Shown piece after piece: positions 1-56,741 of a DNA stretch of 56,741 nt. The notes under the pieces were generated by a model. That model searched no databases. It worked only from the letters and a program-made list of their open reading frames with translations, and was not told the origin of the DNA. The position numbers and the translations under genes were made by a program. Location: positions 1-56,741 of the forward strand of contig VGDY01000006.1 in assembly GCA_016869555.1 (NCBI GenBank), written 5' to 3'. Positions within the stretch are counted from its first letter, which is position 1. Every line of letters begins with the position of its first letter. Source of the stretch: Alphaproteobacteria bacterium. Its GTDB lineage: Bacteria; Pseudomonadota; Alphaproteobacteria; Rhizobiales; Beijerinckiaceae.

Positions 1-707
1 AGAATTGCGCGTCGGTGAGATGGGCGCCTTCCGGCCCCGCATAGACGAGGGCGCCGGAAGGCCGCGCGGAATTGTCGAGGAGCGCCTTGTTCCAGAAACT
101 CGCGGCGTTATGCGTGTCGAGCGCCACTTGCGCGGCGGCGAGCGGCGGAAAGCCGTAATAATCGTCGAGCGGGTTGAAGAATTTGATGTGCAGGATCGGT
201 TCGATCCCTTCGCCGCGCATCTCGTAGCGCGCTTCCTGTCCGAGCGCGCGATAGACGAACGCCGCCGGCCAGCCGTTGCGCCCCGCCTCGATGCTCATGC
301 GGTCGGGCCGCAGCGCGTAGAGTTCGCGCAGCTCCTCTTCGATCAGGACGGATTCGACATAGGCGTTGCCGTAAAGCAGCAGATTGGCGCAGATCGTCTC
401 GATGAAGGAGGCGCTGGTGTCGAGCGGATTGGGCCGCTCGATGAGAGAGATCAGCGGATGATCGATCGCCTCGTCGCGGCCCTCATAGATAAGCCAGGGC
501 ACCGAGGCGGCGGCTTCCGCCACCATGCGCACGCAGCGATGGCAGACGGCGTTGCGCTCATAGCCTTCGCGGGTCAGCACCGTCGAATTGCGCGCGCTCC
601 AATGCGGCTGTCCGAGCGCATGCATGGCGAGGAGCTTCGCCGCGCGCGAAGTTTTGGTTTCGCGCGCCGGCGCGAGAGCGCCGACGAGTCGCGAGAGCAG
701 TGAGGGC
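1..707 (-). CDS. Phage/GTA portal protein, 3' end outside window
   Basis: Reading the minus strand from an ATG at 707 gives 235 uninterrupted codons that run off the left edge. The protein begins MPSLLSRLVGAL and then shows the pattern of HK97-type portal proteins as found in gene transfer agents: an N-terminal stretch ending in an HWSARNSTVLTREGY-like segment, then NAVCHRCVRMVAEA, HPLISLIERPNPLD, LYGNAYVE, LRPDRMSI and ILHIKFFNPLDDYYG, and near the edge FWNKALLDNSARPSG. Portal proteins form the dodecameric ring at the capsid vertex through which DNA is packaged. It lies downstream of the terminase gene on the same strand, the usual packaging order, but a palindromic repeat separates the two. 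The family call is strong; whether it is a working GTA or a prophage remnant needs the sequence to the left. Confidence 0.85.
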
Positions 708-763
708 ATCGAATGTCCTTTGAAAGGAATGCGTCTCGTGGCGCGCTAAAGGTTTCGCGCGAA

Positions 764-900
764 CCCTCTCCCATCGGGAGAGGGTGGCCCTGCGAAGCGG
801 GGCCGGGTGAGGGGTGTCGCAATTGGTGATTTGATGAGAAAGTTCACGCCATATCCGACGCCGTAACCCCTCACCCTGACCCTTTCCCAAAGGGAGAGGG
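764..900. repeat. Palindromic intergenic repeat between terminase and portal genes
   Basis: The spacer holds two short hairpins, CCCTCTCCC/GGGAGAGGG at 764-784 and a related one ending at 900. They flank a longer inverted pair GGGTGAGGGGT (805-815) and ACCCCTCACCC (866-876), so the whole 137-bp stretch folds on itself. This is the look of the dispersed intergenic palindromes common in Rhizobiales genomes. Only one copy of this type is seen in the window, so dispersal is inferred. Confidence 0.7.
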
Positions 901-910
901 AATGTCGCGC

Positions 911-2317
911 CTACACCCTTCGCATGCGCGGCTCGGGCGCTTTCGGCGTCAAGGCGAGCGCGGTGATCGCCCAGACCAGCGCGTCGAGCCGGTCGGGACT
1001 TCGCCCGGACGAAAGTCCGTCGGCGGCGAAATCGCACATTTCATCTTCGAGCGCCGGAAAGGCGCCGACATGTTTGACGCGCCCCTGCTCATAAAGCTGC
1101 GCTGCCGGCGCGGCGCGCAAATATTTGCCGCGCGTCGCCCGCGTCATCGTCACCGGGACGGAAGGATCGGCTTCATTCAGCACGGCGCGGACCATCTCGC
1201 CGCCCTGATTGACCTCGGCGACAAGCGCGTCGGCGGAAAGCTTGTGATAGAGCGCGATCGCCGCGCGCGCCCATTGCGCCGGCCGCGCCGCCGACAGAGT
1301 CGCGTCGGCGAGAACGTAAAGCGCGCCGCTGTCTTCAATCCCTGCAGCGACGATCCCGCAATTGTCGGCGCGCTTTCCGGAGCTCGCCGGCGGATCGACC
1401 GCGACGACGATGCGCTTCAAGGGCGGCGCCTCATGGACTCGGGCGCGCTCCAGCATGTCGCGCGTCCACAGCGCGTCCTTGCGCTCGTCGAGAATCTCGC
1501 CGTCGAGCTCCTGACGGCCCAATCGCGTGCCGGCATATTGCGCGACGACGCTTTCGAGAAACGACGGCGCCAGATTGGCGGCGTTCTCGCGCGTCAAGGC
1601 GCGGGTCACGACGCTCAAAGGATGCGCGATCAGCTCTTTCAACAGCGGCAGCGGACGCGGCGTCGTCGTGACGAGCTGACGCGGCCAGTCGCCGAGACGC
1701 AGGCCGAATTGCAGCATGTCCCATGTCTCCCTGGCGTAGCGCCATTTGGCGAGTTCGTCGCACCAGGCGGCGTGAAACTGCGGCCCGCGCAGGCTTTCCG
1801 GATCTTCCGCCGAAAAGGCCTGCGCCACCGCGCCCGAGTCCCATACGACCCGCTTGCGCGTCGTCTCCCAGCGCGGCCGATCGCGTCGCCCATGCACGGC
1901 GAGAAGACCGGAGACGCCTTCGACCATCACCTCGCGAACGTCGGCCGCCGTCTCGCCGACGAGCGCGATGCGGCCGAGCGGCGCCAGCGAAAATTGCGCG
2001 CGGCCGAGCGCCAGCGCTTTGACCCATTCGGCGCCGGCGCGCGTCTTGCCGGCGCCGCGTCCGCCGAGGATCAGCCATGTGCGCCAGGGCGCGCCGGTCG
2101 CCGCCAAGAAAGGCGGCCATTGATCGCGCCGCGCGACGAATTCCCAATCGTCGAGCAGCCGCGCCAGTTCTCTTGCGCTCAGACCTTCGAGCGTCTCATT
2201 CAGCCGGCCCTGCGCCGCGCAGTCGTTCAAGCCGTCGAGCAAGCTCCGCGCGGAGTTCGGCCAATTGGCGTGGCGGCGCGTCGTCGCCGTATTCGCTTCC
2301 GGCTTCTTCGTCGTCAT
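911..2317 (-). CDS. Large terminase subunit (DNA-packaging ATPase), GTA-like
   Basis: A 468-residue protein with the two-domain layout of large terminases. The Walker A motif GGRGAGKTRAGAEW sits near residue 85 and is followed by an acidic segment LVGETAADVREVMVEG typical of alphaproteobacterial GTA terminases. The C-terminal half carries a nuclease-type region beginning VVAVDPPAS, with further acidic residues in LVAEVNQGGEMV and DRLDALVWAI. The enzyme translocates DNA into proheads and cuts it. The ORF start used (2317) gives a 122-bp overlap with the upstream gene; a TTG at the LLDGLND segment, or another internal start, would reduce this, so the N-terminus is uncertain. Upstream is an HTH gene, downstream the portal gene. 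Confidence 0.85.
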   Translation of the reverse strand: MTTKKPEANTATTRRHANWPNSARSLLDGLNDCAAQGRLNETLEGLSARELARLLDDWEFVARRDQWPPFLAATGAPWRTWLILGGRGAGKTRAGAEWVKALALGRAQFSLAPLGRIALVGETAADVREVMVEGVSGLLAVHGRRDRPRWETTRKRVVWDSGAVAQAFSAEDPESLRGPQFHAAWCDELAKWRYARETWDMLQFGLRLGDWPRQLVTTTPRPLPLLKELIAHPLSVVTRALTRENAANLAPSFLESVVAQYAGTRLGRQELDGEILDERKDALWTRDMLERARVHEAPPLKRIVVAVDPPASSGKRADNCGIVAAGIEDSGALYVLADATLSAARPAQWARAAIALYHKLSADALVAEVNQGGEMVRAVLNEADPSVPVTMTRATRGKYLRAAPAAQLYEQGRVKHVGAFPALEDEMCDFAADGLSSGRSPDRLDALVWAITALALTPKAPEPRMRRV

Positions 2318-2732
2318 CTTCTGCGTGGTTCTCGCGATCGTCGTTCTCGCGCCGCATGCGCTTCAATTCGGCGAGCGTCTTGACGAGGCTTGCGAGCGTG
2401 CGGGCGCTCGCCTCGATGGTCTTTGGCGCAGGTTTGGCGAGCGCCGCTTCGGCGCGGGCGAATTCCTGTTCGACGGCGTCTTCGAGCCGGGCGATGAGCC
2501 GGTTCGCGTCGCGCGGTTTTTTCGCGGACGGCGCGTCGTCTCCCGCCTTCTTGCGCGGCGCGCAGGCGGAGGCGCGCAGCGGCCAATTGTTGTTGACTCG
2601 ATATGTGTAGAACTGCGCCTGCGTCATGCCGAGCAGTTCGAGAATCTCGCCGATCGGCGTGACGCCCGAGTCATAGAGAAGCTTCGCCTGCGCGATTTTT
2701 TCATCGCCGGGCGGAACGGATTTGGCTCGCAT
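2196..2732 (-). CDS. HTH protein upstream of terminase, candidate small terminase subunit
   Basis: 178 residues starting MRAKSVPPGDEKIAQ. The ATG at 2732 is preceded by GGAG seven bases upstream, which is why I prefer it to an in-frame TTG at 2738. Residues 10-50 look like a helix-turn-helix (KLLYDSGVTPIGEILELLGMT). The rest is charged and helical, with an acidic patch near residue 140 (RRENDDRENHAEDDDEEAG). Position directly before the large terminase and an N-terminal DNA-binding helix pair suggest the small-terminase/gp1 role of recognising or handing over DNA, but this is inferred from context; I do not recognise a specific family. It overlaps the terminase reading frame. Confidence 0.65.
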   Translation of the reverse strand: MRAKSVPPGDEKIAQAKLLYDSGVTPIGEILELLGMTQAQFYTYRVNNNWPLRASACAPRKKAGDDAPSAKKPRDANRLIARLEDAVEQEFARAEAALAKPAPKTIEASARTLASLVKTLAELKRMRRENDDRENHAEDDDEEAGSEYGDDAPPRQLAELRAELARRLERLRGAGPAE

Positions 2733-2879
2733 CCACAAACTCCGAATGCGTAATTGTGCGTGTAAGCTGCCGCTGTCGGCGGCGGCGCTCGCTTTTTGAA
2801 ATTAGCGCTAGATTTCATCATTCCCGTAGGTATTAGAATCGGATAGCATTACGTCCAATTGCAGACACGGAGGTGTGTC

Positions 2880-3407
2880 GTGGGATTACATTATGAAAAT
2901 CTAGATGCTCTCACGAGATCGTATATGTTAGCTGAATGTGACTTCGGCGCTTTTTATGAAAGTCCGCGGCTCACTCAAGAAGGATTGCTTAATTGGCCCG
3001 GTTTAATGAGAGAGGCGTCGGACGCTCACAATGATGATTGGCTAGCAGCACAGATCGTCGGATATGGCTACATGAAAGGAGAAGAGGCGTACTCTCGAAA
3101 CGGAAAGTTATTTACACGCAGGATCAACATTCCTCATGCCGCTCAATAACTCGGTGAAGGCGAATTCAATAGGTTTTATATTCGCGCACTCTGTTCTCGC
3201 GCAATCGACAATGGCATTGAGAATCTGCTTGTTTACCGTGCGAGAGCGTCTGAACGACCGCGCCCCGAATCTGAAGCAAAAATCGGGATGCAAATCAGCC
3301 CTGATGAGCTAAGAGAAGCCCTGCGCAAGAATGACTTTGTGACGATTGAAGACGCGCTGGCTGTCCCTGGAGGGCCGAATTCCGGCCTCAGCGTGAAACT
3401 CACTTAG
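2880..3407 (+). pseudogene. Gene of unknown function broken by an in-frame TAA
   Basis: A GTG at 2880 with GGAGG five bases upstream opens a frame that reads 89 codons to a TAA at 3147-3149. The same frame then continues without another stop for 86 more codons to a TAG at 3407. Both halves look protein-like: the first ends YSRNGKLFTRRINIPHAAQ, the second continues LGEGEFNRFYIRALCSRAI and ends LAVPGGPNSGLSVKL. No frame change is needed to join them, so the simplest reading is one ancestral protein of about 175 residues with a single nonsense change. I do not recognise a function. The gene is in the AT-rich island and its end overlaps the convergent small gene by 8 bp. Confidence 0.65.
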
Positions 3408-3621
3408 GATGATGACTCCAGAAGCCCCTGACTAGAAAGTTGTCTTCATTTAGCGCGTACTGCTCCCATTGTTCCGCATCACATGCGCGCCAATTCAGAT
3501 CGATGGAGCGAACGTACCCTCCTTCGATCACCAAGCCGTACTCTCGAGAAAGTCGGTCCAGAGCAAGTGTAAACGGGCTCATTCGGCGATGCCGCTTGAG
3601 TGGGTCAATCTCGTTTGTCAT
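3400..3621 (-). CDS. Small hypothetical protein in AT-rich island
   Basis: 73 residues from an ATG at 3621, which has GGAGAA nine bases upstream; the open frame extends further but no other start has a ribosome-binding site. The protein (MTNEIDPLKRHRRMSPF..., ending VRGFWSHHPK) has no signal peptide or membrane segment and two tryptophan-rich patches (LNWRACDAEQWEQY, FWSHH). I do not recognise a family. It is convergent with the broken gene before it, and its base composition is clearly lower in GC than the flanking chromosome, consistent with transfer. Confidence 0.5.
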   Translation of the reverse strand: MTNEIDPLKRHRRMSPFTLALDRLSREYGLVIEGGYVRSIDLNWRACDAEQWEQYALNEDNFLVRGFWSHHPK

Positions 3622-3868
3622 GCGTGTTTTTTCTCCGGCCGTGACAGCGCTATTCGCTAGTGCCGTGGAGAGGTAGAGCAACGTGCGAGGCAGATCGTAA
3701 ACAACAAAAGCATGGGGCAATATTGGGATATGGCGAAGTGACCGCTCATGGAGCCGCATACGCAATGGTTGAACAAGATGGTGCGTATTTTGGTGCGGGG
3801 AGGTTTATGCTTATAATTCGAGGCAAATCGAGCGTGCAATTGTAGCGGCGATTAACGCGAAGGATATG

Positions 3869-3893
3869 GCAAGGCCGCTGGTTGCGGCCTTGC
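3869..3893. terminator. Strong hairpin just past the antitoxin gene
   Basis: A perfect 10-bp stem GCAAGGCCGC / GCGGCCTTGC with a TGGTT loop, one base past the antitoxin stop codon on the minus strand. It lacks a clear T-tract on either side, so it may be a weak terminator or an mRNA-stabilising 3' hairpin rather than a full intrinsic terminator. Confidence 0.5.
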
Positions 3894-3894
3894 G

Positions 3895-4347
3895 TTACGC
3901 GGCCATCTTTGGTCGGTAATTTGATGGGTCTGACCCATCTATCACGATAGGCGGAGTTTCAGCGCTAGGCTTGCACCATCCGGCTATTTCTTTCACGTCG
4001 GTGTCGTCTGGCAGGCCCAGTTTCTGGATGGCGAGTAGTCTCAGGACAGCTTCTGCGTTTCCGTCTATCTCAACCTCCTCACGCTCCCACCGGCTGATTG
4101 CCAGTGCTTCACGGTGTAGAACATCCGCTAGTTCGGACTGCGTCATCCCCATTTCGGTGCGCAGGAATCGTAGCTCGCTACCGTTCATGCTCGAACGGCG
4201 GTTTACGATTCCGTGCGCGATGGCCTTATGGAGTCCATTGATATTGGGGATCATCACGCATTCTTCGCCGGCATCATCTTTGAGGAAGTTGACTCCCTCA
4301 ATAATGACGTTGTCCAGCCCGCTATCAGTGTAACGGAAGATACTCAT
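3895..4347 (-). CDS. XRE/MqsA-like antitoxin of a type II TA pair
   Basis: 150 residues from the ATG at 4347, chosen because GGGAG lies eight bases upstream and the family usually starts near MSxFxYTDSGLDNV. An upstream in-frame ATG at 4416 forms TAATG with the toxin stop and could give a 173-residue form through translational coupling. Residues about 5-55 form the N-terminal domain seen in this MqsA-like antitoxin group; about 56-110 hold a Xre-type helix-turn-helix (LRFLRTEMGMTQSELADVL, then ALAISRWERE). Such antitoxins bind the toxin and repress their own promoter. It follows a DUF4258 gene on the same strand, the recurring partner for this group. Confidence 0.75.
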   Translation of the reverse strand: MSIFRYTDSGLDNVIIEGVNFLKDDAGEECVMIPNINGLHKAIAHGIVNRRSSMNGSELRFLRTEMGMTQSELADVLHREALAISRWEREEVEIDGNAEAVLRLLAIQKLGLPDDTDVKEIAGWCKPSAETPPIVIDGSDPSNYRPKMAA

Positions 4348-4415
4348 ATTGCGTGCTCCCAAGGTGTCATACAGGTGACCAAATGGACAGGTTTTCCCAT
4401 CCAAAAAATGCGCCA

Positions 4416-4763
4416 TTAATCCACCCACATCACAGTGACGACTTTTATGGTGCATCTGTCAGCGTCGGGAAGTGCGACAACACGCACGGTCCGACTCCCA
4501 GAATTGGGAGAACGGGTCTGGGTTCTATATTTAAAGCAGCCCGACCGCGTTGACTCTTGAGCTTCATCGTAAACAAACCCATGCTTGAGTACGTACAAAA
4601 CGTCGCTGATTATCAGCTTCCTCTCCGCCATTTGCTCGCGAGCATGTGTTGTCAATATAAGATCAAGGCATTCGCTTTTCGCGATTGCTCTGATCGTATT
4701 TGTCGCATCTGCTGGGGACCATGGTTGCGGCTTCGAAATCACCTTGATCACGTTAGCAGCCAT
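4416..4763 (-). CDS. DUF4258-family probable toxin
   Basis: 115 residues from the ATG at 4763 (MAANVIKVISK). The core THAREQMAERKLIISDVLY, then LKHGFVYDE, then RTVRVVALPDADRCTIKVVTV and a final MWVD, matches the DUF4258 family of small RelE/MqsR-like proteins that occur beside HTH antitoxins. The open frame extends to 4892, but the extra residues would start upstream of the promoter at 4800-4828, which excludes them if that promoter is used. The stop codon overlaps an ATG of the next frame by one base (TAATG). Toxicity and target are inferred from the family arrangement only. Confidence 0.7.
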   Translation of the reverse strand: MAANVIKVISKPQPWSPADATNTIRAIAKSECLDLILTTHAREQMAERKLIISDVLYVLKHGFVYDEAQESTRSGCFKYRTQTRSPNSGSRTVRVVALPDADRCTIKVVTVMWVD

Positions 4764-4790
4764 TCTGGCCCCGCTCGGGTAAGATGAACG

Positions 4791-4828
4791 CTTATCATAA
4801 TGATAAGTTCCATGCCAAGACGATTCAA
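4791..4828 (-). promoter_or_regulatory. TA promoter with a perfect palindrome over the -10
   Basis: On the minus strand TTGAAT (4828-4823), a 17-bp spacer and TATCAT (4805-4800) form a good sigma-70-like promoter 37 bp before the toxin start. The -10 lies inside a perfect 17-bp palindrome, half-site CTTATCAT around a central A (4791-4807). A dyad over the -10 is where an autorepressing antitoxin would bind. Confidence 0.65.
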
Positions 4829-5288
4829 TAGGCATTGGTAAATTTCGGCGCAGTATGTTGCTCATGTGCAACATCCGCGATGATAAAATCATGTATTAAC
4901 AAATAGTTAAACGAGTAGTGCGATTGTGCGCTAGGGCCGCGTGCTCGAAACAGCCCATTGGGGCTAACACCATGCCGTTTTCCAGCACTTTTTTTTGATC
5001 CAAAACCAAACAAGGCACATCGTTTCTGCCCAGTATTCCTATGGCTTCACCTATACCGAGGTGTTGGGCATGACAGGCGTTGAACAGTTCGGAACGCTGT
5101 CTTAAAAAAGCGATCCCCTCGGCGGCAAGGCGCGAGGGGATCGAGAAGGCGCGGAGAGACAGGGAGGAGGGGACGCCGCGCCGGTAAACTCATTCGCGCC
5201 GCTCAAGCGCAATTTTGGAGCATGGCGGTTTTCTATAGGACTAACGTCCGGCTGTCAAGGAATATATTCCAGATGCGGAAAATGTCCC
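4829..5288. other. Gene-free stretch, end of AT-rich island
   Basis: No convincing coding region. The left part is AT-rich leader DNA upstream of the TA promoter; composition rises back to the chromosomal level after about 5100. The stretch contains the terminator of the YcgN-like gene at 5104-5143 and otherwise nothing I can name. Short open frames here lack ribosome-binding sites and coding-like composition. Confidence 0.6.
5104..5143 (-). terminator. Intrinsic terminator of the YcgN-like gene
   Basis: A perfect 11-bp stem CGATCCCCTCG / CGAGGGGATCG (5111-5121 and 5133-5143) is followed on the minus strand by a run of six T after a single C. It lies about 145 bp past the stop of the minus-strand gene at 5289. 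Confidence 0.8.
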
Positions 5289-5801
5289 TCACCACCGCGC
5301 CTTCTTCGGCCAGCGCTTGGGCCACAGCCGGATAAAATCCGGCAGATCGTCGGTGTCGACATCGTCCTCGCCCGCTTCGATCCGGCCGCGGGCCGAGACG
5401 CCGGCGCAATGGACGCTCTTCGGATCGCCGGAGATCAGCGGATGCCAGGGCGGCAGCGGCTTACCCTGAAAGCGCAGGAGATAGGCGCAGGTCGGCGGCA
5501 GCCAGCGAATATCCTTGAGCTTTTCAAGCGTTAGCCGCACGCAGTCGGGCACGTAGCGACGCCGGCGCGGATAGTCGCCGCAGCGGCAGCTCTCCTGGTC
5601 GAGCAATTTGCAGGCGACGCTCGTGTGATAAATCGCGCCGGTGTCCTCGTCTTCGAGCTTGACGAGGCAGCAGCGCCCGCACCCGTCGCAGAGCTGCTCC
5701 CATTCGGCGCGGGTCAATTCCGCCAGCGGCTTTTCCCAGAACGGCGACTCGATCCGCGCCGGCGCGGCCGGCAGGGCATTTTCGCCTTTTTTTAACGCCA
5801 T
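5289..5801 (-). CDS. YcgN-family cysteine cluster protein (UPF0260)
   Basis: 170 residues from the ATG at 5801 ([13 protein letters not shown]); longer starts are possible but lie outside the conserved region. The family signature is clear: [21 protein letters not shown] followed by [14 protein letters not shown], then [25 protein letters not shown] and PPTCAYL. The conserved cysteines suggest metal or Fe-S binding, but no enzymatic role is established for the family. It is divergent from the penicillin-binding protein gene, with a 142-bp shared upstream region, and ends at a strong terminator. Confidence 0.88.
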
Positions 5802-5943
5802 TCTTCTCTTTCGGCTTGCCGCATTGCGCGCTGGAAACCATAACGGCATGTGGGTCGCGCGGACTGTCGTCAAGATGGCTTAAAAAGTGTTAAAGTCCAC
5901 GTAGCGCCGGTAAGTATGATCGGCGTGAGGGAGCATTCGAGCT

Positions 5944-8181
5944 GTGTTGAAGCGTTTCCAGGCTTCCGCTTTCGTCAAGCGTGTCAAGCGCATCCTGCTC
6001 GGGTTCGACGCGCTGATCGACTCCGCCATGTATCAGAGCGGGCGGCGGGCCCGCGAGCGCTATGAGGATTTCTCGACCTTCATGGAGCGCTTCCACGTCT
6101 CGGGCGTCGCCCGGGTCGGGGTGGAGCTGTCCTGCGAGGCGCTGACTCTCGGCCTCGGCGCCGGGATCGTCGCCATGGCGCTGGCCTCCTCGGCCTTTCA
6201 GATGACCAGCGACGAGAACTGGCTCAAGCAGACCGATCTCGCCGTCACCTTCCTCGACCGCTACGGCGCGGATGTCGGCCAGCGCGGCATCAAACATGAC
6301 GACGCCGTGCCGCTCGAACAATATCCCGACTATCTGATCAAGGCGGTGCTGGCGACGGAAGACCGCCGCTTCTATGAGCATTTCGGCATCGACGTGATCG
6401 GCACGCTGCGGGCGCTGACCGTCAATGCGCGTTCGTCAGGGGTGGTGCAGGGCGGCTCTTCGATCACCCAGCAGCTCGCCAAGAATCTTTTCCTCTCTAA
6501 CGAGCGCACCATCACCCGCAAGATCAACGAGGCCTTTCTGGCGCTTTGGCTCGAGCACCATCTGACCAAGCGCGAAATCCTCAAACTCTATCTCGACCGC
6601 GTCTATATGGGCGGCGGCGCCTTCGGCATTCAGGCGGCGGCCGAATTCTATTTCGGCAAGTCGGTCAAGGACGTGACGCTCGCCGAAGCGGCGATGCTCG
6701 CCGGTCTGTTCAAGGCGCCGACGAAATACGCGCCGCATGTCAATCTGCCGGCGGCCCGCGCCCGCGCCAATGACGTGCTGAACAATCTCGTCGTCTCGGG
6801 CCTGATGACCGAAAGCCAGATCATCGCCGCGCTGCGCAATCCGGCGACGCCGATCGACCGGGCGCGCGAGACGAGCCCCGACTGGTATCTCGACTACGCC
6901 TACAGCGAAATCCGCAGGCTCGCTCAGGAGGGCAAGCTCGGCGACACTCGCGTGCTCAGCGTGCGCACCGCGCTCGACTCCAACGTCCAGCGGCGCGCCG
7001 AAGAAGTCGTCGAGACCAATCTGCGCGAGCAGGGCCGCAGCTTCCGCGCCAAGCAGAGCGCGGCGGTGGTGATGGAGCCGGACGGCGCGGTTCGCGCCAT
7101 CGTCGGCGGGCGGGACTATGGCGCGAGCCAGTTCAACCGCGCGACCGACGCCGCGCGCCAGCCGGGCTCCTCCTTCAAGCCCTATGTCTATCTGACCGCG
7201 CTGATGAGCGGCAAATACAAGCCGACGACCATCGTCACCGACCGGCCGACCTGCATCGGTAATTATTGCGTCCATAATTACAGCGGCGGCTACGCCGGCT
7301 CCATGCCGCTCGCCATGGCGTTGGCGAAATCCTTGAACACAATCGCCATCCAATTGTCGCAGGCGATCGGCAATGGCGATTCGCGGATCGGCCGCGCCAA
7401 AATCATCGACACCTGCCGGCGTCTCGGCATCACTACGCCGCTTGAGGATACGCCGTCGCTGCCGGTCGGCCAGAGCGACGTCATTCCGCTCGAACATTCG
7501 GCCGCTTACGCCGCCTTCGTCAACGGCGGAAAGAAGGTCACGCCCTACGCCGCCGTCGAAATCCGCAACCGCCAGGGCGATCTGCTCTATCGCCACGACC
7601 GCGACGCGCCGCCGCAAAAGCAGGCGGTGCCCTACGACAAGGTCGTCGAACTCGCCGGCATGATGAAGAAGGTCGTCGAGGAAGGCACCGGCAAACGCGC
7701 CCAGCTGGGCCAGGGCATCGACGTCATCGGCAAGACCGGCACCACGAACGGCTACAAGGACGCTTGGTTCTGCGGCTTTTCCGGCACGATGGGCGGCTGC
7801 GTCTGGTACGGCAATGACGACAATGCGCCGATGAACAACATGACCGGCGGCACGCTGCCGGCCGGCACCTGGCATGACATCATGGCCTATGCGCATCAGG
7901 GCGCGACCTTGAAGCCGATCGTCGGATTGCGGCCTGATCCCAAAGGCGCGACGGCCGCCGCCAACGCCAATGTGGTGAAACCCGTCGAACTCGGCGCCCC
8001 GCAGCGGCCCGCGACCTTGTCGAAGAGCGCGATCCAGGCGCTCGAATCGATACAGATGAAGATCAAGGCGGTCGGCGGCGACAAGCAGAGCGCGCTCGAG
8101 GCGCCCGAACCCGTTGCGTCGGGCGCCGCGCCGCAGGCGCTGCGCGAAAGCCACGCAGCCGACGGCGGCGTCATCAGATAG
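5944..8181 (+). CDS. Class A penicillin-binding protein (glycosyltransferase/transpeptidase)
   Basis: 745 residues from a GTG at 5944. A cytoplasmic N-terminus and one membrane segment (about residues 65-88) precede a family 51 glycosyltransferase domain with ATEDRRFYEHFGID and QGGSSITQQLAKNLF, then a transpeptidase domain with the catalytic SSFK tetrad (about residue 409), SLN (about 463) and KTGTTNGYKDAWF (about 597). It polymerises and cross-links peptidoglycan in the periplasm. The C-terminal 80 residues are Ala/Pro-rich without a recognisable domain. It resembles the PBP1A-like proteins of Rhizobiales in size and order. The next gene starts 17 bp downstream and may be cotranscribed. Confidence 0.92.
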   Translation: MLKRFQASAFVKRVKRILLGFDALIDSAMYQSGRRARERYEDFSTFMERFHVSGVARVGVELSCEALTLGLGAGIVAMALASSAFQMTSDENWLKQTDLAVTFLDRYGADVGQRGIKHDDAVPLEQYPDYLIKAVLATEDRRFYEHFGIDVIGTLRALTVNARSSGVVQGGSSITQQLAKNLFLSNERTITRKINEAFLALWLEHHLTKREILKLYLDRVYMGGGAFGIQAAAEFYFGKSVKDVTLAEAAMLAGLFKAPTKYAPHVNLPAARARANDVLNNLVVSGLMTESQIIAALRNPATPIDRARETSPDWYLDYAYSEIRRLAQEGKLGDTRVLSVRTALDSNVQRRAEEVVETNLREQGRSFRAKQSAAVVMEPDGAVRAIVGGRDYGASQFNRATDAARQPGSSFKPYVYLTALMSGKYKPTTIVTDRPTCIGNYCVHNYSGGYAGSMPLAMALAKSLNTIAIQLSQAIGNGDSRIGRAKIIDTCRRLGITTPLEDTPSLPVGQSDVIPLEHSAAYAAFVNGGKKVTPYAAVEIRNRQGDLLYRHDRDAPPQKQAVPYDKVVELAGMMKKVVEEGTGKRAQLGQGIDVIGKTGTTNGYKDAWFCGFSGTMGGCVWYGNDDNAPMNNMTGGTLPAGTWHDIMAYAHQGATLKPIVGLRPDPKGATAAANANVVKPVELGAPQRPATLSKSAIQALESIQMKIKAVGGDKQSALEAPEPVASGAAPQALRESHAADGGVIR

Positions 8182-8197
8182 CGGCGGGAGCGCTTCC

Positions 8198-8788
8198 TTG
8201 GACCTTAGGCCTTATGCGAATTATCTGCGCGCCGGCTCGGCGATGATCGCCGGCCTCGCGATCGGCCTGCTGGCGACCGTGCTGTCGCTCAACGCCGGCT
8301 ATGGCTTCAATTCCCTGCGCGCCGGGCCATGGGCCGCCTGGCCCCATATCGGCGGCGCCGACATCGATCCTTATGCGCGGGCGGTGATCTCGCGTTCCGG
8401 CGAAGCGCCGCTCGGCCGCGATCAGGGACTGGCCTTTATCGCGCGCGCCGACTCCGACGGCGCGGCGCTTGACGGCGAATGCGCCTATCGCATCGTCGAT
8501 CCGATGCCGGCGGCGCGTTTCTGGACGATCGCGCTCGCCAGTCCCGACGGCAGGCTCGTCGCCAATCCCACCGAGCGTTACGGCTATTCCTCGGTCGATG
8601 TTCTGCGCAAGGAAAACGGCGCTTTCGAAATCGACGTCGCCCGGGAAGCGCGGCCCGGCAATTGGCTGTCGCCGGGACAGGCGCAGGGTTTCGTCGTCAT
8701 GCTCCGGCTCTATGATACGCCGCTCGACATCGAGTCTAATCCCGATCCCAATTCCTTTCCAAAAATCGTGAAACTCGGATGCGCCTGA
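8198..8788 (+). CDS. DUF1214 membrane-anchored protein
   Basis: 196 residues if started at the TTG at 8198, which has GGGAG seven bases upstream and avoids overlap with the penicillin-binding protein gene. A single membrane segment at about residues 14-34 (AMIAGLAIGLLATVLSL) is followed by a periplasmic domain of the DUF1214 type, with ARAVISRSGEAPLG, YRIVDPMPAARFWTIAL and the terminal SNPDPNSFPKIVKLGCA. The domain usually pairs with DUF1254; here the partner gene follows with a 10-bp overlap. Function is unknown. An internal ATG at the membrane segment is a less likely start. Confidence 0.78.
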   Translation: MDLRPYANYLRAGSAMIAGLAIGLLATVLSLNAGYGFNSLRAGPWAAWPHIGGADIDPYARAVISRSGEAPLGRDQGLAFIARADSDGAALDGECAYRIVDPMPAARFWTIALASPDGRLVANPTERYGYSSVDVLRKENGAFEIDVAREARPGNWLSPGQAQGFVVMLRLYDTPLDIESNPDPNSFPKIVKLGCA

Positions 8789-9381
8789 ATATTCCCGATC
8801 GCTATCTCGACCTCCTGCCCTGGCTGATGGCCACGCTGCTCGTCGCCGGGATCGTGCATATCGTTTCGGTGCTGCTGATGCCGACCGTCGCGCCGCGCGA
8901 CGCGCTGGGGCGGCTTGCGACTTATGTGAAGAGCGCCGCGCCGGCGGAAGGCGTGGTGCTGCTGCCGCCAATGGCGCCCGGCGACGAGACGCTTCCCTTC
9001 GAGGATCCGGCCTTCGCCGAGGCGGTCTGCGTCTATGATCTCGGCAAGGGTCCGCTGCGGGTCAAGACCAGCGTCGACGGCGAGGATTTTCTCGGCCTGT
9101 CGTTTCACGCCAACGCCGGCCGCATCTATCATTCAATGACCGATCGCTCGGCGATCAAGGGCAAAATCGACATCGTCATCGGCGACGCGCGCCAGATCGA
9201 CGCCATGCAGAGCGCCGATGAGGGCGACGCCCCGCCGCCGTCGGAAGTGCGGCTGACGGCGCCGGCGAAGCGCGGCTTCGTATTGATCCGCTCTTTGGCC
9301 AAGCGCCCCTCCGACCAGGAGCGCGCGCGCAACAGATTGAGCGCGATCAGCTGCCAGAGATTCGATTTGCCGCAGGGGTAA
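8779..9381 (+). CDS. DUF1254-type membrane-anchored protein
   Basis: 200 residues, start ATG overlapping the end of the DUF1214 gene by 10 bp, so the two are translationally coupled. An N-terminal membrane segment (about residues 13-34, LPWLMATLLVAGIVHIVSVL) precedes a domain with VCVYDLGKGPLRV and GEDFLGLSFHANAGRIYHSMT, as in the short DUF1254 proteins that pair with DUF1214. No catalytic residues can be pointed to. The pair is recurrent in Rhizobiales and is presumed to act at the cell envelope. Confidence 0.75.
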   Translation: MRLNIPDRYLDLLPWLMATLLVAGIVHIVSVLLMPTVAPRDALGRLATYVKSAAPAEGVVLLPPMAPGDETLPFEDPAFAEAVCVYDLGKGPLRVKTSVDGEDFLGLSFHANAGRIYHSMTDRSAIKGKIDIVIGDARQIDAMQSADEGDAPPPSEVRLTAPAKRGFVLIRSLAKRPSDQERARNRLSAISCQRFDLPQG

Positions 9382-9391
9382 GGGACGCTAT

Positions 9392-9440
9392 CATTCCCGG
9401 CAGGCCGAAGGCGTGATCGGAATCCCGCATCTGGAATGAG
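9392..9440. repeat. REP-like dispersed repeat, copy 1
   Basis: The segment TCATTCCCGGCAGGCCG, then AAGGCGTGATCGG-AATCC, recurs with few changes at 53500-53533, more than 44 kb away. Both copies lie just after the 3' end of a gene. In this copy the segment is followed by a short ATCTGGAATGA tail that partly pairs with its beginning. Confidence 0.75.
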
Positions 9441-9482
9441 ATTGGGCGAGGCCTGCGTTTGGCGGCGCGAAAGAGCCGCGCG

Positions 9483-9881
9483 TCAATTGCCGTCGTTTGG
9501 CAATCCGGGAAGCGGCAGAATTTCGATGCCTTCTTCGAGCAGCGCCTTCGCCTCTTCGAAAGTCGCATGACCGCGGATCGGGCGTCGCTCGGTCTCGCCG
9601 TCCTCCATCGCGCGCGCTTCCTCCGGAAAGCGGTCGCCGACGTCTTCCGTATGCGCGACCACCGTGTCGTGCAGCTCGCGCAGCTTGCTGCGAAGCTCGC
9701 GCGCGGCGTCGTCGCGCGGCTTGGCGATATTGGGCGCCATCACGTCGCGCGCGATTTTCGTCGAGTCGCAAAAGGGGCAGGAGATCCGTCCTTCGGCAGC
9801 CTGCTTCTCGAATCCCGCGCTGTCGCGAAACCAGCTGTCGAAGCTGTGGCCGGCGTCGCAGATGAGCGAATAGCGGATCAT
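9483..9881 (-). CDS. DUF1178 family protein
   Basis: 132 residues from an ATG at 9881 that overlaps the glutaredoxin stop codon by four bases (ATGA). The N-terminus MIRYSLICDAGHSFDSWF and the following CPFCDSTKIARDVMAPNI form the zinc-ribbon-like motif of the DUF1178 family; the C-terminal half is helical and charged, ending LPLPGLPNDGN. Function is not established. Its consistent coupling to glutaredoxin suggests a thiol- or metal-related role, which is inference. Confidence 0.88.
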   Translation of the reverse strand: MIRYSLICDAGHSFDSWFRDSAGFEKQAAEGRISCPFCDSTKIARDVMAPNIAKPRDDAARELRSKLRELHDTVVAHTEDVGDRFPEEARAMEDGETERRPIRGHATFEEAKALLEEGIEILPLPGLPNDGN

Positions 9882-10150
9882 GCCGGCGCGCCGCCGGCGA
9901 GCAGCGCGTCGAGCGCGCCCGCGCTGTCGAGCGCGTAAAGATCGTCGCAGCCGCCGATGTGCCGGTCGTCGATGAAAATCTGCGGCACGGTCGAGCCGCC
10001 ATTGGCGCGCTGACTCATCCGGCGGCGTCCGAGCGGGTCCCACGCGACCGAGATTTCTTCGAATTCGGCGCCCTTTTGCGTCAGCAGCCGCTTGGCGGCG
10101 ACGCAATAGGGGCAGGTCGGCGTGGTGTAGATTTCGATGCGGGGAGCCAT
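9878..10150 (-). CDS. grxC: Glutaredoxin 3
   Basis: 90 residues, the usual length for GrxC. The dithiol active site CPYC is at residues 13-16 in TTPTCPYCVAAKRLL, the conserved cis-proline segment is GSTVPQIFIDDRHIGG, and a GG(C)DDLYALDSAG segment follows for glutathione binding. It reduces protein disulfides and glutathione mixed disulfides in the cytoplasm. It is the second gene of a minus-strand run comF-grxC-DUF1178, 21 bp after comF and overlapping DUF1178 by four bases. Confidence 0.95.
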   Translation of the reverse strand: MAPRIEIYTTPTCPYCVAAKRLLTQKGAEFEEISVAWDPLGRRRMSQRANGGSTVPQIFIDDRHIGGCDDLYALDSAGALDALLAGGAPA

Positions 10151-10171
10151 GGCGCGCTTATACTCTGGCCT

Positions 10172-10939
10172 TTACGCGCTTGTCACGGCCCGGGCGAAAA
10201 CGAGGAGATCGACGCGCGCCGCGCCCGCCCTGAGCAGAGCGCGGGTGGCGGCGTTGGCCGTCGCGCCCGTGGTCAGCACATCGTCGACGAGCATGACATT
10301 GCGGCCGAAGACCGCGTCGGCGCGTTCCGGCGCGACGCGAAAGGCGCCGGAGAGATTGGCGGCGCGCTGCGCCCGCGTCAGCCCGACCTGCGGCGCCGTC
10401 GGCTTGACGCGCAACAGCGCCGTCATCTCCGCCGGCACGGCGCACTCGCGGGAAATCGCCTGCGCCAGCGCCGCCGACTGGTTGAAGCGGCGCGCCAGAA
10501 GCCGCAGACGGTGCAAGGGGATGGGCACGATCACGTCGGCGTCGGCGAGGAGTTCGGCGCCGGCCCGCGCCATCCAGCGGCCGATCGGTTCGGCGAGCTC
10601 CAGCCGGTCGTAATATTTCAGCCGGTGCGCCAAGGCGCGCGCCTTGTCGCTGTCGTAGCGCGCGACCGCCCTGGCGCGGCCGAAGGCCGGCGGATTGGCC
10701 GCCGCTTCGAGCGAGATCAGGCCGGGCTGCGCAAGGTCGCGTTCGAAAGGCGTGCCGAGCCGCTCGCAATAGGGGCGCTCGATGAAGGCGATCTCGCGCC
10801 AGCATTCGGCGCAGATCGCGCCATGGGCGGCGACGGCTCTTCGGCAGACCAGGCAGGACGGCGGATAGACGAGGTCGAGAAGCGCAAGCCCCGCCCAGGC
10901 AAAGGGTCGAAGGAGGCCCGTCGCCGCGCGCCGCGTCAT
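10172..10939 (-). CDS. comF: ComF family phosphoribosyltransferase-like protein
   Basis: 255 residues. The N-terminus carries a double zinc-ribbon with PPSCLVCRRAVAAHGAICAE then CWREI, followed by a type I phosphoribosyltransferase fold: YDSDKARALAHRLKYYDRLE, VIVPIPLHRLRLLARRFNQS and the PRPP-binding loop VMLVDDVLTTGAT. ComF proteins are linked to DNA uptake in naturally competent bacteria but are also widespread in species not known to be competent. It is the first gene of the comF-grxC-DUF1178 run. Confidence 0.92.
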   Translation of the reverse strand: MTRRAATGLLRPFAWAGLALLDLVYPPSCLVCRRAVAAHGAICAECWREIAFIERPYCERLGTPFERDLAQPGLISLEAAANPPAFGRARAVARYDSDKARALAHRLKYYDRLELAEPIGRWMARAGAELLADADVIVPIPLHRLRLLARRFNQSAALAQAISRECAVPAEMTALLRVKPTAPQVGLTRAQRAANLSGAFRVAPERADAVFGRNVMLVDDVLTTGATANAATRALLRAGAARVDLLVFARAVTSA

Positions 10940-11083
10940 TGGCCGGAACTCGCAAATTCAGGGGTTGAGCACAGGCGCAAGCCTAACGCATCCTAGGGGC
11001 CGGGAAAAGAATCGGTCGCGGGCCGGTCGGTCGGCGCTTCGCGGGCGCCAAGCGAAGCGCCGCCCAACAGGAGAAAGACGCCG

Positions 11084-12406
11084 ATGAGCGAGTTCCACGC
11101 GATCTTCATCATCGCCTGCATCGCCGTGCTCGCGCCGCTGCTCAACCGGATTCCAATTTTCGCGCGCGCGCCGATCGTCGCCATCGAGCTTTTTCTGGGC
11201 ATGCTCGTCGGCCCGAGCGGCGCGGGACTGGTCAGCGCGGACAGCGCCTTGGACTTTCTCAGGGAGTTTGGGCTCGCCTATCTGTTTTTTCAGGCGGGAT
11301 TCGAGTTCAACCAGAAGGAGATCAGCGGAAAGCCGCTGCGACTCGGACTTTACGCATGGCTCGTGTCCCTGGGCCTCTCGATCATTATCTCCGGCGCGCT
11401 TTACCTTCTCGGCCTCGTCGAGGCGCCGCTGCTCGTCGCGCTGATCCTGCCGACTACGGCGTTCGGCATTCTGATCCTCATGTTGCGTCAGGCCGGAGAG
11501 CTCGATGACGAATTCGGACATTACGCGCTTGGCGTCGCGGCGGTCAGCGAACTCGGGCCGCTCCTTCTCGCCTCAATCGTTCTCGCGCAACACGATCATC
11601 ATCTGCACCAGACGCTGCTCAGCGCGCTGTTCATGGCCATCGGAATCGCAACGATCGTGTTTCTCAAGAGGGCGCGTTCCGACCGTCTTGCGGATAGCGT
11701 CGTCCGCTGGCTCGGCGACGGCGAATTGCTACCTATCCGAATCTCGCTCGTCATCCTGCTCGGCTTCATCTCATTCGCCGATCGGCTGGGCATGGAGCTG
11801 GTGGTCGGCTCCTATATGGCCGGCATGGCCGTCGCGGTCCTCGTGCATGGCACCAAAGCCCAGATTCTCGAGGAGCGTTTGACGGCGATCGGCTCCGGCT
11901 TTTTGATTCCGCTGTTTTTCATCGAGAGCGGCGTAGCCTTCGATTTTCCGGCGCTGGTCTCTAGCCCCGCCAGCGTCCTGCGCTTCATCGTCTTCTGCCT
12001 GGCGTTCCTCCTCATTCGTCTGGCGCCGCTCAATCTTTATCGAGGGACGCTGCCGGAGCGCGACATGCCGGCCTTGGCGCTGCTGTCATCGACCACGCTG
12101 CCGCTGGTCGTCGCGCTGACTTATCTTGGGGTGAGCCGGGGCCAGATGTCGCCCGAGACGGCCGCGGCGCTTGTCGGCGCCGCGATGGTGACCGTCACGG
12201 CGTTCCCGACGATCGCCTTCTGGCTGCGCGGAACGGATCGGCAATCGCGTTTCGAGACCGGCGTGTCGCTGGTCGCTCACGCGGTCGCCGATTGGTTCTC
12301 GTTGCAGGCGTCAAGCGCGGTCGCGAAACTTCCCCCGCACTGGCCTGAAGCGATCCGAAATTTCGAGCAGCGCATTCTCGCCCGCTTCAATCGCACGGAA
12401 AATTAG
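11084..12406 (+). CDS. CPA2-type monovalent cation:proton antiporter
   Basis: 440 residues with 11-12 hydrophobic segments spread through the first 390 residues. The family features are an N-terminal EFHAIFIIACIAVLAPLLNR segment, ELFLGMLVGPSGAGL, the FFQAGFEF stretch, and the core segment with ELVVGSYMAGMAVAVL. It belongs to the Na+/H+ exchanger (KefB/Nhe-like) superfamily but lacks a C-terminal RCK/TrkA domain, so it is a short form. Substrate (Na+ or K+) cannot be told from sequence. AGGAGA eight bases upstream supports the ATG. Its 3' end is two bases from that of the convergent cobW-like gene. Confidence 0.85.
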   Translation: MSEFHAIFIIACIAVLAPLLNRIPIFARAPIVAIELFLGMLVGPSGAGLVSADSALDFLREFGLAYLFFQAGFEFNQKEISGKPLRLGLYAWLVSLGLSIIISGALYLLGLVEAPLLVALILPTTAFGILILMLRQAGELDDEFGHYALGVAAVSELGPLLLASIVLAQHDHHLHQTLLSALFMAIGIATIVFLKRARSDRLADSVVRWLGDGELLPIRISLVILLGFISFADRLGMELVVGSYMAGMAVAVLVHGTKAQILEERLTAIGSGFLIPLFFIESGVAFDFPALVSSPASVLRFIVFCLAFLLIRLAPLNLYRGTLPERDMPALALLSSTTLPLVVALTYLGVSRGQMSPETAAALVGAAMVTVTAFPTIAFWLRGTDRQSRFETGVSLVAHAVADWFSLQASSAVAKLPPHWPEAIRNFEQRILARFNRTEN

Positions 12407-12408
12407 AA

Positions 12409-13641
<1,233 letters not shown>

Positions 13642-13740
13642 TCAGGCGGGACTCGCGCCGGAGCAGGAGAAATTTCCCGCTCGCGGAAGGCGCGCATTTT
13701 CGCTGAAAACGCGACGCGTTTCCAGAACGAACGGTGTTTC

Positions 13741-15201
13741 TCAGCTTTTGCCCGGCTCGGCGGGGGAGCGCAGTTTCGGCGCGACCGCGCGTTTCTGAGC
13801 TTCGGCGGGAGGCGCGGCGGTTTTGGGCTTGGCCGCGCTTCTTGCCGCCGCCTTTGGCTTTGGAGCGGGCGCGACTTCGCTCGCTTCCGGGGCCCCGGCG
13901 GCGTCGGATGTGGCGGCGGCTTCGGCCCTGGCGGCCCTTGCCGCCGCCGCGCGCGCCGCTTTCACGGCCTTCGCATGCTTGGCGCGGCGCAGCGAGACCG
14001 CGTCCGGCGCCGGCTTGCTGATCGGCGAAGCGTTCGCGTCGCCGGGCTCCGGTTGCGCCGCATAGGCGGTGAGATCAGGCTGCTCGCCGACGGGCGCGCC
14101 CGGCGCCCGCGTCCGGGCCACGGGCCCGACATAGCCCGGCGCCCGTCCGACATAGACGGGCACGGGCTCAAATCGCGGACGCGGCAGATGCGCGATTTCC
14201 TTGGCGTTCATATGCGGCAGCTGTTGAGCGCCGCTCAGCGTGTCGAGCAGCGGAACGCCGGAGCCGACAGGGACCGACGCGTCTTCGATTTCCGCCATGA
14301 ATTGGGCCGCGCCGGGGCCGCGATGATGGCACACCGCCTCGCGCAAATCGGGCGCCGCAGTTGGGCCCGAGGACGGCAGCGAAGCGAGCGAGGCGACGGC
14401 CGCGCCGCTCTGGAAGCCGCGGTCAAGCAAGGCCGCCGTCTTCGCCGTGCGCAGAATCGGATTGGGCGCGCCGAGGACGACGGCGATCAGACGCCGGCCG
14501 CCGCGGGTGGCGGAGGCGACAAGATTGAATCCGGCCGAGCAGGTGAAGCCGGTCTTCATGCCGTCGGCGCCGGGATAACGGCCGAGGAGATGGTTGTGGG
14601 TGGGGATGATCTGCTTGCCGAGCTGCATCGCGCCGATGTTGAACAGATTGGCGTGTTCGGGAAATTGCAGGTAGAGGGCGCGGCCGAGAATGGCGAGATC
14701 GCGCGCCGACGTGACCTGCCGTTCGTCGGGGAGGCCGTTCGGATTGTACCAGACCGACTGCGTCATGCCGAGCGACGCGGACGCGCGGTTCATGTCGTCG
14801 GCGAAGGCTTCGACCGAGCCGGACACGCCTTCCGCGATGGCGACGGCGATGTCGTTCGCCGATTTCACCATCAGCATGACGAGCGCATTGCGCAGGGTGA
14901 CTTCCGAGCCGGCCCTGAAGCCCATCTTGGAGGGCGCTTCGCGGCAGGCGCGCGGCGACATCATCACCGGCGTGTCGAGCGAGATGCGGCCCTGGCGCGC
15001 CGCGTCGAGCGCGACATAAGCCGTCATCAGCTTCGTCACCGAGGCGGGAAACCAGGACGCTGTCGCCTGATCATGCGAGAGCACGGCGCCGGAAGAAACG
15101 TCGATGACGATCGAGGGCGTCGCGCGGGCGGGCGCAACGGCGCCAAGCGAGACCAGCAATGCGGCAGCGGCCGCAATCAAAGTGGACTTCGAGAAGATCA
15201 T
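13741..15201 (-). CDS. D-alanyl-D-alanine carboxypeptidase (DacA/PBP5 family) with long tail
   Basis: 486 residues from the ATG at 15201. A signal peptide (ending about PARATPS) is followed by the S11 peptidase domain with SVTK (in WFPASVTKLMTAY), SAN (in VKSANDIA) and KTG (in DGMKTGFTCSAGFNL). It trims peptidoglycan stem peptides in the periplasm. After about residue 290 there is a long Ala/Pro/Lys-rich, low-complexity C-terminus with no recognised domain. The open frame extends to 15261, but a TATAAT at 15265-15260 puts the transcription start downstream of that, supporting the shorter start. Confidence 0.9.
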   Translation of the reverse strand: MIFSKSTLIAAAAALLVSLGAVAPARATPSIVIDVSSGAVLSHDQATASWFPASVTKLMTAYVALDAARQGRISLDTPVMMSPRACREAPSKMGFRAGSEVTLRNALVMLMVKSANDIAVAIAEGVSGSVEAFADDMNRASASLGMTQSVWYNPNGLPDERQVTSARDLAILGRALYLQFPEHANLFNIGAMQLGKQIIPTHNHLLGRYPGADGMKTGFTCSAGFNLVASATRGGRRLIAVVLGAPNPILRTAKTAALLDRGFQSGAAVASLASLPSSGPTAAPDLREAVCHHRGPGAAQFMAEIEDASVPVGSGVPLLDTLSGAQQLPHMNAKEIAHLPRPRFEPVPVYVGRAPGYVGPVARTRAPGAPVGEQPDLTAYAAQPEPGDANASPISKPAPDAVSLRRAKHAKAVKAARAAAARAARAEAAATSDAAGAPEASEVAPAPKPKAAARSAAKPKTAAPPAEAQKRAVAPKLRSPAEPGKS

Positions 15202-15259
15202 CCGCTTAGCCCCATGAGACCCGTCGCCGAAACGCGCGGGCTCGCATGAAAACGCCAAC

Positions 15260-15281
15260 ATTATAATAGCGCCATAGGCGC
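15260..15281 (-). promoter_or_regulatory. Promoter -10 and dyad of the carboxypeptidase gene
   Basis: On the minus strand a perfect TATAAT (15265-15260) lies 58 bp before the ATG at 15201. Immediately upstream is a small inverted repeat GCGCC-TAT-GGCGC (15281-15269) in the -10/-35 spacer. No good -35 hexamer is visible at 16-18 bp, so an activator or an extended element may be needed. Confidence 0.5.
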
Positions 15282-15372
15282 AAAGCCGGGATAGGCCGAG
15301 ATTTGGGCGATTCGGGGACGGCGTTAGCGGATGGTTAACCGTAATTCTTAACAGAAGGCGAGTCGGCGGCCA

Positions 15373-15915
15373 TCATTGCCTTCGGCGCGCGAGTTCCGGC
15401 TCGACGAGCTGATATCTGATGACGAACTTCAGCGCCCGACTCCAGGATTGATCGGTCTCGCCGCGCAGATCGGCTTGCGCGGCATGCGCCAGCTCACCTG
15501 TGCGCGCGTCGCGGATGCGGATGTCGAGATTTTGCTCCATCACGCTGATTTTTCGAAAGAAGCAGACGAACGACAGGTCCGCGCCAAGCGCCAGGGCGAT
15601 ATCGGCGTCGCAGCCGTTGCATTTGCGCAGCCAGTGATCCTTGACCCTCTGGTCGGTCGAGGCGCTTCCGTCGACGATGTCGAACAACCCGGATTGCGCC
15701 AGTAGTTCGCGCGCGAGCGCGGTCATTCTTTGCAGGCGGGCGGTTTCCTCGGGACTTTCGCCGGCGATCGGACCGCCGGCGGAGAAATCGTCGAGCTCGA
15801 TGTCGAAGACCGCGAGTTTCAAGCGCGCAGGCGATTGCGCCCGAGTCTGCGCGCCGCCGGCCATCGCCAAGACCAGAGCCATGATAAGAAGGCGCGTCAG
15901 CGCTAATTTGCCCAT
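15373..15915 (-). CDS. Secreted DUF3280/DUF2380-like protein
   Basis: 180 residues with a clear signal peptide (MGKLALTRLLIMALVLAMAGGAQTRA, cut before QSPAR). The mature part has LKLAVFDIELDDFSAGG, the paired-cysteine segment RKCNGCDADIALALGADLSF, and ends with DIRIRDARTGELAHAAQADL and LRGETDQSW. This matches small periplasmic proteins annotated DUF3280 or DUF2380; I am sure of the family type, less of the number. Function unknown. It lies 107 bp downstream of a NarL-type response regulator gene on the same strand, an arrangement suggesting control by, or sensory help to, that two-component system. Confidence 0.72.
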   Translation of the reverse strand: MGKLALTRLLIMALVLAMAGGAQTRAQSPARLKLAVFDIELDDFSAGGPIAGESPEETARLQRMTALARELLAQSGLFDIVDGSASTDQRVKDHWLRKCNGCDADIALALGADLSFVCFFRKISVMEQNLDIRIRDARTGELAHAAQADLRGETDQSWSRALKFVIRYQLVEPELARRRQ

Positions 15916-16022
15916 CGCAAAGCTCCGCTCTTCGTCCAGGGAAGACGATAGCTTCTCGAGGGCGCGGCCGGCTTCGGATGTTCGCCCCGATCCGATTGGG
16001 CAAATCTCCTCTTCTCGGCGGA

Positions 16023-16667
16023 TCAGGCGGCGGGCGCGTCCCCGACGATTCCCGCGCCGATCGCCAACCAGACGAGATGGGCGTCGGTGCGCGCGCCGAT
16101 CTTGGCCTTGATCTGATAGTGGTAGTTTTGAACCGTTTTCGGACTGAGATTGAGAATCGCGGCGATGTCCTCGGTGGTTCGGCCGGATGCGACAAGCCGC
16201 AGGATTTCAGTCTCTCTCGGGCCAAGCTCGTCGATGAGCGCGCGACCCGCGCCCAATCGCTCCGCCGCGATTTCGCGCGCGACGTCGTCGCTGAGCGCCC
16301 GGCCGCCTTTGGCGACGATCGCGACGGCGCGAAGCAGTTCGGCGGCGTCGCTGCTTTTCGTGACATAGCCCGAGGCGCCGGCTTCAAAAGCTTTCAGCGC
16401 GAAGGCCGTGCCGCCATGCATGGTGAAAATCAGGATGCGCGCGTTCCTGTCCCACTGCCGGATATGGCGCACCGCCTCGACGCCGCTCGCGCCGGGAAGA
16501 GAAAGGTCCATGATCACGACGTCGGGCGAAGCGCTGCGATAGGCCTGGTAGGCGTCGGCGGCATTGTCGGCTTCGGCGACGATTCTGTAGCCCGGCTGAC
16601 GTTCGAGCAGCCGGCGATATCCCTCTCTTACGATCGGATGGTCGTCGACGAGGAGAATGGCGATCAT
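16023..16667 (-). CDS. NarL/FixJ-type response regulator
   Basis: 214 residues. The receiver domain (about 1-118) has the acidic pair DDH at residues 8-10, the phospho-acceptor aspartate in VVIMDLSLPGASG (about 54) and the conserved lysine in GYVTKSSD. A LuxR-type helix-turn-helix fills about 145-205 (LGPRETEILRLVASGRTTED, then LNLSPKTVQNYHYQI). It overlaps the kinase stop codon by four bases, so the two are a coupled pair. Targets are unknown; the adjacent DUF3280-like gene is the nearest candidate. Confidence 0.92.
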   Translation of the reverse strand: MIAILLVDDHPIVREGYRRLLERQPGYRIVAEADNAADAYQAYRSASPDVVIMDLSLPGASGVEAVRHIRQWDRNARILIFTMHGGTAFALKAFEAGASGYVTKSSDAAELLRAVAIVAKGGRALSDDVAREIAAERLGAGRALIDELGPRETEILRLVASGRTTEDIAAILNLSPKTVQNYHYQIKAKIGARTDAHLVWLAIGAGIVGDAPAA

Positions 16668-18064
16668 GCGAGCGCGAGACCTCTGATCGGCGCGGGTGCG
16701 ACTGGGATCGTTGGAAGGCGCGCTACGACGCGGACGCCGCGCGCGGCGTCGCTGATCGAAAGGCTGCCGCCGAAGGCCGCGATGCGCTCGCGAATCCCGA
16801 GAATGCCGTGGCCGGAGGAGGCGGCGAGGCGCGACGCGTCGCCGCCGCCGTCATCCTCGACCGTCAGCGCGACGAGTCCATCCTTTGAAGGGGCGCGCTC
16901 GATGCGAAGATAAACATTCTTCGAGTCGCCGTGCCGCATGGCGTTGGTCAGACATTCCTGGGCGATGCGATACAGACTTGTCGAAACTGCTTGCGGAAGG
17001 TCGGCGAGATCGCCGAGGAGCCTGAGATGGACGACGGCCTTACGGTCGGCCTTGGCGTTCCAGCGCGCGGCGAGCTGAACCAGACAGGCTTCGAGTCCGA
17101 GTTCCTCAAGGTCCTGCGAACGCAGGCGGGCGAGCGCGTCGCGCAGCGTCGTCATCATGCGCTTGGCGACGCGCGCGATGGCGCGCGCGTCCTCCGCGAC
17201 GCCGGGGTCGGTCCCGGCCGCCGCCGTTTCGATCGAGCCGGCGAAGGCGAGGGTCGCCGTCAGGCATTGACCGAATTCGTCATGAAGGTCCCGGGCGAGC
17301 GCGCGGCGCTCCTCCTCCTGAACCTCGAACAGCCGTTTGGTCAGCGCGGCGCGCTCCGCCGTGGTTTGCGCCAGCCGTTCGGCAAGATCGTTGACCGCGC
17401 GCGCGATCAGGCCGAATTCGCCTTTGCTGACGGAGCTGAGCCGGCGGTCGTAATTCCCTTGCTCCAGCTGGCGCAGTCCTTGGACAATGGCCCGCGTCGG
17501 CGCCAGCGCATGGACGATGGCGGCGGCGGCGAGCACGCAGATGCAGATCGCCATTGAGGCCGCGACGCTCACAATGATCGAGATTTGCCGCCAAGCCTGC
17601 CGGATGGCCGCGTCCGGCTCCGCCCTGACGGAGATCGCGCCGGTTTCCGGCTGGCGTACGGTTAGTGGGCGAACGATCGGCGCATGCGCGCCGAATATAA
17701 GCTGATAGGCGGTCGAAAACCATGCAGGCGCCGCCGCGCCGACCCCTTCGAGTTGGCTGCAAAGCGTGCGCGGCGCTTCCTCTCCCGGCGCGTAGCTGAT
17801 GCACACGCCGGGCGAGACGAGCTTCAAGGTCGCCAGCGACTCCCACTCGGGACGGGGCAGAATATTGTCGCGCCGCATGCTGCCGCGCCACAAAATCGCG
17901 TGCCAGTAGAGATTTTCGAGTTCATGCGCCACGCGCTCGGCGGATGTCGCCGCTTCGGTTTCGATCGCGCGATGCGCGTCGACCATCACCCAGCCCGCCG
18001 TCAGCGTCAGACAGAGAAGGGTGATGGCGACAAGCTGCAGGACGAGCCCGATGATCAACCGCAT
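16664..18064 (-). CDS. NarX-like sensor histidine kinase (HisKA_3)
   Basis: 466 residues: membrane segment at about 5-26, a periplasmic sensor region of about 140 residues with two cysteines (VCISYAP, RTLCSQLEG), a second membrane segment at about 168-192, a HAMP domain (LEQGNYDRRL), a HisKA_3 dimerisation domain with the phospho-histidine in ERRALARDLHDEFGQCL, and an HATPase domain with QECLTNAMRHG, DDGGGD and GHGILGIRERI. The signal is unknown. It is cotranscribed with the response regulator gene. Confidence 0.92.
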   Translation of the reverse strand: MRLIIGLVLQLVAITLLCLTLTAGWVMVDAHRAIETEAATSAERVAHELENLYWHAILWRGSMRRDNILPRPEWESLATLKLVSPGVCISYAPGEEAPRTLCSQLEGVGAAAPAWFSTAYQLIFGAHAPIVRPLTVRQPETGAISVRAEPDAAIRQAWRQISIIVSVAASMAICICVLAAAAIVHALAPTRAIVQGLRQLEQGNYDRRLSSVSKGEFGLIARAVNDLAERLAQTTAERAALTKRLFEVQEEERRALARDLHDEFGQCLTATLAFAGSIETAAAGTDPGVAEDARAIARVAKRMMTTLRDALARLRSQDLEELGLEACLVQLAARWNAKADRKAVVHLRLLGDLADLPQAVSTSLYRIAQECLTNAMRHGDSKNVYLRIERAPSKDGLVALTVEDDGGGDASRLAASSGHGILGIRERIAAFGGSLSISDAARGVRVVARLPTIPVAPAPIRGLALA

Positions 18065-18150
18065 TGGCGCATTCCTTGCTGCGTGGATTTACCCTCCAGT
18101 AGAACAGGAATTGGGAGGAGCGCCAATGCGTTCAGCCGCTTTAGGCCATA

Positions 18151-18171
18151 GATCGGGCAATTTGCCCGATC
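18151..18171. promoter_or_regulatory. Perfect 21-bp palindrome upstream of the kinase gene
   Basis: Half-site GATCGGGCAA on each side of a central T, 86 bp before the kinase start and 152 bp before the LysR start. The perfect dyad in the shared divergent upstream region suggests an operator; either the NarL-type regulator or the LysR protein could bind. It could also be the 5' hairpin of the kinase transcript. Confidence 0.45.
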
Positions 18172-18322
18172 GGCCGAAGCCGATTTGAATTCTTTGAAAT
18201 TTTCGGCGCGGCCAGAGTGGATATGGTAATGTAAAGCCTGGACGAAAACGCCAGCGACGCTTCGGACCGGCCGGCGGAGGGCCCATGCGTCTTCGCGTCT
18301 TCGCGCGCATGGACTCCGGCTC

Positions 18323-19222
18323 GTGATCGAAAAGCTTGAATTCCTGATCGCCGTCGCAAGAGAGAAGAGCTTCTCGCGCGCCGCGGAGATTTGCGGCGTC
18401 ACCCAGCCCACGCTCTCGGCCGGCGTCAAGCAGCTCGAAGATTCGCTCGGCGTGTTGCTCGTCAACCGTTCGTCGCGCTTTCACGGGCTGACGGCCGAAG
18501 GCGAGCGCGTGCTCGAATGGGCGAAGCGCATCGTCGGCGACGCGCGGGCGATGCGCCAGGAAGTCCGCACGCTCAAGGAAGGCCTTGCCGGCCAGTTGAA
18601 GATTGCGGTCATACCGACGGCGCTCGGCATCGTTTCGGCATTGACCACGCCCTATCGCGAGAAGCATCCGGGCGTTCGTTTTTCGGTGATTTCCGCCTCG
18701 TCGAGCGAAGTGCTGACCATGCTCGACAATCTCGAGATCGACGCCGGCATCACCTATCTCGACAATGAACCGCTCGGCCGGGTGCGCACGGTGCCGCTCT
18801 GTTCGGAGCGCTACCGTCTGTTGACCTTCGCGGACAAGCCGCTCGGTGACCGCGAACGCGTGACATGGGCCGAGATCGGCCACATCGAGTTGTGCTTGCT
18901 GACGCCCGATATGCAGAACCGTCGCATCGTCGAGCAGCTCATTCGCAAGGGCGGCGCGGAGCCCGTGCCGGCGCTGGAGTCGAACAGCGTCATTCTGCTG
19001 TTCGATCATGTGAAATCCGGGCGCTGGGCGACCGTGCTGCCGGAAAAGCTCGCCAAGACGCTGAATGTCGCGCCGCCCCTTCGCTCGATACCGATCGTCG
19101 AGCCGGAGGCGGTGCACGAAATTGGCCTTGTCGCGCCCCAGCGCGAACCGGTGATCCCATTGGTCGCGGCGCTGGTCTCAGAGGCGAAGAAGCTCGCCGA
19201 GAGCCGAGCGCTTGGTGATTGA
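18323..19222 (+). CDS. LysR-type regulator next to formate dehydrogenase operon
   Basis: 299 residues from a GTG at 18323. The N-terminal winged helix (EFLIAVAREKSFSRAAEICG, then VTQPTLSAGVKQLEDSLG) and a LysR substrate-binding domain from about residue 90 are intact. It is located 126 bp upstream of fdsG in the same direction, the place taken by the FdsR/formate-responsive LysR regulator in other fds clusters. Likely role: formate-dependent control of fdsGBA-fdhD-fdsD. A LysR-type dyad begins inside its own stop codon (19221-19237). Confidence 0.88.
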   Translation: MIEKLEFLIAVAREKSFSRAAEICGVTQPTLSAGVKQLEDSLGVLLVNRSSRFHGLTAEGERVLEWAKRIVGDARAMRQEVRTLKEGLAGQLKIAVIPTALGIVSALTTPYREKHPGVRFSVISASSSEVLTMLDNLEIDAGITYLDNEPLGRVRTVPLCSERYRLLTFADKPLGDRERVTWAEIGHIELCLLTPDMQNRRIVEQLIRKGGAEPVPALESNSVILLFDHVKSGRWATVLPEKLAKTLNVAPPLRSIPIVEPEAVHEIGLVAPQREPVIPLVAALVSEAKKLAESRALGD

Positions 19223-19237
19223 TAGGTTTGGCCTATC
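19221..19237. promoter_or_regulatory. LysR-type dyad upstream of fdsG
   Basis: GATAGG-TTTGG-CCTATC is a perfect 6-5-6 dyad containing the T-N11-A core expected for LysR regulators. It starts in the regulator's stop codon and lies 112 bp upstream of fdsG, a normal distance for a LysR activation site. Confidence 0.6.
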
Positions 19238-19348
19238 GCGTAACGAAGGGTCGCTATTGATCGCGCCATGGATTTCCGGCACTGTCCTCGGAACTAATCC
19301 AATAAGGAGCGGCCGTTAAGCGCAACGCTCTGGACTGAAAGGGAAGAA

Positions 19349-19822
19349 ATGGCTGGCGCTGCTCAGTATAGCGACGAGCGCGCGCGGGAGATCATCGCCG
19401 CCCATATGGGCCTTGAGGGGCCCGCGATGCCGATTCTGCACGCGCTCCAGGAAGAATTCGGCTATGTGCCGGACGCCGCCGTCAAGCAAATGGCCGAAGC
19501 GCTCAATATTTCCCGCGCCGAAATGCATGGCGTCGTCACCTTTTATCACGACTTCCGGCGCGCCCCGCATGGCCGCCACACGCTCAAATTGTGCCGCGCC
19601 GAATCCTGCCAATCAATGGGCGCGGAACGGCAGGCGCGGGCGTTCCTCGACAAATTGAAGCTCGACTGGGGCGGAACGACGCCGGATGGCGCTCTGACGG
19701 TCGAGCCGATCTACTGCCTGGGCCTGTGCGCGCATAGTCCTTCAGCGCTCTACGACGGCGAGCCGATCGGCTGCGTCGACGCTGAAAGGCTCGACGAAAT
19801 CGCCGCGGAGGCCCGGGACTGA
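19349..19822 (+). CDS. fdsG: NAD-dependent formate dehydrogenase, gamma subunit
   Basis: 157 residues, homologous to NuoE/24-kDa thioredoxin-like [2Fe-2S] subunits. Conserved features are the N-terminal PILHALQEEFGYVPDAAVKQ, GVVTFYHDFR, and the cluster cysteines in CRAESCQSMG and YCLGLCAHSP. It passes electrons within the cytoplasmic FdsABG complex that oxidises formate to CO2 and reduces NAD+. GGGAAGAA directly precedes the ATG. Its stop overlaps the fdsB start (TGATG), so the operon is tightly coupled. Confidence 0.95.
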   Translation: MAGAAQYSDERAREIIAAHMGLEGPAMPILHALQEEFGYVPDAAVKQMAEALNISRAEMHGVVTFYHDFRRAPHGRHTLKLCRAESCQSMGAERQARAFLDKLKLDWGGTTPDGALTVEPIYCLGLCAHSPSALYDGEPIGCVDAERLDEIAAEARD

Positions 19823-21372
19823 TGGCGAAGGTTTACATCCCGCTGGACATGGCCGCCGTCGCGATGGGCGCCGACAAACTGGCCGCCGCCGTCGCGCAAG
19901 AAGCCGCGGCCCGCGGCGAAAATATCGAGATCGTCAGAAACGGCTCGCGTGGCATGCTCTGGCTCGAACCCCTGATCGAGGTGGAGACTCCCGCGGGCCG
20001 TGTCGGTTATGGACCGGCCAAGGTCAAGGATGTCGCCTCGCTGTTCGACGCCGGGTTCCTCGCTGGCGGCGCGCATCGGTTGAGCATTGGGATTGTCGAC
20101 GAACATCCCTGGATGAAAAGGCAGAACCGCGTCACCTTCGTGCGCTGCGGCGTGATCGATCCGCTGTCGGTCGCCGAATATGAAGCGCATGAAGGCTTCA
20201 AGGGTCTCAAGCGCGCCTTCGAGGTCGGGCCCGCGGCGGTTGTCGAGGAAGTCACCAAGTCGGGCCTGCGCGGCCGCGGCGGCGCGGGCTTTCCGACCGG
20301 CATCAAATGGAAGACGGTGGCCGACTGTCCGCCCGGCAAGAAATATGTGGTGGTCAACGCCGACGAAGGCGATTCCGGCACCTTCGCCGACCGCATGATC
20401 ATGGAGGGCGACCCGCTCTCGCTGATCGAGGGCATGCTCATTTGCGGATACGCGGTCGGCGCCTCCAAGGGCTATGTCTATCTTCGTTCCGAATATCCGG
20501 TCGTGGCCAAGGTCTTTCAGTCGGCGATCGAGAAGGCGCTTGAGGCGGGCTGGCTCGGCAACAATATCAAGGGCTCGGGTTTCGACTTTGACGTGGAGCT
20601 GCGCATCGGCGCCGGCGCCTATGTCTGCGGCGAGGAGACCTCGCTGCTCGAATCTCTCGAGGGCAAGCGCGGGATCGTGCGCGCCAAGCCGCCGCTGCCG
20701 GCCCATGTCGGCCTGTTCGGCAAGCCCACGGTCATCAACAACGTGCTGTCCATGGCGACCATACCGATGATCATGGAGAAGGGCGCGAAGCATTACGCCG
20801 ACCTCGGCGTCGGCCGCTCGCGCGGCACCATGCCGCTGCAGATCGCCGGCAACGTCAAATATGGCGGCCTCTTCGAGACGGATTTCGGGATTCCGCTCGG
20901 CGTGGTCGTCAATGAGATCGCCGGCGGCACGCGCTCGGGCCGTCCGGTCCGCGCGGTTCAGGTCGGCGGCCCGCTCGGCGCCTATGTGCCTGTGTCGCTT
21001 TTCGACCTTCCGATCGACTATGAAGCCTTCGCCGCCAAGGACAGTCTCATCGGCCATGGCGGCCTCGTCGTGTTCGACGACACCGTCGACATGTCCTGGA
21101 TGGCGCGCTTCGGCATGGAGTTCTGCGCCATTGAGAGCTGCGGCAAGTGCACGCCGTGCCGGCTTGGCTCGACGCGAGGCGTCGAAACGATCGACAAGAT
21201 TCGCAGCGGCCAGAACATCGACGCGAACATCGATCTGCTCAAGGATCTCTGCCATACGATGAAGTTTGGCTCGCTCTGTGCATTGGGCGGTTTTGCGCCC
21301 TATCCTGTAGAGAGCGCGCTTCGCCATTTTCCCGAGGACTTCCGCAAGTCGGCCCTTGAAGCCGCTGAGTGA
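19822..21372 (+). CDS. fdsB: NAD-dependent formate dehydrogenase, beta subunit
   Basis: 516 residues, homologous to NuoF with an extra N-terminal thioredoxin-like part (about 1-125). The FMN/NADH site is seen in KSGLRGRGGAGFPTGIKW and VNADEGDSGTF, with IGAGAYVCGEETSLL further on, and the [4Fe-4S] ligands in ESCGKCTPCRLGSTRG. It carries the NAD+-reducing site of the complex. It is followed 10 bp later by fdsA. Confidence 0.95.
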   Translation: MAKVYIPLDMAAVAMGADKLAAAVAQEAAARGENIEIVRNGSRGMLWLEPLIEVETPAGRVGYGPAKVKDVASLFDAGFLAGGAHRLSIGIVDEHPWMKRQNRVTFVRCGVIDPLSVAEYEAHEGFKGLKRAFEVGPAAVVEEVTKSGLRGRGGAGFPTGIKWKTVADCPPGKKYVVVNADEGDSGTFADRMIMEGDPLSLIEGMLICGYAVGASKGYVYLRSEYPVVAKVFQSAIEKALEAGWLGNNIKGSGFDFDVELRIGAGAYVCGEETSLLESLEGKRGIVRAKPPLPAHVGLFGKPTVINNVLSMATIPMIMEKGAKHYADLGVGRSRGTMPLQIAGNVKYGGLFETDFGIPLGVVVNEIAGGTRSGRPVRAVQVGGPLGAYVPVSLFDLPIDYEAFAAKDSLIGHGGLVVFDDTVDMSWMARFGMEFCAIESCGKCTPCRLGSTRGVETIDKIRSGQNIDANIDLLKDLCHTMKFGSLCALGGFAPYPVESALRHFPEDFRKSALEAAE

Positions 21373-21382
21373 GGTAGCCGCC

Positions 21383-24262
21383 ATGACGCTGATCAAGGAA
21401 ATCGATTTCGGCACGCCCGAATCAAAAGCCGAGAAACTGGTTACGCTGACCATCGATGGCGTAAGCGTCACCGTGCCCGAGGGCACCTCGATCATGCGCG
21501 CGGCGATGGAGGCGGGGACCGAAATCCCCAAGCTCTGCGCCACCGACAGCATCAAGGCCTTCGGCTCCTGCCGCTTGTGCGTCATCGAGGTCGAGGGCCG
21601 CAACGGGACGCCGGCTTCCTGCACCACGCCGGTCGCGCCCGGCATTTCGGTCAAGACGCAGACTCCGCGCCTCGCCGCCATCCGCCGCGGCGTGATGGAG
21701 CTCTACATTTCCGACCATCCGCTCGACTGTCTGACATGCGCCGCCAATGGCGACTGCGAATTGCAGGACATGGCCGGCGCGGTGGGCCTGCGCGACGTGC
21801 GCTACGGCTATGACGGCGCCAACCACGTTTTCGCCCGCAACAGCGGCGAAGCGAATTTCGATTGGAAGCCGAAGGACGAGTCGAACCCCTATTTCAGCTA
21901 CGATCCCTCGAAGTGCATCGTCTGCAATCGCTGCGTGCGCGCCTGCGAGGAAGTGCAGGGCACCTTCGCGCTGACGATTTCCGGCCGCGGTTTCGACTCG
22001 CGGGTTTCGGCCGGCATGGACGAAGCCTTCATGGAATCGGAATGCGTGTCCTGCGGCGCCTGCGTGCAGGCCTGTCCGACCGCGACTCTGATCGAGAAAT
22101 CGGTCATCGCCGTCGGCCAGCCCGAGCATTCCGAGGTCACCACCTGCGCCTATTGCGGCGTCGGCTGCACCTTCAAGGCGGAGATGCGCGGCGAGGAAGT
22201 GGTCCGCATGGTCCCCTGGAAGGACGGCAAGGCCAATCACGGCCATAGCTGCATCAAGGGCCGCTTCGCCTATGGCTACGCTCAGCACGGCGACCGCATT
22301 CTCGACCCGATGATCCGCGAGTCGATCGATCAGCCCTGGCGCGTGGTCTCCTGGGATGAGGCGATCGGCTTCGCCGCCGACCGGCTGAAGGCCACGCAGG
22401 AGAAATACGGCAAGAACGCCGTCGGCGTGATCACCTCGTCGCGCTGCACGAATGAGGAGAGCTACCTCGTTCAAAAGCTCGCGCGTCAAGGCTTCCGCAA
22501 CAACAACACCGACACCTGCGCGCGCGTCTGCCATTCGCCGACGGGTTACGGTTTGGCGCAGGCCTTCGGCACCTCCGCCGGCACGCAGGATTTCGATTCG
22601 GTCGACGACTCCGACGTCATTCTGGTCATGGGCGCCAATCCGACCGACGCCCATCCGGTGTTCGGCTCGCGGATGAAGAAGCGCCTGCGCGAAGGCGCCA
22701 GGCTGATCGTCATCGACCCGCGCCGCATCGACCTCGTGCGCTCGCCGCATATCGAAGCGGATTATCACCTTCCGCTGAAGCCCGGCACCAATGTCGCGAT
22801 GGTCACGGCGCTGGCGCATGTGATCGTGACGGAAAATCTCGCCAATCTCGATTTCGTGAAGTCGCGCTGCGACTGGGACGAGTATCAGGATTGGGCGGAA
22901 TTCGTCGCGCGGCCGGAGAACAGCCCCGAGTCGATGGAAGCGACGCTGGGCGTTCCGGCGGCCGACGTGCGCGCGGCGGCGCGTCTCTATGCGACCGGCG
23001 GCAATGGCGCGATCTACTACGGCCTCGGCGTCACCGAACACGCGCAGGGCTCCACCACGGTCATGGGCATCGCCAATCTCGCCATGGCGACCGGCAATCT
23101 CGGCCGCCGCGGCGTCGGCGTGAACCCGCTGCGCGGACAGAACAATGTGCAGGGCTCCTGCGACATGGGCTCGTTCCCGCACGAACTGCCGGGCTATCGC
23201 CACATCTCCAACGACGCGGCCCGAGAGGCTTTCGAGAAGGATTGGGGCGTTTCCCTCGATCCGGAGCCGGGCCTGCGCATTCCCAACATGTTCGACGCGG
23301 CGATCGAAGGCACGTTCAAAGGACTCTATGTCCAGGGCGAGGACATTCTGCAGTCCGATCCCGATACGCGCCATGTGTCGCGCGCGCTGGCGAATATGGA
23401 CATCGTCATCGTGCAGGATCTCTTCCTGGTCGAGACGGCGAATTACGCGCATGTCTTCCTGCCGGGCGCGACCTTCCTCGAGAAGGACGGCACCTTCACC
23501 AACGCCGAGCGCCGCATCCAGCGCGTCACCAAGGTGATGCGGCCCAAGAACGGCTATGCCGACTGGGAAGTCACCCAGCTTCTCGCCAACAGGATGGGCC
23601 TCGACTGGCACTATGCGCACGCCAGCGAGATCATGGACGAGATCGCGCGGCTGACGCCGTCCTTCGCCGGCGTGTCGTTCAAGCGTCTGGAGGAAGACGG
23701 CTCGGTGCAGTGGCCGTGCAATGAGAACTCGCCGCACGGCATGCCGATCATGCACATCGACGGCTTCGCGCGCGGCAAGGGCAAATTCGTCATCACCGAA
23801 TATGTCCCGACCGACGAAAAGGTCGGGCCGCGTTTCCCGCTGCTGCTCACGACCGGGCGCATCCTCTCGCAATATAATGTCGGCGCGCAGACGCGGCGCA
23901 CCGAGAATTCGCAGTGGCATCCCGAGGACGTGCTGGAGATTCATCCGCATGACGCGGAGGACCGCGGCGTGCGCGACGGCGACTTTGTGAAGGTGGCGAG
24001 CCGCGCCGGCGAGACGACGTTGCGCGCCAAGATCACCGATCGCGTCGCGCCGGGCGTCGTCTATACGACGTTCCATCATCCGACGACCCAGGCCAATGTG
24101 GTCACGACCGACAATTCCGACTGGGCGACCAATTGTCCTGAATACAAGGTAACGGCTGTGCAGGTCTCGACCTCGAACGGACCGACCGAATGGCAGCATC
24201 AGTATCGCGAGCTGACGGAGCAGAGCCGTCGCATCGCGAGCACGATCGACGCGGCGGAATGA
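21383..24262 (+). CDS. fdsA: NAD-dependent formate dehydrogenase, alpha (catalytic) subunit
   Basis: 959 residues from the ATG at 21383 (GAGG eight bases upstream); an upstream in-frame TTG is less likely. Order: [2Fe-2S] ferredoxin domain (ATDSIKAFGSCRLCVIEVEG), His-Cys cluster site (DHPLDCLTCAANGDCELQ), two-cluster ferredoxin (CIVCNRCVRAC and CVSCGACVQACPT), then the molybdopterin oxidoreductase domain opening with CAYCGVGC and carrying the active-site cysteine in TCARVCHSPTGYG, and a C-terminal cofactor-binding domain (HPEDVLEIHPHDAEDRGV). It binds bis-MGD with Mo or W; the metal cannot be told from sequence. Confidence 0.96.
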   Translation: MTLIKEIDFGTPESKAEKLVTLTIDGVSVTVPEGTSIMRAAMEAGTEIPKLCATDSIKAFGSCRLCVIEVEGRNGTPASCTTPVAPGISVKTQTPRLAAIRRGVMELYISDHPLDCLTCAANGDCELQDMAGAVGLRDVRYGYDGANHVFARNSGEANFDWKPKDESNPYFSYDPSKCIVCNRCVRACEEVQGTFALTISGRGFDSRVSAGMDEAFMESECVSCGACVQACPTATLIEKSVIAVGQPEHSEVTTCAYCGVGCTFKAEMRGEEVVRMVPWKDGKANHGHSCIKGRFAYGYAQHGDRILDPMIRESIDQPWRVVSWDEAIGFAADRLKATQEKYGKNAVGVITSSRCTNEESYLVQKLARQGFRNNNTDTCARVCHSPTGYGLAQAFGTSAGTQDFDSVDDSDVILVMGANPTDAHPVFGSRMKKRLREGARLIVIDPRRIDLVRSPHIEADYHLPLKPGTNVAMVTALAHVIVTENLANLDFVKSRCDWDEYQDWAEFVARPENSPESMEATLGVPAADVRAAARLYATGGNGAIYYGLGVTEHAQGSTTVMGIANLAMATGNLGRRGVGVNPLRGQNNVQGSCDMGSFPHELPGYRHISNDAAREAFEKDWGVSLDPEPGLRIPNMFDAAIEGTFKGLYVQGEDILQSDPDTRHVSRALANMDIVIVQDLFLVETANYAHVFLPGATFLEKDGTFTNAERRIQRVTKVMRPKNGYADWEVTQLLANRMGLDWHYAHASEIMDEIARLTPSFAGVSFKRLEEDGSVQWPCNENSPHGMPIMHIDGFARGKGKFVITEYVPTDEKVGPRFPLLLTTGRILSQYNVGAQTRRTENSQWHPEDVLEIHPHDAEDRGVRDGDFVKVASRAGETTLRAKITDRVAPGVVYTTFHHPTTQANVVTTDNSDWATNCPEYKVTAVQVSTSNGPTEWQHQYRELTEQSRRIASTIDAAE

Positions 24263-25086
24263 CGGAAACGCCGTCGCCGACTCTACGGGTGGAATGCCTG
24301 GCGCGCCGTCACGATGTGACGGCGCGTTCTTCTCGCGTGATCCCCGAGGAGACGCCGGTAGCCTTCACTTTCGGCGGCACGACTCACGCAGTGATGATGG
24401 CGACGCCGGCCGACTTGGAGGATTTCGCCATCGGCTTCGCGCTCACCGAAGGGTTGATCGACTCGCCGGAGCAGGCGGGCGATGTTGAAATTGTCGTCTC
24501 CGATGCCGGCATTGAGCTGCGCGCCTGGCTCAAGGGCGGACGGCAGGAGGCCTATGCCGAGCGCCGTCGTTCGATGGCGGGACCGACGGGATGCGGGCTC
24601 TGCGGCATAGAGAGTCTGGAGGCGGCGACGCGCGTTCTGCCGACCCTCGACAATGCGCTTAGCGTGCGCGCCGACGCCCTGATCGAGGCGATGGAGCGCC
24701 TCCCCGCCCTTCAGAATTACAATCGAGAGACTCGCGCCATTCACGCCGCGGCCTTCTGGAATCCGGCTTCCGGCTTACTGATTGCGCGCGAAGACGTCGG
24801 CCGGCACAACGCCCTCGACAAGCTCGCCGGCGCGCTGACGCGGCAGGCGATCGCCGCGACGCAAGGCGTGGTGCTGATGACGAGCCGCGTTTCGGTCGAA
24901 CTCGTACAGAAGGCGGCGCGCATGGGCGCGCCGATCATCGCCGCCGTTTCGGCGCCGACCGCGCTCGCCGTGCGCAACGCACAAGCATGCGGCATGACGC
25001 TTGTGGCGGTCATGCGCGGCCGCGATTTCGAAATCTTCACCCATCCAGGACGCATCCTCGAACAGGTTTCCGCACATGTCGCATGA
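24259..25086 (+). CDS. fdhD: Formate dehydrogenase accessory sulfurtransferase
   Basis: 275 residues from the ATG overlapping the fdsA stop (ATGA). The cysteine loop GPTGCGLCGIES (about residue 115), REDVGRHNALDKLAGAL and SRVSVELVQKAARMG are typical of FdhD, which moves sulfur from a cysteine desulfurase to the Mo-cofactor and is needed for formate dehydrogenase activity. It sits between fdsA and fdsD, the usual GBACD order. Confidence 0.95.
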   Translation: MTETPSPTLRVECLARRHDVTARSSRVIPEETPVAFTFGGTTHAVMMATPADLEDFAIGFALTEGLIDSPEQAGDVEIVVSDAGIELRAWLKGGRQEAYAERRRSMAGPTGCGLCGIESLEAATRVLPTLDNALSVRADALIEAMERLPALQNYNRETRAIHAAAFWNPASGLLIAREDVGRHNALDKLAGALTRQAIAATQGVVLMTSRVSVELVQKAARMGAPIIAAVSAPTALAVRNAQACGMTLVAVMRGRDFEIFTHPGRILEQVSAHVA

Positions 25087-25348
25087 TTCGGTCGATAAGC
25101 TCGTCAAAATGGCTAACCAGATCGGCAAGTTCTTCGTGGCGCAGAAACATCCCGAAGGCGTTGCGAGCATGACGGAACATTTGAAGAAGTTCTGGGACCC
25201 GCGCATGCGCAACGCGATCATCGCTCATGTCGATCATGGCGGCGCCGGTCTCGATCCGATCGCGATCGAGGCGGTGAAGCGTCTCGGACATCGGGCGGGC
25301 GCCGCCGCTTTAGAATCGCGCCCCGGCGAGCACAGCATTGACGGCTGA
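25076..25348 (+). CDS. fdsD: NAD-dependent formate dehydrogenase, delta subunit
   Basis: 90 residues from an ATG overlapping the fdhD end by 11 bp. The sequence [17 protein letters not shown] and [20 protein letters not shown] is the FdsD signature. The small subunit is associated with assembly or stability of the FdsABG complex rather than catalysis. It closes the fds operon. Confidence 0.93.
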
Positions 25349-25376
25349 ACCGACAAATTCATACGCCGACCGAGCG

Positions 25377-25892
25377 ATGACCGACCAAACCTGCCCCTGC
25401 CGCGCGATGGACGCGCAACAATTCGCCTATTCCGCCTGCTGCGCGCCTTACGTCGAGCAGAGACTGCCGGCGCCGACCGCGGAAGCGCTGATGCGATCGC
25501 GCTATACGGCGTTCGTGGTCGGCGACATCGATTATCTTGTCGACTCGCTCGCGCCGGAGTCGCGTCACGATTTCGACCGCAAAGCGATCACCCATTGGGC
25601 GCGCAGCTCGCAATGGCTCGGACTTGAAATCCTGTCGACGGAGCAGGGATTGCCAGGCGATGAGGCCGGCTATGTTGAGTTCGTCGCTCATTTCACCAGC
25701 GAAGGCGAACGTTATGCGCATCGGGAGCGCTCGCTGTTCCGCCATGACTCGAATGATGGCCGATGGTATTTCCTCGAAGAGGTCAATCGTAAGAACGCGC
25801 CGATCGTGAAGGGCAAGCAGGCCGGCCGCAACGACCCCTGTCCCTGCGGCTCTGGCAAGAAGTTCAAGAAGTGCTGCGGCGCGGCGGCGTGA
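25377..25892 (+). CDS. YchJ-like protein with C-terminal SEC-C motif
   Basis: 171 residues from the ATG at 25377. The N-terminal [15 protein letters not shown] and YSACCAPYV are the YchJ zinc-binding start, followed by an NTF2-like fold with [20 protein letters not shown]. The last 25 residues carry a SEC-C zinc motif ([18 protein letters not shown]). Function unknown; zinc binding is expected. It follows fdsD after 28 bp and may be read through from that operon. Confidence 0.9.
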
Positions 25893-25995
25893 GCCGAGCG
25901 CAATCGCCTATCATGTCCGGCTTTCCCGCGCATGCGATATCGAAATAGTCGGCGCGGTGACTCGTAACTTTCTTCTAAGCGCCGATGCGCCAATA

Positions 25996-26454
25996 ATGAA
26001 GCGAACGCTGGCTGTGACGCTGTGCCTGGCGCTTTCTCTGCTTCCCGCCGCGGCGCGAGACGCGGCGACGGCGGAGCAGCAGATTCGCGAGGCGCTGGAG
26101 TCGTGGCGACGCGCCTTCAATGCGGGCGACGCCGGCCATGTGTGCGATCTCTTCGCGCCCGACCTGATTTCAAACTATCAGGGTCAGCCCGAGAGGAATT
26201 ACGACTCTCTTTGCGCCCTGCTGCGCGGATCGCTCCAGGACAAGAAACGCGCCTTCGACTATGGGCTTGACGTCAAGGAAATACTGGTCTCGGGCGATAT
26301 GGCGATTGTCCGCCTGATCTGGACGCTGCGGATCACGCAAAAGAGCGCTGGGGAGATGCGCGTCAGCGAGGAGCCGGGGCTCGACGTGTTTCGCCGCGGA
26401 CGCGATGGCCGTTGGCGGATCATTCGCTATCTCGCCTATCCAGCGACGCCCTGA
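25996..26454 (+). CDS. Secreted SnoaL/NTF2-like (DUF4440-type) protein
   Basis: 152 residues from the ATG at 25996 (MKRTLAVTLCLALSLLPAAA, a signal peptide with a likely cut near AAARDA). The mature part has the cone-shaped NTF2-like pattern: EALESWRRAFNAGDAGHVCD, LFAPDLISNYQG, and a C-terminal DVFRRGRDGRWRIIRYLAYP. Such proteins may be enzymes or binding proteins; no catalytic residues can be assigned. Its 3' end overlaps that of a convergent minus-strand frame by 19 bp. Confidence 0.8.
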   Translation: MKRTLAVTLCLALSLLPAAARDAATAEQQIREALESWRRAFNAGDAGHVCDLFAPDLISNYQGQPERNYDSLCALLRGSLQDKKRAFDYGLDVKEILVSGDMAIVRLIWTLRITQKSAGEMRVSEEPGLDVFRRGRDGRWRIIRYLAYPATP

Positions 26455-26743
26455 CGCACGTCGCTGCCGTCAGCCTTTCCCGGCTTTGGGTCGATCATCA
26501 GGGCGACGATCCGGAAAGAGCCCTCTGGCTCGATCGCGAAATGCGCCCGCGTCTCAACTGATGCCGCGGCCTGCAGGGCGCGAATCGCCACGGCGTTTTC
26601 GCGAGGCGTGCGCATCCGCATCGTCCATGCGTCAAAATCCACGCGCAACCGCCATGTGCGCAGGCTCTCGATCGCAATGCCGGCCTGGGAGCGCGCGGCC
26701 GCCGCCGGTCTCTCGCCGCGCGTTGTTCAACCTTCCTTTTCAT
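26436..26743 (-). pseudogene. Small gene, probably frameshifted near its start
   Basis: The minus-strand frame 26726-26436 looks coding: high G/C in third positions and a balanced sequence running AGIAIESLRTWRLRVDFDAW, then ENAVAIRALQAAASVETRAH, ending GSDVRQGVAG. It has no ATG or GTG near its beginning. A neighbouring frame starts with an ATG at 26743 (MKRKVEQRAARDR) and reaches the first frame's sequence at a run of CGG repeats around 26705. Joining them by a one-base shift gives a plausible protein of about 100 residues, of unknown family, somewhat phasin-like in its helical character. A shorter TTG/GTG start near 26648 is the alternative. Confidence 0.45.
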
Positions 26744-26902
26744 TTCAATGCTCTTGGAGGGCTGTCGGAGCCGGAGACTCCGATGGCGTCGGCCGTTGAA
26801 GGGTCATGATTCTTGAATTCAACAGTTGAGAAGGCGATTTGTTCGGTTGGAGCATGACAGACCGATTCTTCATTCTTGGGGGAGCGCCGGTCGGGCGAGA
26901 GC

Positions 26903-26927
26903 GGAACGATGCGCTCGAAAGAGCGTT
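26903..26927 (+). promoter_or_regulatory. EcfG-type general stress promoter of ku
   Basis: GGAAC (26903-26907), exactly 16 bp, then CGTT (26924-26927): a perfect match to the alphaproteobacterial EcfG/RpoE2 consensus, 35 bp before the ku start codon. Confidence 0.75.
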
Positions 26928-26962
26928 AATTACGAAGGCCGCCGCTGCGGAGGGATGTCGAG

Positions 26963-27769
26963 ATGGCGCCGCGATCCTTCTGGAAGGGCTATTTGAAGCT
27001 TTCGCTCGTGACCTGTCCGGTCGCGATGACGCCGGCCGCCACCGAAGGCGAAAAACTCCGCTTCCACATTCTTAACCGAAATACCGGCAACAGGGTTGTC
27101 AGCCAATATGTCGATGCGGTCAGCGGCGCGCCGGTCGGCGAAGACGACGCCGTAAAAGGCTATCCGCGCGGCGAAGATGATTATGTGCTGCTCGAAGATG
27201 ACGAACTCGACGCGCTCAGCCTGGAAAGCACGCGAACGATCGATATAGGCGCCTTCGCGCCGGCGGACAGCGTCGACTGGATCTGGTTCGACAAGCCGCA
27301 TTATCTCGTTCCCGACGATCCGATCGGCGTCGAGGCTTTTTGCGTCATCCGCGACGCGATGAAGGCGACGAATACGGTCGGCCTGTCGCGACTCGTCATG
27401 TATCGGCGCGAGCGCGCCGTGATGGTCGAGCCGCGCGACAAGGGCCTGGTCTTATGGACCTTGCACTTCGCCGATGAAGTGCGCGATCAGAAGGACTATC
27501 TCGACAACATCCGCGCCGAGACGCCGAATGCGGAAGCGCTCGGCCTGATTTCGAAATTGATCGAGGAGCGCAAGCGTCCCTGGGATCCTTCGATGACGAA
27601 GGACCCGGTTCAAACCCAGTTGCTCGAGATCATTTCCGGAAAGAAGAAAGTGCAACGGCCCGCGCGCGGCAGGAAGCAGGCGCCGGCGACCCCCAGCAAT
27701 GTCGTCGATATCATGGATGCGCTGCGCAAGAGCATCGATGCAGACAAGCGCGGCGCCAAGCGTCGCTAG
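26963..27769 (+). CDS. ku: NHEJ protein Ku (copy 1)
   Basis: 268 residues with the single Ku core domain: MAPRSFWKGYLKLSLVTCPV, RFHILNRNTGNRV, GYPRGEDDYVLLEDDELDAL, IDIGAFAPADSVDWIWFDKPHY split over two strands, and LGLISKLIEERKRPWDPSM, followed by a basic tail. Bacterial Ku homodimers or heterodimers bind DNA ends and recruit LigD. GGAGGG stands eight bases before the ATG and an EcfG promoter just upstream. It is convergent with ligD, overlapping by four bases at the stop codons. A second, distinct Ku lies beyond ligD. Confidence 0.95.
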   Translation: MAPRSFWKGYLKLSLVTCPVAMTPAATEGEKLRFHILNRNTGNRVVSQYVDAVSGAPVGEDDAVKGYPRGEDDYVLLEDDELDALSLESTRTIDIGAFAPADSVDWIWFDKPHYLVPDDPIGVEAFCVIRDAMKATNTVGLSRLVMYRRERAVMVEPRDKGLVLWTLHFADEVRDQKDYLDNIRAETPNAEALGLISKLIEERKRPWDPSMTKDPVQTQLLEIISGKKKVQRPARGRKQAPATPSNVVDIMDALRKSIDADKRGAKRR

Positions 27770-30327
27770 GTTTTTTTCTTCTTCCCGCGAGGCTTTCCCC
27801 ATTCGATCGGGGCCGCCGCCGCTCGAAAATCGGCCCAGGGATCGCTTGTTAAGGACTCAAGGCGCGCCAACGTCTTCGCGATGGTGAAATAGGCCGGTCC
27901 GATCGCCGCAGAGAGTTCGTCCCAGCCGAGCGGAACCGAGACGGGCGCGCCGGGTCGGGCGCGCGGTGAATAGGGCGCGACAGCGGTCGCGCCGCGCTGA
28001 TTGCGCAGATAATCGACGAGGATTTTGCCGCGGCGCTTCGATTTCGCAATCGTCGAAACGAATTTGTCCGGGCTGTCCTTCGCCATCGCGTCGGCGATGC
28101 TCTTGGCGAAGGCCTTCGCTTGCGGCCATTCCGCTTTCGGCGTCACCGGCGCCAGCACATGCAGGCCCTTGCCGCCCGACGTCTTGACGAAGGCGGCGAG
28201 ACCGAATTCCTGCAGCCGGGCCTTCGTTTCTTCCGCCGCCGCGATGACCGACTCCCACGCCACCTCCTCGCCCGGATCGAGATCCATGATGATGACGTCG
28301 GGGCGCTCCCAATCCGAGGCCGTCGAGCCCCAGGGGTGAATCTCCAGGGCCGCCGACTGAACCAGCGCGATCAGCCCGTCGAGACTGTCAATGCTGAGCA
28401 GCGGCTCTTCTTCGGACTCTTTCGGATCGTTGATGAGAACGATGTTGCGATCGATGCCTTTCCAAGGGTGCTTCTGGAAAAACTTCTCTCCGTCGACGCC
28501 GTTCGGACAGCGCAGCAACGCCAGCGGACGATTGACGATGAAGGGCGCGATAGAGCGCCAGACATCCGAATAGTAATCCGCCAGTCCCTGCTTGGTGACG
28601 CCGGCTTCCGGCCAATAGAGGCGATCCGGATGGGTGAGCCTCACGGCGCTTGCCTCCGCTTTCGCTGCGGGCCGCTCCGCCGTCGGCGTCTTCTCGCCTA
28701 TCACGTCGCGCGCCCGCTTGTCTTCGCGCAGGCCCCGAAAGGAGGCGTGGCGAAGAATATGATCCGCCGTCCAGCCGCGAAATTCGACTTCGGCTACGAG
28801 CTCCGGACGCACATAGCGCACATGACGCGCCGCGCCGGCGTCGAGACGCGCGCCAAAGGGGCTCGACGATATACGCAAGGGGTCGAGCTTCGTGAAAAGC
28901 TCACGCGCCATATTGGCGGTAAATCCCGTCCCGACACGGCCGACATGGCGCAGAACGCCGTGCTCATAAACGCCGAGCGCGAGCGCGCCGATCGCGCGCC
29001 GGGACACCGTCGACGGCGTATAGCCGGCGATGACGAATTCCTGCCGCGCCGAACATTTGGCCTTGATCCAGCTCTTCACGCGGCCGGAGCGATAGGCGGA
29101 GTCGCGCAGCTTCGACACCACGCCTTCGAGACCGAGCCGGCAGGCATGGGACAGCACGACCGCTCCGCTGTCATCGAAATGAGCGCTGAAACGAATCTTG
29201 TCGCCGGTCTCATGGTCGAGCAGCCTCGCCAGCGCCGCCTTGCGTTCGAGCAGAGTCGCGCCGCGCAAATCATAGCCGTCGAGATGGAGAAGATCGAAGG
29301 CCCAATAGACGAAGCGGTCGCTGCGCCCTTCGCTCAAATCCGCCTGAAGCGCCGAGAAGTCCGAGACGCCCAAATGCGTCTCCACGACGATTTCGCCGTC
29401 GATGAGCGCCGCGCCGAGCGGCAGCGTACGCAGCGCCGCGACGATCTCGTCGCCGAACTTCTTCGTCCAGTCGAGGCCGCCGCGCGAGAGCAACCGCACG
29501 CGTCCCGCTTCGATGCGCGCCTCAATCCGATAGCCGTCGAATTTGATTTCGTGCACCCAGTCCTTGCTCGACGGCGCCGCGCCGGCGCTCGCCTGCATCG
29601 GCGCGACGAATTTCGGCAGCGGCGCCTTCTTCGCGCCCTTCACGCGCGAGGCGTCTATGCCGCGCGTCGGCGCGTGCCTTATCGCGGCGGCTTTCGCCTT
29701 GAGCGATGGGGATGTCGCCGCCCGCTTTGGCGCGGCGGGCTTCTTATCGAGCCGATTCGACGGGCCCTCTGCGACATCGCCGATCGCGCGTCCGGTGTCG
29801 ACCGAGCGCGGCATTTCCTTCAGTATGTCTTCGTCGTCAGGCGTTCGCGCGAATTCGTCCTCGCCTTTGATCAGCAGCCAATTGTCGCGCTTCTCGCGCT
29901 TCTTTCGCGCCATGCGCACCAGATGCCAGCGGCCGCCGAGCTTCTTGCCCTGCAGTTCGAAATCGAGATGGCCCTTGGCGAGGCCCTTGTGCGGATCGCC
30001 GTCCGGCGTCCAGACGCCCTTGTCCCAGACGATCACTTCCCCGGCGCCATATTGGCCGTCAGGGATGATTCCTTCGAAATCGCGATAGTCGAGAGGATGG
30101 TCCTCGACATGGACGGCGAGCCGCTTTTCGCCGGGCACGAGGCTCGGCCCTCGCGTCACCGCCCAGCTTTTCAATACGCCGTCCATCTCCAGTCGAAGGT
30201 CGTAATGCAGCCGCCGCGCGGCGTGTTTCTGGATGACGAAGCTGTTGCCGGCGTTTCGAGCGCCGCGCCCTTTCGGCTCGCGGGTCGCCGAGAAATCGCG
30301 CTTCTTGCGATAGTCGGCGAGCGACAT
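27766..30327 (-). CDS. ligD: ATP-dependent DNA ligase D (three-domain LigD)
   Basis: 853 residues in the order phosphoesterase-ligase-polymerase. The 3'-phosphoesterase domain (about 1-170) has FVIQKHAARRLHYDLRLEMD; the ligase domain (about 240-530) has the adenylation lysine in HEIKFDGYRIEARI and nucleotide-binding segments DGEIVVE, YWAFDLLHLDG and EGVVSKL; the primase-polymerase domain (about 580-840) has the metal-binding DLDPGE and VKTSGGKGLHVL. It seals double-strand breaks with Ku. It starts 6 bp after the second ku gene ends and is likely cotranscribed with it. Confidence 0.96.
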   Translation of the reverse strand: MSLADYRKKRDFSATREPKGRGARNAGNSFVIQKHAARRLHYDLRLEMDGVLKSWAVTRGPSLVPGEKRLAVHVEDHPLDYRDFEGIIPDGQYGAGEVIVWDKGVWTPDGDPHKGLAKGHLDFELQGKKLGGRWHLVRMARKKREKRDNWLLIKGEDEFARTPDDEDILKEMPRSVDTGRAIGDVAEGPSNRLDKKPAAPKRAATSPSLKAKAAAIRHAPTRGIDASRVKGAKKAPLPKFVAPMQASAGAAPSSKDWVHEIKFDGYRIEARIEAGRVRLLSRGGLDWTKKFGDEIVAALRTLPLGAALIDGEIVVETHLGVSDFSALQADLSEGRSDRFVYWAFDLLHLDGYDLRGATLLERKAALARLLDHETGDKIRFSAHFDDSGAVVLSHACRLGLEGVVSKLRDSAYRSGRVKSWIKAKCSARQEFVIAGYTPSTVSRRAIGALALGVYEHGVLRHVGRVGTGFTANMARELFTKLDPLRISSSPFGARLDAGAARHVRYVRPELVAEVEFRGWTADHILRHASFRGLREDKRARDVIGEKTPTAERPAAKAEASAVRLTHPDRLYWPEAGVTKQGLADYYSDVWRSIAPFIVNRPLALLRCPNGVDGEKFFQKHPWKGIDRNIVLINDPKESEEEPLLSIDSLDGLIALVQSAALEIHPWGSTASDWERPDVIIMDLDPGEEVAWESVIAAAEETKARLQEFGLAAFVKTSGGKGLHVLAPVTPKAEWPQAKAFAKSIADAMAKDSPDKFVSTIAKSKRRGKILVDYLRNQRGATAVAPYSPRARPGAPVSVPLGWDELSAAIGPAYFTIAKTLARLESLTSDPWADFRAAAAPIEWGKPRGKKKKT

Positions 30328-30333
30328 CCGCGG

Positions 30334-31194
30334 TCAGCTCGCTTTCCGGCGCGTCGCGGTCGTCTTGGCCTTGCGCGCCGCCGTCGTGCGCTTCCCGGCC
30401 GCAGGCTTGCCGGCCTTGCCTGAAAGAGCCGCGCTCTCGCGCAGCGCCTCGAGCAGATTGACGACTTTGCCTTCGCGCGCCTTGCGCGGCGGCGCGACCG
30501 CTTTGCCTTCAAGCTTCGCCCTCACGAATTCGGCGAGCGCCTGTTCATAGCGGTCTTCGAATTTGGACGGATCGAAGATTCCTCGCTTCGTGTCGATGAT
30601 GTGCCTGGCGAGCTTGAGCATCTCGCCCTGAATTTTGACGTCGGGCACGTCTTCGAACGCCTGCGCCGCGGATCGCGCCTCATAGTCGAAATGGAGCGTG
30701 ATCGCGAGAAGTCCTTCGCCATAGGCGCAGATCAGAACGGTGCGCGCGCGCCTGAACAGCGTCGCTTTGGCGATCGCCGCGACCTTATTCCTGCGCAGGC
30801 CCTCGCGCATCAGCGCGAAGAGTTCGCTCGCGTCGGCTTGCGACGGAGCGAGATAATAGGGCTTGTCGAAATAGACAGTGTCGATCTCGACCAAATCCAA
30901 AAAATTCTCGATCGTCAGGGTCTTGACGCTTTGCGGTCGCGCTTGCTCGATTTCTTCGGGTTCGAGAACGACATAGTCGTTCTTGTCGACCTCATAGCCC
31001 TTGACCTGATCGTTAGAGTCGACCGGCGCGCCGGTCTCGCTGTCGACGAAGGTTCGGCGCAGTCGATGGCCTGTCGCCCGGTTGATCGTATGGAAGGCGA
31101 TTCTGTCGGATGTCGACGTCGCGGAATAGAGCGCCACCGGACAGGCGAGCTCGGCGATCTTGAGAGAACCCTTCCAATTGGCTCGCGGCGGCAA
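30334..31194 (-). CDS. ku: NHEJ protein Ku (copy 2)
   Basis: 286 residues from a TTG at 31194 (AGAGG six bases upstream); homology starts at once with PPRANWKGSLKIAELACPVA, so this start is needed. The Ku core includes AFHTINRATGHRLRR, VKGYEVDKNDYVVLEPEEIE and IDTVYFDKPYYLAPSQ; the long Lys/Ala-rich tail (about 230-286) is typical of one Rhizobiales Ku class and differs from copy 1. Two Ku genes around one ligD suggest a heterodimer or stage-specific use, as described for Sinorhizobium. Confidence 0.95.
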   Translation of the reverse strand: MPPRANWKGSLKIAELACPVALYSATSTSDRIAFHTINRATGHRLRRTFVDSETGAPVDSNDQVKGYEVDKNDYVVLEPEEIEQARPQSVKTLTIENFLDLVEIDTVYFDKPYYLAPSQADASELFALMREGLRRNKVAAIAKATLFRRARTVLICAYGEGLLAITLHFDYEARSAAQAFEDVPDVKIQGEMLKLARHIIDTKRGIFDPSKFEDRYEQALAEFVRAKLEGKAVAPPRKAREGKVVNLLEALRESAALSGKAGKPAAGKRTTAARKAKTTATRRKAS

Positions 31195-31239
31195 CGCATA
31201 CCTCTTACGCTTGCGGGGTCATGGGTTACGGCCCTTGCA

Positions 31240-31731
31240 TTACGTTTCCGGCGTGTTTGTCCTGTCAAGCTTTTCCGCAAGTTTCGAGGCGGCCAACAGG
31301 CCCAGAGCGGCGCCGATGATCAGATGGAGATGGGGTCCGACCCTTTCGACGACGGCCTTGGCCGCAACCGGCGCGATCGACCCGATCGACTTAGCCATGT
31401 CGCTGTCCGGTTTTAGAAACTGCTCGGCGAGCGCTAGGGCTGAGAAGTTCCTGGCTTCGAGTTCGGCTGAGGGCGCGTGTGTTGCGCCTGCGCCGAACCG
31501 CCAGCGCGCCATCGCGAAATGAACCGCGATCGCTGCGATCAGAAAGGCGCTGGCGATCACCAGATTTCCCGCGATCTCGCCCCAGGTCGCCGTCGCGAAG
31601 GCATGGGCGGCGGCGGCCGCGAAGCCAAGCGCGAACAAAGCCAGGACGAAGACAATCGTGAAGCGCGACGCGCGGCGCGTCGCGTTCTCGATGGTTTTGT
31701 CAACCCGATGAAATATGGGATCCAGGAACAT
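31240..31731 (-). CDS. Membrane protein, possible holin-X/DUF1469-like
   Basis: 163 residues from the ATG at 31731 (MFLDPIFHRVDKTIEN); an upstream GTG at 31767 overlapping the DUF883 gene is possible. Two membrane segments, about 23-45 (FTIVFVLALFALGFAAAAAH) and 52-74 (GEIAGNLVIASAFLIAAIAV), are followed by a soluble helical part and a final hydrophobic stretch LHLIIGAALGLLAA. Similar small proteins accompany DUF883 genes in Proteobacteria, where they are annotated as phage-holin-superfamily-III-like; that assignment is tentative here. It overlaps or abuts the DUF883 gene and shares its stress promoter. Confidence 0.6.
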   Translation of the reverse strand: MFLDPIFHRVDKTIENATRRASRFTIVFVLALFALGFAAAAAHAFATATWGEIAGNLVIASAFLIAAIAVHFAMARWRFGAGATHAPSAELEARNFSALALAEQFLKPDSDMAKSIGSIAPVAAKAVVERVGPHLHLIIGAALGLLAASKLAEKLDRTNTPET

Positions 31732-31748
31732 GATCGCCGCCCAAGGAA

Positions 31749-32069
31749 TCAGCCGCGGCTCTTCCACATCGCGCCGACCACAAATCCGCCGGCGACGGCG
31801 AGCAGCAGGGCGGTGAGCGGCTGCTCCCGCACCGCATCCTCGACAGTCGTCTTGAGGCCTTCGGTCGTGGCTTTCGCCTTCTCCGTTATCTCACGCGATT
31901 GCTGCGCCACTGTCGTCAGCGCCGCGTCGGCCTTATCGACGGTTTCCTCCACTTTGGCGCTCACGTCTTCCGCGAGAGACGCGGCCTTGGCGGCGGCGTT
32001 CGCCGACGCCTTGGCGAATGCGTCCTGCGCCTCCTGCATTCTATGTGTGACCTGAGAAGTTACGTTCAT
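31749..32069 (-). CDS. DUF883 (ElaB/YqjD-like) protein
   Basis: 106 residues from the ATG at 32069, preceded by GGAG eight bases upstream. A long amphipathic helical region (about 8-80, rich in Ala, Lys, Glu) is followed by a C-terminal membrane anchor LTALLLAVAGGFVVGAMW. This is the ElaB/YqjD layout; YqjD-like proteins tie ribosomes to the inner membrane in stationary-phase E. coli. An EcfG-like promoter lies at 32134-32110. Confidence 0.82.
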   Translation of the reverse strand: MNVTSQVTHRMQEAQDAFAKASANAAAKAASLAEDVSAKVEETVDKADAALTTVAQQSREITEKAKATTEGLKTTVEDAVREQPLTALLLAVAGGFVVGAMWKSRG

Positions 32070-32109
32070 GTCCGCTGCTCCGCTGTCACTGCTCGGTCGT
32101 CGCATACTG

Positions 32110-32134
32110 AACCTGCGGATCGTTTGATTGTTCC
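32110..32134 (-). promoter_or_regulatory. EcfG-like promoter of the DUF883 gene
   Basis: On the minus strand GGAAC (32134-32130), 16 bp, GGTT (32113-32110), about 40 bp before the DUF883 start. It differs from the CGTT consensus in one base, the same difference as the promoter before the CsbD-like gene. Confidence 0.6.
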
Positions 32135-32212
32135 TCGGCAAGCCGCGGTTCTGCGGGACAAAGTGGCCGCGCCGCAAATCGCGCCAGCGTGGCTGGCGGC
32201 GCGCGCCGACTG

Positions 32213-32599
32213 CTACAATCCTGGAAAAATATCTTCTTCATCGTCGGCGAGCTTCGCCTCGCCGACCGACTTTTGGAATTCTCCGACGACGATTTGAGCC
32301 AATCCTGAAAGCGTGAGATTGGGCGACTGCGTCGCCATGCCGAGGGTCAACTTGGTCTTGCCCATGGCCTGGTTGGCGTAGCCGCGCATCTGGTCGGCGG
32401 CGCCGGATTTCACGAAGCTGTCGAGAGTCTCCCGCATCGAATCCCTTGCCTGGGCGACCGAGAAGCGCGTCTGCCCCGGCGTCTCGGCGGGGACGGAAAT
32501 TTCCTCCCGCAGCGGCGATAGAATCAAGTCGCCGCCGCCGCGGCATGCTTCGCGACCGCAGTTGGGACCGTCGCGGTCAGCCTCAGTCAATGCGCCCAT
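32213..32599 (-). CDS. CsbD-like stress protein
   Basis: 128 residues from the ATG at 32599, which has GGAG ten bases upstream; an ATG nine bases earlier is too close to it, and an internal ATG at 32437 would give a 74-residue form. The C-terminal half carries the CsbD-like segment GAADQMRGYANQAMGKTKLT. The N-terminal half (ALTEADRDGPNCGREACRGG) is not conserved to my knowledge. CsbD-like proteins accumulate in general stress; molecular role unknown. Confidence 0.6.
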   Translation of the reverse strand: MGALTEADRDGPNCGREACRGGGDLILSPLREEISVPAETPGQTRFSVAQARDSMRETLDSFVKSGAADQMRGYANQAMGKTKLTLGMATQSPNLTLSGLAQIVVGEFQKSVGEAKLADDEEDIFPGL

Positions 32600-32657
32600 G
32601 AACGTCATTCTCCGAATGACCGATTCCGCCGACCGGCGGCGCCAGTCGCCAGGATAA

Positions 32658-32682
32658 AACCGTCAGGAGAGGGCGATGTTCC
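32658..32682 (-). promoter_or_regulatory. EcfG-like promoter of the CsbD-like gene
   Basis: On the minus strand GGAAC (32682-32678), 16 bp, GGTT (32661-32658), about 58 bp before the preferred CsbD start. Spacing is identical to the EcfG-type elements before ku and the DUF883 gene. Confidence 0.58.
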
Positions 32683-32713
32683 GAACCACGCTCGCACTTC
32701 CGAGGAATGGCGT

Positions 32714-33271
32714 TCATTTGAACGGGCTTTTGACGCCTTCCGGCAATGCGACGTCGAAACCCTGGTTGATCCCCGAAAACATCTGATAGAAGCCCGATAA
32801 AACGACGAGTTCGACGAAGCCCTGGACGCCGAACGCCTTGATGGATTCGTCCTGAACGCGCGGCGGAATGTTTCGCCACGACAAAGTCGCGTCCAGCACT
32901 TGCACGACGAGATCATAGGGCGGGGCGGCGGCGGCGCCCACATCCTCGCCCCGCTGCAGCGCGCCGATGAGCGACGATGGAACGCCGGCCGCTTCGGCGT
33001 GCTGAATGTGGTCGACCCATTCGAAGGCGGCGCCGGTTCGACGCGCGACGAACAGAACGAGGAATTGATAGACCTCGCGCGGCAGATGGCCCTGGAACTT
33101 CAGGTAATAGCCAAGAGCTTCGATCTTCTCGCAAAGTTGCGGATGATTCATCAGCGCGGCGTAGGGGCCGCCGAAGCCCGCGCCTTGCGCCTTGCGTCGC
33201 TCGACTAAGCGCTCGTAAATCGCGCGATCGACCGGCGACAGGGTTGAAGGATCGAAAGGCAATTGAGCCAT
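32714..33271 (-). CDS. Carboxymuconolactone decarboxylase (AhpD-like) family protein
   Basis: 185 residues. The alpha-helical CMD fold is seen in RLVERRKAQGAGFGGPYAAL, YQFLVLFVARRTGAAFEWVD followed by HIQHAEAAGVPSSLIGAL, and FVELVVLSGFYQMFSGINQG. The CxxC peroxidase-type site of true AhpD is absent, so this is one of the many non-redox CMD proteins, whose substrates are mostly unknown. It starts 10 bp after the TPP enzyme gene ends and is presumably its operon partner. Confidence 0.85.
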   Translation of the reverse strand: MAQLPFDPSTLSPVDRAIYERLVERRKAQGAGFGGPYAALMNHPQLCEKIEALGYYLKFQGHLPREVYQFLVLFVARRTGAAFEWVDHIQHAEAAGVPSSLIGALQRGEDVGAAAAPPYDLVVQVLDATLSWRNIPPRVQDESIKAFGVQGFVELVVLSGFYQMFSGINQGFDVALPEGVKSPFK

Positions 33272-33281
33272 AGGTTCGCGC

Positions 33282-35006
33282 TCACTCGTGGTAGGAATAG
33301 GCCGCGATCGCCTCGGCCCAGTCCTTCACCGGCGTCGTGAAGGCCTTGTCGGCTTTGACGTCGATAAGGCAGGGGCCTTCGCCCTGCAGCGCTCGCTCGA
33401 AAGCGCCGGCAAGATCGCCGGGGCAATGCACGGTTTCGCCGCGAGCGCCCAAGGCTTGCGCGAAGCCGGCCCAGTCATGATCCGGCAATCGCGTCAGTTC
33501 GTCGGGCGTCGGACCGAGCCTATGCGCGCGCAACCAGACGTTGCCAAGCGCCGCATTGTTGATGACGACATAGACGATCGGCAGCCGATAGCGCGCCGCC
33601 GTCGCGATTTCCATGCCGCCCATGCGCATGCAGCCGTCGCCGGTGATGACCGCCACGCGCCGGCGCGGCTTTGCGCATTGCACGCCGATCGCGGCGCTGA
33701 TCGCCCAGCCCATCGGGCCGAGATTCGTGGCCGAAACATAGGTTCTCGGTTCGTAGGATTCCCAATAGTGGCCGGCGAAGGCGCGATGCGCGCCGGAATC
33801 CACCACCAGAACGCCGTCGCGTGGAAAAGCCTTTCTCAGTTCGCTGATGACGCGCGCCGGATGGATTGGAGCGGCGTCGCTTTCACAATTTTCTGGGTCC
33901 TGGAGTCGAGGTTTCGAACGAATGTCTGAAACCCAGTTCGCGCGCGCGGCGCGTGTCGGCTCAAGTGCCGCGCGTAACCTGTCGCCTTGATCGAGCAGAT
34001 AACGCAGATAGGCGCCGCAGCTCCCGACGACTCCGCCGTCGTGGACATGCGTCCCGATCGCGGCGGGCAGCACATTGACGCAGATCGACGCGTCGGGCTT
34101 CAGCTGCAGCGCCCAATGCATCGTATCGCGCTCATTCAGTCCCGAACCCAAAACGATCAGCAGGTCGAGCGAGGGGTCGGTCAGGGCGGCGCGGGCGTGG
34201 TGCGTTCCGGCATAGCCGAACACGCCGAGCGAGAGAGAATGATCCTCGGCAAAGATGCCTTTGCCGCGCAAGGTGGTCGCGACGGGAATGCGCCACAGCT
34301 CGGCGAATTCCTTTAACGCGGCGGCGGCGTTCGAATGTTCGACGCCCGCTCCGGCGAGAATGGCGATTCTTGCGGGCGGCTTGCCGTCGGGGCCGCCTAA
34401 GAAATGCCGCAGCGACGATTCGGCGGCGGTCATCGACAGCGCGTCATTGTCGACCAGCGCCCGGTCGATCGGAACGTGGCTGACGGAAAGCTCCGCGGCC
34501 AGACAGTCGCCGGGCAATGAGAGATGCACCGGCGCGGCGGGTCGGGTGCGAAGCTGTAGCAGCGCGTGCTGAAACAGATGCGGCATGTTCTTCGGATTGT
34601 CGATCGACGAGGAATAGCGGGTCAGCGGCTTCATGACTGTCACGTCGTCCAGCGTCTGCGGACTGGCGTCCTGAAACACCCCCAATCCTTCAAGAACCGT
34701 CGCCACTTCGCCGCTCATCAGAAAAAGCGGCGAGCCGTCGGTTTGCGCGGTCGCCACCGCGGTGACGGCGTTGGTCAGGCCGGGGCCGCCGATGCAGAGC
34801 GCGGCGCCGAAAATTCCGCTCGCCCGCGCATAGCCGTCGGCCATAAAGGCGGCGCCGCCTTCCTGCGCGGCGACGATCGGGGTGAGCGCCTTCTGCCTGC
34901 CCAATGCCGGCAGAAAGGGGTCGACGAGACCGCCGGGCACCATGAACAAATGGTCGAGTCCTTCGCTCGCCAGCGCTTCGAGAATGAAATCGACCCCTAG
35001 GGGCAT
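33282..35006 (-). CDS. ThDP-dependent enzyme, acetolactate synthase-like
   Basis: 574 residues with the three-domain ThDP fold. The PYR domain has MVPGGLVDPFLPALGR and the catalytic glutamate in VAAQEGGAAFMADGYAR; the central domain has ILAGAGVEHSNAAAALKE; the PP domain has the ThDP/Mg motif GDGCMRMGGMEIATAARY ending in NNAALG. It belongs to the acetohydroxyacid synthase/oxalyl-CoA/sulfoacetaldehyde superfamily, but the FAD-binding loops of true AHAS are not obvious and no small subunit follows. It may be a decarboxylase or carboligase. It lies 116 bp downstream of eutC on the same strand; a link to acetaldehyde from ethanolamine is inference. Confidence 0.82.
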   Translation of the reverse strand: MPLGVDFILEALASEGLDHLFMVPGGLVDPFLPALGRQKALTPIVAAQEGGAAFMADGYARASGIFGAALCIGGPGLTNAVTAVATAQTDGSPLFLMSGEVATVLEGLGVFQDASPQTLDDVTVMKPLTRYSSSIDNPKNMPHLFQHALLQLRTRPAAPVHLSLPGDCLAAELSVSHVPIDRALVDNDALSMTAAESSLRHFLGGPDGKPPARIAILAGAGVEHSNAAAALKEFAELWRIPVATTLRGKGIFAEDHSLSLGVFGYAGTHHARAALTDPSLDLLIVLGSGLNERDTMHWALQLKPDASICVNVLPAAIGTHVHDGGVVGSCGAYLRYLLDQGDRLRAALEPTRAARANWVSDIRSKPRLQDPENCESDAAPIHPARVISELRKAFPRDGVLVVDSGAHRAFAGHYWESYEPRTYVSATNLGPMGWAISAAIGVQCAKPRRRVAVITGDGCMRMGGMEIATAARYRLPIVYVVINNAALGNVWLRAHRLGPTPDELTRLPDHDWAGFAQALGARGETVHCPGDLAGAFERALQGEGPCLIDVKADKAFTTPVKDWAEAIAAYSYHE

Positions 35007-35122
35007 TTATGCTCCAGTTCAGGATTGGCGCGCCCGGCGCGGGCTGGCGAGTTTTTGCGGGCGAAGCATAGTCGGACGAAAGCTTCGCGATCAATCAAGA
35101 TTTGTTTCCACTTGGGGGCGAG

Positions 35123-35914
35123 CTAACTCTTGACGTCGATGGCGCGTAGCTCTTCCGGCGCAAGCGTTTCGGCTTCGTCTTTGAGCTCGACGCCGGTCAG
35201 CTGGCGCCGATGGGCCTCGTTGCAAAGATAGAGCAGCTTTCGCGCCGCTTCGTCATAGGCGAGGCCTTGCGGGCGGATGTTCGAGAGACAATTTCGCTCG
35301 GCGTCGGTGCGGCCGACGCGCGGCGCGAAGGTGAGATAGACGCCGAGGCTGTCCGGCGAGGAAAGCCCAGGCCGCTCGCCGATGAGAACCGCGACGAGTC
35401 TCGCGCCGAGCGTCTCGCCGATATCGTCGCCAAGCGCGACGCGCCCCTGTTCGGCGAGAATGATCGGCGCGATTTTCCACGATGTTCGATCGAGGGACGA
35501 GAGCGTCCGTTCGAGTAGTGGAACCGCATGCCTGGCGATGGCGCGGGCGGACAGTCCTTCGGCGATGACGAATGCGATGTCGCAATCGCCTGCGAAAGAC
35601 TTCAGCCGCTCGCGGGATTCTTCATGCAGCCTTCGGCCAAGGTCCGGGCGCAGCAGGAAGCTGCGCCGATCGCGCGCGGCGCTCCTGACGCGAACCGCCG
35701 TCAGCGCGCGCGACGTCAGTTCGTCGAAGAGCGTGTCGACGTCGAGCCGCTCTTCGACCGCGTCGCGCGCCTCGGCGTGCGCCAATTGAAAGTCGAGAGT
35801 GGCGCGCGTCGTGACCCCCGCTCCGGCGCGCGGCAGAAAAATTCGCGCCGGCGTCGCCGAACGCAGTTTCGCAATCATGTCGGGAGGCGCCGGGCGACGA
35901 TCCGCCATTCTCAC
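35123..35914 (-). CDS. eutC: Ethanolamine ammonia-lyase, small subunit
   Basis: 263 residues from a GTG overlapping the eutB stop by four bases. EutC features: the N-terminal ARIFLPRAGAGVTTRATLDF, QLAHAEARDAVEERLD, CDIAFVIAEGLSARAIARHA, VALGDDIGETLGARLVAVLI and GERPGLSSPDSLGVYLTF, with NCLSNIRPQGL near the end. With EutB it forms the adenosylcobalamin enzyme that converts ethanolamine to acetaldehyde and ammonia. Confidence 0.95.
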   Translation of the reverse strand: MRMADRRPAPPDMIAKLRSATPARIFLPRAGAGVTTRATLDFQLAHAEARDAVEERLDVDTLFDELTSRALTAVRVRSAARDRRSFLLRPDLGRRLHEESRERLKSFAGDCDIAFVIAEGLSARAIARHAVPLLERTLSSLDRTSWKIAPIILAEQGRVALGDDIGETLGARLVAVLIGERPGLSSPDSLGVYLTFAPRVGRTDAERNCLSNIRPQGLAYDEAARKLLYLCNEAHRRQLTGVELKDEAETLAPEELRAIDVKS

Positions 35915-37290
35915 GCTCTTTCAAGAAGTGGCGCGAATGACGCGGGAAGCGCCTGCGGCTGCGGTTCGCCGCGCAGGTCGCTCAGCCCCACGTCGCTCAG
36001 CCATTGCGCGAATTCCGGCGCCGGCGCCAGATCGAGCATGCGCCGCACGGCGAGCACGTCATGATAGGAGGTGCTTTGGTAATTCAGCATGACGTCATCC
36101 GCGCCGGGAACGCCCATGACATAATTGACGCCGGCGACGGCGAGCAGCGTGAGAATGTCGTCCATGTCGTTCTGGTCGGCCTCGGCGTGATTGGTGTAAC
36201 AGACGTCGCAGCCCATCGGCAGTCCGAGCAGCTTGCCGCAAAAATGGTCTTCGAGCGCCGCCCGCGTGATCTGCTTGCCGTCGAAGAGATATTCCGGCCC
36301 GATAAATCCGACGACCGTATTGATCAGCAGAGGATCGAACATTCGCGCGACGCCATAGGCGCGCGCTTCAAGCGTCTGCTGATCGCAATTCCAATGGGCG
36401 TTGGCCGAAAGCGCGCTGCCCTGGCCGGTTTCGAAATACATGACATTGTCGCCGATCGTCCCGCGCCTCAATGCGAGCGCCGCCGCGTGGGCCTCGCGCA
36501 ACAGCGCCAGATTGATCCCAAAGCTTGCATTGGCGGCCTGGGTGCCGCCGATCGACTGGAAAACCAGATCGACCGGCGCCTGCCGCGCCATGAGCTGCAG
36601 CGTCGTGGTGACATGCGCGAGCACGCAGGACTGTGTCGGAATGTTCAGCGTCTCGCGCAATTCGTCGAGCAGGCGCAAGAGCTCATAGCATTGTTCCGGA
36701 CTGTCGGAGGCCGGATTGACGCCGATGACGGCGTCGCCATTGCCGAGCAGCAGCCCGTCAATCGCGCTGGCGAGAACGCCGCGCGCGTCGTCGGTCGGAT
36801 GGTTGGGCTGAATGCGCGACGACAACCGTCCGCGCAGGCCGAGCGTGTTGCGAAATCTGGTGACGACGCGCCGCTTGGCGGCGATAAGAATCAAGTCCTG
36901 GTTGCGGCAGATTTTCGATACCGCCGCCGCCATTTCGGGCGTGAGCCCGAAGGTCAGAGCGGCGAGCGCTTCCTCATCGGCGGCGTCGGAGAGAAGCCAG
37001 TCGCGAAATTCGCCGACGGTGAGAGACGCGATCGGCGCAAAGGCCATTCGATCATGATTGTCGAGGATCAGTCGCGTGACTTCGTCTTCTTCATAGGGAA
37101 CGAGCGCTTCGTTCAGGAAGACGCTCAAGGGGAGATCGGCGAGCGCCATCTGCGCGGCGACGCGTTCGGCCGCGCTCGTCGCCGCAATTCCGGCGAGACA
37201 ATCTCCTGAACGCAGCGGAGTCGCCTTCGCCATCAGCGATTTGAGATCGGGAAACCCGTAGCGCGTTCCGCGAATCGTCGTCCCATACAT
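35911..37290 (-). CDS. eutB: Ethanolamine ammonia-lyase, large subunit
   Basis: 459 residues, full length for EutB. Conserved stretches include VFLNEALVPYEEDEVTRLIL, RIQPNHPTDD, GLLLGNGDAVIGVNPASDS, VFQSIGGTQAANASFGINLA, FETGQGSALSANAHWNCDQQ, GFIGPEYLFDGKQI and LPMGCDVCYTNHAEADQNDM. It holds the active site. There are no microcompartment shell genes, no eutA reactivase and no ethanolamine permease in the window, so this is the stand-alone cytosolic type found in many soil bacteria. Divergent from the kinase gene at 37451; no cobalamin riboswitch is visible in the 160-bp gap. Confidence 0.96.
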   Translation of the reverse strand: MYGTTIRGTRYGFPDLKSLMAKATPLRSGDCLAGIAATSAAERVAAQMALADLPLSVFLNEALVPYEEDEVTRLILDNHDRMAFAPIASLTVGEFRDWLLSDAADEEALAALTFGLTPEMAAAVSKICRNQDLILIAAKRRVVTRFRNTLGLRGRLSSRIQPNHPTDDARGVLASAIDGLLLGNGDAVIGVNPASDSPEQCYELLRLLDELRETLNIPTQSCVLAHVTTTLQLMARQAPVDLVFQSIGGTQAANASFGINLALLREAHAAALALRRGTIGDNVMYFETGQGSALSANAHWNCDQQTLEARAYGVARMFDPLLINTVVGFIGPEYLFDGKQITRAALEDHFCGKLLGLPMGCDVCYTNHAEADQNDMDDILTLLAVAGVNYVMGVPGADDVMLNYQSTSYHDVLAVRRMLDLAPAPEFAQWLSDVGLSDLRGEPQPQALPASFAPLLERA

Positions 37291-37450
37291 GGCTCGACCT
37301 CGAACGACCGTTTCTCAAGGCTAGGGCGCCTATATGAACATGTCACCTTGCGCGGGTAAGTTTTCCCCAGCGCCGCCGCAACCCATGGCCTTTGCGCCCG
37401 ACCAGAATATACTCGCCGAGCCGAAGTTTGTTTCGTTCCCGCCGGAGCCG

Positions 37451-38341
37451 ATGTCAGCCCCTACCGCAGATCCCGAAAATCTGATCCGCGCGCTTCCGAT
37501 CTGGCGCGGATCGATCGATATCGCGCCTTTGCTCGGCGGCATCACCAACAAAAATTATATCGTCGCCGACGGCGACCGTCGCGTCGTCGTTCGCCTTGGC
37601 GGCGACATTCCGGTTCATGGCGTGATGCGCTTTAACGAATTGGCCGCGAGCCGGGCGGCAGGCGCCGCGGGCGTGTCGCCGAAGGTTCTTTGCGCGGCGC
37701 CGATGGCGATGGCGCTCGAATATATTTCAGGCCGCACCTATGACGCTCAGGACGTGCGCGCAAATCGTCGGCGCTGCGTCGATCTCGTCAAGCGCGTTCA
37801 TCGCGAACTCGCGCGGCAGTTGCGCGGGCCGACCCTGGCGTTCAACGTCTTTCACGTCATCCGCGATTATGCCCATACGCTCGCCGACGACCAAAGCCGG
37901 ATAGCGTCGCAATTGCCGCGTTTGCTCGCGGCAAGCGAGCGTCTGGAGAGCGCCGTCGGCTCTATCGATCTCGTTTTTGGCCACAATGATCTCCTCGCCG
38001 CCAATTTCATCGATGACGGGCGCCGTCTCTGGCTCGTCGACTGGGATTATGCGGGCTGGAACTCGCCGCTGTTCGATCTTGGCGGGCTCTCGTCGAACAA
38101 CGGCTTCGACGCCGCGGAAGACGATGCGATGCTCGAGGAATATTTCGAAACGCCGCCCACCGATGCGCTGCGGCGCCGGTTCAAGGCGATGCTCTGCGCC
38201 TCGCTCCTACGCGAAACGCTGTGGAGTCTCGTCTCGGAAAGCCGATCGACGATCGATTTCGACTATGTCGCTTACTCCGATGAAAATATGAGTCGCTTCG
38301 AGGGCGCCTGGGCGGCGTTCCAGCAGATGGAAAAAGCATGA
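37451..38341 (+). CDS. Choline/ethanolamine kinase-like phosphotransferase
   Basis: 296 residues if started at the ATG at 37451, the start closest to where homologues begin (LIRALPIWRGSIDIAPLLGG). The protein-kinase-like fold shows GGITNKNYIVADGDRRVVVR for the nucleotide loop, the catalytic loop FGHNDLLAANFID and the metal-binding LVDWDYAGWNSPLFDLGG. The family includes choline, ethanolamine and thiamine kinases. Its ATGA overlap with the FAD dehydrogenase gene, and divergence from eutBC, suggest an aminoalcohol or N-methylated amine substrate, not proven. The frame is open to 37334, so a longer N-terminus is possible. Confidence 0.85.
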   Translation: MSAPTADPENLIRALPIWRGSIDIAPLLGGITNKNYIVADGDRRVVVRLGGDIPVHGVMRFNELAASRAAGAAGVSPKVLCAAPMAMALEYISGRTYDAQDVRANRRRCVDLVKRVHRELARQLRGPTLAFNVFHVIRDYAHTLADDQSRIASQLPRLLAASERLESAVGSIDLVFGHNDLLAANFIDDGRRLWLVDWDYAGWNSPLFDLGGLSSNNGFDAAEDDAMLEEYFETPPTDALRRRFKAMLCASLLRETLWSLVSESRSTIDFDYVAYSDENMSRFEGAWAAFQQMEKA

Positions 38342-40785
38342 CCGACCTTCCGCGAAGCGCGCAGATTGTCGTTATCGGCGGGGGCATCATCGGCTGCTCG
38401 GTCGCCTATCACCTCGCCAAACGCGGGGTCGAGACGCTGCTCATCGAGCGCCACCAGCTGACGTCGGGTTCGACATGGCATGCCGCCGGACTGATCGGAC
38501 AGTTGCGGACCAACGCCAATATCACCAGGCTGCTTGGCTATTCGGTGGAGCTCTATAACCGGCTTGAGGAAGAGACCGGCTATGCGACGGGCTGGCGACG
38601 AAACGGCGGCTTGCGTCTCGCCTGCAACGCCGACCGATGGATCGAAGTCAAACGGCAGGCTACGTCCGCCAGGAGCTTTGGCCTCGAGATGCAGCTCATG
38701 AGCGCCAGGGAGGCGCAGGCGCTGTGGCCGCTGATGAATGTCGATGACGTCGTCGGCGCGGCCTTCCTGCCGACCGACGGACAGGCGAATCCGTCCGACA
38801 TCACCCAGGCGCTGGCGAAAGGCGCGCGGCTTGCCGGCGCTAAGCTTTTCGAGGGCGTCGCCGTCACGGATTTCGTCATCGAGAATGACCGCGTGCGCGG
38901 GGTCGTCACCGATCACGGCCCGATCGCTTGCGAAAAGCTGGTGCTCTGCGCCGGCCTGTGGACGCAGCCGCTCGCCGCGCGCGCCGGCGTCGCGGTTCCG
39001 CTCTCCGCGGTTCACCATCAATATATCGTGACCGAGAAAATCGACGGCGTGTCCAGCGATCTGCCGACGCTGCGCGATCCGGATCGGCTGACCTATTACA
39101 AGGAGGAGGTCGGCGGCCTCGTCATGGGCGGCTATGAGCCCAATCCCGTGCCCTGGTTGTCGGGCGCCGTGCCCGAGGATTTCGCCTTCCGGCTGCTCGA
39201 AGACGACTGGGATCATTTCGAGCCGATCATGACTCTCGCGCTCGGCCGCGTGCCGGCGCTCGCCGAGGCCGGGATCAAGCAGATGATCAACGGACTCGAA
39301 AGCTTCACGCCCGACGGCAATTGGATGATCGGCGAAGCGCCGGAGGTGCGCAATTTCTTCGTCGGCGCCGGCTTCAACGCCTTCGGCATCGCCTCTGCCG
39401 GCGGCGCCGGCATGGCGCTCGCCGAATGGGCGGCCGACGGCGAACAGCCCTTCGATCTCTGGCCGGTCGATATTCGCCGCTTCGGCGCGCCGCATCGGGA
39501 CCCGAACTGGGTGCGGGTGCGCACGCTCGAAGCCTATGCGCGCCATTACAGCATCGCCTGGCCCTATGAGGAGTTTACGTCGGGCCGGCCGCTGCGGCGC
39601 TCGCCCTTATATGAGCGGCTGAAAGCGAAAGGCGCGTGCTTTGGCGAGAAGATGGGTTTCGAACGGCCCAACTGGTTCGCTGATGTGAAGGTCGGCGAAG
39701 AGCCGGCGGATCGCTATTTCTTCAGCCGGCCGGGATGGTTCGACGCGGTCGGACGCGAGCATCGCGCCTGCCGGGAGGCGGCGGCGCTGTTCGACCAGAC
39801 GAGCTTCGCCAAGGCGCTCGTCGTCGGCAAGGAAGCCGAAGCGGCGCTGTCCTGGATCGCCGCCAACGATGTCGCCAAGCCGCCCGGCGCCGTCGTCTAT
39901 ACGCAGTTGCTGAACGCCAAAGGCGGAATCGAAAGCGATCTGACGATCACGCGCCTGGCCCGGGATCGTTTCTACGTGGTGACGGGCACGGCGTTCGGGA
40001 CGCATGACTTCGATTGGATCGGGCGATCGATTCCCGAGGGTATGGACGCGACCCTCGTCGACGTCACTTCGGCGAATTCGGTATTGGCGTTGATGGGACC
40101 GCGCGCCCGCGACATTCTGCAAGCCTGCTGCGACGACGATCTTTCGAACGCAGCCTTTCCATTCATGAGCGCCCGCGAAATCCGTCTGGCCGGCGCGCCG
40201 GTTCTGGCGATCCGCGTCACTTATGTCGGCGAACTCGGCTGGGAGCTTCACATTCCCGTCGATTTCGCGGTCTCGGTCTATGACGCGCTGGTTGAAGCTG
40301 GCGCGGCCTTCGGACTTGTCGACGCCGGCTATCGAGCGATCGAATCGCTGCGGCTTGAGAAGGGCTATCGCGCCTGGGGCGCCGATATCGGTCCCGATCA
40401 TACGCCGCTGATGGCGGGTCTGGGTTTCGCCGTCAAAATGAAGTCCGGCGTAGCCTTCCAGGGGAGGGAAGCGCTGGTTCAATCCGCCGGCGCGCCACTG
40501 CCGCGCCTTCTCGCCGGATTCGCCGTCGACGACCCTGACATCACGCTGCTGGGGCGCGAAACCATCTATCGCAACGGCGCGCGGGTCGGCTGGCTGTCGA
40601 GCGGCGGCTATGGCTATTCGATCGGCAAGGCGATCGGCTACGGCTATGTTCGCAACCCGGACGGCGTCGATCCGACCTTCGTCCTCTCGGGCGACTATCA
40701 GCTCGAAATCGCCGGCGAGCGCCGGCCGGCGAGCGTTTCGCTTTCGCCGTTCCATGATCCGAAAGGCGAACGCATCCGCGCCTGA
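38338..40785 (+). CDS. FAD-dependent dimethylglycine/sarcosine dehydrogenase-like enzyme
   Basis: 815 residues. The N-terminal DAO domain (about 1-370) has the FAD dinucleotide motif VVIGGGIIGCSVAYHLAKRG and the following STWHAAGLIGQL, where the histidine is the usual covalent FAD site in this family. A FAO_M linker and a C-terminal GcvT-like folate-binding domain (about 430-800, with LTITRLARDRFYVVTG, VTYVGELGWELHIP and SLRLEKGYRAWGADI) complete the DMGDH/SARDH layout. It oxidatively demethylates N-methylated glycine-type substrates, passing the methyl unit to tetrahydrofolate. Exact substrate is unknown. Confidence 0.9.
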   Translation: MTDLPRSAQIVVIGGGIIGCSVAYHLAKRGVETLLIERHQLTSGSTWHAAGLIGQLRTNANITRLLGYSVELYNRLEEETGYATGWRRNGGLRLACNADRWIEVKRQATSARSFGLEMQLMSAREAQALWPLMNVDDVVGAAFLPTDGQANPSDITQALAKGARLAGAKLFEGVAVTDFVIENDRVRGVVTDHGPIACEKLVLCAGLWTQPLAARAGVAVPLSAVHHQYIVTEKIDGVSSDLPTLRDPDRLTYYKEEVGGLVMGGYEPNPVPWLSGAVPEDFAFRLLEDDWDHFEPIMTLALGRVPALAEAGIKQMINGLESFTPDGNWMIGEAPEVRNFFVGAGFNAFGIASAGGAGMALAEWAADGEQPFDLWPVDIRRFGAPHRDPNWVRVRTLEAYARHYSIAWPYEEFTSGRPLRRSPLYERLKAKGACFGEKMGFERPNWFADVKVGEEPADRYFFSRPGWFDAVGREHRACREAAALFDQTSFAKALVVGKEAEAALSWIAANDVAKPPGAVVYTQLLNAKGGIESDLTITRLARDRFYVVTGTAFGTHDFDWIGRSIPEGMDATLVDVTSANSVLALMGPRARDILQACCDDDLSNAAFPFMSAREIRLAGAPVLAIRVTYVGELGWELHIPVDFAVSVYDALVEAGAAFGLVDAGYRAIESLRLEKGYRAWGADIGPDHTPLMAGLGFAVKMKSGVAFQGREALVQSAGAPLPRLLAGFAVDDPDITLLGRETIYRNGARVGWLSSGGYGYSIGKAIGYGYVRNPDGVDPTFVLSGDYQLEIAGERRPASVSLSPFHDPKGERIRA

Positions 40786-40846
40786 CCGCTGCGGCTGGAT
40801 GCGCGCTTTAAGCGAAAAACCGGATTCCACTTTTTCGCAGCGCGCT

Positions 40847-42091
40847 CTATGCTTCGAGTTGCTGGTCGGCGCCGGCCGCCGCGCCGCCGACGTCGCGCGG
40901 GGCGTCAAATGTCGAGATCGCCGCCTCGACCGCGTCGAGCGCCAGATCGAGGTCGTCTTGAGAAATGACGAAAGGCGGCGCCAGGCGAACGACGATGCGA
41001 TGCGTGGCGGTCGTCAGCACGCCCTTTTCGATCAGCTTCTCGCATACTTCTCGCGCATTCGCATAGCGCGGGTCCAGCTCCACGCCCGCCCACAGGCCGC
41101 GGCCGCGAATCTCCTTGATCGCCGGCAGGCGCATCGCGTCCAGCCGTTGCAGCATTCTCGCGCCGAGCGCCTGACTGCGCTCGACCAGCCGCTCGTCGCG
41201 AATGACGCATAGCGCTTCCAGCCCGACGGCGGCGGCGAGCGTGTTGCCGCCGAAGGTCGACCCATGCGACCCCGGCGTGAACACATCCATCACTTCGCGC
41301 TTCGCCACGAAGGCGGAAACCGGCAGCACGCCGCCGCCGAGCGCCTTTCCGAGCGTGACGCCGTCGGGGAGAACCTTTTCATGCTCGAAGGCGAACCAGG
41401 TTCCGCTGCGCCCCAGCCCGGATTGAATCTCGTCGAGCAGCAGCAGAACGCCGTGTGCGTCGCATAGTCGGCGCAGCCCTGCGAGCCAGCCGTCGGGCGG
41501 CACGATGACGCCGGCTTCGCCCTGAATCGGCTCGACGAGGATCGCCGCCGTGTTTGGCGTGACGGCGGCTTCGAAGGCCGCGAGATCGCCAAAGCGCGCC
41601 GCGCGAAAACCCGGCATGAACGGGCCGAATCCGTCGCGATATTCGCTCTGCGATGAAAAACTGATGATCGTCGTAGTGCGGCCGTGAAAATTGCCTTCGG
41701 CGACGATGATCTCCGGATCGGCGATCCCTTTGACGCGATTGCCCCAGCGCCGCGCCGCCTTGATCGCCGTCTCGACAGCTTCGGCCCCCGAATTCATCGG
41801 CAGAGCGGCGTCGAGCCCCGTGACTTTGCACAACTCCTCGAGAAAAGGGTCTAGCCGGTCATCGCAAAAGGCGCGGGACGGCACGGCGAGACGCTGCGCC
41901 TGCTCGGCGAGCTTGGCAAGAATGCGCGGATGAGCGTGACCGAGGCTGACCGCCGAATAGGCGCTCATCATGTCGATGTAGCGCCGGCCTTCCACATCCC
42001 ACAGATAGGCGCCCTCTCCGCGCGCGAGCCTGACCGGCAGCGGATCGTAGTTTTTGGCGACGTGCTGGTTCCTGAACGTGGAGCGATCCAT
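40847..42091 (-). CDS. Class III aminotransferase, RocD-like (ornithine or lysine)
   Basis: 414 residues from the ATG at 42091 (MDRSTFRNQHVAKNYDPLPV); an upstream ATG at 42157 would add 22 residues. The ornithine aminotransferase pattern is strong: YIDMMSAYSAVSLGHAHPRI, PMNSGAEAVETAIKAARRWG, GNFHGRTTTIISFSSQ, LLLDEIQSGLGRSG and the PLP lysine in GVTLGKALGGGVLPVS. Ornithine delta-transamination is the default activity, but the divergent neighbours (ALDH7-type, HglS) fit lysine catabolism, so a lysine 6-aminotransferase role is a real alternative. Confidence 0.85.
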   Translation of the reverse strand: MDRSTFRNQHVAKNYDPLPVRLARGEGAYLWDVEGRRYIDMMSAYSAVSLGHAHPRILAKLAEQAQRLAVPSRAFCDDRLDPFLEELCKVTGLDAALPMNSGAEAVETAIKAARRWGNRVKGIADPEIIVAEGNFHGRTTTIISFSSQSEYRDGFGPFMPGFRAARFGDLAAFEAAVTPNTAAILVEPIQGEAGVIVPPDGWLAGLRRLCDAHGVLLLLDEIQSGLGRSGTWFAFEHEKVLPDGVTLGKALGGGVLPVSAFVAKREVMDVFTPGSHGSTFGGNTLAAAVGLEALCVIRDERLVERSQALGARMLQRLDAMRLPAIKEIRGRGLWAGVELDPRYANAREVCEKLIEKGVLTTATHRIVVRLAPPFVISQDDLDLALDAVEAAISTFDAPRDVGGAAAGADQQLEA

Positions 42092-42218
42092 TTCCGAGAG
42101 CTTTTTGCGCGCATCCGCATTAGATAGATGCGTGCGGGCATTTGCGTGATTATGCATACATAGGAAGACGCAACGATGGCGCCAGCCGCGTAAGCCTGGG
42201 CGAACAACGGGAGGCGAA

Positions 42219-43757
42219 ATGGAGGCGCGCGCTCTGCAAGCCGATATTGCCGTTGAAACTGCAGCCATTCTCGATGGATTCGGAATAAAATCGCAAGTCT
42301 TCGAGCGCGGCTCGCTGACCACGCGCTCGCCGATCGCCGGCGAGATCATCGCGCGCGTCGAGACCGCTAATTCAGCAATTGCTCAGCAGACCATCGCGCG
42401 CGCCGAGGCGGCATTTCACGTCTGGCGCAGCGTCCCGGCGCCGCGCCGGGGCGAATTCGTGCGTCTGCTCGGCGAGGAATTGCGCACGGCTAAGGCCGAG
42501 CTGGCGCGCCTTGTCACGATCGAGGCCGGGAAAATCACGACGGAAGGACTCGGCGAAGTTCAGGAGATGATCGATATCTGCGACTTCGCCGTCGGCCTGT
42601 CGCGTCAGCTCCACGGATTGACCATCGCCACCGAACGCCGCGGCCATCGCATGATGGAGACGTGGCATCCGCTCGGCGTCGCCGGCGTCATCACCAGTTT
42701 CAATTTTCCTGTCGCCGTCTGGGCCTGGAATGCCGCGCTGGCGCTGGTCTGCGGAAATGCGGTGGTGTGGAAGCCGTCGGAAAAAACGCCGCTCGTCGCC
42801 CTGGCGACGCAGGCGCTGGTCGAACGCGCCGCCGGGCGTTTCGGCGATGCGCCGGAGGGTCTTTGCAGCCTGCTCATCGGCGGGCGCGAGATCGGCGAGG
42901 CGCTGGTCGAAGACCCAAGGGTCCGGCTGGTTTCCGCGACGGGATCGACCGCCATGGGCCGCGCCGTCGCGCCGCGCCTCGCCAGTCGCTTCGCGCGATC
43001 GATTCTCGAACTTGGCGGCAACAACGCCGCCATCGTCTGCGCCTCCGCGCCGCTCGACCTCGCGGTGCGGGCGATCGCCTTCGCGGCGATGGGCACGGCG
43101 GGCCAGCGCTGCACCACCTTGCGCCGCCTGATCGTGCATGAAGATGTTCATGACGAGCTTCTCACGCGGCTGCGGCGCGCCTACGCTTCAGTTTCTGTCG
43201 GCGATCCACGCGACGGCGCTTCGCTCATCGGACCGCTGATCGACGAGAGCGCCTATGCGGCGATGCGCGCCGCGCTCGACGAGGCCCGCGGCGCGGGGGG
43301 CGCCGTTTACGGCGGTGAACGCGTGCTTGCGGAAAAATATCCCGGCGCCTTCTATGTGCGTCCGGCGCTGGCGGAAATGCCGGGCCAGGCGGAGGTCGTG
43401 CGGCGCGAGACATTCGCGCCCATCCTTTATGTGATGAAATTCCGCAGCCTCGACGAAGCGATCCGATTGAACAATGACGTCGCGCATGGCCTCGCGTCGT
43501 CGATCTTCACGTCGCGCCTCGATGATGCCGAGCGCTTCATTGCCGCCGACGGCTCGGATTGCGGCATCGTCAATGTGAACATCGGGCCTTCGGGCGCCGA
43601 AATCGGCGGGGCGTTCGGCGGCGAGAAGGATACCGGCGGCGGTCGTGAAGCAGGCTCGGACTGCTGGAAGTCCTACATGCGCCGCGCCACCAACACGATC
43701 AATTATTCGGGCGAATTGCCGCTGGCCCAGGGGGTCAAATTCGACCTCGACGCTTAG
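42219..43757 (+). CDS. ALDH7/AmaB-type semialdehyde dehydrogenase
   Basis: 512 residues with GGGAGG five bases before the ATG. Typical antiquitin/AmaB features: TSFNFPVAVWAWNAALALVC, VWKPSEKTPL, ELGGNNAAIV and the catalytic cysteine in MGTAGQRCTTLRRLIVHED, with GGAFGGEKDTGGGREAGSD and WKSYMRR near the end. This class oxidises 2-aminoadipate 6-semialdehyde (cyclic form piperideine-6-carboxylate) to 2-aminoadipate. The adjacent 2-oxoadipate dioxygenase gene strongly supports that role. Confidence 0.9.
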   Translation: MEARALQADIAVETAAILDGFGIKSQVFERGSLTTRSPIAGEIIARVETANSAIAQQTIARAEAAFHVWRSVPAPRRGEFVRLLGEELRTAKAELARLVTIEAGKITTEGLGEVQEMIDICDFAVGLSRQLHGLTIATERRGHRMMETWHPLGVAGVITSFNFPVAVWAWNAALALVCGNAVVWKPSEKTPLVALATQALVERAAGRFGDAPEGLCSLLIGGREIGEALVEDPRVRLVSATGSTAMGRAVAPRLASRFARSILELGGNNAAIVCASAPLDLAVRAIAFAAMGTAGQRCTTLRRLIVHEDVHDELLTRLRRAYASVSVGDPRDGASLIGPLIDESAYAAMRAALDEARGAGGAVYGGERVLAEKYPGAFYVRPALAEMPGQAEVVRRETFAPILYVMKFRSLDEAIRLNNDVAHGLASSIFTSRLDDAERFIAADGSDCGIVNVNIGPSGAEIGGAFGGEKDTGGGREAGSDCWKSYMRRATNTINYSGELPLAQGVKFDLDA

Positions 43758-43837
43758 CGTCGGCGCGCCGCGCTCATGGTTTTGCGGCGCCGACGGCTTA
43801 AATGACGAGATGCAACCGTCGATCGGTCAGAGCTGCG

Positions 43838-45241
43838 ATGAACGAGTCTTCTGCTTCCGCCGACTCCCTTCGGGCGATGTTCGCCTCTGCGATTTCGGAC
43901 ATGTATCAGGCCGAAGCGCCGCAATATCGCGCGATGAAGGCGCTTGTCGCCGAAGCGAATGGGCGATGTCTCGCCGAAGATCCGCAACTGAGGCGGCGAC
44001 TCGTCGAAAGCGGCGAGTTGGAACGACTCGACGTCGAGCGCCATGGCGCCATTCGCGTCGGGACGGCCGAGGAACTGTCGACGCTGCGCCGGCTGTTCGC
44101 GATCATGGGTATGACGGCGGTCGGCTATTACGATCTGTCGGTCGCCGGACTGCCCGTGCATTCGACCGCCTTCCGGCCGATCGACGAAGCCGCGATGCGG
44201 GCGAGCCCGTTCCGCATTTTCACCTCGCTTCTCCGGCTCGATCACATCGCCGATCCGCAGGCGCGCGAGATCGCGGCAAGGGCTCTCGCTCAGCGCGACA
44301 TTTTCACGCCGCGCTGCCGGATGCTGATCGATATCCATGAGAAGCGTGGGTTCGACGATGAAGAGACGCGGGAATTCATCATTGAAGCGGCGAAGACATT
44401 CCGCTGGAACGGGCAGGCGACGGTCTCGTCCGCCGTCTATCAGCGGCTCCATGCGACGCATCCGCTGCTCGCCGACATTGTTTGCTTCAAGGGGCCGCAT
44501 ATCAACCATCTCACCTTGCATGCGCTCGATATCGACGCCGCGCATGCCGCGATGGCGGCGCATGGCATGAATGCGAAGGCGGTCATCGAAGGGCCGCCGC
44601 GCCGGCGCCGCCCGATCCTGCTGCGCCAGACGAGCTTCAAGGCGAATCCCGAGCCTGTCGACTTCATCGAGGAGGACGGGCGGCGCGCGAGCGGCGCGCA
44701 TACGGCGCGCTTCGGCGAAATCGAACAAAGGGGCGCGGCGCTGACCGCCAAGGGACGCGCGCTCTACGACCGGCTTCTCGCCGAGGCTCAGGCCGAGGCG
44801 CCGCTCGCGGCGGATGGCGCGAATGCGCAAGCTTATAATGCGGCGCTGGTCAGACGCTTCGCGGCCTTTCCCGATGATGCGGCGACGCTGAGACGCGAGA
44901 AGCTCGCCTTCTTCCTCTATTCTCCAGATGCAAGCGCGCGGGGAGGGGAGTTGGCGTCTCGTCCTTCGGTCGAGGATCTTCTGCGCGCCGGAGCCCTGCG
45001 CGCCGAACCGATCCTTTACGAAGACTTTCTGCCGGTCAGCGCCGCCGGCATCTTTCGGTCGAATCTCGGCGATCAGCGCGCGGAAGAATTCATCGAGCGC
45101 GCCGATCGACGCGCCTTCGAGACGGCGCTGGGCGCGCCGGTCCTTGACGAATTCGCGCTCTATGAAGAGGCGGAAACGCGCTCTCTAGCAATGAGCCTTG
45201 AGGCGCTTGGCCTCGATTGCGTCGCCCGGCTTCAACCCTGA
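43838..45241 (+). CDS. hglS: 2-oxoadipate dioxygenase/decarboxylase (DUF1338, HglS-type)
   Basis: 467 residues from the ATG at 43838; an ATG at 43802 would add 12. The DUF1338/VOC-like protein has GTAEELSTLRRLFAIMGMTA, GYYDLSVAGLPVHSTAFRPI and KGPHINHLTLHALDID, plus RFGEIEQRGAALTAKGRALY. The two histidines and the glutamate of these motifs correspond to the Fe(II) ligands described for Pseudomonas HglS, which converts 2-oxoadipate to D-2-hydroxyglutarate. It follows the ALDH7 gene by 80 bp. Confidence 0.9.
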   Translation: MNESSASADSLRAMFASAISDMYQAEAPQYRAMKALVAEANGRCLAEDPQLRRRLVESGELERLDVERHGAIRVGTAEELSTLRRLFAIMGMTAVGYYDLSVAGLPVHSTAFRPIDEAAMRASPFRIFTSLLRLDHIADPQAREIAARALAQRDIFTPRCRMLIDIHEKRGFDDEETREFIIEAAKTFRWNGQATVSSAVYQRLHATHPLLADIVCFKGPHINHLTLHALDIDAAHAAMAAHGMNAKAVIEGPPRRRRPILLRQTSFKANPEPVDFIEEDGRRASGAHTARFGEIEQRGAALTAKGRALYDRLLAEAQAEAPLAADGANAQAYNAALVRRFAAFPDDAATLRREKLAFFLYSPDASARGGELASRPSVEDLLRAGALRAEPILYEDFLPVSAAGIFRSNLGDQRAEEFIERADRRAFETALGAPVLDEFALYEEAETRSLAMSLEALGLDCVARLQP

Positions 45242-45280
45242 ACAAGCGCATTCGGCCGAATTTGGCGCGACGGAGAGGGA

Positions 45281-46564
45281 ATGACCATGGACAGCGCGCG
45301 TTACCACAAGGCCAGCATCGGAGACCGTCCGCTTCAGCCGGAAACGCTGATGTTGAGCTATGGCTACGACCCGGCGCTGTCCGAAGGGTCGGTCAAGCCG
45401 CCGGTGTTTCTCACGTCGACCTTCGTGTTTCGCACCGCCGAGCACGGCCGCGACTTCTTCGATTACATGGCCGGCCGCCGCACGCCGCCAGAAGGCGAAG
45501 AGTCCGGACTCGTCTATTCGCGCTTCAATCATCCCAATCTCGAGATTGTCGAGGATCGTCTGGCGATTTACGAACATGCCGAATGCGGTCTCGTCTTTTC
45601 CTCCGGCATGGCGGCGATCGTCACGACGATTCTCGCCTTCGCGCGTCCGGGAGAAACCATTCTGCGCAGCCGTCCGCTCTATGGCGGCACCGAGGTTCTC
45701 ATCGACAAAACGCTCGCCCCGTTCGGCTTGACCGGCGTCGGCTTCACCGACGGGCTCGACGAGGAAAACATCCGCGCCGCGGCCGAGCGCGCGTTGGACA
45801 TCGGGCGCATCGCGATGATTTTCATCGAGACGCCGTCCAATCCGATGAACAGCCTCGTTGACATCGCGCTCGTGCGGCGCATCGCCGAGGACATCGCCGG
45901 CAAGCAGGGCGCGCGCCCGGTCATTTGCTGCGACAATACGCTGCTCGGCCCGGTGTTCCAGTCGCCGCTCCGGCACGGCGCCGATCTGTCGCTCTATTCG
46001 CTGACCAAATATGTCGGCGGGCACAGCGATCTCATCGGCGGCGCCGTCGTCGGCGGCTGCGCCCATCTCAAGACGATTCGGGCGATGCGCAGCGCCATCG
46101 GCACGCAGCTCGATCCGCATTCCTGCTGGATGCTCGGACGCTCGCTCGAAACGCTGTCGCTGCGCATGAACCGGGCCGCCGAGAACGCGGCGGTCGTCGC
46201 GAAATTTCTGGCAAACCACCCCAAGGTTGCCGGCGTTCACTACCCGCCGCTGCTGCCGCCCGATCATCCCCAGCGCATGCTGATGGAGCGCCAGTCCACT
46301 TCGGCCGGCTCGACCTTCTCATTCGAGGTCGTCGGCGGGCAGGCGGAGGCTTTCGCCTTTCTCAATCGGCTTCAGATTTTCAAGCTCGCCGTGAGTCTGG
46401 GCGGCTCGGAATCCCTGATCTGCCACCCGGCGACCACGGTGCATTCGGGGTTGACCGAGGAAGCCCGGCAGGAAATCGGCATCACCCCTTCGCTCATTCG
46501 CGCCTCGATCGGCATCGAGCATCCCGACGATCTCATCGCCGACCTCACGTTGGCGTTCAGTTGA
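45281..46564 (+). CDS. Cystathionine gamma-synthase family PLP enzyme
   Basis: 427 residues from an ATG with GGAGAGGGA directly before it. The Cys/Met metabolism PLP fold shows [57 protein letters not shown] and the PLP lysine in [16 protein letters not shown], then [18 protein letters not shown]. Substrate cannot be told from the sequence. It follows hglS by 39 bp; paralogues of this subgroup are often found in lysine-catabolism clusters, suggesting it acts there rather than in methionine synthesis, which is inference. Confidence 0.85.
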
Positions 46565-46684
46565 TCAAGCGTGACCTTTGCTTTTGGCGACCGGAAGCGT
46601 CGCGCCGCGCCCTGTCAAAACGCCGCGCCCGGACATATGTATCAATTGCCTGTTAGCGGTCCGAAATCGAGCAGAGACTGGACA

Positions 46685-47017
46685 ATGAGAATAGCTAAGG
46701 AAATACGAGACGACCGCACCGTTTTGAGCATCCAGGAAGATCGCATCGATGCGCATAATTCCGGCGAGCTTAAGAATCTGGTCCTAAAAACGCTGGAAGG
46801 CGGCGCAAAAAACGTGGTGATCGATCTCGCTAGAGTACAATTCATCGACAGTTCGGGTCTGGGCGCTCTACTTTCCGGCTATAAAAACGCGAATTTGCGC
46901 TCGAGCGGGTTTGCGTTGGCGGGGCTGCAGCCGCGCGTCAGATCGATGTTCGAATTGACGCGGCTGCATCGGGTGTTCGACATTTATCCAAGCCTGCAAC
47001 TGGCGCTGAGCGCCTGA
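46685..47017 (+). CDS. STAS-domain anti-anti-sigma factor (RsbV-like)
   Basis: 110 residues from the ATG at 46685; the open frame is longer but upstream sequence is not conserved. The STAS domain has VVIDLARVQFIDSSGLGALL with the phosphorylatable serine in DSSG. It is the antagonist in a partner switch: when unphosphorylated it binds the anti-sigma kinase and frees the kinase's target. First gene of the cassette, 14 bp from the kinase gene. Confidence 0.9.
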   Translation: MRIAKEIRDDRTVLSIQEDRIDAHNSGELKNLVLKTLEGGAKNVVIDLARVQFIDSSGLGALLSGYKNANLRSSGFALAGLQPRVRSMFELTRLHRVFDIYPSLQLALSA

Positions 47018-47030
47018 ATGGGGACGGGCG

Positions 47031-47465
47031 GTGATCGAAATGTGCGAGACGGCGGTCAATCTGGACATCGTCGTTCCCAATGAAACGCGGTATTTGCGTT
47101 TTGTTGGCGCGGTCGCCGAACAACTTGCGAGAGAATTGGACATTCAAGAGGATAAGCGCGACACGCTCGCGTTCCATCTCAATCTTGCGCTGACCGAAGC
47201 CGTCGCCAATGCGATTCAATACAGTTCCGCAGCGAGCGAGAAGGACTCCGTTCGGATCTGTCTTTCCGTCAAGGACGCCTATCTTTCCGTGCGGGTCTTC
47301 GATCATGGCGGCGGCTTCGATCTTTCCGCGGTGCCGACGCCCGACTTTGACGAACTTGGCGAACGCGGCCGCGGCATATTCTTCATCCGTTCGGTGATGG
47401 ACTCGGTTCAATATTCCAAGACGGACTCGGGCAATGTGCTCGAAATGCGCAAGAAGATCGCTTAG
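47031..47465 (+). CDS. Anti-sigma factor serine kinase (RsbW-like)
   Basis: 144 residues from a GTG at 47031. A GHKL ATPase domain with the N-box LALTEAVANAIQYS, G1-type VFDHGGGFDLS and G2-type GERGRGIFFIRSVMD. Such kinases phosphorylate the STAS antagonist and hold a sigma factor or other partner. The target is not evident; no sigma factor gene lies in the window. Seven bases separate it from the glutamate dehydrogenase gene. Confidence 0.9.
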   Translation: MIEMCETAVNLDIVVPNETRYLRFVGAVAEQLARELDIQEDKRDTLAFHLNLALTEAVANAIQYSSAASEKDSVRICLSVKDAYLSVRVFDHGGGFDLSAVPTPDFDELGERGRGIFFIRSVMDSVQYSKTDSGNVLEMRKKIA

Positions 47466-47472
47466 CCCTCCC

Positions 47473-50400
47473 GTGCTCGGCCCTCCCGAAACATCGGCGC
47501 ATGAGATTTATCGCCCCTCCGACTGGGATACGGCGGTTCGCCGTTTCCTGCGTCGCGCCGGCCGCCGCGTCGGGCGGGAACTTTCGGCGGATGCGCTGCG
47601 CGGACTGCCGAAGTCCTATCGCCATCTCACGCCAGCGTCGCGCGCCGCGCGCGACATTGCTCTGATCGGGATCAATGACGACAGCGCGCGCGACATCGTT
47701 GAACTTCGCCCGCTGCGCGGCGCCGCCCCCGGCGAAGCGAGCTACGAGATTCGCCTCATCGGCGCGAGGGAGCGTTCGCTGGACGAACTCCTGCCGGTGC
47801 TGCAGAATCTCGGATTGCGCGTCTCGGACCAGATCAGGTTCAAGCTCAATCTCGGCGCCGAGCCATGGTTCATCCGAAGTTTTGCCGTCGAGCCCTCGGC
47901 GCCGAGCGCAATAAGCCTTATGCGCTGTCGCCGGCGGTTGTTACAGGCGCTCGAAGCCGCGCTTTCGGCGGATGTCGAAAGCGACGACCTGAACGGCCTG
48001 ATCCTGGCGACTGAGCTCGACTGGCGCCAGATCGATCTCTTTCGCGCTTACTGCAACTACTATCAGCAACTCGGCGTGAGGGTCGGGCGCGCTCGCATCT
48101 ATCGTGGGCTCTTGGGAAGTCCGGCAGCCGTCGAGCTGCTGTATCGCTATTTCGAAGCGCGGTTCAAACCGGATCGCGAGGGACGCGATTCTTTTGAGAC
48201 CGAGCTTGAAATGCTCACGCCGATCAGGGCTCAACTCGTCGAGGTTCTCGATAAGGTCGCCGACAGCGGCGACGATCGCATCCTGCGCGACCTCTTCAAT
48301 CTCATCGACGCCACGGTGCGCACCAACTTCTACTTCTCCGGCGCATGGGCGCGCAACTTCATCGCTCTCAAGATCAGCAGTCTCGGCGTGTTCAACATGC
48401 CGGCGCCAAAGCCCATGGCTGAGATATACGTTCACTCCGTGTCGATGGAAGGGATACATCTTCGCGGCGCGAAGGTTGCACGTGGCGGCATTCGCTGGTC
48501 GGACAGGCCGGAGGATTTTCGCAGCGAAATTCTCGCCCTGATGCAGACCCAGATGATCAAGAACGCGCTCATCGTGCCGCAGGGCGCCAAGGGCGGTTTC
48601 GTCCTGAAACTTCCCTATGAGGACGCGACGCAACGACAGCGGCTGGGGAAGGAGGCCTATTCGCAGTTCTTGCGCGGTCTTCTCGATCTGACCGACAATC
48701 TGCAGGATTCGAAAATCGTTCGACCGCCGGAGCTTGTCGCCTACGACGATCCCGATCCCTATCTCGTTGTCGCGGCCGACAAGGGAACGGCGAACTGGGC
48801 CGACGTCGCCAATGAAATTTCTCGCTCTTACGACTTCTGGCTCGGCGACGCCTTCGCCAGCGGCGGCGCGCATGGCTATCACCACAAGCGGTTGGGCATT
48901 ACCGCGCGCGGCGCCTGGGTCTGCGTGAGACGGCACTTTTATGAGCTTGGTCGCGATGTCGACGCCGAGACATTCACCGTCGTTGGCGTCGGCTCGATGG
49001 ACGGCGACGTCTTTGGCAATGGGATGTTGCATACGCCGAACATCCGATTGTTCGCGGCCTTCGACGGCCAATACATATTCTTGGACCCGAACCCGGACCC
49101 GTTGGCGTCCTTCGCCGAGCGCCGCCGCTTGTTCGAATCGCCGCATTCGACCTGGCGCGACTATAATCCGGCGTTGCTCTCGCAGGGCGGCGGCGTCTAT
49201 CGGCGCGACGCCAAGGATGTCGCGCTCAGCCCCGAGGTGCGGGCCTGGCTTGGCGTGCGACACAGCGCGCTTGATGGCGAATCGCTGGTCCGTTGGCTGT
49301 TGACGGCGCCCGTCGATCTCTTGTGGATGGGCGGCGTCGGGACTTACGTTAAGGCGAGTTCGGAGACGAATGAGAGCGTCGGCGACCGCGCCAATGACGG
49401 CGCGCGGGTCGATGCGCTGCAGCTTCGCGCCAGAGTCGTTGGAGAGGGCGCGAATCTGGCGTTCACCCAGCGGGCGCGCATCGAATATGCGTTGAAGGGC
49501 GGCCGCATCAATACCGACGCCGTCGACAATTCCGCGGGCGTCGATCTTTCCGATCACGAAGTCAATCTGAAGACCCTGCTGCGCGCGCGGCCGGATAAAG
49601 GCGCGCTCGAAACCGGCGACGCCAATGCGCTGCTCGAATCCCTCACCGAAGACGTTTGCGCGTCGGTATTGCGCGACAACGACCAGCAGAGTCTTTGCCT
49701 GTCGCTGGACCGCGCGCGTTGTCTCGTCCATCTCGATCCATTCATGGATGTCGCCGAACAACTCGAAAACGCCGGTTATATCAGTGCGGCCGCTGACGCC
49801 TTCCCGACGCGCAAGGATGTCGCCGCGCGCGCGGCGAAGGAGTTGACCCGGCCGGAGCTTGCTCTGCTGATGGCGAACGCCAAACTGGCGCTGAAGCAGC
49901 GGCTGCTTGAAGACGAGTCCTTCCTGAAAGGATCTTGGACCGACGAGTTTCTGGCAAGCTATTTTCCCGACTATGTGCGATCTCATTTTCCAGAGCGGAT
50001 CAGAAGCCATTCGCTGGCGCGAGAAATCGCCGTCACCGCGATCTGCAACAGAGTGGTCGATCAGGCGGGCGTCCGCTTTCTGCTGCTCGGCGAGGGATTG
50101 GCGCCGGCGCTGCTCAGCTATGCGGTGAAGCTCTATCTCTCCTTCGATCGAATTTTCGAAGGCGACAGATGGCGCGCGGCTTTTCTGTCGCAAGGCGGGT
50201 TGGGCGCCGCGCAGGAATATCGCCAGTTGCTTCAGCTCGAAGCCTCTCTCGCTTACATGTGCCAATGGGCGATGCGGCGCGGCTATCGACTGAGCCCGGA
50301 CGATGCGGAGATCGAACGCTGGCGTGTTGATCTTCGCGACTACCGGGCGCGCGTTTGCGCCGCCGAACCGGCTGACGGGCTGGGAGAACCCTACTTCGAT

Positions 50401-50877
50401 CGGGTGAGCGATTTTCCTTTCCTTGTCGCGCTCAGCCGGGAGTCGGGAGAAGACATGCGCGCAGCCGGCGCCTGTTTCGATCAGGCGGCGAATCTGTTCG
50501 GACTGCAAAAGCTCACTGCCTTTTTGGAGGAGGTTAAGCCGAGAGACCGGTGGGAGCAGCAGTTGCAGGCCGCGCTCGACGCAAGGATGCGGGATGCGGC
50601 GGCGCGCATCGCCTCGATGCAATTCCTGACCGGCATCGCCGATCCCCGCGCCTTGTTTCGTAACGTCGGCCTCGAATTCCGGCTCGCCGGCCTCGAGCGG
50701 CTGGCCGTCAAACTGGAATCTTCGCTGTTCACGACGCTCACGCCGATTGCGGCCTTCGTCGCCGAGCTGAATGCGCTCGTCGACGCCTGCGACGCCGCCT
50801 ATCGCAACCGTTCCGGCGCGCGCTCGGAAGGGGAGCGGCGCATTCATGGCGTTTCGGCGCAGGCAGGGGTTCCTTAG
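47473..50877 (+). CDS. NAD-specific glutamate dehydrogenase, N-terminally short form
   Basis: 1134 residues if started at the GTG at 47473, versus about 1550-1650 for the usual large (180-kDa class) bacterial enzymes. The catalytic region is complete: GGIRWSDRPEDFRSEILALM, then NALIVPQGAKGGFVLK, GGAHGYHHKRLGITARGAWV, VVGVGSMDGDVFGNGML, LLWMGGVGTYVKASSETNES and VVGEGANLAFTQRARIEYAL. What is missing is most of the N-terminal regulatory (ACT-like) region; only the last such segment (LPVLQNLGLRVSDQ) remains. It deaminates glutamate to 2-oxoglutarate. It lies between the anti-sigma kinase and phosphatase genes and overlaps the latter by 32 bp. A start at 47434 would overlap the kinase gene. Confidence 0.88.
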   Translation: MLGPPETSAHEIYRPSDWDTAVRRFLRRAGRRVGRELSADALRGLPKSYRHLTPASRAARDIALIGINDDSARDIVELRPLRGAAPGEASYEIRLIGARERSLDELLPVLQNLGLRVSDQIRFKLNLGAEPWFIRSFAVEPSAPSAISLMRCRRRLLQALEAALSADVESDDLNGLILATELDWRQIDLFRAYCNYYQQLGVRVGRARIYRGLLGSPAAVELLYRYFEARFKPDREGRDSFETELEMLTPIRAQLVEVLDKVADSGDDRILRDLFNLIDATVRTNFYFSGAWARNFIALKISSLGVFNMPAPKPMAEIYVHSVSMEGIHLRGAKVARGGIRWSDRPEDFRSEILALMQTQMIKNALIVPQGAKGGFVLKLPYEDATQRQRLGKEAYSQFLRGLLDLTDNLQDSKIVRPPELVAYDDPDPYLVVAADKGTANWADVANEISRSYDFWLGDAFASGGAHGYHHKRLGITARGAWVCVRRHFYELGRDVDAETFTVVGVGSMDGDVFGNGMLHTPNIRLFAAFDGQYIFLDPNPDPLASFAERRRLFESPHSTWRDYNPALLSQGGGVYRRDAKDVALSPEVRAWLGVRHSALDGESLVRWLLTAPVDLLWMGGVGTYVKASSETNESVGDRANDGARVDALQLRARVVGEGANLAFTQRARIEYALKGGRINTDAVDNSAGVDLSDHEVNLKTLLRARPDKGALETGDANALLESLTEDVCASVLRDNDQQSLCLSLDRARCLVHLDPFMDVAEQLENAGYISAAADAFPTRKDVAARAAKELTRPELALLMANAKLALKQRLLEDESFLKGSWTDEFLASYFPDYVRSHFPERIRSHSLAREIAVTAICNRVVDQAGVRFLLLGEGLAPALLSYAVKLYLSFDRIFEGDRWRAAFLSQGGLGAAQEYRQLLQLEASLAYMCQWAMRRGYRLSPDDAEIERWRVDLRDYRARVCAAEPADGLGEPYFDRVSDFPFLVALSRESGEDMRAAGACFDQAANLFGLQKLTAFLEEVKPRDRWEQQLQAALDARMRDAAARIASMQFLTGIADPRALFRNVGLEFRLAGLERLAVKLESSLFTTLTPIAAFVAELNALVDACDAAYRNRSGARSEGERRIHGVSAQAGVP

Positions 50878-53479
50878 CGCGATGGAAGCGCTGGCCGCCG
50901 ATCGCGCCATTCTCGACGCCTTTGACGAGGCGCTGTGCGTCGTCGAGTCCACCGGCGCTTTGCGGACGATGAATCGCGCCGCCGAACGGCTGACCGGCTA
51001 TTGCGAGAGCGAGCTGCGCGGCCGCTCCTTCTTCTCGCAGCTTGTCGCGCGCCGCGGCGGCGACGGCGAACCCCCATGGCCGACGCATGCCCGCGAGCGT
51101 TTGTCCCTGCGCCTGCGACGCAAGGACCGAAGCTTGATCGATATTCGCTGCGAGATCGATCCGCTTGCCGGCGACGGCGGCGGCGCGCTCGTCAAGCTTC
51201 GCCCGATCGACGAGGCGGTCAGCGGGCAGGACGCGCTCGACGACATCAGGGAAAAGCTCGAGACAATCTTTGGCGGCATGGCCGACGGGCTGGTGCTGAT
51301 CAACGAGGCCGGCGACATTCTGCTGTTCAGCAAGGGCGCCGAGAAGCTTTTCGGCTATCGCGCCAAAGAAGCGCTCGGCGCGAACGTCAAGATGTTGATG
51401 CCCTCGCCCTATCGCGAGGCGCATGATGGCTATCTTGCCGCCTACAAGAACACCGGCGTCAAGAAAATCATCGGCATCGGCCGCGAGGTCGTGGGACGGC
51501 GAAAGAACGGCTCGACCTTTCCGATGTATCTCTCGATCGGCGAAATCCGGCTCAAGGGAACGCGCTATTTCGTCGGCGTCACCCATGATCTTACAAGATT
51601 GAAACGCGCCGAGGACAGGCTGCTGACGCTGTCCGCCGCCATCGAGCAAAGTCCGATCGCGGTGATGATCGCCAACAGGGATGGCGAAATCGAATATGTG
51701 AACAGCCGCTTCGCGACTCTCACCGGCTATCAGCCGCATGAACTCATCGGGCAAAATCCGCGCATGCTTCAATCGAAGCGAACGGAGCACGATCAGTACC
51801 GTCGTCTATGGGAGAGCATTCTCGCCGGCGTCGAGTGGCGCGGACAGATTCAGGACCGCAGAAAGGACGGCGAGCTCTACTGGGCCTCCGAAATCATCTC
51901 GCCGCTGCGCGACGCCGCCGGCGCGATCACCCATTATCTCGCGATTCAGCAGGACATCACCGAACAAAAGCGCGACAAGGAGGCGCTGTTCGAGAGCGAG
52001 CAGCGCTTCCGCCAGGTCGCCGACATGGCGGGCGACTGGCTGTGGGAGCAGGATCAGGACGGCCGCTACACATACAGCAGCAACGCGGTCGAGGACGTGC
52101 TGGGCATGAGCCCCGATGAAGTCGTCGGCAAGACCTATCTCGACCTCTTCGCCGGGCCGCCGCCGAGCGGCTCGGCCGCGGAGAACATGCAGGCGCCGAC
52201 CGCTTCGCGCCGGCCGTTCCACCGCATCGTCAACCATTATCGCCATAAGAGCGGCGCCGACGTCTATACCGAGTCGACCGGCGCGCCGGTGTTCGACGAC
52301 GACGGCCGGCTGGTCAAATGGCGCGGCGTCGACCACAACATCACCTCGCGCAAAAAATTCGAGGATGCGCTGCGGGTGCGCAACCGCGCGATCGAAGCCG
52401 TGCCGATCGGAATCGCGATCTGGGACGCGCAGGCGCCCGGCGTTCCCAATGTCTATGTCAATCCGGCGCTGAGCCGGATCACCGGATTCGCCCGCGAGGA
52501 GCTGCTCGGTCACAGCATGCATCTGTTGCGCGGGCCGGATACCGATCCCGCGGCTCTCGAAGAGATCCGCAACGCCATCGCGCATCGCCAGAGCTGTCAG
52601 GTCACGGTGAAATTCTACCGCAAGGACGGCTCGTCCTTCTGGGATGAATTGTTCATCTCGCCGGTCGCCAATGAGGCGGGACGCATCACCCATTTCGTCA
52701 GCGTGCACGCCGATATCTCCGAACGGCGGCGGATCGAGGAGAGCCGCCACGAACTCGAAATCGCCAAGCAGATCCAGCTGTCGCTGCTGCCGAACGCGCC
52801 GCTGCGCACGCCGCAAATGGAGATCGCCGGAATCTGCGTGCCGGCGATGCATGTCGGCGGCGACTATTTCGACTATTTCGAAAATGCCGGCGTGATCGAC
52901 ATCGTCATCGCCGACGTCTCCGGCCATAGCGTCGGCGCCGCGCTGATCATGACCGAAGTGCGCAGCACATTGCGCGCCGAGACGCGAAAGGCCACGAACG
53001 CCCTGAGCGGCCCGGCCGAGCTTTTGCGCGACCTCAACGAGCTGCTGCACGACGATCTCACCGCCGCCGACCTCTTCATCACCATGTTCTACTGCCGCTT
53101 CCTGCCGCAGACGCGCATGCTGCAATATGCCAACGCCGGCCAGAATCCGCCGCTGCTGCTGCGCGCCGACGGCGCGATGTGCGCGCAGCTCGACGCCGAC
53201 GGCCTGGTGCTCGGCGTGATGCGCGACGTCGATTTCAAGGAGGGCCGCATCGAACTCGCGCCGGGCGACAGGCTGCTGTTCTACACCGACGGAATCACCG
53301 AGACGCAAAACCGCCAGGGCGAGTTCTACGGGCTCGAACGCCTGTCCACCTCGTTCATGCAGCATCGCCGCCTGTCGCCGGGCGATTTGATCAAGGCGAC
53401 GCTCGCCGACGTGCGCGCCTTCCGGGGCGAGGCGCAAGCGTCCGACGACATCGCCATGGTGGTGGCGGAGGCGCGCTGA
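50846..53479 (+). CDS. Multi-PAS sensor with PP2C (SpoIIE/RsbU) phosphatase
   Basis: 877 residues from the ATG at 50846 (GGGGAG ten bases upstream, inside the glutamate dehydrogenase end); an ATG at 50882 is also possible. About five PAS domains fill residues 15-630, including FixL-like FGGMADGLVLINEAGDILLF with MLMPSPYREAHDGYL, and PAC motifs such as LAIQQDITEQKRD. No membrane segment. The C-terminal SpoIIE-type phosphatase (about 650-870) has GGDYFDYFE, IADVSGHSVGAALIM, NAGQNPPLLL and FYTDGITETQN, with the metal-binding aspartates. It should dephosphorylate the STAS antagonist on an oxygen, redox or light-type signal. Confidence 0.92.
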   Translation: MAFRRRQGFLSAMEALAADRAILDAFDEALCVVESTGALRTMNRAAERLTGYCESELRGRSFFSQLVARRGGDGEPPWPTHARERLSLRLRRKDRSLIDIRCEIDPLAGDGGGALVKLRPIDEAVSGQDALDDIREKLETIFGGMADGLVLINEAGDILLFSKGAEKLFGYRAKEALGANVKMLMPSPYREAHDGYLAAYKNTGVKKIIGIGREVVGRRKNGSTFPMYLSIGEIRLKGTRYFVGVTHDLTRLKRAEDRLLTLSAAIEQSPIAVMIANRDGEIEYVNSRFATLTGYQPHELIGQNPRMLQSKRTEHDQYRRLWESILAGVEWRGQIQDRRKDGELYWASEIISPLRDAAGAITHYLAIQQDITEQKRDKEALFESEQRFRQVADMAGDWLWEQDQDGRYTYSSNAVEDVLGMSPDEVVGKTYLDLFAGPPPSGSAAENMQAPTASRRPFHRIVNHYRHKSGADVYTESTGAPVFDDDGRLVKWRGVDHNITSRKKFEDALRVRNRAIEAVPIGIAIWDAQAPGVPNVYVNPALSRITGFAREELLGHSMHLLRGPDTDPAALEEIRNAIAHRQSCQVTVKFYRKDGSSFWDELFISPVANEAGRITHFVSVHADISERRRIEESRHELEIAKQIQLSLLPNAPLRTPQMEIAGICVPAMHVGGDYFDYFENAGVIDIVIADVSGHSVGAALIMTEVRSTLRAETRKATNALSGPAELLRDLNELLHDDLTAADLFITMFYCRFLPQTRMLQYANAGQNPPLLLRADGAMCAQLDADGLVLGVMRDVDFKEGRIELAPGDRLLFYTDGITETQNRQGEFYGLERLSTSFMQHRRLSPGDLIKATLADVRAFRGEAQASDDIAMVVAEAR

Positions 53480-53499
53480 GCCGTTTTGCTCGGGCTTTG

Positions 53500-53600
53500 T
53501 CATTCCCGGCAGGCCGCAGGCCTGACCGGGAATCCAGAGCCGCTGCAACAATGCTGGTTTTGCTCTGGATTCCCGATCGCGCTTCGCGCGTCGGGAATGA
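53500..53600. repeat. REP-like repeat, copy 2, as an inverted pair
   Basis: TCATTCCCGGCAGGCCG and its continuation (53500-53533) repeat copy 1 at 9392. Here the element is followed by an inverted partner: GGGAATCCAGAGC (53528-53540) pairs perfectly with GCTCTGGATTCCC (53562-53574), and the outer ends TCATTCCCG / CGGGAATGA also pair, making one 101-base hairpin (REPIN-like). It starts 20 bp after the phosphatase stop codon. Confidence 0.8.
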
Positions 53601-53639
53601 TAACCGGGCCGTTCAAACCGATTTCGCATGGGGCGTATG

Positions 53640-54047
53640 GAGAGGGGCGCGCGAAGATGTCCCGCCGCCGTGCGGCGCGGGGGCGAGCGGTCCGGGACGC
53701 CCCGGCCGTCGCTGGCCGCAGCGCTAAGAATTGTCTTCGACCGCCGGTTTCTCCCGGACACGGATCGCGTCGTCTCGCCGCCTCCGGGCTGAGGGAGCCG
53801 CTCCCCATCGTTCGGGTAACCGACGCCTGCGCCATCCTCGGATATTGCGGTCCGGGCTTTCAAAGCCTGCACATGAGTTTCTTTGAGCCTTGCGGCTCTA
53901 AGAAGCGCTCATGCGTCTCCGCGCAAAGGAGAGAAGCCCAGACCGGCGACGCGCCGCCGGACCAGGGAACGAGGGTCGTTCGTCCCGCCGGATCCGTCCC
54001 TCGCCGGCGCCGCCCGACCCTGAGCCGCGCCCTCGCTTGACGAAGGC
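53640..54047 (-). ncRNA. Candidate structured RNA of about 400 nt
   Basis: No frame here is convincing as protein, yet the DNA is GC-rich and full of inverted repeats. A near-consensus promoter at 54082-54054 points into it. On the minus strand the segment 53913-53872 folds into an extended hairpin: outer CATGAG/CTCATG, then TTCTT/AAGAA, then GAGCC-GCAA-GGCTC capped by a GNRA tetraloop that exists only on this strand. Further stems include GGGAG-CGG-CTCCC near 53795. It does not match tmRNA (no ANDN-like tag or CCA end), RNase P RNA, SRP RNA or 6S RNA as I know them. The 3' end is unplaced; the left limit is a guess at the end of the structured part. Confidence 0.45.
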
Positions 54048-54053
54048 GGGCAG

Positions 54054-54082
54054 AGGATAGGAATTTATTCAGGGGATGTCAA
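54054..54082 (-). promoter_or_regulatory. Near-consensus promoter of the candidate RNA
   Basis: On the minus strand TTGACA (54082-54077), a 17-bp spacer, TATCCT (54059-54054). This is the closest match to the sigma-70 consensus -35 in the window. It lies just past the end of the minus-strand gene at 54111 and has no protein gene downstream in its direction. Confidence 0.65.
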
Positions 54083-54110
54083 GAGGGCACATGCGTTCTT
54101 GTCGTCGCCC

Positions 54111-55289
54111 TTAGCGGCTTTCTCGCCACATGGGAACCGCGCCAATCTCTGCTAACGCGCGTCGTTCTTCGTCGGCAGCCTTGGAAGGGAGATGAACTCT
54201 TAGCACGTCTGGGGACCCGCGATTCCCGAATTCTTCGGCAAAAGCCTTTGTGTCTGCAAAATCGTCGAAATATCGAACTTCTTTCGGGCGCAGAGCGCCG
54301 GGAGAATACACCTCCACGAAATAGTCGCCGGCCCCAGCGCGGCGCTGCGCCTTGCGCAAAAACAGGTCGAGGTATCCCTGCAAGTCATGAAAACTAGCGG
54401 CAGAAAGGCTCTCTGGATACGTCACAGTGACATCGCCCTCGTCTAGCGCGAAAACCTCCTTGCGCAGCCCAGCTTTCGGGGTCTCCGCCGCTGCTGCCGT
54501 CGCTAACGCTGCAGCAATACGGGGCGGTGGCGGCGGCGCTTTAGCCCCTGGAAGTGTTGTTTGAGTTGATGAAGGTGCGGTCAACTCTGACACAATATGA
54601 ACTTCGTTCGTTGGGATGCCCGTTCCACTTTCTCCAACCCAAAGCCATTGTCCGTCCTCTGAAAGACCGATGACTTCGGCCGGAATCTTGAACTGATCCA
54701 CCCCACCGCTAGTCCATTGAATCTTATCCCCAACTTTCACACGTTCTAAGGGTAGGCTGTCAGTTTCTTTATCAACAACATTAGCAGCATCGCTCCCCTT
54801 TGTGAATCGAATCGTCTCGTCGAAAACGCGGAGAAACAGCTTGGCTGCTTCGTCCGTAAACCCTCCCTCGAATTTGAGTTGGCTTATAGCGTGGCTGTCG
54901 TCCGGGCGGCCATGCTTCCAATGTTCCCGGTATTCCGCAATGATTCGCGGTCGAAGCGCCGCCTCGGCTAAAAGCGATTCCCGAATCCCCGGACGCTTAT
55001 CATCAAGAATGCGCCATCCAGTCTCGCTGACTTTGATTTTACGGGCGTCGCCGCCGCCACTCACTTCCGCAAGCCCATAAGCCAGTAGCGCCGCAACATT
55101 GCGGTCTGTGGAGCTGGATTTTGGAGCCAACCCCCAATCTTTCGCAATGTCCGCGACGCGGGCCTCGTAGCGCTTCGCATTGTCGAAGAGCACTTGAATC
55201 CGTTCGACGGCTTTGCCGAGCCCGATATACGGGAAAGCCGGGCTTCGATCCCGCTTACCAGCAGCGTCCTTCGTCTCAACCTGCGTCAT
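54111..55289 (-). CDS. Hypothetical accessory protein with N-terminal winged-helix-like part
   Basis: 392 residues from the ATG at 55289 (MTQVETKDAAGKRDRSPAFP), the first start after the promoter at 55349-55321. Residues about 20-110 (LGKAVERIQVLFDNAKRYEA, then VAALLAYGLAEVSGGGD, RKIKVSETGWRILDD) resemble a winged helix. A middle part (about 170-260) has KVGDKIQWTSG and LSEDGQWLWVGESGTGIPTN, a small beta-barrel-like segment; a Pro/Ala linker follows (PGAKAPPPPPRIAAALATAA), then an alpha/beta tail. Similar proteins occur in mobile DNA; I do not recognise a function. Base composition is lower in GC than the chromosome, and the gene lies beside a tRNA-like gene, so transfer is likely. Confidence 0.6.
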   Translation of the reverse strand: MTQVETKDAAGKRDRSPAFPYIGLGKAVERIQVLFDNAKRYEARVADIAKDWGLAPKSSSTDRNVAALLAYGLAEVSGGGDARKIKVSETGWRILDDKRPGIRESLLAEAALRPRIIAEYREHWKHGRPDDSHAISQLKFEGGFTDEAAKLFLRVFDETIRFTKGSDAANVVDKETDSLPLERVKVGDKIQWTSGGVDQFKIPAEVIGLSEDGQWLWVGESGTGIPTNEVHIVSELTAPSSTQTTLPGAKAPPPPPRIAAALATAAAAETPKAGLRKEVFALDEGDVTVTYPESLSAASFHDLQGYLDLFLRKAQRRAGAGDYFVEVYSPGALRPKEVRYFDDFADTKAFAEEFGNRGSPDVLRVHLPSKAADEERRALAEIGAVPMWRESR

Positions 55290-55320
55290 GATAAGTAGCC
55301 CCAGAAGTTCGATAAGGCAT

Positions 55321-55370
55321 CTGATAGCATGCCTGATAGCCATTGACAATGCTATCAGCGCTGCTAGGGT
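55321..55370. promoter_or_regulatory. Divergent promoters with repeated operator
   Basis: A 10-bp inverted repeat CTGATAGCAT (55321-55330) / ATGCTATCAG (55349-55358) with a third half-site (CTGATAGC, 55334-55341) between. On the minus strand TTGTCA (55349-55344), 17 bp, TATCAG (55326-55321) would drive the hypothetical gene; on the plus strand TTGACA (55343-55348), 16 bp, TAGGGT (55365-55370) would drive transcription towards the tRNA-like gene. The two -35 boxes overlap, so one repressor could control both. Confidence 0.55.
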
Positions 55371-55394
55371 GGCGCTGAGAAGAGGGGGAATCGA

Positions 55395-55505
55395 GTGCTC
55401 AGGAGGGTAAGAGCCCCGCGACGGCCAGCCGACGGCGCAGGGGCGAAGATCATGAAGGGGCCGCTTCCCAGCACGCCAATGATGGGAGAAGCGGCCCTGC
55501 AATAG
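55395..55505 (+). CDS. Possible 36-residue leader ORF before the tRNA-like gene
   Basis: A GTG at 55395 with a GAGGGGG stretch seven bases upstream opens a 36-codon frame (VLRRVRAPRRPADGAGAKIM, ending GEAALQ) that stops 11 bp before the tRNA-like gene. It lies about 25 bp after the plus-strand promoter's -10. No homology is recognised; it may be chance. Confidence 0.25.
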   Translation: MLRRVRAPRRPADGAGAKIMKGPLPSTPMMGEAALQ

Positions 55506-55516
55506 GCTCTGTGATT

Positions 55517-55592
55517 TCCCCGGTCGTCTAAAGGTAGGACGCCCGCTCTTACAGGTGAGGGAATCCAGGTCCGAATCCTGGTCGGGGAACCA
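55517..55592 (+). tRNA. tRNA-like gene with unusual anticodon arm
   Basis: 76 nt with encoded CCA. Acceptor stem TCCCCGG/TCGGGGA (7 bp with one G-U), U8, D stem GTC/GAC, T stem CCAGG/CCTGG with loop TCCGAAT, and discriminator A are all sound, and the D-arm resembles tRNA-Glu/Asp. The anticodon arm is not: the best pairing is CCCGC with GTGAG (one C-A mismatch, one G-U), leaving an 8-nt loop TCTTACAG. I cannot assign an anticodon safely. It may be a diverged tRNA, a tRNA remnant left at an integration site, or a tRNA with an expanded loop. Confidence 0.6.
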
Positions 55593-56106
55593 AGACTCCG
55601 TGGAGCCGAAACCGCCAAAGGTTCCGACTCCGGAACAATCACCATCACCGGGAACCCCGACGATATGATCGCGCTCGCAAGTATAGCGATTTTCCCCTGC
55701 GATTTAAAGAGTTGTTGAGCCCCTGCCAGGTGCCCAGCGGAACGCGTCGATCATTGCATGAGGATTTTAAAACCACTTGTATTTAAAACCACTTGTACAT
55801 GGACAGTTTTGTGGCTAAGGCCGACTTCCCGGTCCTATTTACTCGTCAGACGAAAGGTCGCGGTGTCGGCACTCCTAGCTGACCGGTCTTACAGCGTTGA
55901 TGATTGCGAGTAGCATGTTCAAACGCAACACGATCATGGGTGCCTTGCAGCGATTACCAATGGCGCACACGTCGTTTGGCTAGACAATGTGCTACCGATG
56001 TACCGAAAGGATTGCTTCGCGCTTGAAGGCGACCATCGGGTTGTGGAAAAGCACTAACGCATCTTCCGAAGTCTCTATACTTCGTCGAGCGGATCATTCG
56101 TGACGC
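55593..56106. other. Gene-poor accessory stretch
   Basis: No complete gene is supported. Directly after the tRNA-like gene is a 22-codon Pro-rich frame (GTG at 55600, VEPKPPKVPTPEQSPSPGTP, stop at 55668). Around 55915-56048 there is a plus-strand frame without a usable start (including LAAITNGAHVVWLDNVLPMY and ALEGDHRVVEKH) that looks like the tail of a decayed gene. The rest, apart from the tandem repeat at 55766, shows nothing I can name. Confidence 0.45.
55766..55797. repeat. Tandem 16-bp direct repeat
   Basis: TTTAAAACCACTTGTA occurs twice in perfect tandem (55766-55781 and 55782-55797) in a low-GC spot between the tRNA-like gene and the next gene. Two head-to-tail 16-mers could be a protein-binding site (operator or small iteron pair) or a recombination scar. 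Confidence 0.7.
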
Positions 56107-56373
56107 CTAAAGTTTCAGGCGCTCGCGAAATGAACGCAAGAATGCTTTTTTGAGCCTACTCTGGAAGCCGCCACCCTTCGAATCCCATCCGTAAGTCATA
56201 TATCGGAACAGTTCGCCGATATCCGCGTCGTCGAATTTGACGGCCAGATTTCCGTTTTGAAGTTGCTCGATCAGACGGGCGTGCAAATTTTGGTGACCTC
56301 CTTCTCCGGAAGGCTCAAGAAGATTCGCCGCTTCGTCAGTCGTAAGAGTGAACTCGATTGGCTTCGGAATCAT
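56107..56373 (-). CDS. Small hypothetical protein
   Basis: 88 residues from the ATG at 56373, which has GAGGAT eight bases upstream. The sequence MIPKPIEFTLTTDEAANLLE, then HARLIEQLQNGNLAVKFDDA, DIGELFRYMTYGW and a basic C-terminus (QSRLKKAFLRSFRERLKL) looks like a folded small protein without signal or membrane segment. I do not recognise a family. It lies in the accessory region and is probably expressed alone. Confidence 0.55.
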   Translation of the reverse strand: MIPKPIEFTLTTDEAANLLEPSGEGGHQNLHARLIEQLQNGNLAVKFDDADIGELFRYMTYGWDSKGGGFQSRLKKAFLRSFRERLKL

Positions 56374-56711
56374 TGCATTATCCTCTTGGTTGCAATGCGC
56401 GGATAATACTGCCATGGCGGTCCGTTCGGCAAATTAGCAAACTACCAGCCTAACAAAGAAACTATTCCCCCGGGGATCAAATTCGTAGTTTTAGACGTCC
56501 TTCTACGGACCAACATCGTGCAGCATGCGTTACCAAGCTACGCATCCGTCGGAGACGAGCGCCGCAGGACAGCGAAGGTCTTGCTATCCCCTTGACGCGC
56601 GCGGTGGCCAACCGAGGGGATGTCCCGATCATTGTTGAAAAAGGAGGAGCGGCGTTGCTCGCCTTGAGCCGTTAGGCTCGGGGTGCTGATTCCACGAAAG
56701 GAAGCAACGCC
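56374..56711. other. Intergenic stretch at right end
   Basis: No gene is supported. A short inverted pair ATCCCCT (56588-56594) / AGGGGAT is visible around the GC-rich segment near 56605; it could be part of an insertion-sequence end or a terminator. Otherwise I see only the leader of the partial gene that follows. Confidence 0.4.
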
Positions 56712-56741
56712 ATGCAGGAACATACCACATCGACCGCGATT
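56712..56741 (+). CDS. Start of a gene cut by the window edge
   Basis: An ATG at 56712 with AAAGGAAG about six bases upstream opens a frame MQEHTTSTAI to the window end. Ten codons are too few to assign a family. The good ribosome-binding site and the surrounding accessory DNA make a real gene, possibly a transposase, plausible. Confidence 0.35.
   Translation, partial: MQEHTTSTAI

Follow-up and report, generated by a model that had tools for sequence, protein, structure and literature searches.

Results

Genes of the locus

Within the analysed window, a 56,741-nucleotide stretch of a Methylocystis-type genome, a STAS protein, an RsbW-like kinase, a large NAD-glutamate dehydrogenase (GDH) and a multi-PAS PP2C phosphatase are encoded in a tight run on the forward strand. 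The first gene (46685..47017) encodes a STAS anti-sigma-antagonist-like protein of the RsbV/SpoIIAA type (PF01740, 76 bits; TIGR00377 over the cut-off), within which the phospho-acceptor motif reads D-S-S-G. The second encodes an RsbW/SpoIIAB-like serine kinase (HATPase_c_2; PF13581, 91.6 bits) at 47040..47465; an alternative GTG start lies at 47031, and the start at 47040 was inferred because loci L014, L016 and L021 lack the V at 47031. It is followed by the gene for a 1134-residue GDH, a short form of the large type (PF05088, 717 bits), at 47473..50877, and by that for a multi-PAS SpoIIE/PP2C serine phosphatase at 50882..53479 (SpoIIE, 177 bits, together with PAS matches), the ORF of which is open further upstream. 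An earlier note on this DNA had recognized a complete RsbV/W/U-like set together with GDH, and Pfam matches were indeed obtained for all four genes. Of the two tight junctions it described, the 7-bp intergenic gap between kinase and GDH stands, while the 32-bp overlap between GDH and phosphatase, which goes with a start at ATG 50846, is doubtful because the aligned frame in loci L014-L020 opens only at the codon matching ATG 50882. A start at ATG 50882, as inferred from those loci, would give a 4-bp gap after GDH. The run is presumably transcribed as an operon.

Seven proteins encoded between 43802 and 55502 were scanned, and none of them was a sigma factor, in agreement with the earlier note. 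The upstream neighbor on the same strand (45281..46564) encodes a PLP-dependent enzyme of the cystathionine gamma-synthase family and is confined to window-type loci: a gene of this family lies 5' of the switch in 13/13 loci (L010-L022), and no match was obtained at L023-L034. When the upstream regions of 11 Methylocystis-type loci were aligned, a CTGT-(T/C)AA block was observed, which in the window lies 73 bp before the STAS gene.

The DSSG motif was kept in all 88 aligned STAS homologues and, judged by this motif, the STAS protein is predicted to be phosphorylatable at the serine. The closest solved relatives of the kinase were RsbW (6m36) and SpoIIAB, and six of the seven N-box/G-box residues checked were kept in 92/92 homologues, the seventh in 91/92. 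These counts, like the kinase tree described below, omit repeats from the same genome or place (L116, L122, L124, L127, L129, L163 and L182) and a distant paralogue (L123). The three protein types are those of the RsbU-RsbV-RsbW and SpoIIE-SpoIIAA-SpoIIAB systems, with phospho-acceptor and ATP-binding motifs intact; in contrast to those systems, no adjoining sigma factor gene was found here, and GDH lies between kinase and phosphatase.

Sensor domains of the phosphatase

The phosphatase contains a FixL-type PAS domain (51206..51640, forward strand), a predicted haem/O2 sensor that matched FixL structures 2cmn and 1dp6 with E values of 2e-32 to 1e-31. The His and Arg that we take to be the FixL haem pocket residues were both aligned in the window domain. 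At one site this domain has Ala, as does 2cmn, in place of the Arg seen in the remaining FixL chains of the alignment. A LOV-like PAS domain was located further downstream (52382..52756, forward strand) by alignment to its best match; it has Met at the residue aligned with the Cys of that match, presumably the photoactive residue, and no LOV photochemistry is therefore expected. Between them lies a second PAS domain (51626..51985, forward strand) related to the redox PAS domains of MmoS (3ewk) and NifL (2gj3), with E values of 2.9e-31 and 1.8e-17, which are described in the excerpted text of PMC8694187 as binding FAD.

Among 68 fetched loci in which kinase and GDH are linked, PP2C was encoded directly 3' of GDH in 24; in five more (L114, L155, L156, L157 and L160) it was nearby on the opposite strand, and in the remaining 39 none was seen within the stretch fetched. 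A FixL-type PAS domain was present in 22 of the 24 adjacent phosphatases, with the pocket His in 22/22 and the pocket Arg in 17/22; in the other five (L015-L019) Gln replaces the Arg. The GDH-adjacent phosphatase usually carries a FixL-type and often a flavin-type PAS domain, and O2/redox input to the switch is therefore likely, with haem and flavin as predicted ligands. The fusion of a PAS sensor to a PP2C/PPM phosphatase is shared with RsbP-type proteins, as excerpted from PMC3183031, but the window phosphatase has several PAS domains, including relatives of the FixL haem and MmoS/NifL flavin domains.

Architecture of the glutamate dehydrogenase

The window GDH comprises ACT3-like and HM3 domains, a catalytic domain and a C-terminal domain, and is without ACT1, PAS and ACT2. 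In the Pfam scan HM3 was found, ACT3 was sub-threshold, and no match to ACT1, ACT2, HM1 or HM2 was obtained, so that the absence of the N-terminal regulatory region, as first noticed, is in substance correct. An AlphaFold model of the single chain (pLDDT 81.6, pTM 0.75) was aligned by Foldseek over nearly its whole length with L-GDH180 of M. smegmatis (7a1d/7jsr) at a TM-score of 0.85-0.86. The ACT3-like, catalytic and C-terminal folds are shared with L-GDH180, which differs in its length of ~1600 residues and in having ACT1, PAS and ACT2.

Catalytic-domain motifs are conserved in the switch-linked GDHs, the length of which varies. In the family of the window, eight linked GDHs have an intact frame and all of these were short (1109-1159 residues), whereas most unlinked ones were ~1600 residues. 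Among the matches listed for the M. capsulatus order, 78/102 kinase-adjacent GDHs were short and 20/102 had open frames of 1564-1598 residues; three of the long linked enzymes were scanned and retained HM1 and HM2, with ACT1 and ACT2 not detected. Desulfurella encodes short GDHs beside which neither a STAS nor a kinase match was obtained. In a FastTree phylogeny of 94 GDHs, which omits the split GDH of L034, repeat copies and L123 and does not include the M. smegmatis enzyme, all switch-linked GDHs fell within one clade with support of 1.0.

Linkage of switch and GDH across genomes

The earlier note had proposed searching genomes for the STAS-HATPase-GDH-PP2C order. The first three genes were found in this order in 67/68 fetched linked loci, the exception (L034) being cut by the contig end, and PP2C came next in the 24 loci given above. 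Flanking genes differed between linked loci while the switch-GDH order stayed the same. In a contig scan of 25 loci, STAS-HATPase-GDH was ordered on one strand in 20, L034 at a contig start had HATPase-GDH only, and four GDH loci had no STAS or kinase match.

Across the M. capsulatus order (251 genomes), 102/111 GDHs of a divergent group were encoded on the strand of the kinase and no more than 5 kb 3' of it, as against 0/36 other GDHs directly 3' of the kinase, among the matches listed, the 740-bit line between the two groups having been drawn after the scores were seen. Of the sequences above this line, the one from G436 is a fragment at the edge of a contig, and some others are truncated where their contigs end. 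The linkage counts are based on at least 131 kinase matches (at least 89 bits) and at least 147 GDH matches, among the matches listed; they omit the second halves of three split GDH genes, and one genome with a weak GDH match (G253) is missing. With kinase matches of at least 120 bits, 106 genomes had both genes, 20 the kinase only, four GDH only and 121 neither. The idea that an ordinary canonical GDH sits here by accident was rejected on the 0/36 count, among the matches listed, and the separate clade.

The earlier note had named GDHs without the switch in close relatives as a sign of chance clustering. Such cases were rare: among the matches listed, 9/111 divergent GDHs were apart from the kinase, of which five had a kinase elsewhere in the genome and three lay at the edge of a contig, leaving one (G215) without a strong kinase match, so that the kinase was still present in 5/6 genomes that could be judged. 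The clustering of switch and GDH is not due to chance.

In the window's family, nine of 199 genomes had the kinase (216-261 bits), which was GDH-adjacent in 9/9, the next match scoring 71 bits. In this family the switch was present in 9/20 genomes positive for PmoA (PF02461), 11 PmoA-positive genomes being without it, versus 0/179 other genomes. Within the M. capsulatus order PF02461 was uninformative, as 207/251 genomes match, and its absence is unreliable there since M. capsulatus strain Texas (G203), which carries the switch cassette (L027), has no match. In a phylum-wide draw the kinase was found at E <= 1e-20 in 2/398 genomes, both of the window's genus, which bounds its spread loosely. 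The family of G214, as sampled, consists of G214 alone.

Co-divergence and movement of the gene set

In 28 of 30 genomes (G190 and G279 were left out), partial Mantel correlations given RpoB were 0.71 for HATPase-GDH, 0.75 for STAS-GDH and 0.66 for STAS-HATPase (p 0.0005 each), so that the three proteins diverge jointly to a degree that RpoB does not account for. Correlated divergence is expected for co-moving neighbors even without physical contact. Six genomes of the window's genus were 92.1-97.5% identical in RpoB as against 50.1-83.4% in GDH, which suggests that the set was replaced as one; the STAS-kinase-GDH set thus seems, from these comparisons, to have moved between genomes together. 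The kinase tree, built from a short alignment of 138 columns and leaving many forks unresolved, implied 11 changes of linkage by loss or gain, at least six of them forced.

Kinases without GDH

A kinase without any GDH match was present in 18/251 genomes of the M. capsulatus order. In one of these (G231) it lies on a 4.4-Mb contig, and in G282, G314 and G449 it is fragmented or lies at the edge of a contig. GDH is therefore probably not the only target of the kinase. In 24 GDH-unlinked copies the seven ATP-site residues were kept, bar one substitution, so the switch would do something without GDH beside it. At L096 a 4-bp overlap joins the gene for the kinase to one for 2-oxoglutarate dehydrogenase E1, with no STAS match at this locus, which ties the kinase by itself to an enzyme; at L099 an E1 gene is near the kinase with an opposite-strand PP2C between them; these two loci are few. 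Genes for peptidase M3, ABC transporters, an MscS-type channel, an Na/H exchanger, phosphatidylserine decarboxylase and formyltransferase were also seen beside GDH-less kinases and are tentatively read as accidental neighbors.

Discussion

The interpretation that fits these data best is that methanotrophs possess a conserved, O2/redox-sensing partner switch that acts directly on GDH, its output being an enzyme, in place of or in addition to a sigma factor. We give this reading a probability of about one half. Control of GDH by the switch, as the earlier note had suggested, is the leading reading because the genes are kept together as a unit in two classes of Proteobacteria. Using its PAS domains of the haem and flavin types, the PAS-PP2C phosphatase would sense O2/redox, and it would dephosphorylate STAS, which in its unphosphorylated form would capture the RsbW-like kinase. 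Once STAS is phosphorylated, the kinase would be free to bind GDH and to keep it less active. The kinase is favored as the part touching GDH, and both the contact and the sign of its effect are what we infer; in a variant, as in SiaC-SiaD, free STAS itself would bind and activate GDH. Either way the switch may gate glutamate/2-oxoglutarate flux and so act directly on nitrogen metabolism. More tentatively, the same O2/redox switch could control enzymes of the 2-oxoglutarate node by direct binding, namely the dedicated NAD-GDH clade in most switch-carrying genomes and 2-oxoglutarate dehydrogenase E1 in some without that GDH.

Sigma factors are the textbook targets of partner switches. An ordinary switch, in which the kinase would bind such a factor or some other transcription regulator with its gene elsewhere, GDH being co-transcribed as part of the regulon, has perhaps a chance in five. 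All three switch proteins resemble classic RsbU/V/W parts, and the 18 genomes with a kinase and no GDH match would suit it; however, no sigma factor was found among the selected neighbor proteins scanned in the window and at other loci, and the kinase family goes with a single GDH group (0/36 others, among the matches listed). It is improbable that GDH is instead the input, the enzyme or its substrate state tuning a switch with its target elsewhere. The kinase does occur without GDH, and the N-terminal domains of the long GDH class are proposed as metabolic sensors in the excerpted text of PMC8175468, but most linked GDHs (the 78/102 short ones, among the matches listed) are without most of that segment, and their catalytic-domain motifs are kept. 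Equally slim is the chance that the genes merely share a mobile segment and are co-expressed with no functional coupling: the set seems to have been horizontally moved and its linkage is sometimes broken, yet its order is kept in 67/68 loci despite differing flanks, co-occurrence across the 251 genomes is very strong, and 5/6 judgeable genomes with GDH apart, among the matches listed, still have the kinase. Least probable of all is the earlier suggestion that GDH has lost its N-terminal regulatory region and that the switch takes over this role, which fits the lengths in the window's family but as a general rule is largely refuted by the 20/102 full-length linked GDHs (among the matches listed), the HM1/HM2 kept in the three scanned, and the short unlinked enzymes of Desulfurella.

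SiaB is a kinase of another type than the RsbW-like proteins. An enzyme as the output of a partner switch has precedents in SiaC-SiaD, HsbA-HsbD and MtT-MtG, according to excerpts of PMC7647112. The enzyme output of SiaABCD and HsbA-HsbD (Pseudomonas aeruginosa) and of MtT-MtG (Moorella) would be shared here, as suggested by gene position, and in SiaABCD the enzyme gene likewise lies in the switch operon. In contrast, their enzymes are described there as diguanylate cyclases, which serve signaling, whereas the PF05088 NAD-GDH is a dehydrogenase of central metabolism. The earlier note knew of no described system of this form, and none was found in open-licence PMC literature, among the matches listed; in the excerpts retrieved, papers pairing 'partner switching' with 'glutamate dehydrogenase' deal with the symbioses of corals or anemones. 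If the direct reading is true, this would be, to our knowledge, the first known partner switch with a central metabolic enzyme as output. Such a metabolic output would widen the range of the partner-switch module, the published enzyme-output cases found in the excerpts being diguanylate cyclases.

Genome editing is reported, in the excerpted text of PMC9942187, for M. capsulatus Bath and Methylocystis parvus; since M. capsulatus (strain Texas) carries the cassette, the proposal is probably directly testable. Nearly all type I methanotrophs are described, in the part of PMC517821 retrieved, as being without 2-oxoglutarate dehydrogenase activity, even though M. capsulatus has the genes. Control at the glutamate/2-oxoglutarate junction would therefore bear on this long-standing puzzle, and may be relevant to the feed-protein and nitrogen-fixation uses of methanotrophs.

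The switch and dehydrogenase genes

The four genes of the operon that the earlier note had described form a tight run on the + strand: the STAS antagonist (46685-47017), the RsbW-like HATPase kinase (47031 or 47040, its two possible starts, to 47465), the NAD-glutamate dehydrogenase (GDH; 47473-50877), which lies between kinase and phosphatase, and a multi-PAS PP2C phosphatase ending at 53479. The 7-bp spacing between kinase and GDH was borne out. The reported 32-bp overlap of GDH and phosphatase, which places the phosphatase start at ATG 50846, is probably wrong: ATG 50882, 4 bp past the GDH stop, is the likelier start, because the aligned PP2C frame of loci L014-L020 opens only at the equivalent codon. 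The genome holds one PF05088 GDH. The nearest named relatives of the window are Methylocystis, and the window therefore comes from a type II methanotroph.

Genes for the 2-oxoadipate dioxygenase HglS and a cystathionine gamma-synthase family enzyme (43802-46564) lie upstream, in what looks like an amino-acid-breakdown cluster. Both also precede the operon in L013 and L017, there with two extra genes between them (epimerase and aminotransferase families in L013). Of 11 Methylocystis-type loci, most share two blocks ahead of STAS (position 46612 in the window), one CTGT-(T/C)AA and the other rich in TAT.

The switch proteins look fit for function, judged by their residues. The D-S-S-G phospho-acceptor motif of STAS was found in 88/88 homologues, and of seven ATP-site residues checked across 92 kinase copies, six were invariant and one differed in a single copy. 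The nearest solved structures were TM1442 and SpoIIAA for STAS, and RsbW and SpoIIAB for the kinase. The GDH matched M. smegmatis L-GDH180 in sequence across residues 43-949, its predicted fold matched over nearly the full length (TM 0.85-0.86), and its catalytic-domain motifs were common to 15 canonical enzymes. The N-terminal region is indeed missing, with no Pfam match to ACT1, ACT2, HM1 or HM2; judged by its start position, the enzyme also lacks the PAS within the N-terminal segment of the M. smegmatis enzyme (domain layout as outlined in PMC8175468).

A PP2C gene directly follows GDH in only 24/68 linked loci (those with GDH adjoining the kinase), and lies nearby on the opposite strand in 5 more. 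In the window phosphatase, a FixL-type PAS (51206-51640, + strand) matched the FixL haem PAS (E 2e-32), and the alignment includes both the His and the Arg of the FixL haem pocket. This PAS was present in 22 of the 24 directly downstream PP2Cs, the motif being absent from those of L102 and L103; the His was kept in 22/22 and the Arg in 17/22, with Gln instead in five (L015-L019). The second PAS (51626-51985, + strand) matched MmoS 3ewk (E 2.9e-31) and NifL 2gj3 (E 1.8e-17), both described as FAD binders (PMC8694187), and its G-x-N-P-R stretch was found in 19/24. A LOV-like PAS of the window phosphatase lacks the Cys present in its best match.

Conservation of the unit

A search of genome contigs with the GDH as query gave 25 loci. 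The STAS-HATPase-GDH order was found on one strand in 20, among them loci with Methylococcus, Methylocaldum or alphaproteobacterial-bin titles; L034 carries HATPase-GDH at a contig start, and in L029, L030, L032 and L033 neither STAS nor kinase was matched at the GDH locus. The GDH and kinase of L025 (DYIL01000014.1), from a bin titled Methyloversatilis universalis, closely resemble their Methylocaldum counterparts in L026, and the genome is placed in the Methylococcus capsulatus order, so the title looks wrong.

PF05088 was present in 98/199 genomes of the window's family. A full-length match within a GDH frame of 1109-1159 aa occurred only in the window's genus, in its eight genomes that carry GDH; other family GDHs were mostly near 1600 aa, with contig ends truncating some. 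Strong scores for the kinase profile A1 (216-261 bits; next score 71 bits) came from these eight and from G172, and GDH lay beside the kinase in 9/9, in pieces in G172.

In the M. capsulatus order, the kinase profile was found in 135/251 genomes (E <= 1e-12) and PF05088 in 144/251, with at least 102 same-strand kinase-GDH neighbours within 5 kb among the matches listed. Among those matches, 102/111 divergent GDHs (PF05088 score <=740 bits, a line set after the scores had been seen) adjoined the kinase, vs 0/36 above it. Five of the nine non-adjacent divergent GDHs were in genomes with a kinase elsewhere, three (L121, L179, L180) lay at a contig edge with <=132 bases upstream, and one (L119, genome G215) was in a genome with no strong kinase match. 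Per genome (n=251), 106 held both kinase and divergent GDH, 20 the kinase without that GDH, 4 divergent GDH without the kinase, and 121 neither. STAS-kinase-GDH is thus a conserved unit. The proposal that the switch replaces the lost N-terminus fails as a general rule, since the 102 linked GDH frames, among the matches listed, comprised 78 short, 4 intermediate and 20 long (1564-1598 aa). PmoA-family genes lie about 10 kb or less from a full-length switch-GDH cassette in G363:C1 and G397:C2.

In a tree of 94 GDHs every linked GDH fell in one clade (support 1.0), with long linked forms nested within and deltaproteobacterial and Desulfurella GDHs outside. Across six genomes of the window's genus, identity was 92.1-97.5% for RpoB, vs 50.1-83.4% for GDH, 60.7-93.5% for STAS and 58.0-89.1% for the kinase, the low ends overlapping alpha-gamma ranges (GDH 40-56%). 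Partial Mantel correlations given RpoB (28 genomes) were 0.71 for kinase-GDH, 0.75 for STAS-GDH and 0.66 for STAS-kinase (p 0.0005 each). Because of this divergence far beyond RpoB and these correlations, we read the set as probably transferred as a unit between methanotrophs; part of the correlated divergence could come from physical linkage alone.

Kinases without GDH

A kinase with no GDH match occurred in 18/251 genomes, in three of which (G282, G314, G449) it was fragmented or next to a contig end. Eleven linkage changes were needed on the kinase tree, at least six of them forced, and 24 unlinked kinases examined kept their ATP-site residues bar one substitution. The switch therefore has some role beyond the adjoining GDH.

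A 2-oxoglutarate dehydrogenase E1 gene lies at or near the kinase in two unlinked loci. In L096 (8017-11285, G214) the E1 and kinase genes share 4 bp, and the locus gave no STAS match; in L099 (1875-7507, G226) an opposite-strand PP2C lies between them. Neither E1 gene is in the usual suc operon, as three V/A-type ATPase genes follow in L096 and GcpE in L099. The two cases are no more than suggestive. 2-Oxoglutarate dehydrogenase activity is described as absent from nearly all type I methanotrophs, yet M. capsulatus carries the genes (PMC517821).

Other neighbours were seen. In L091 (G297) and L100 (G276), at about 3600-8410, a PAS-PP2C, a PmoC/AmoC-family gene and the kinase stand in a row on one strand, with no STAS or GDH match at these loci; L091 has a second, different HATPase ahead of the phosphatase. 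In L108 (G318), L110 (G421; channel by clustering only) and L117 (G425), a gene for an MscS-type channel of 1135-1144 aa stands ahead of the STAS-kinase pair; L108 and L110 have a Na/H exchanger on the far side of the channel gene, and in L117 GDH also follows.

Proposed control of the dehydrogenase

Among the matches listed from the open-licence PMC literature, partner switching and GDH came together only in three papers on coral or anemone symbiosis, and none concerned such a unit. GDH is named in M. capsulatus Bath in PMC10623323, from whose main text 'anti-sigma' is absent; 'dehydrogenase' and 'diguanylate' are both absent from a review of STAS-only proteins (PMC8256260). The switch-on-enzyme precedents outlined in PMC7647112, SiaC-SiaD, HsbA-HsbD and MtT-MtG, all act on diguanylate cyclases, whereas the target proposed here is a GDH.

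The kinase might instead act on a sigma factor or other transcription regulator encoded elsewhere, with GDH as a regulon member, which we consider less likely than direct control of GDH. The most economical reading is that the switch controls GDH directly and post-translationally, through contact with the kinase or STAS, and we put the probability of this, in either form, at about 0.5; control by the switch is also what the earlier note suggested, probably rightly. The kinase would be the favoured contact, because kinase and enzyme are paired without STAS in L096; in a SiaC-like variant STAS would contact GDH, the STAS-GDH correlation being at least as high as that of kinase and GDH.
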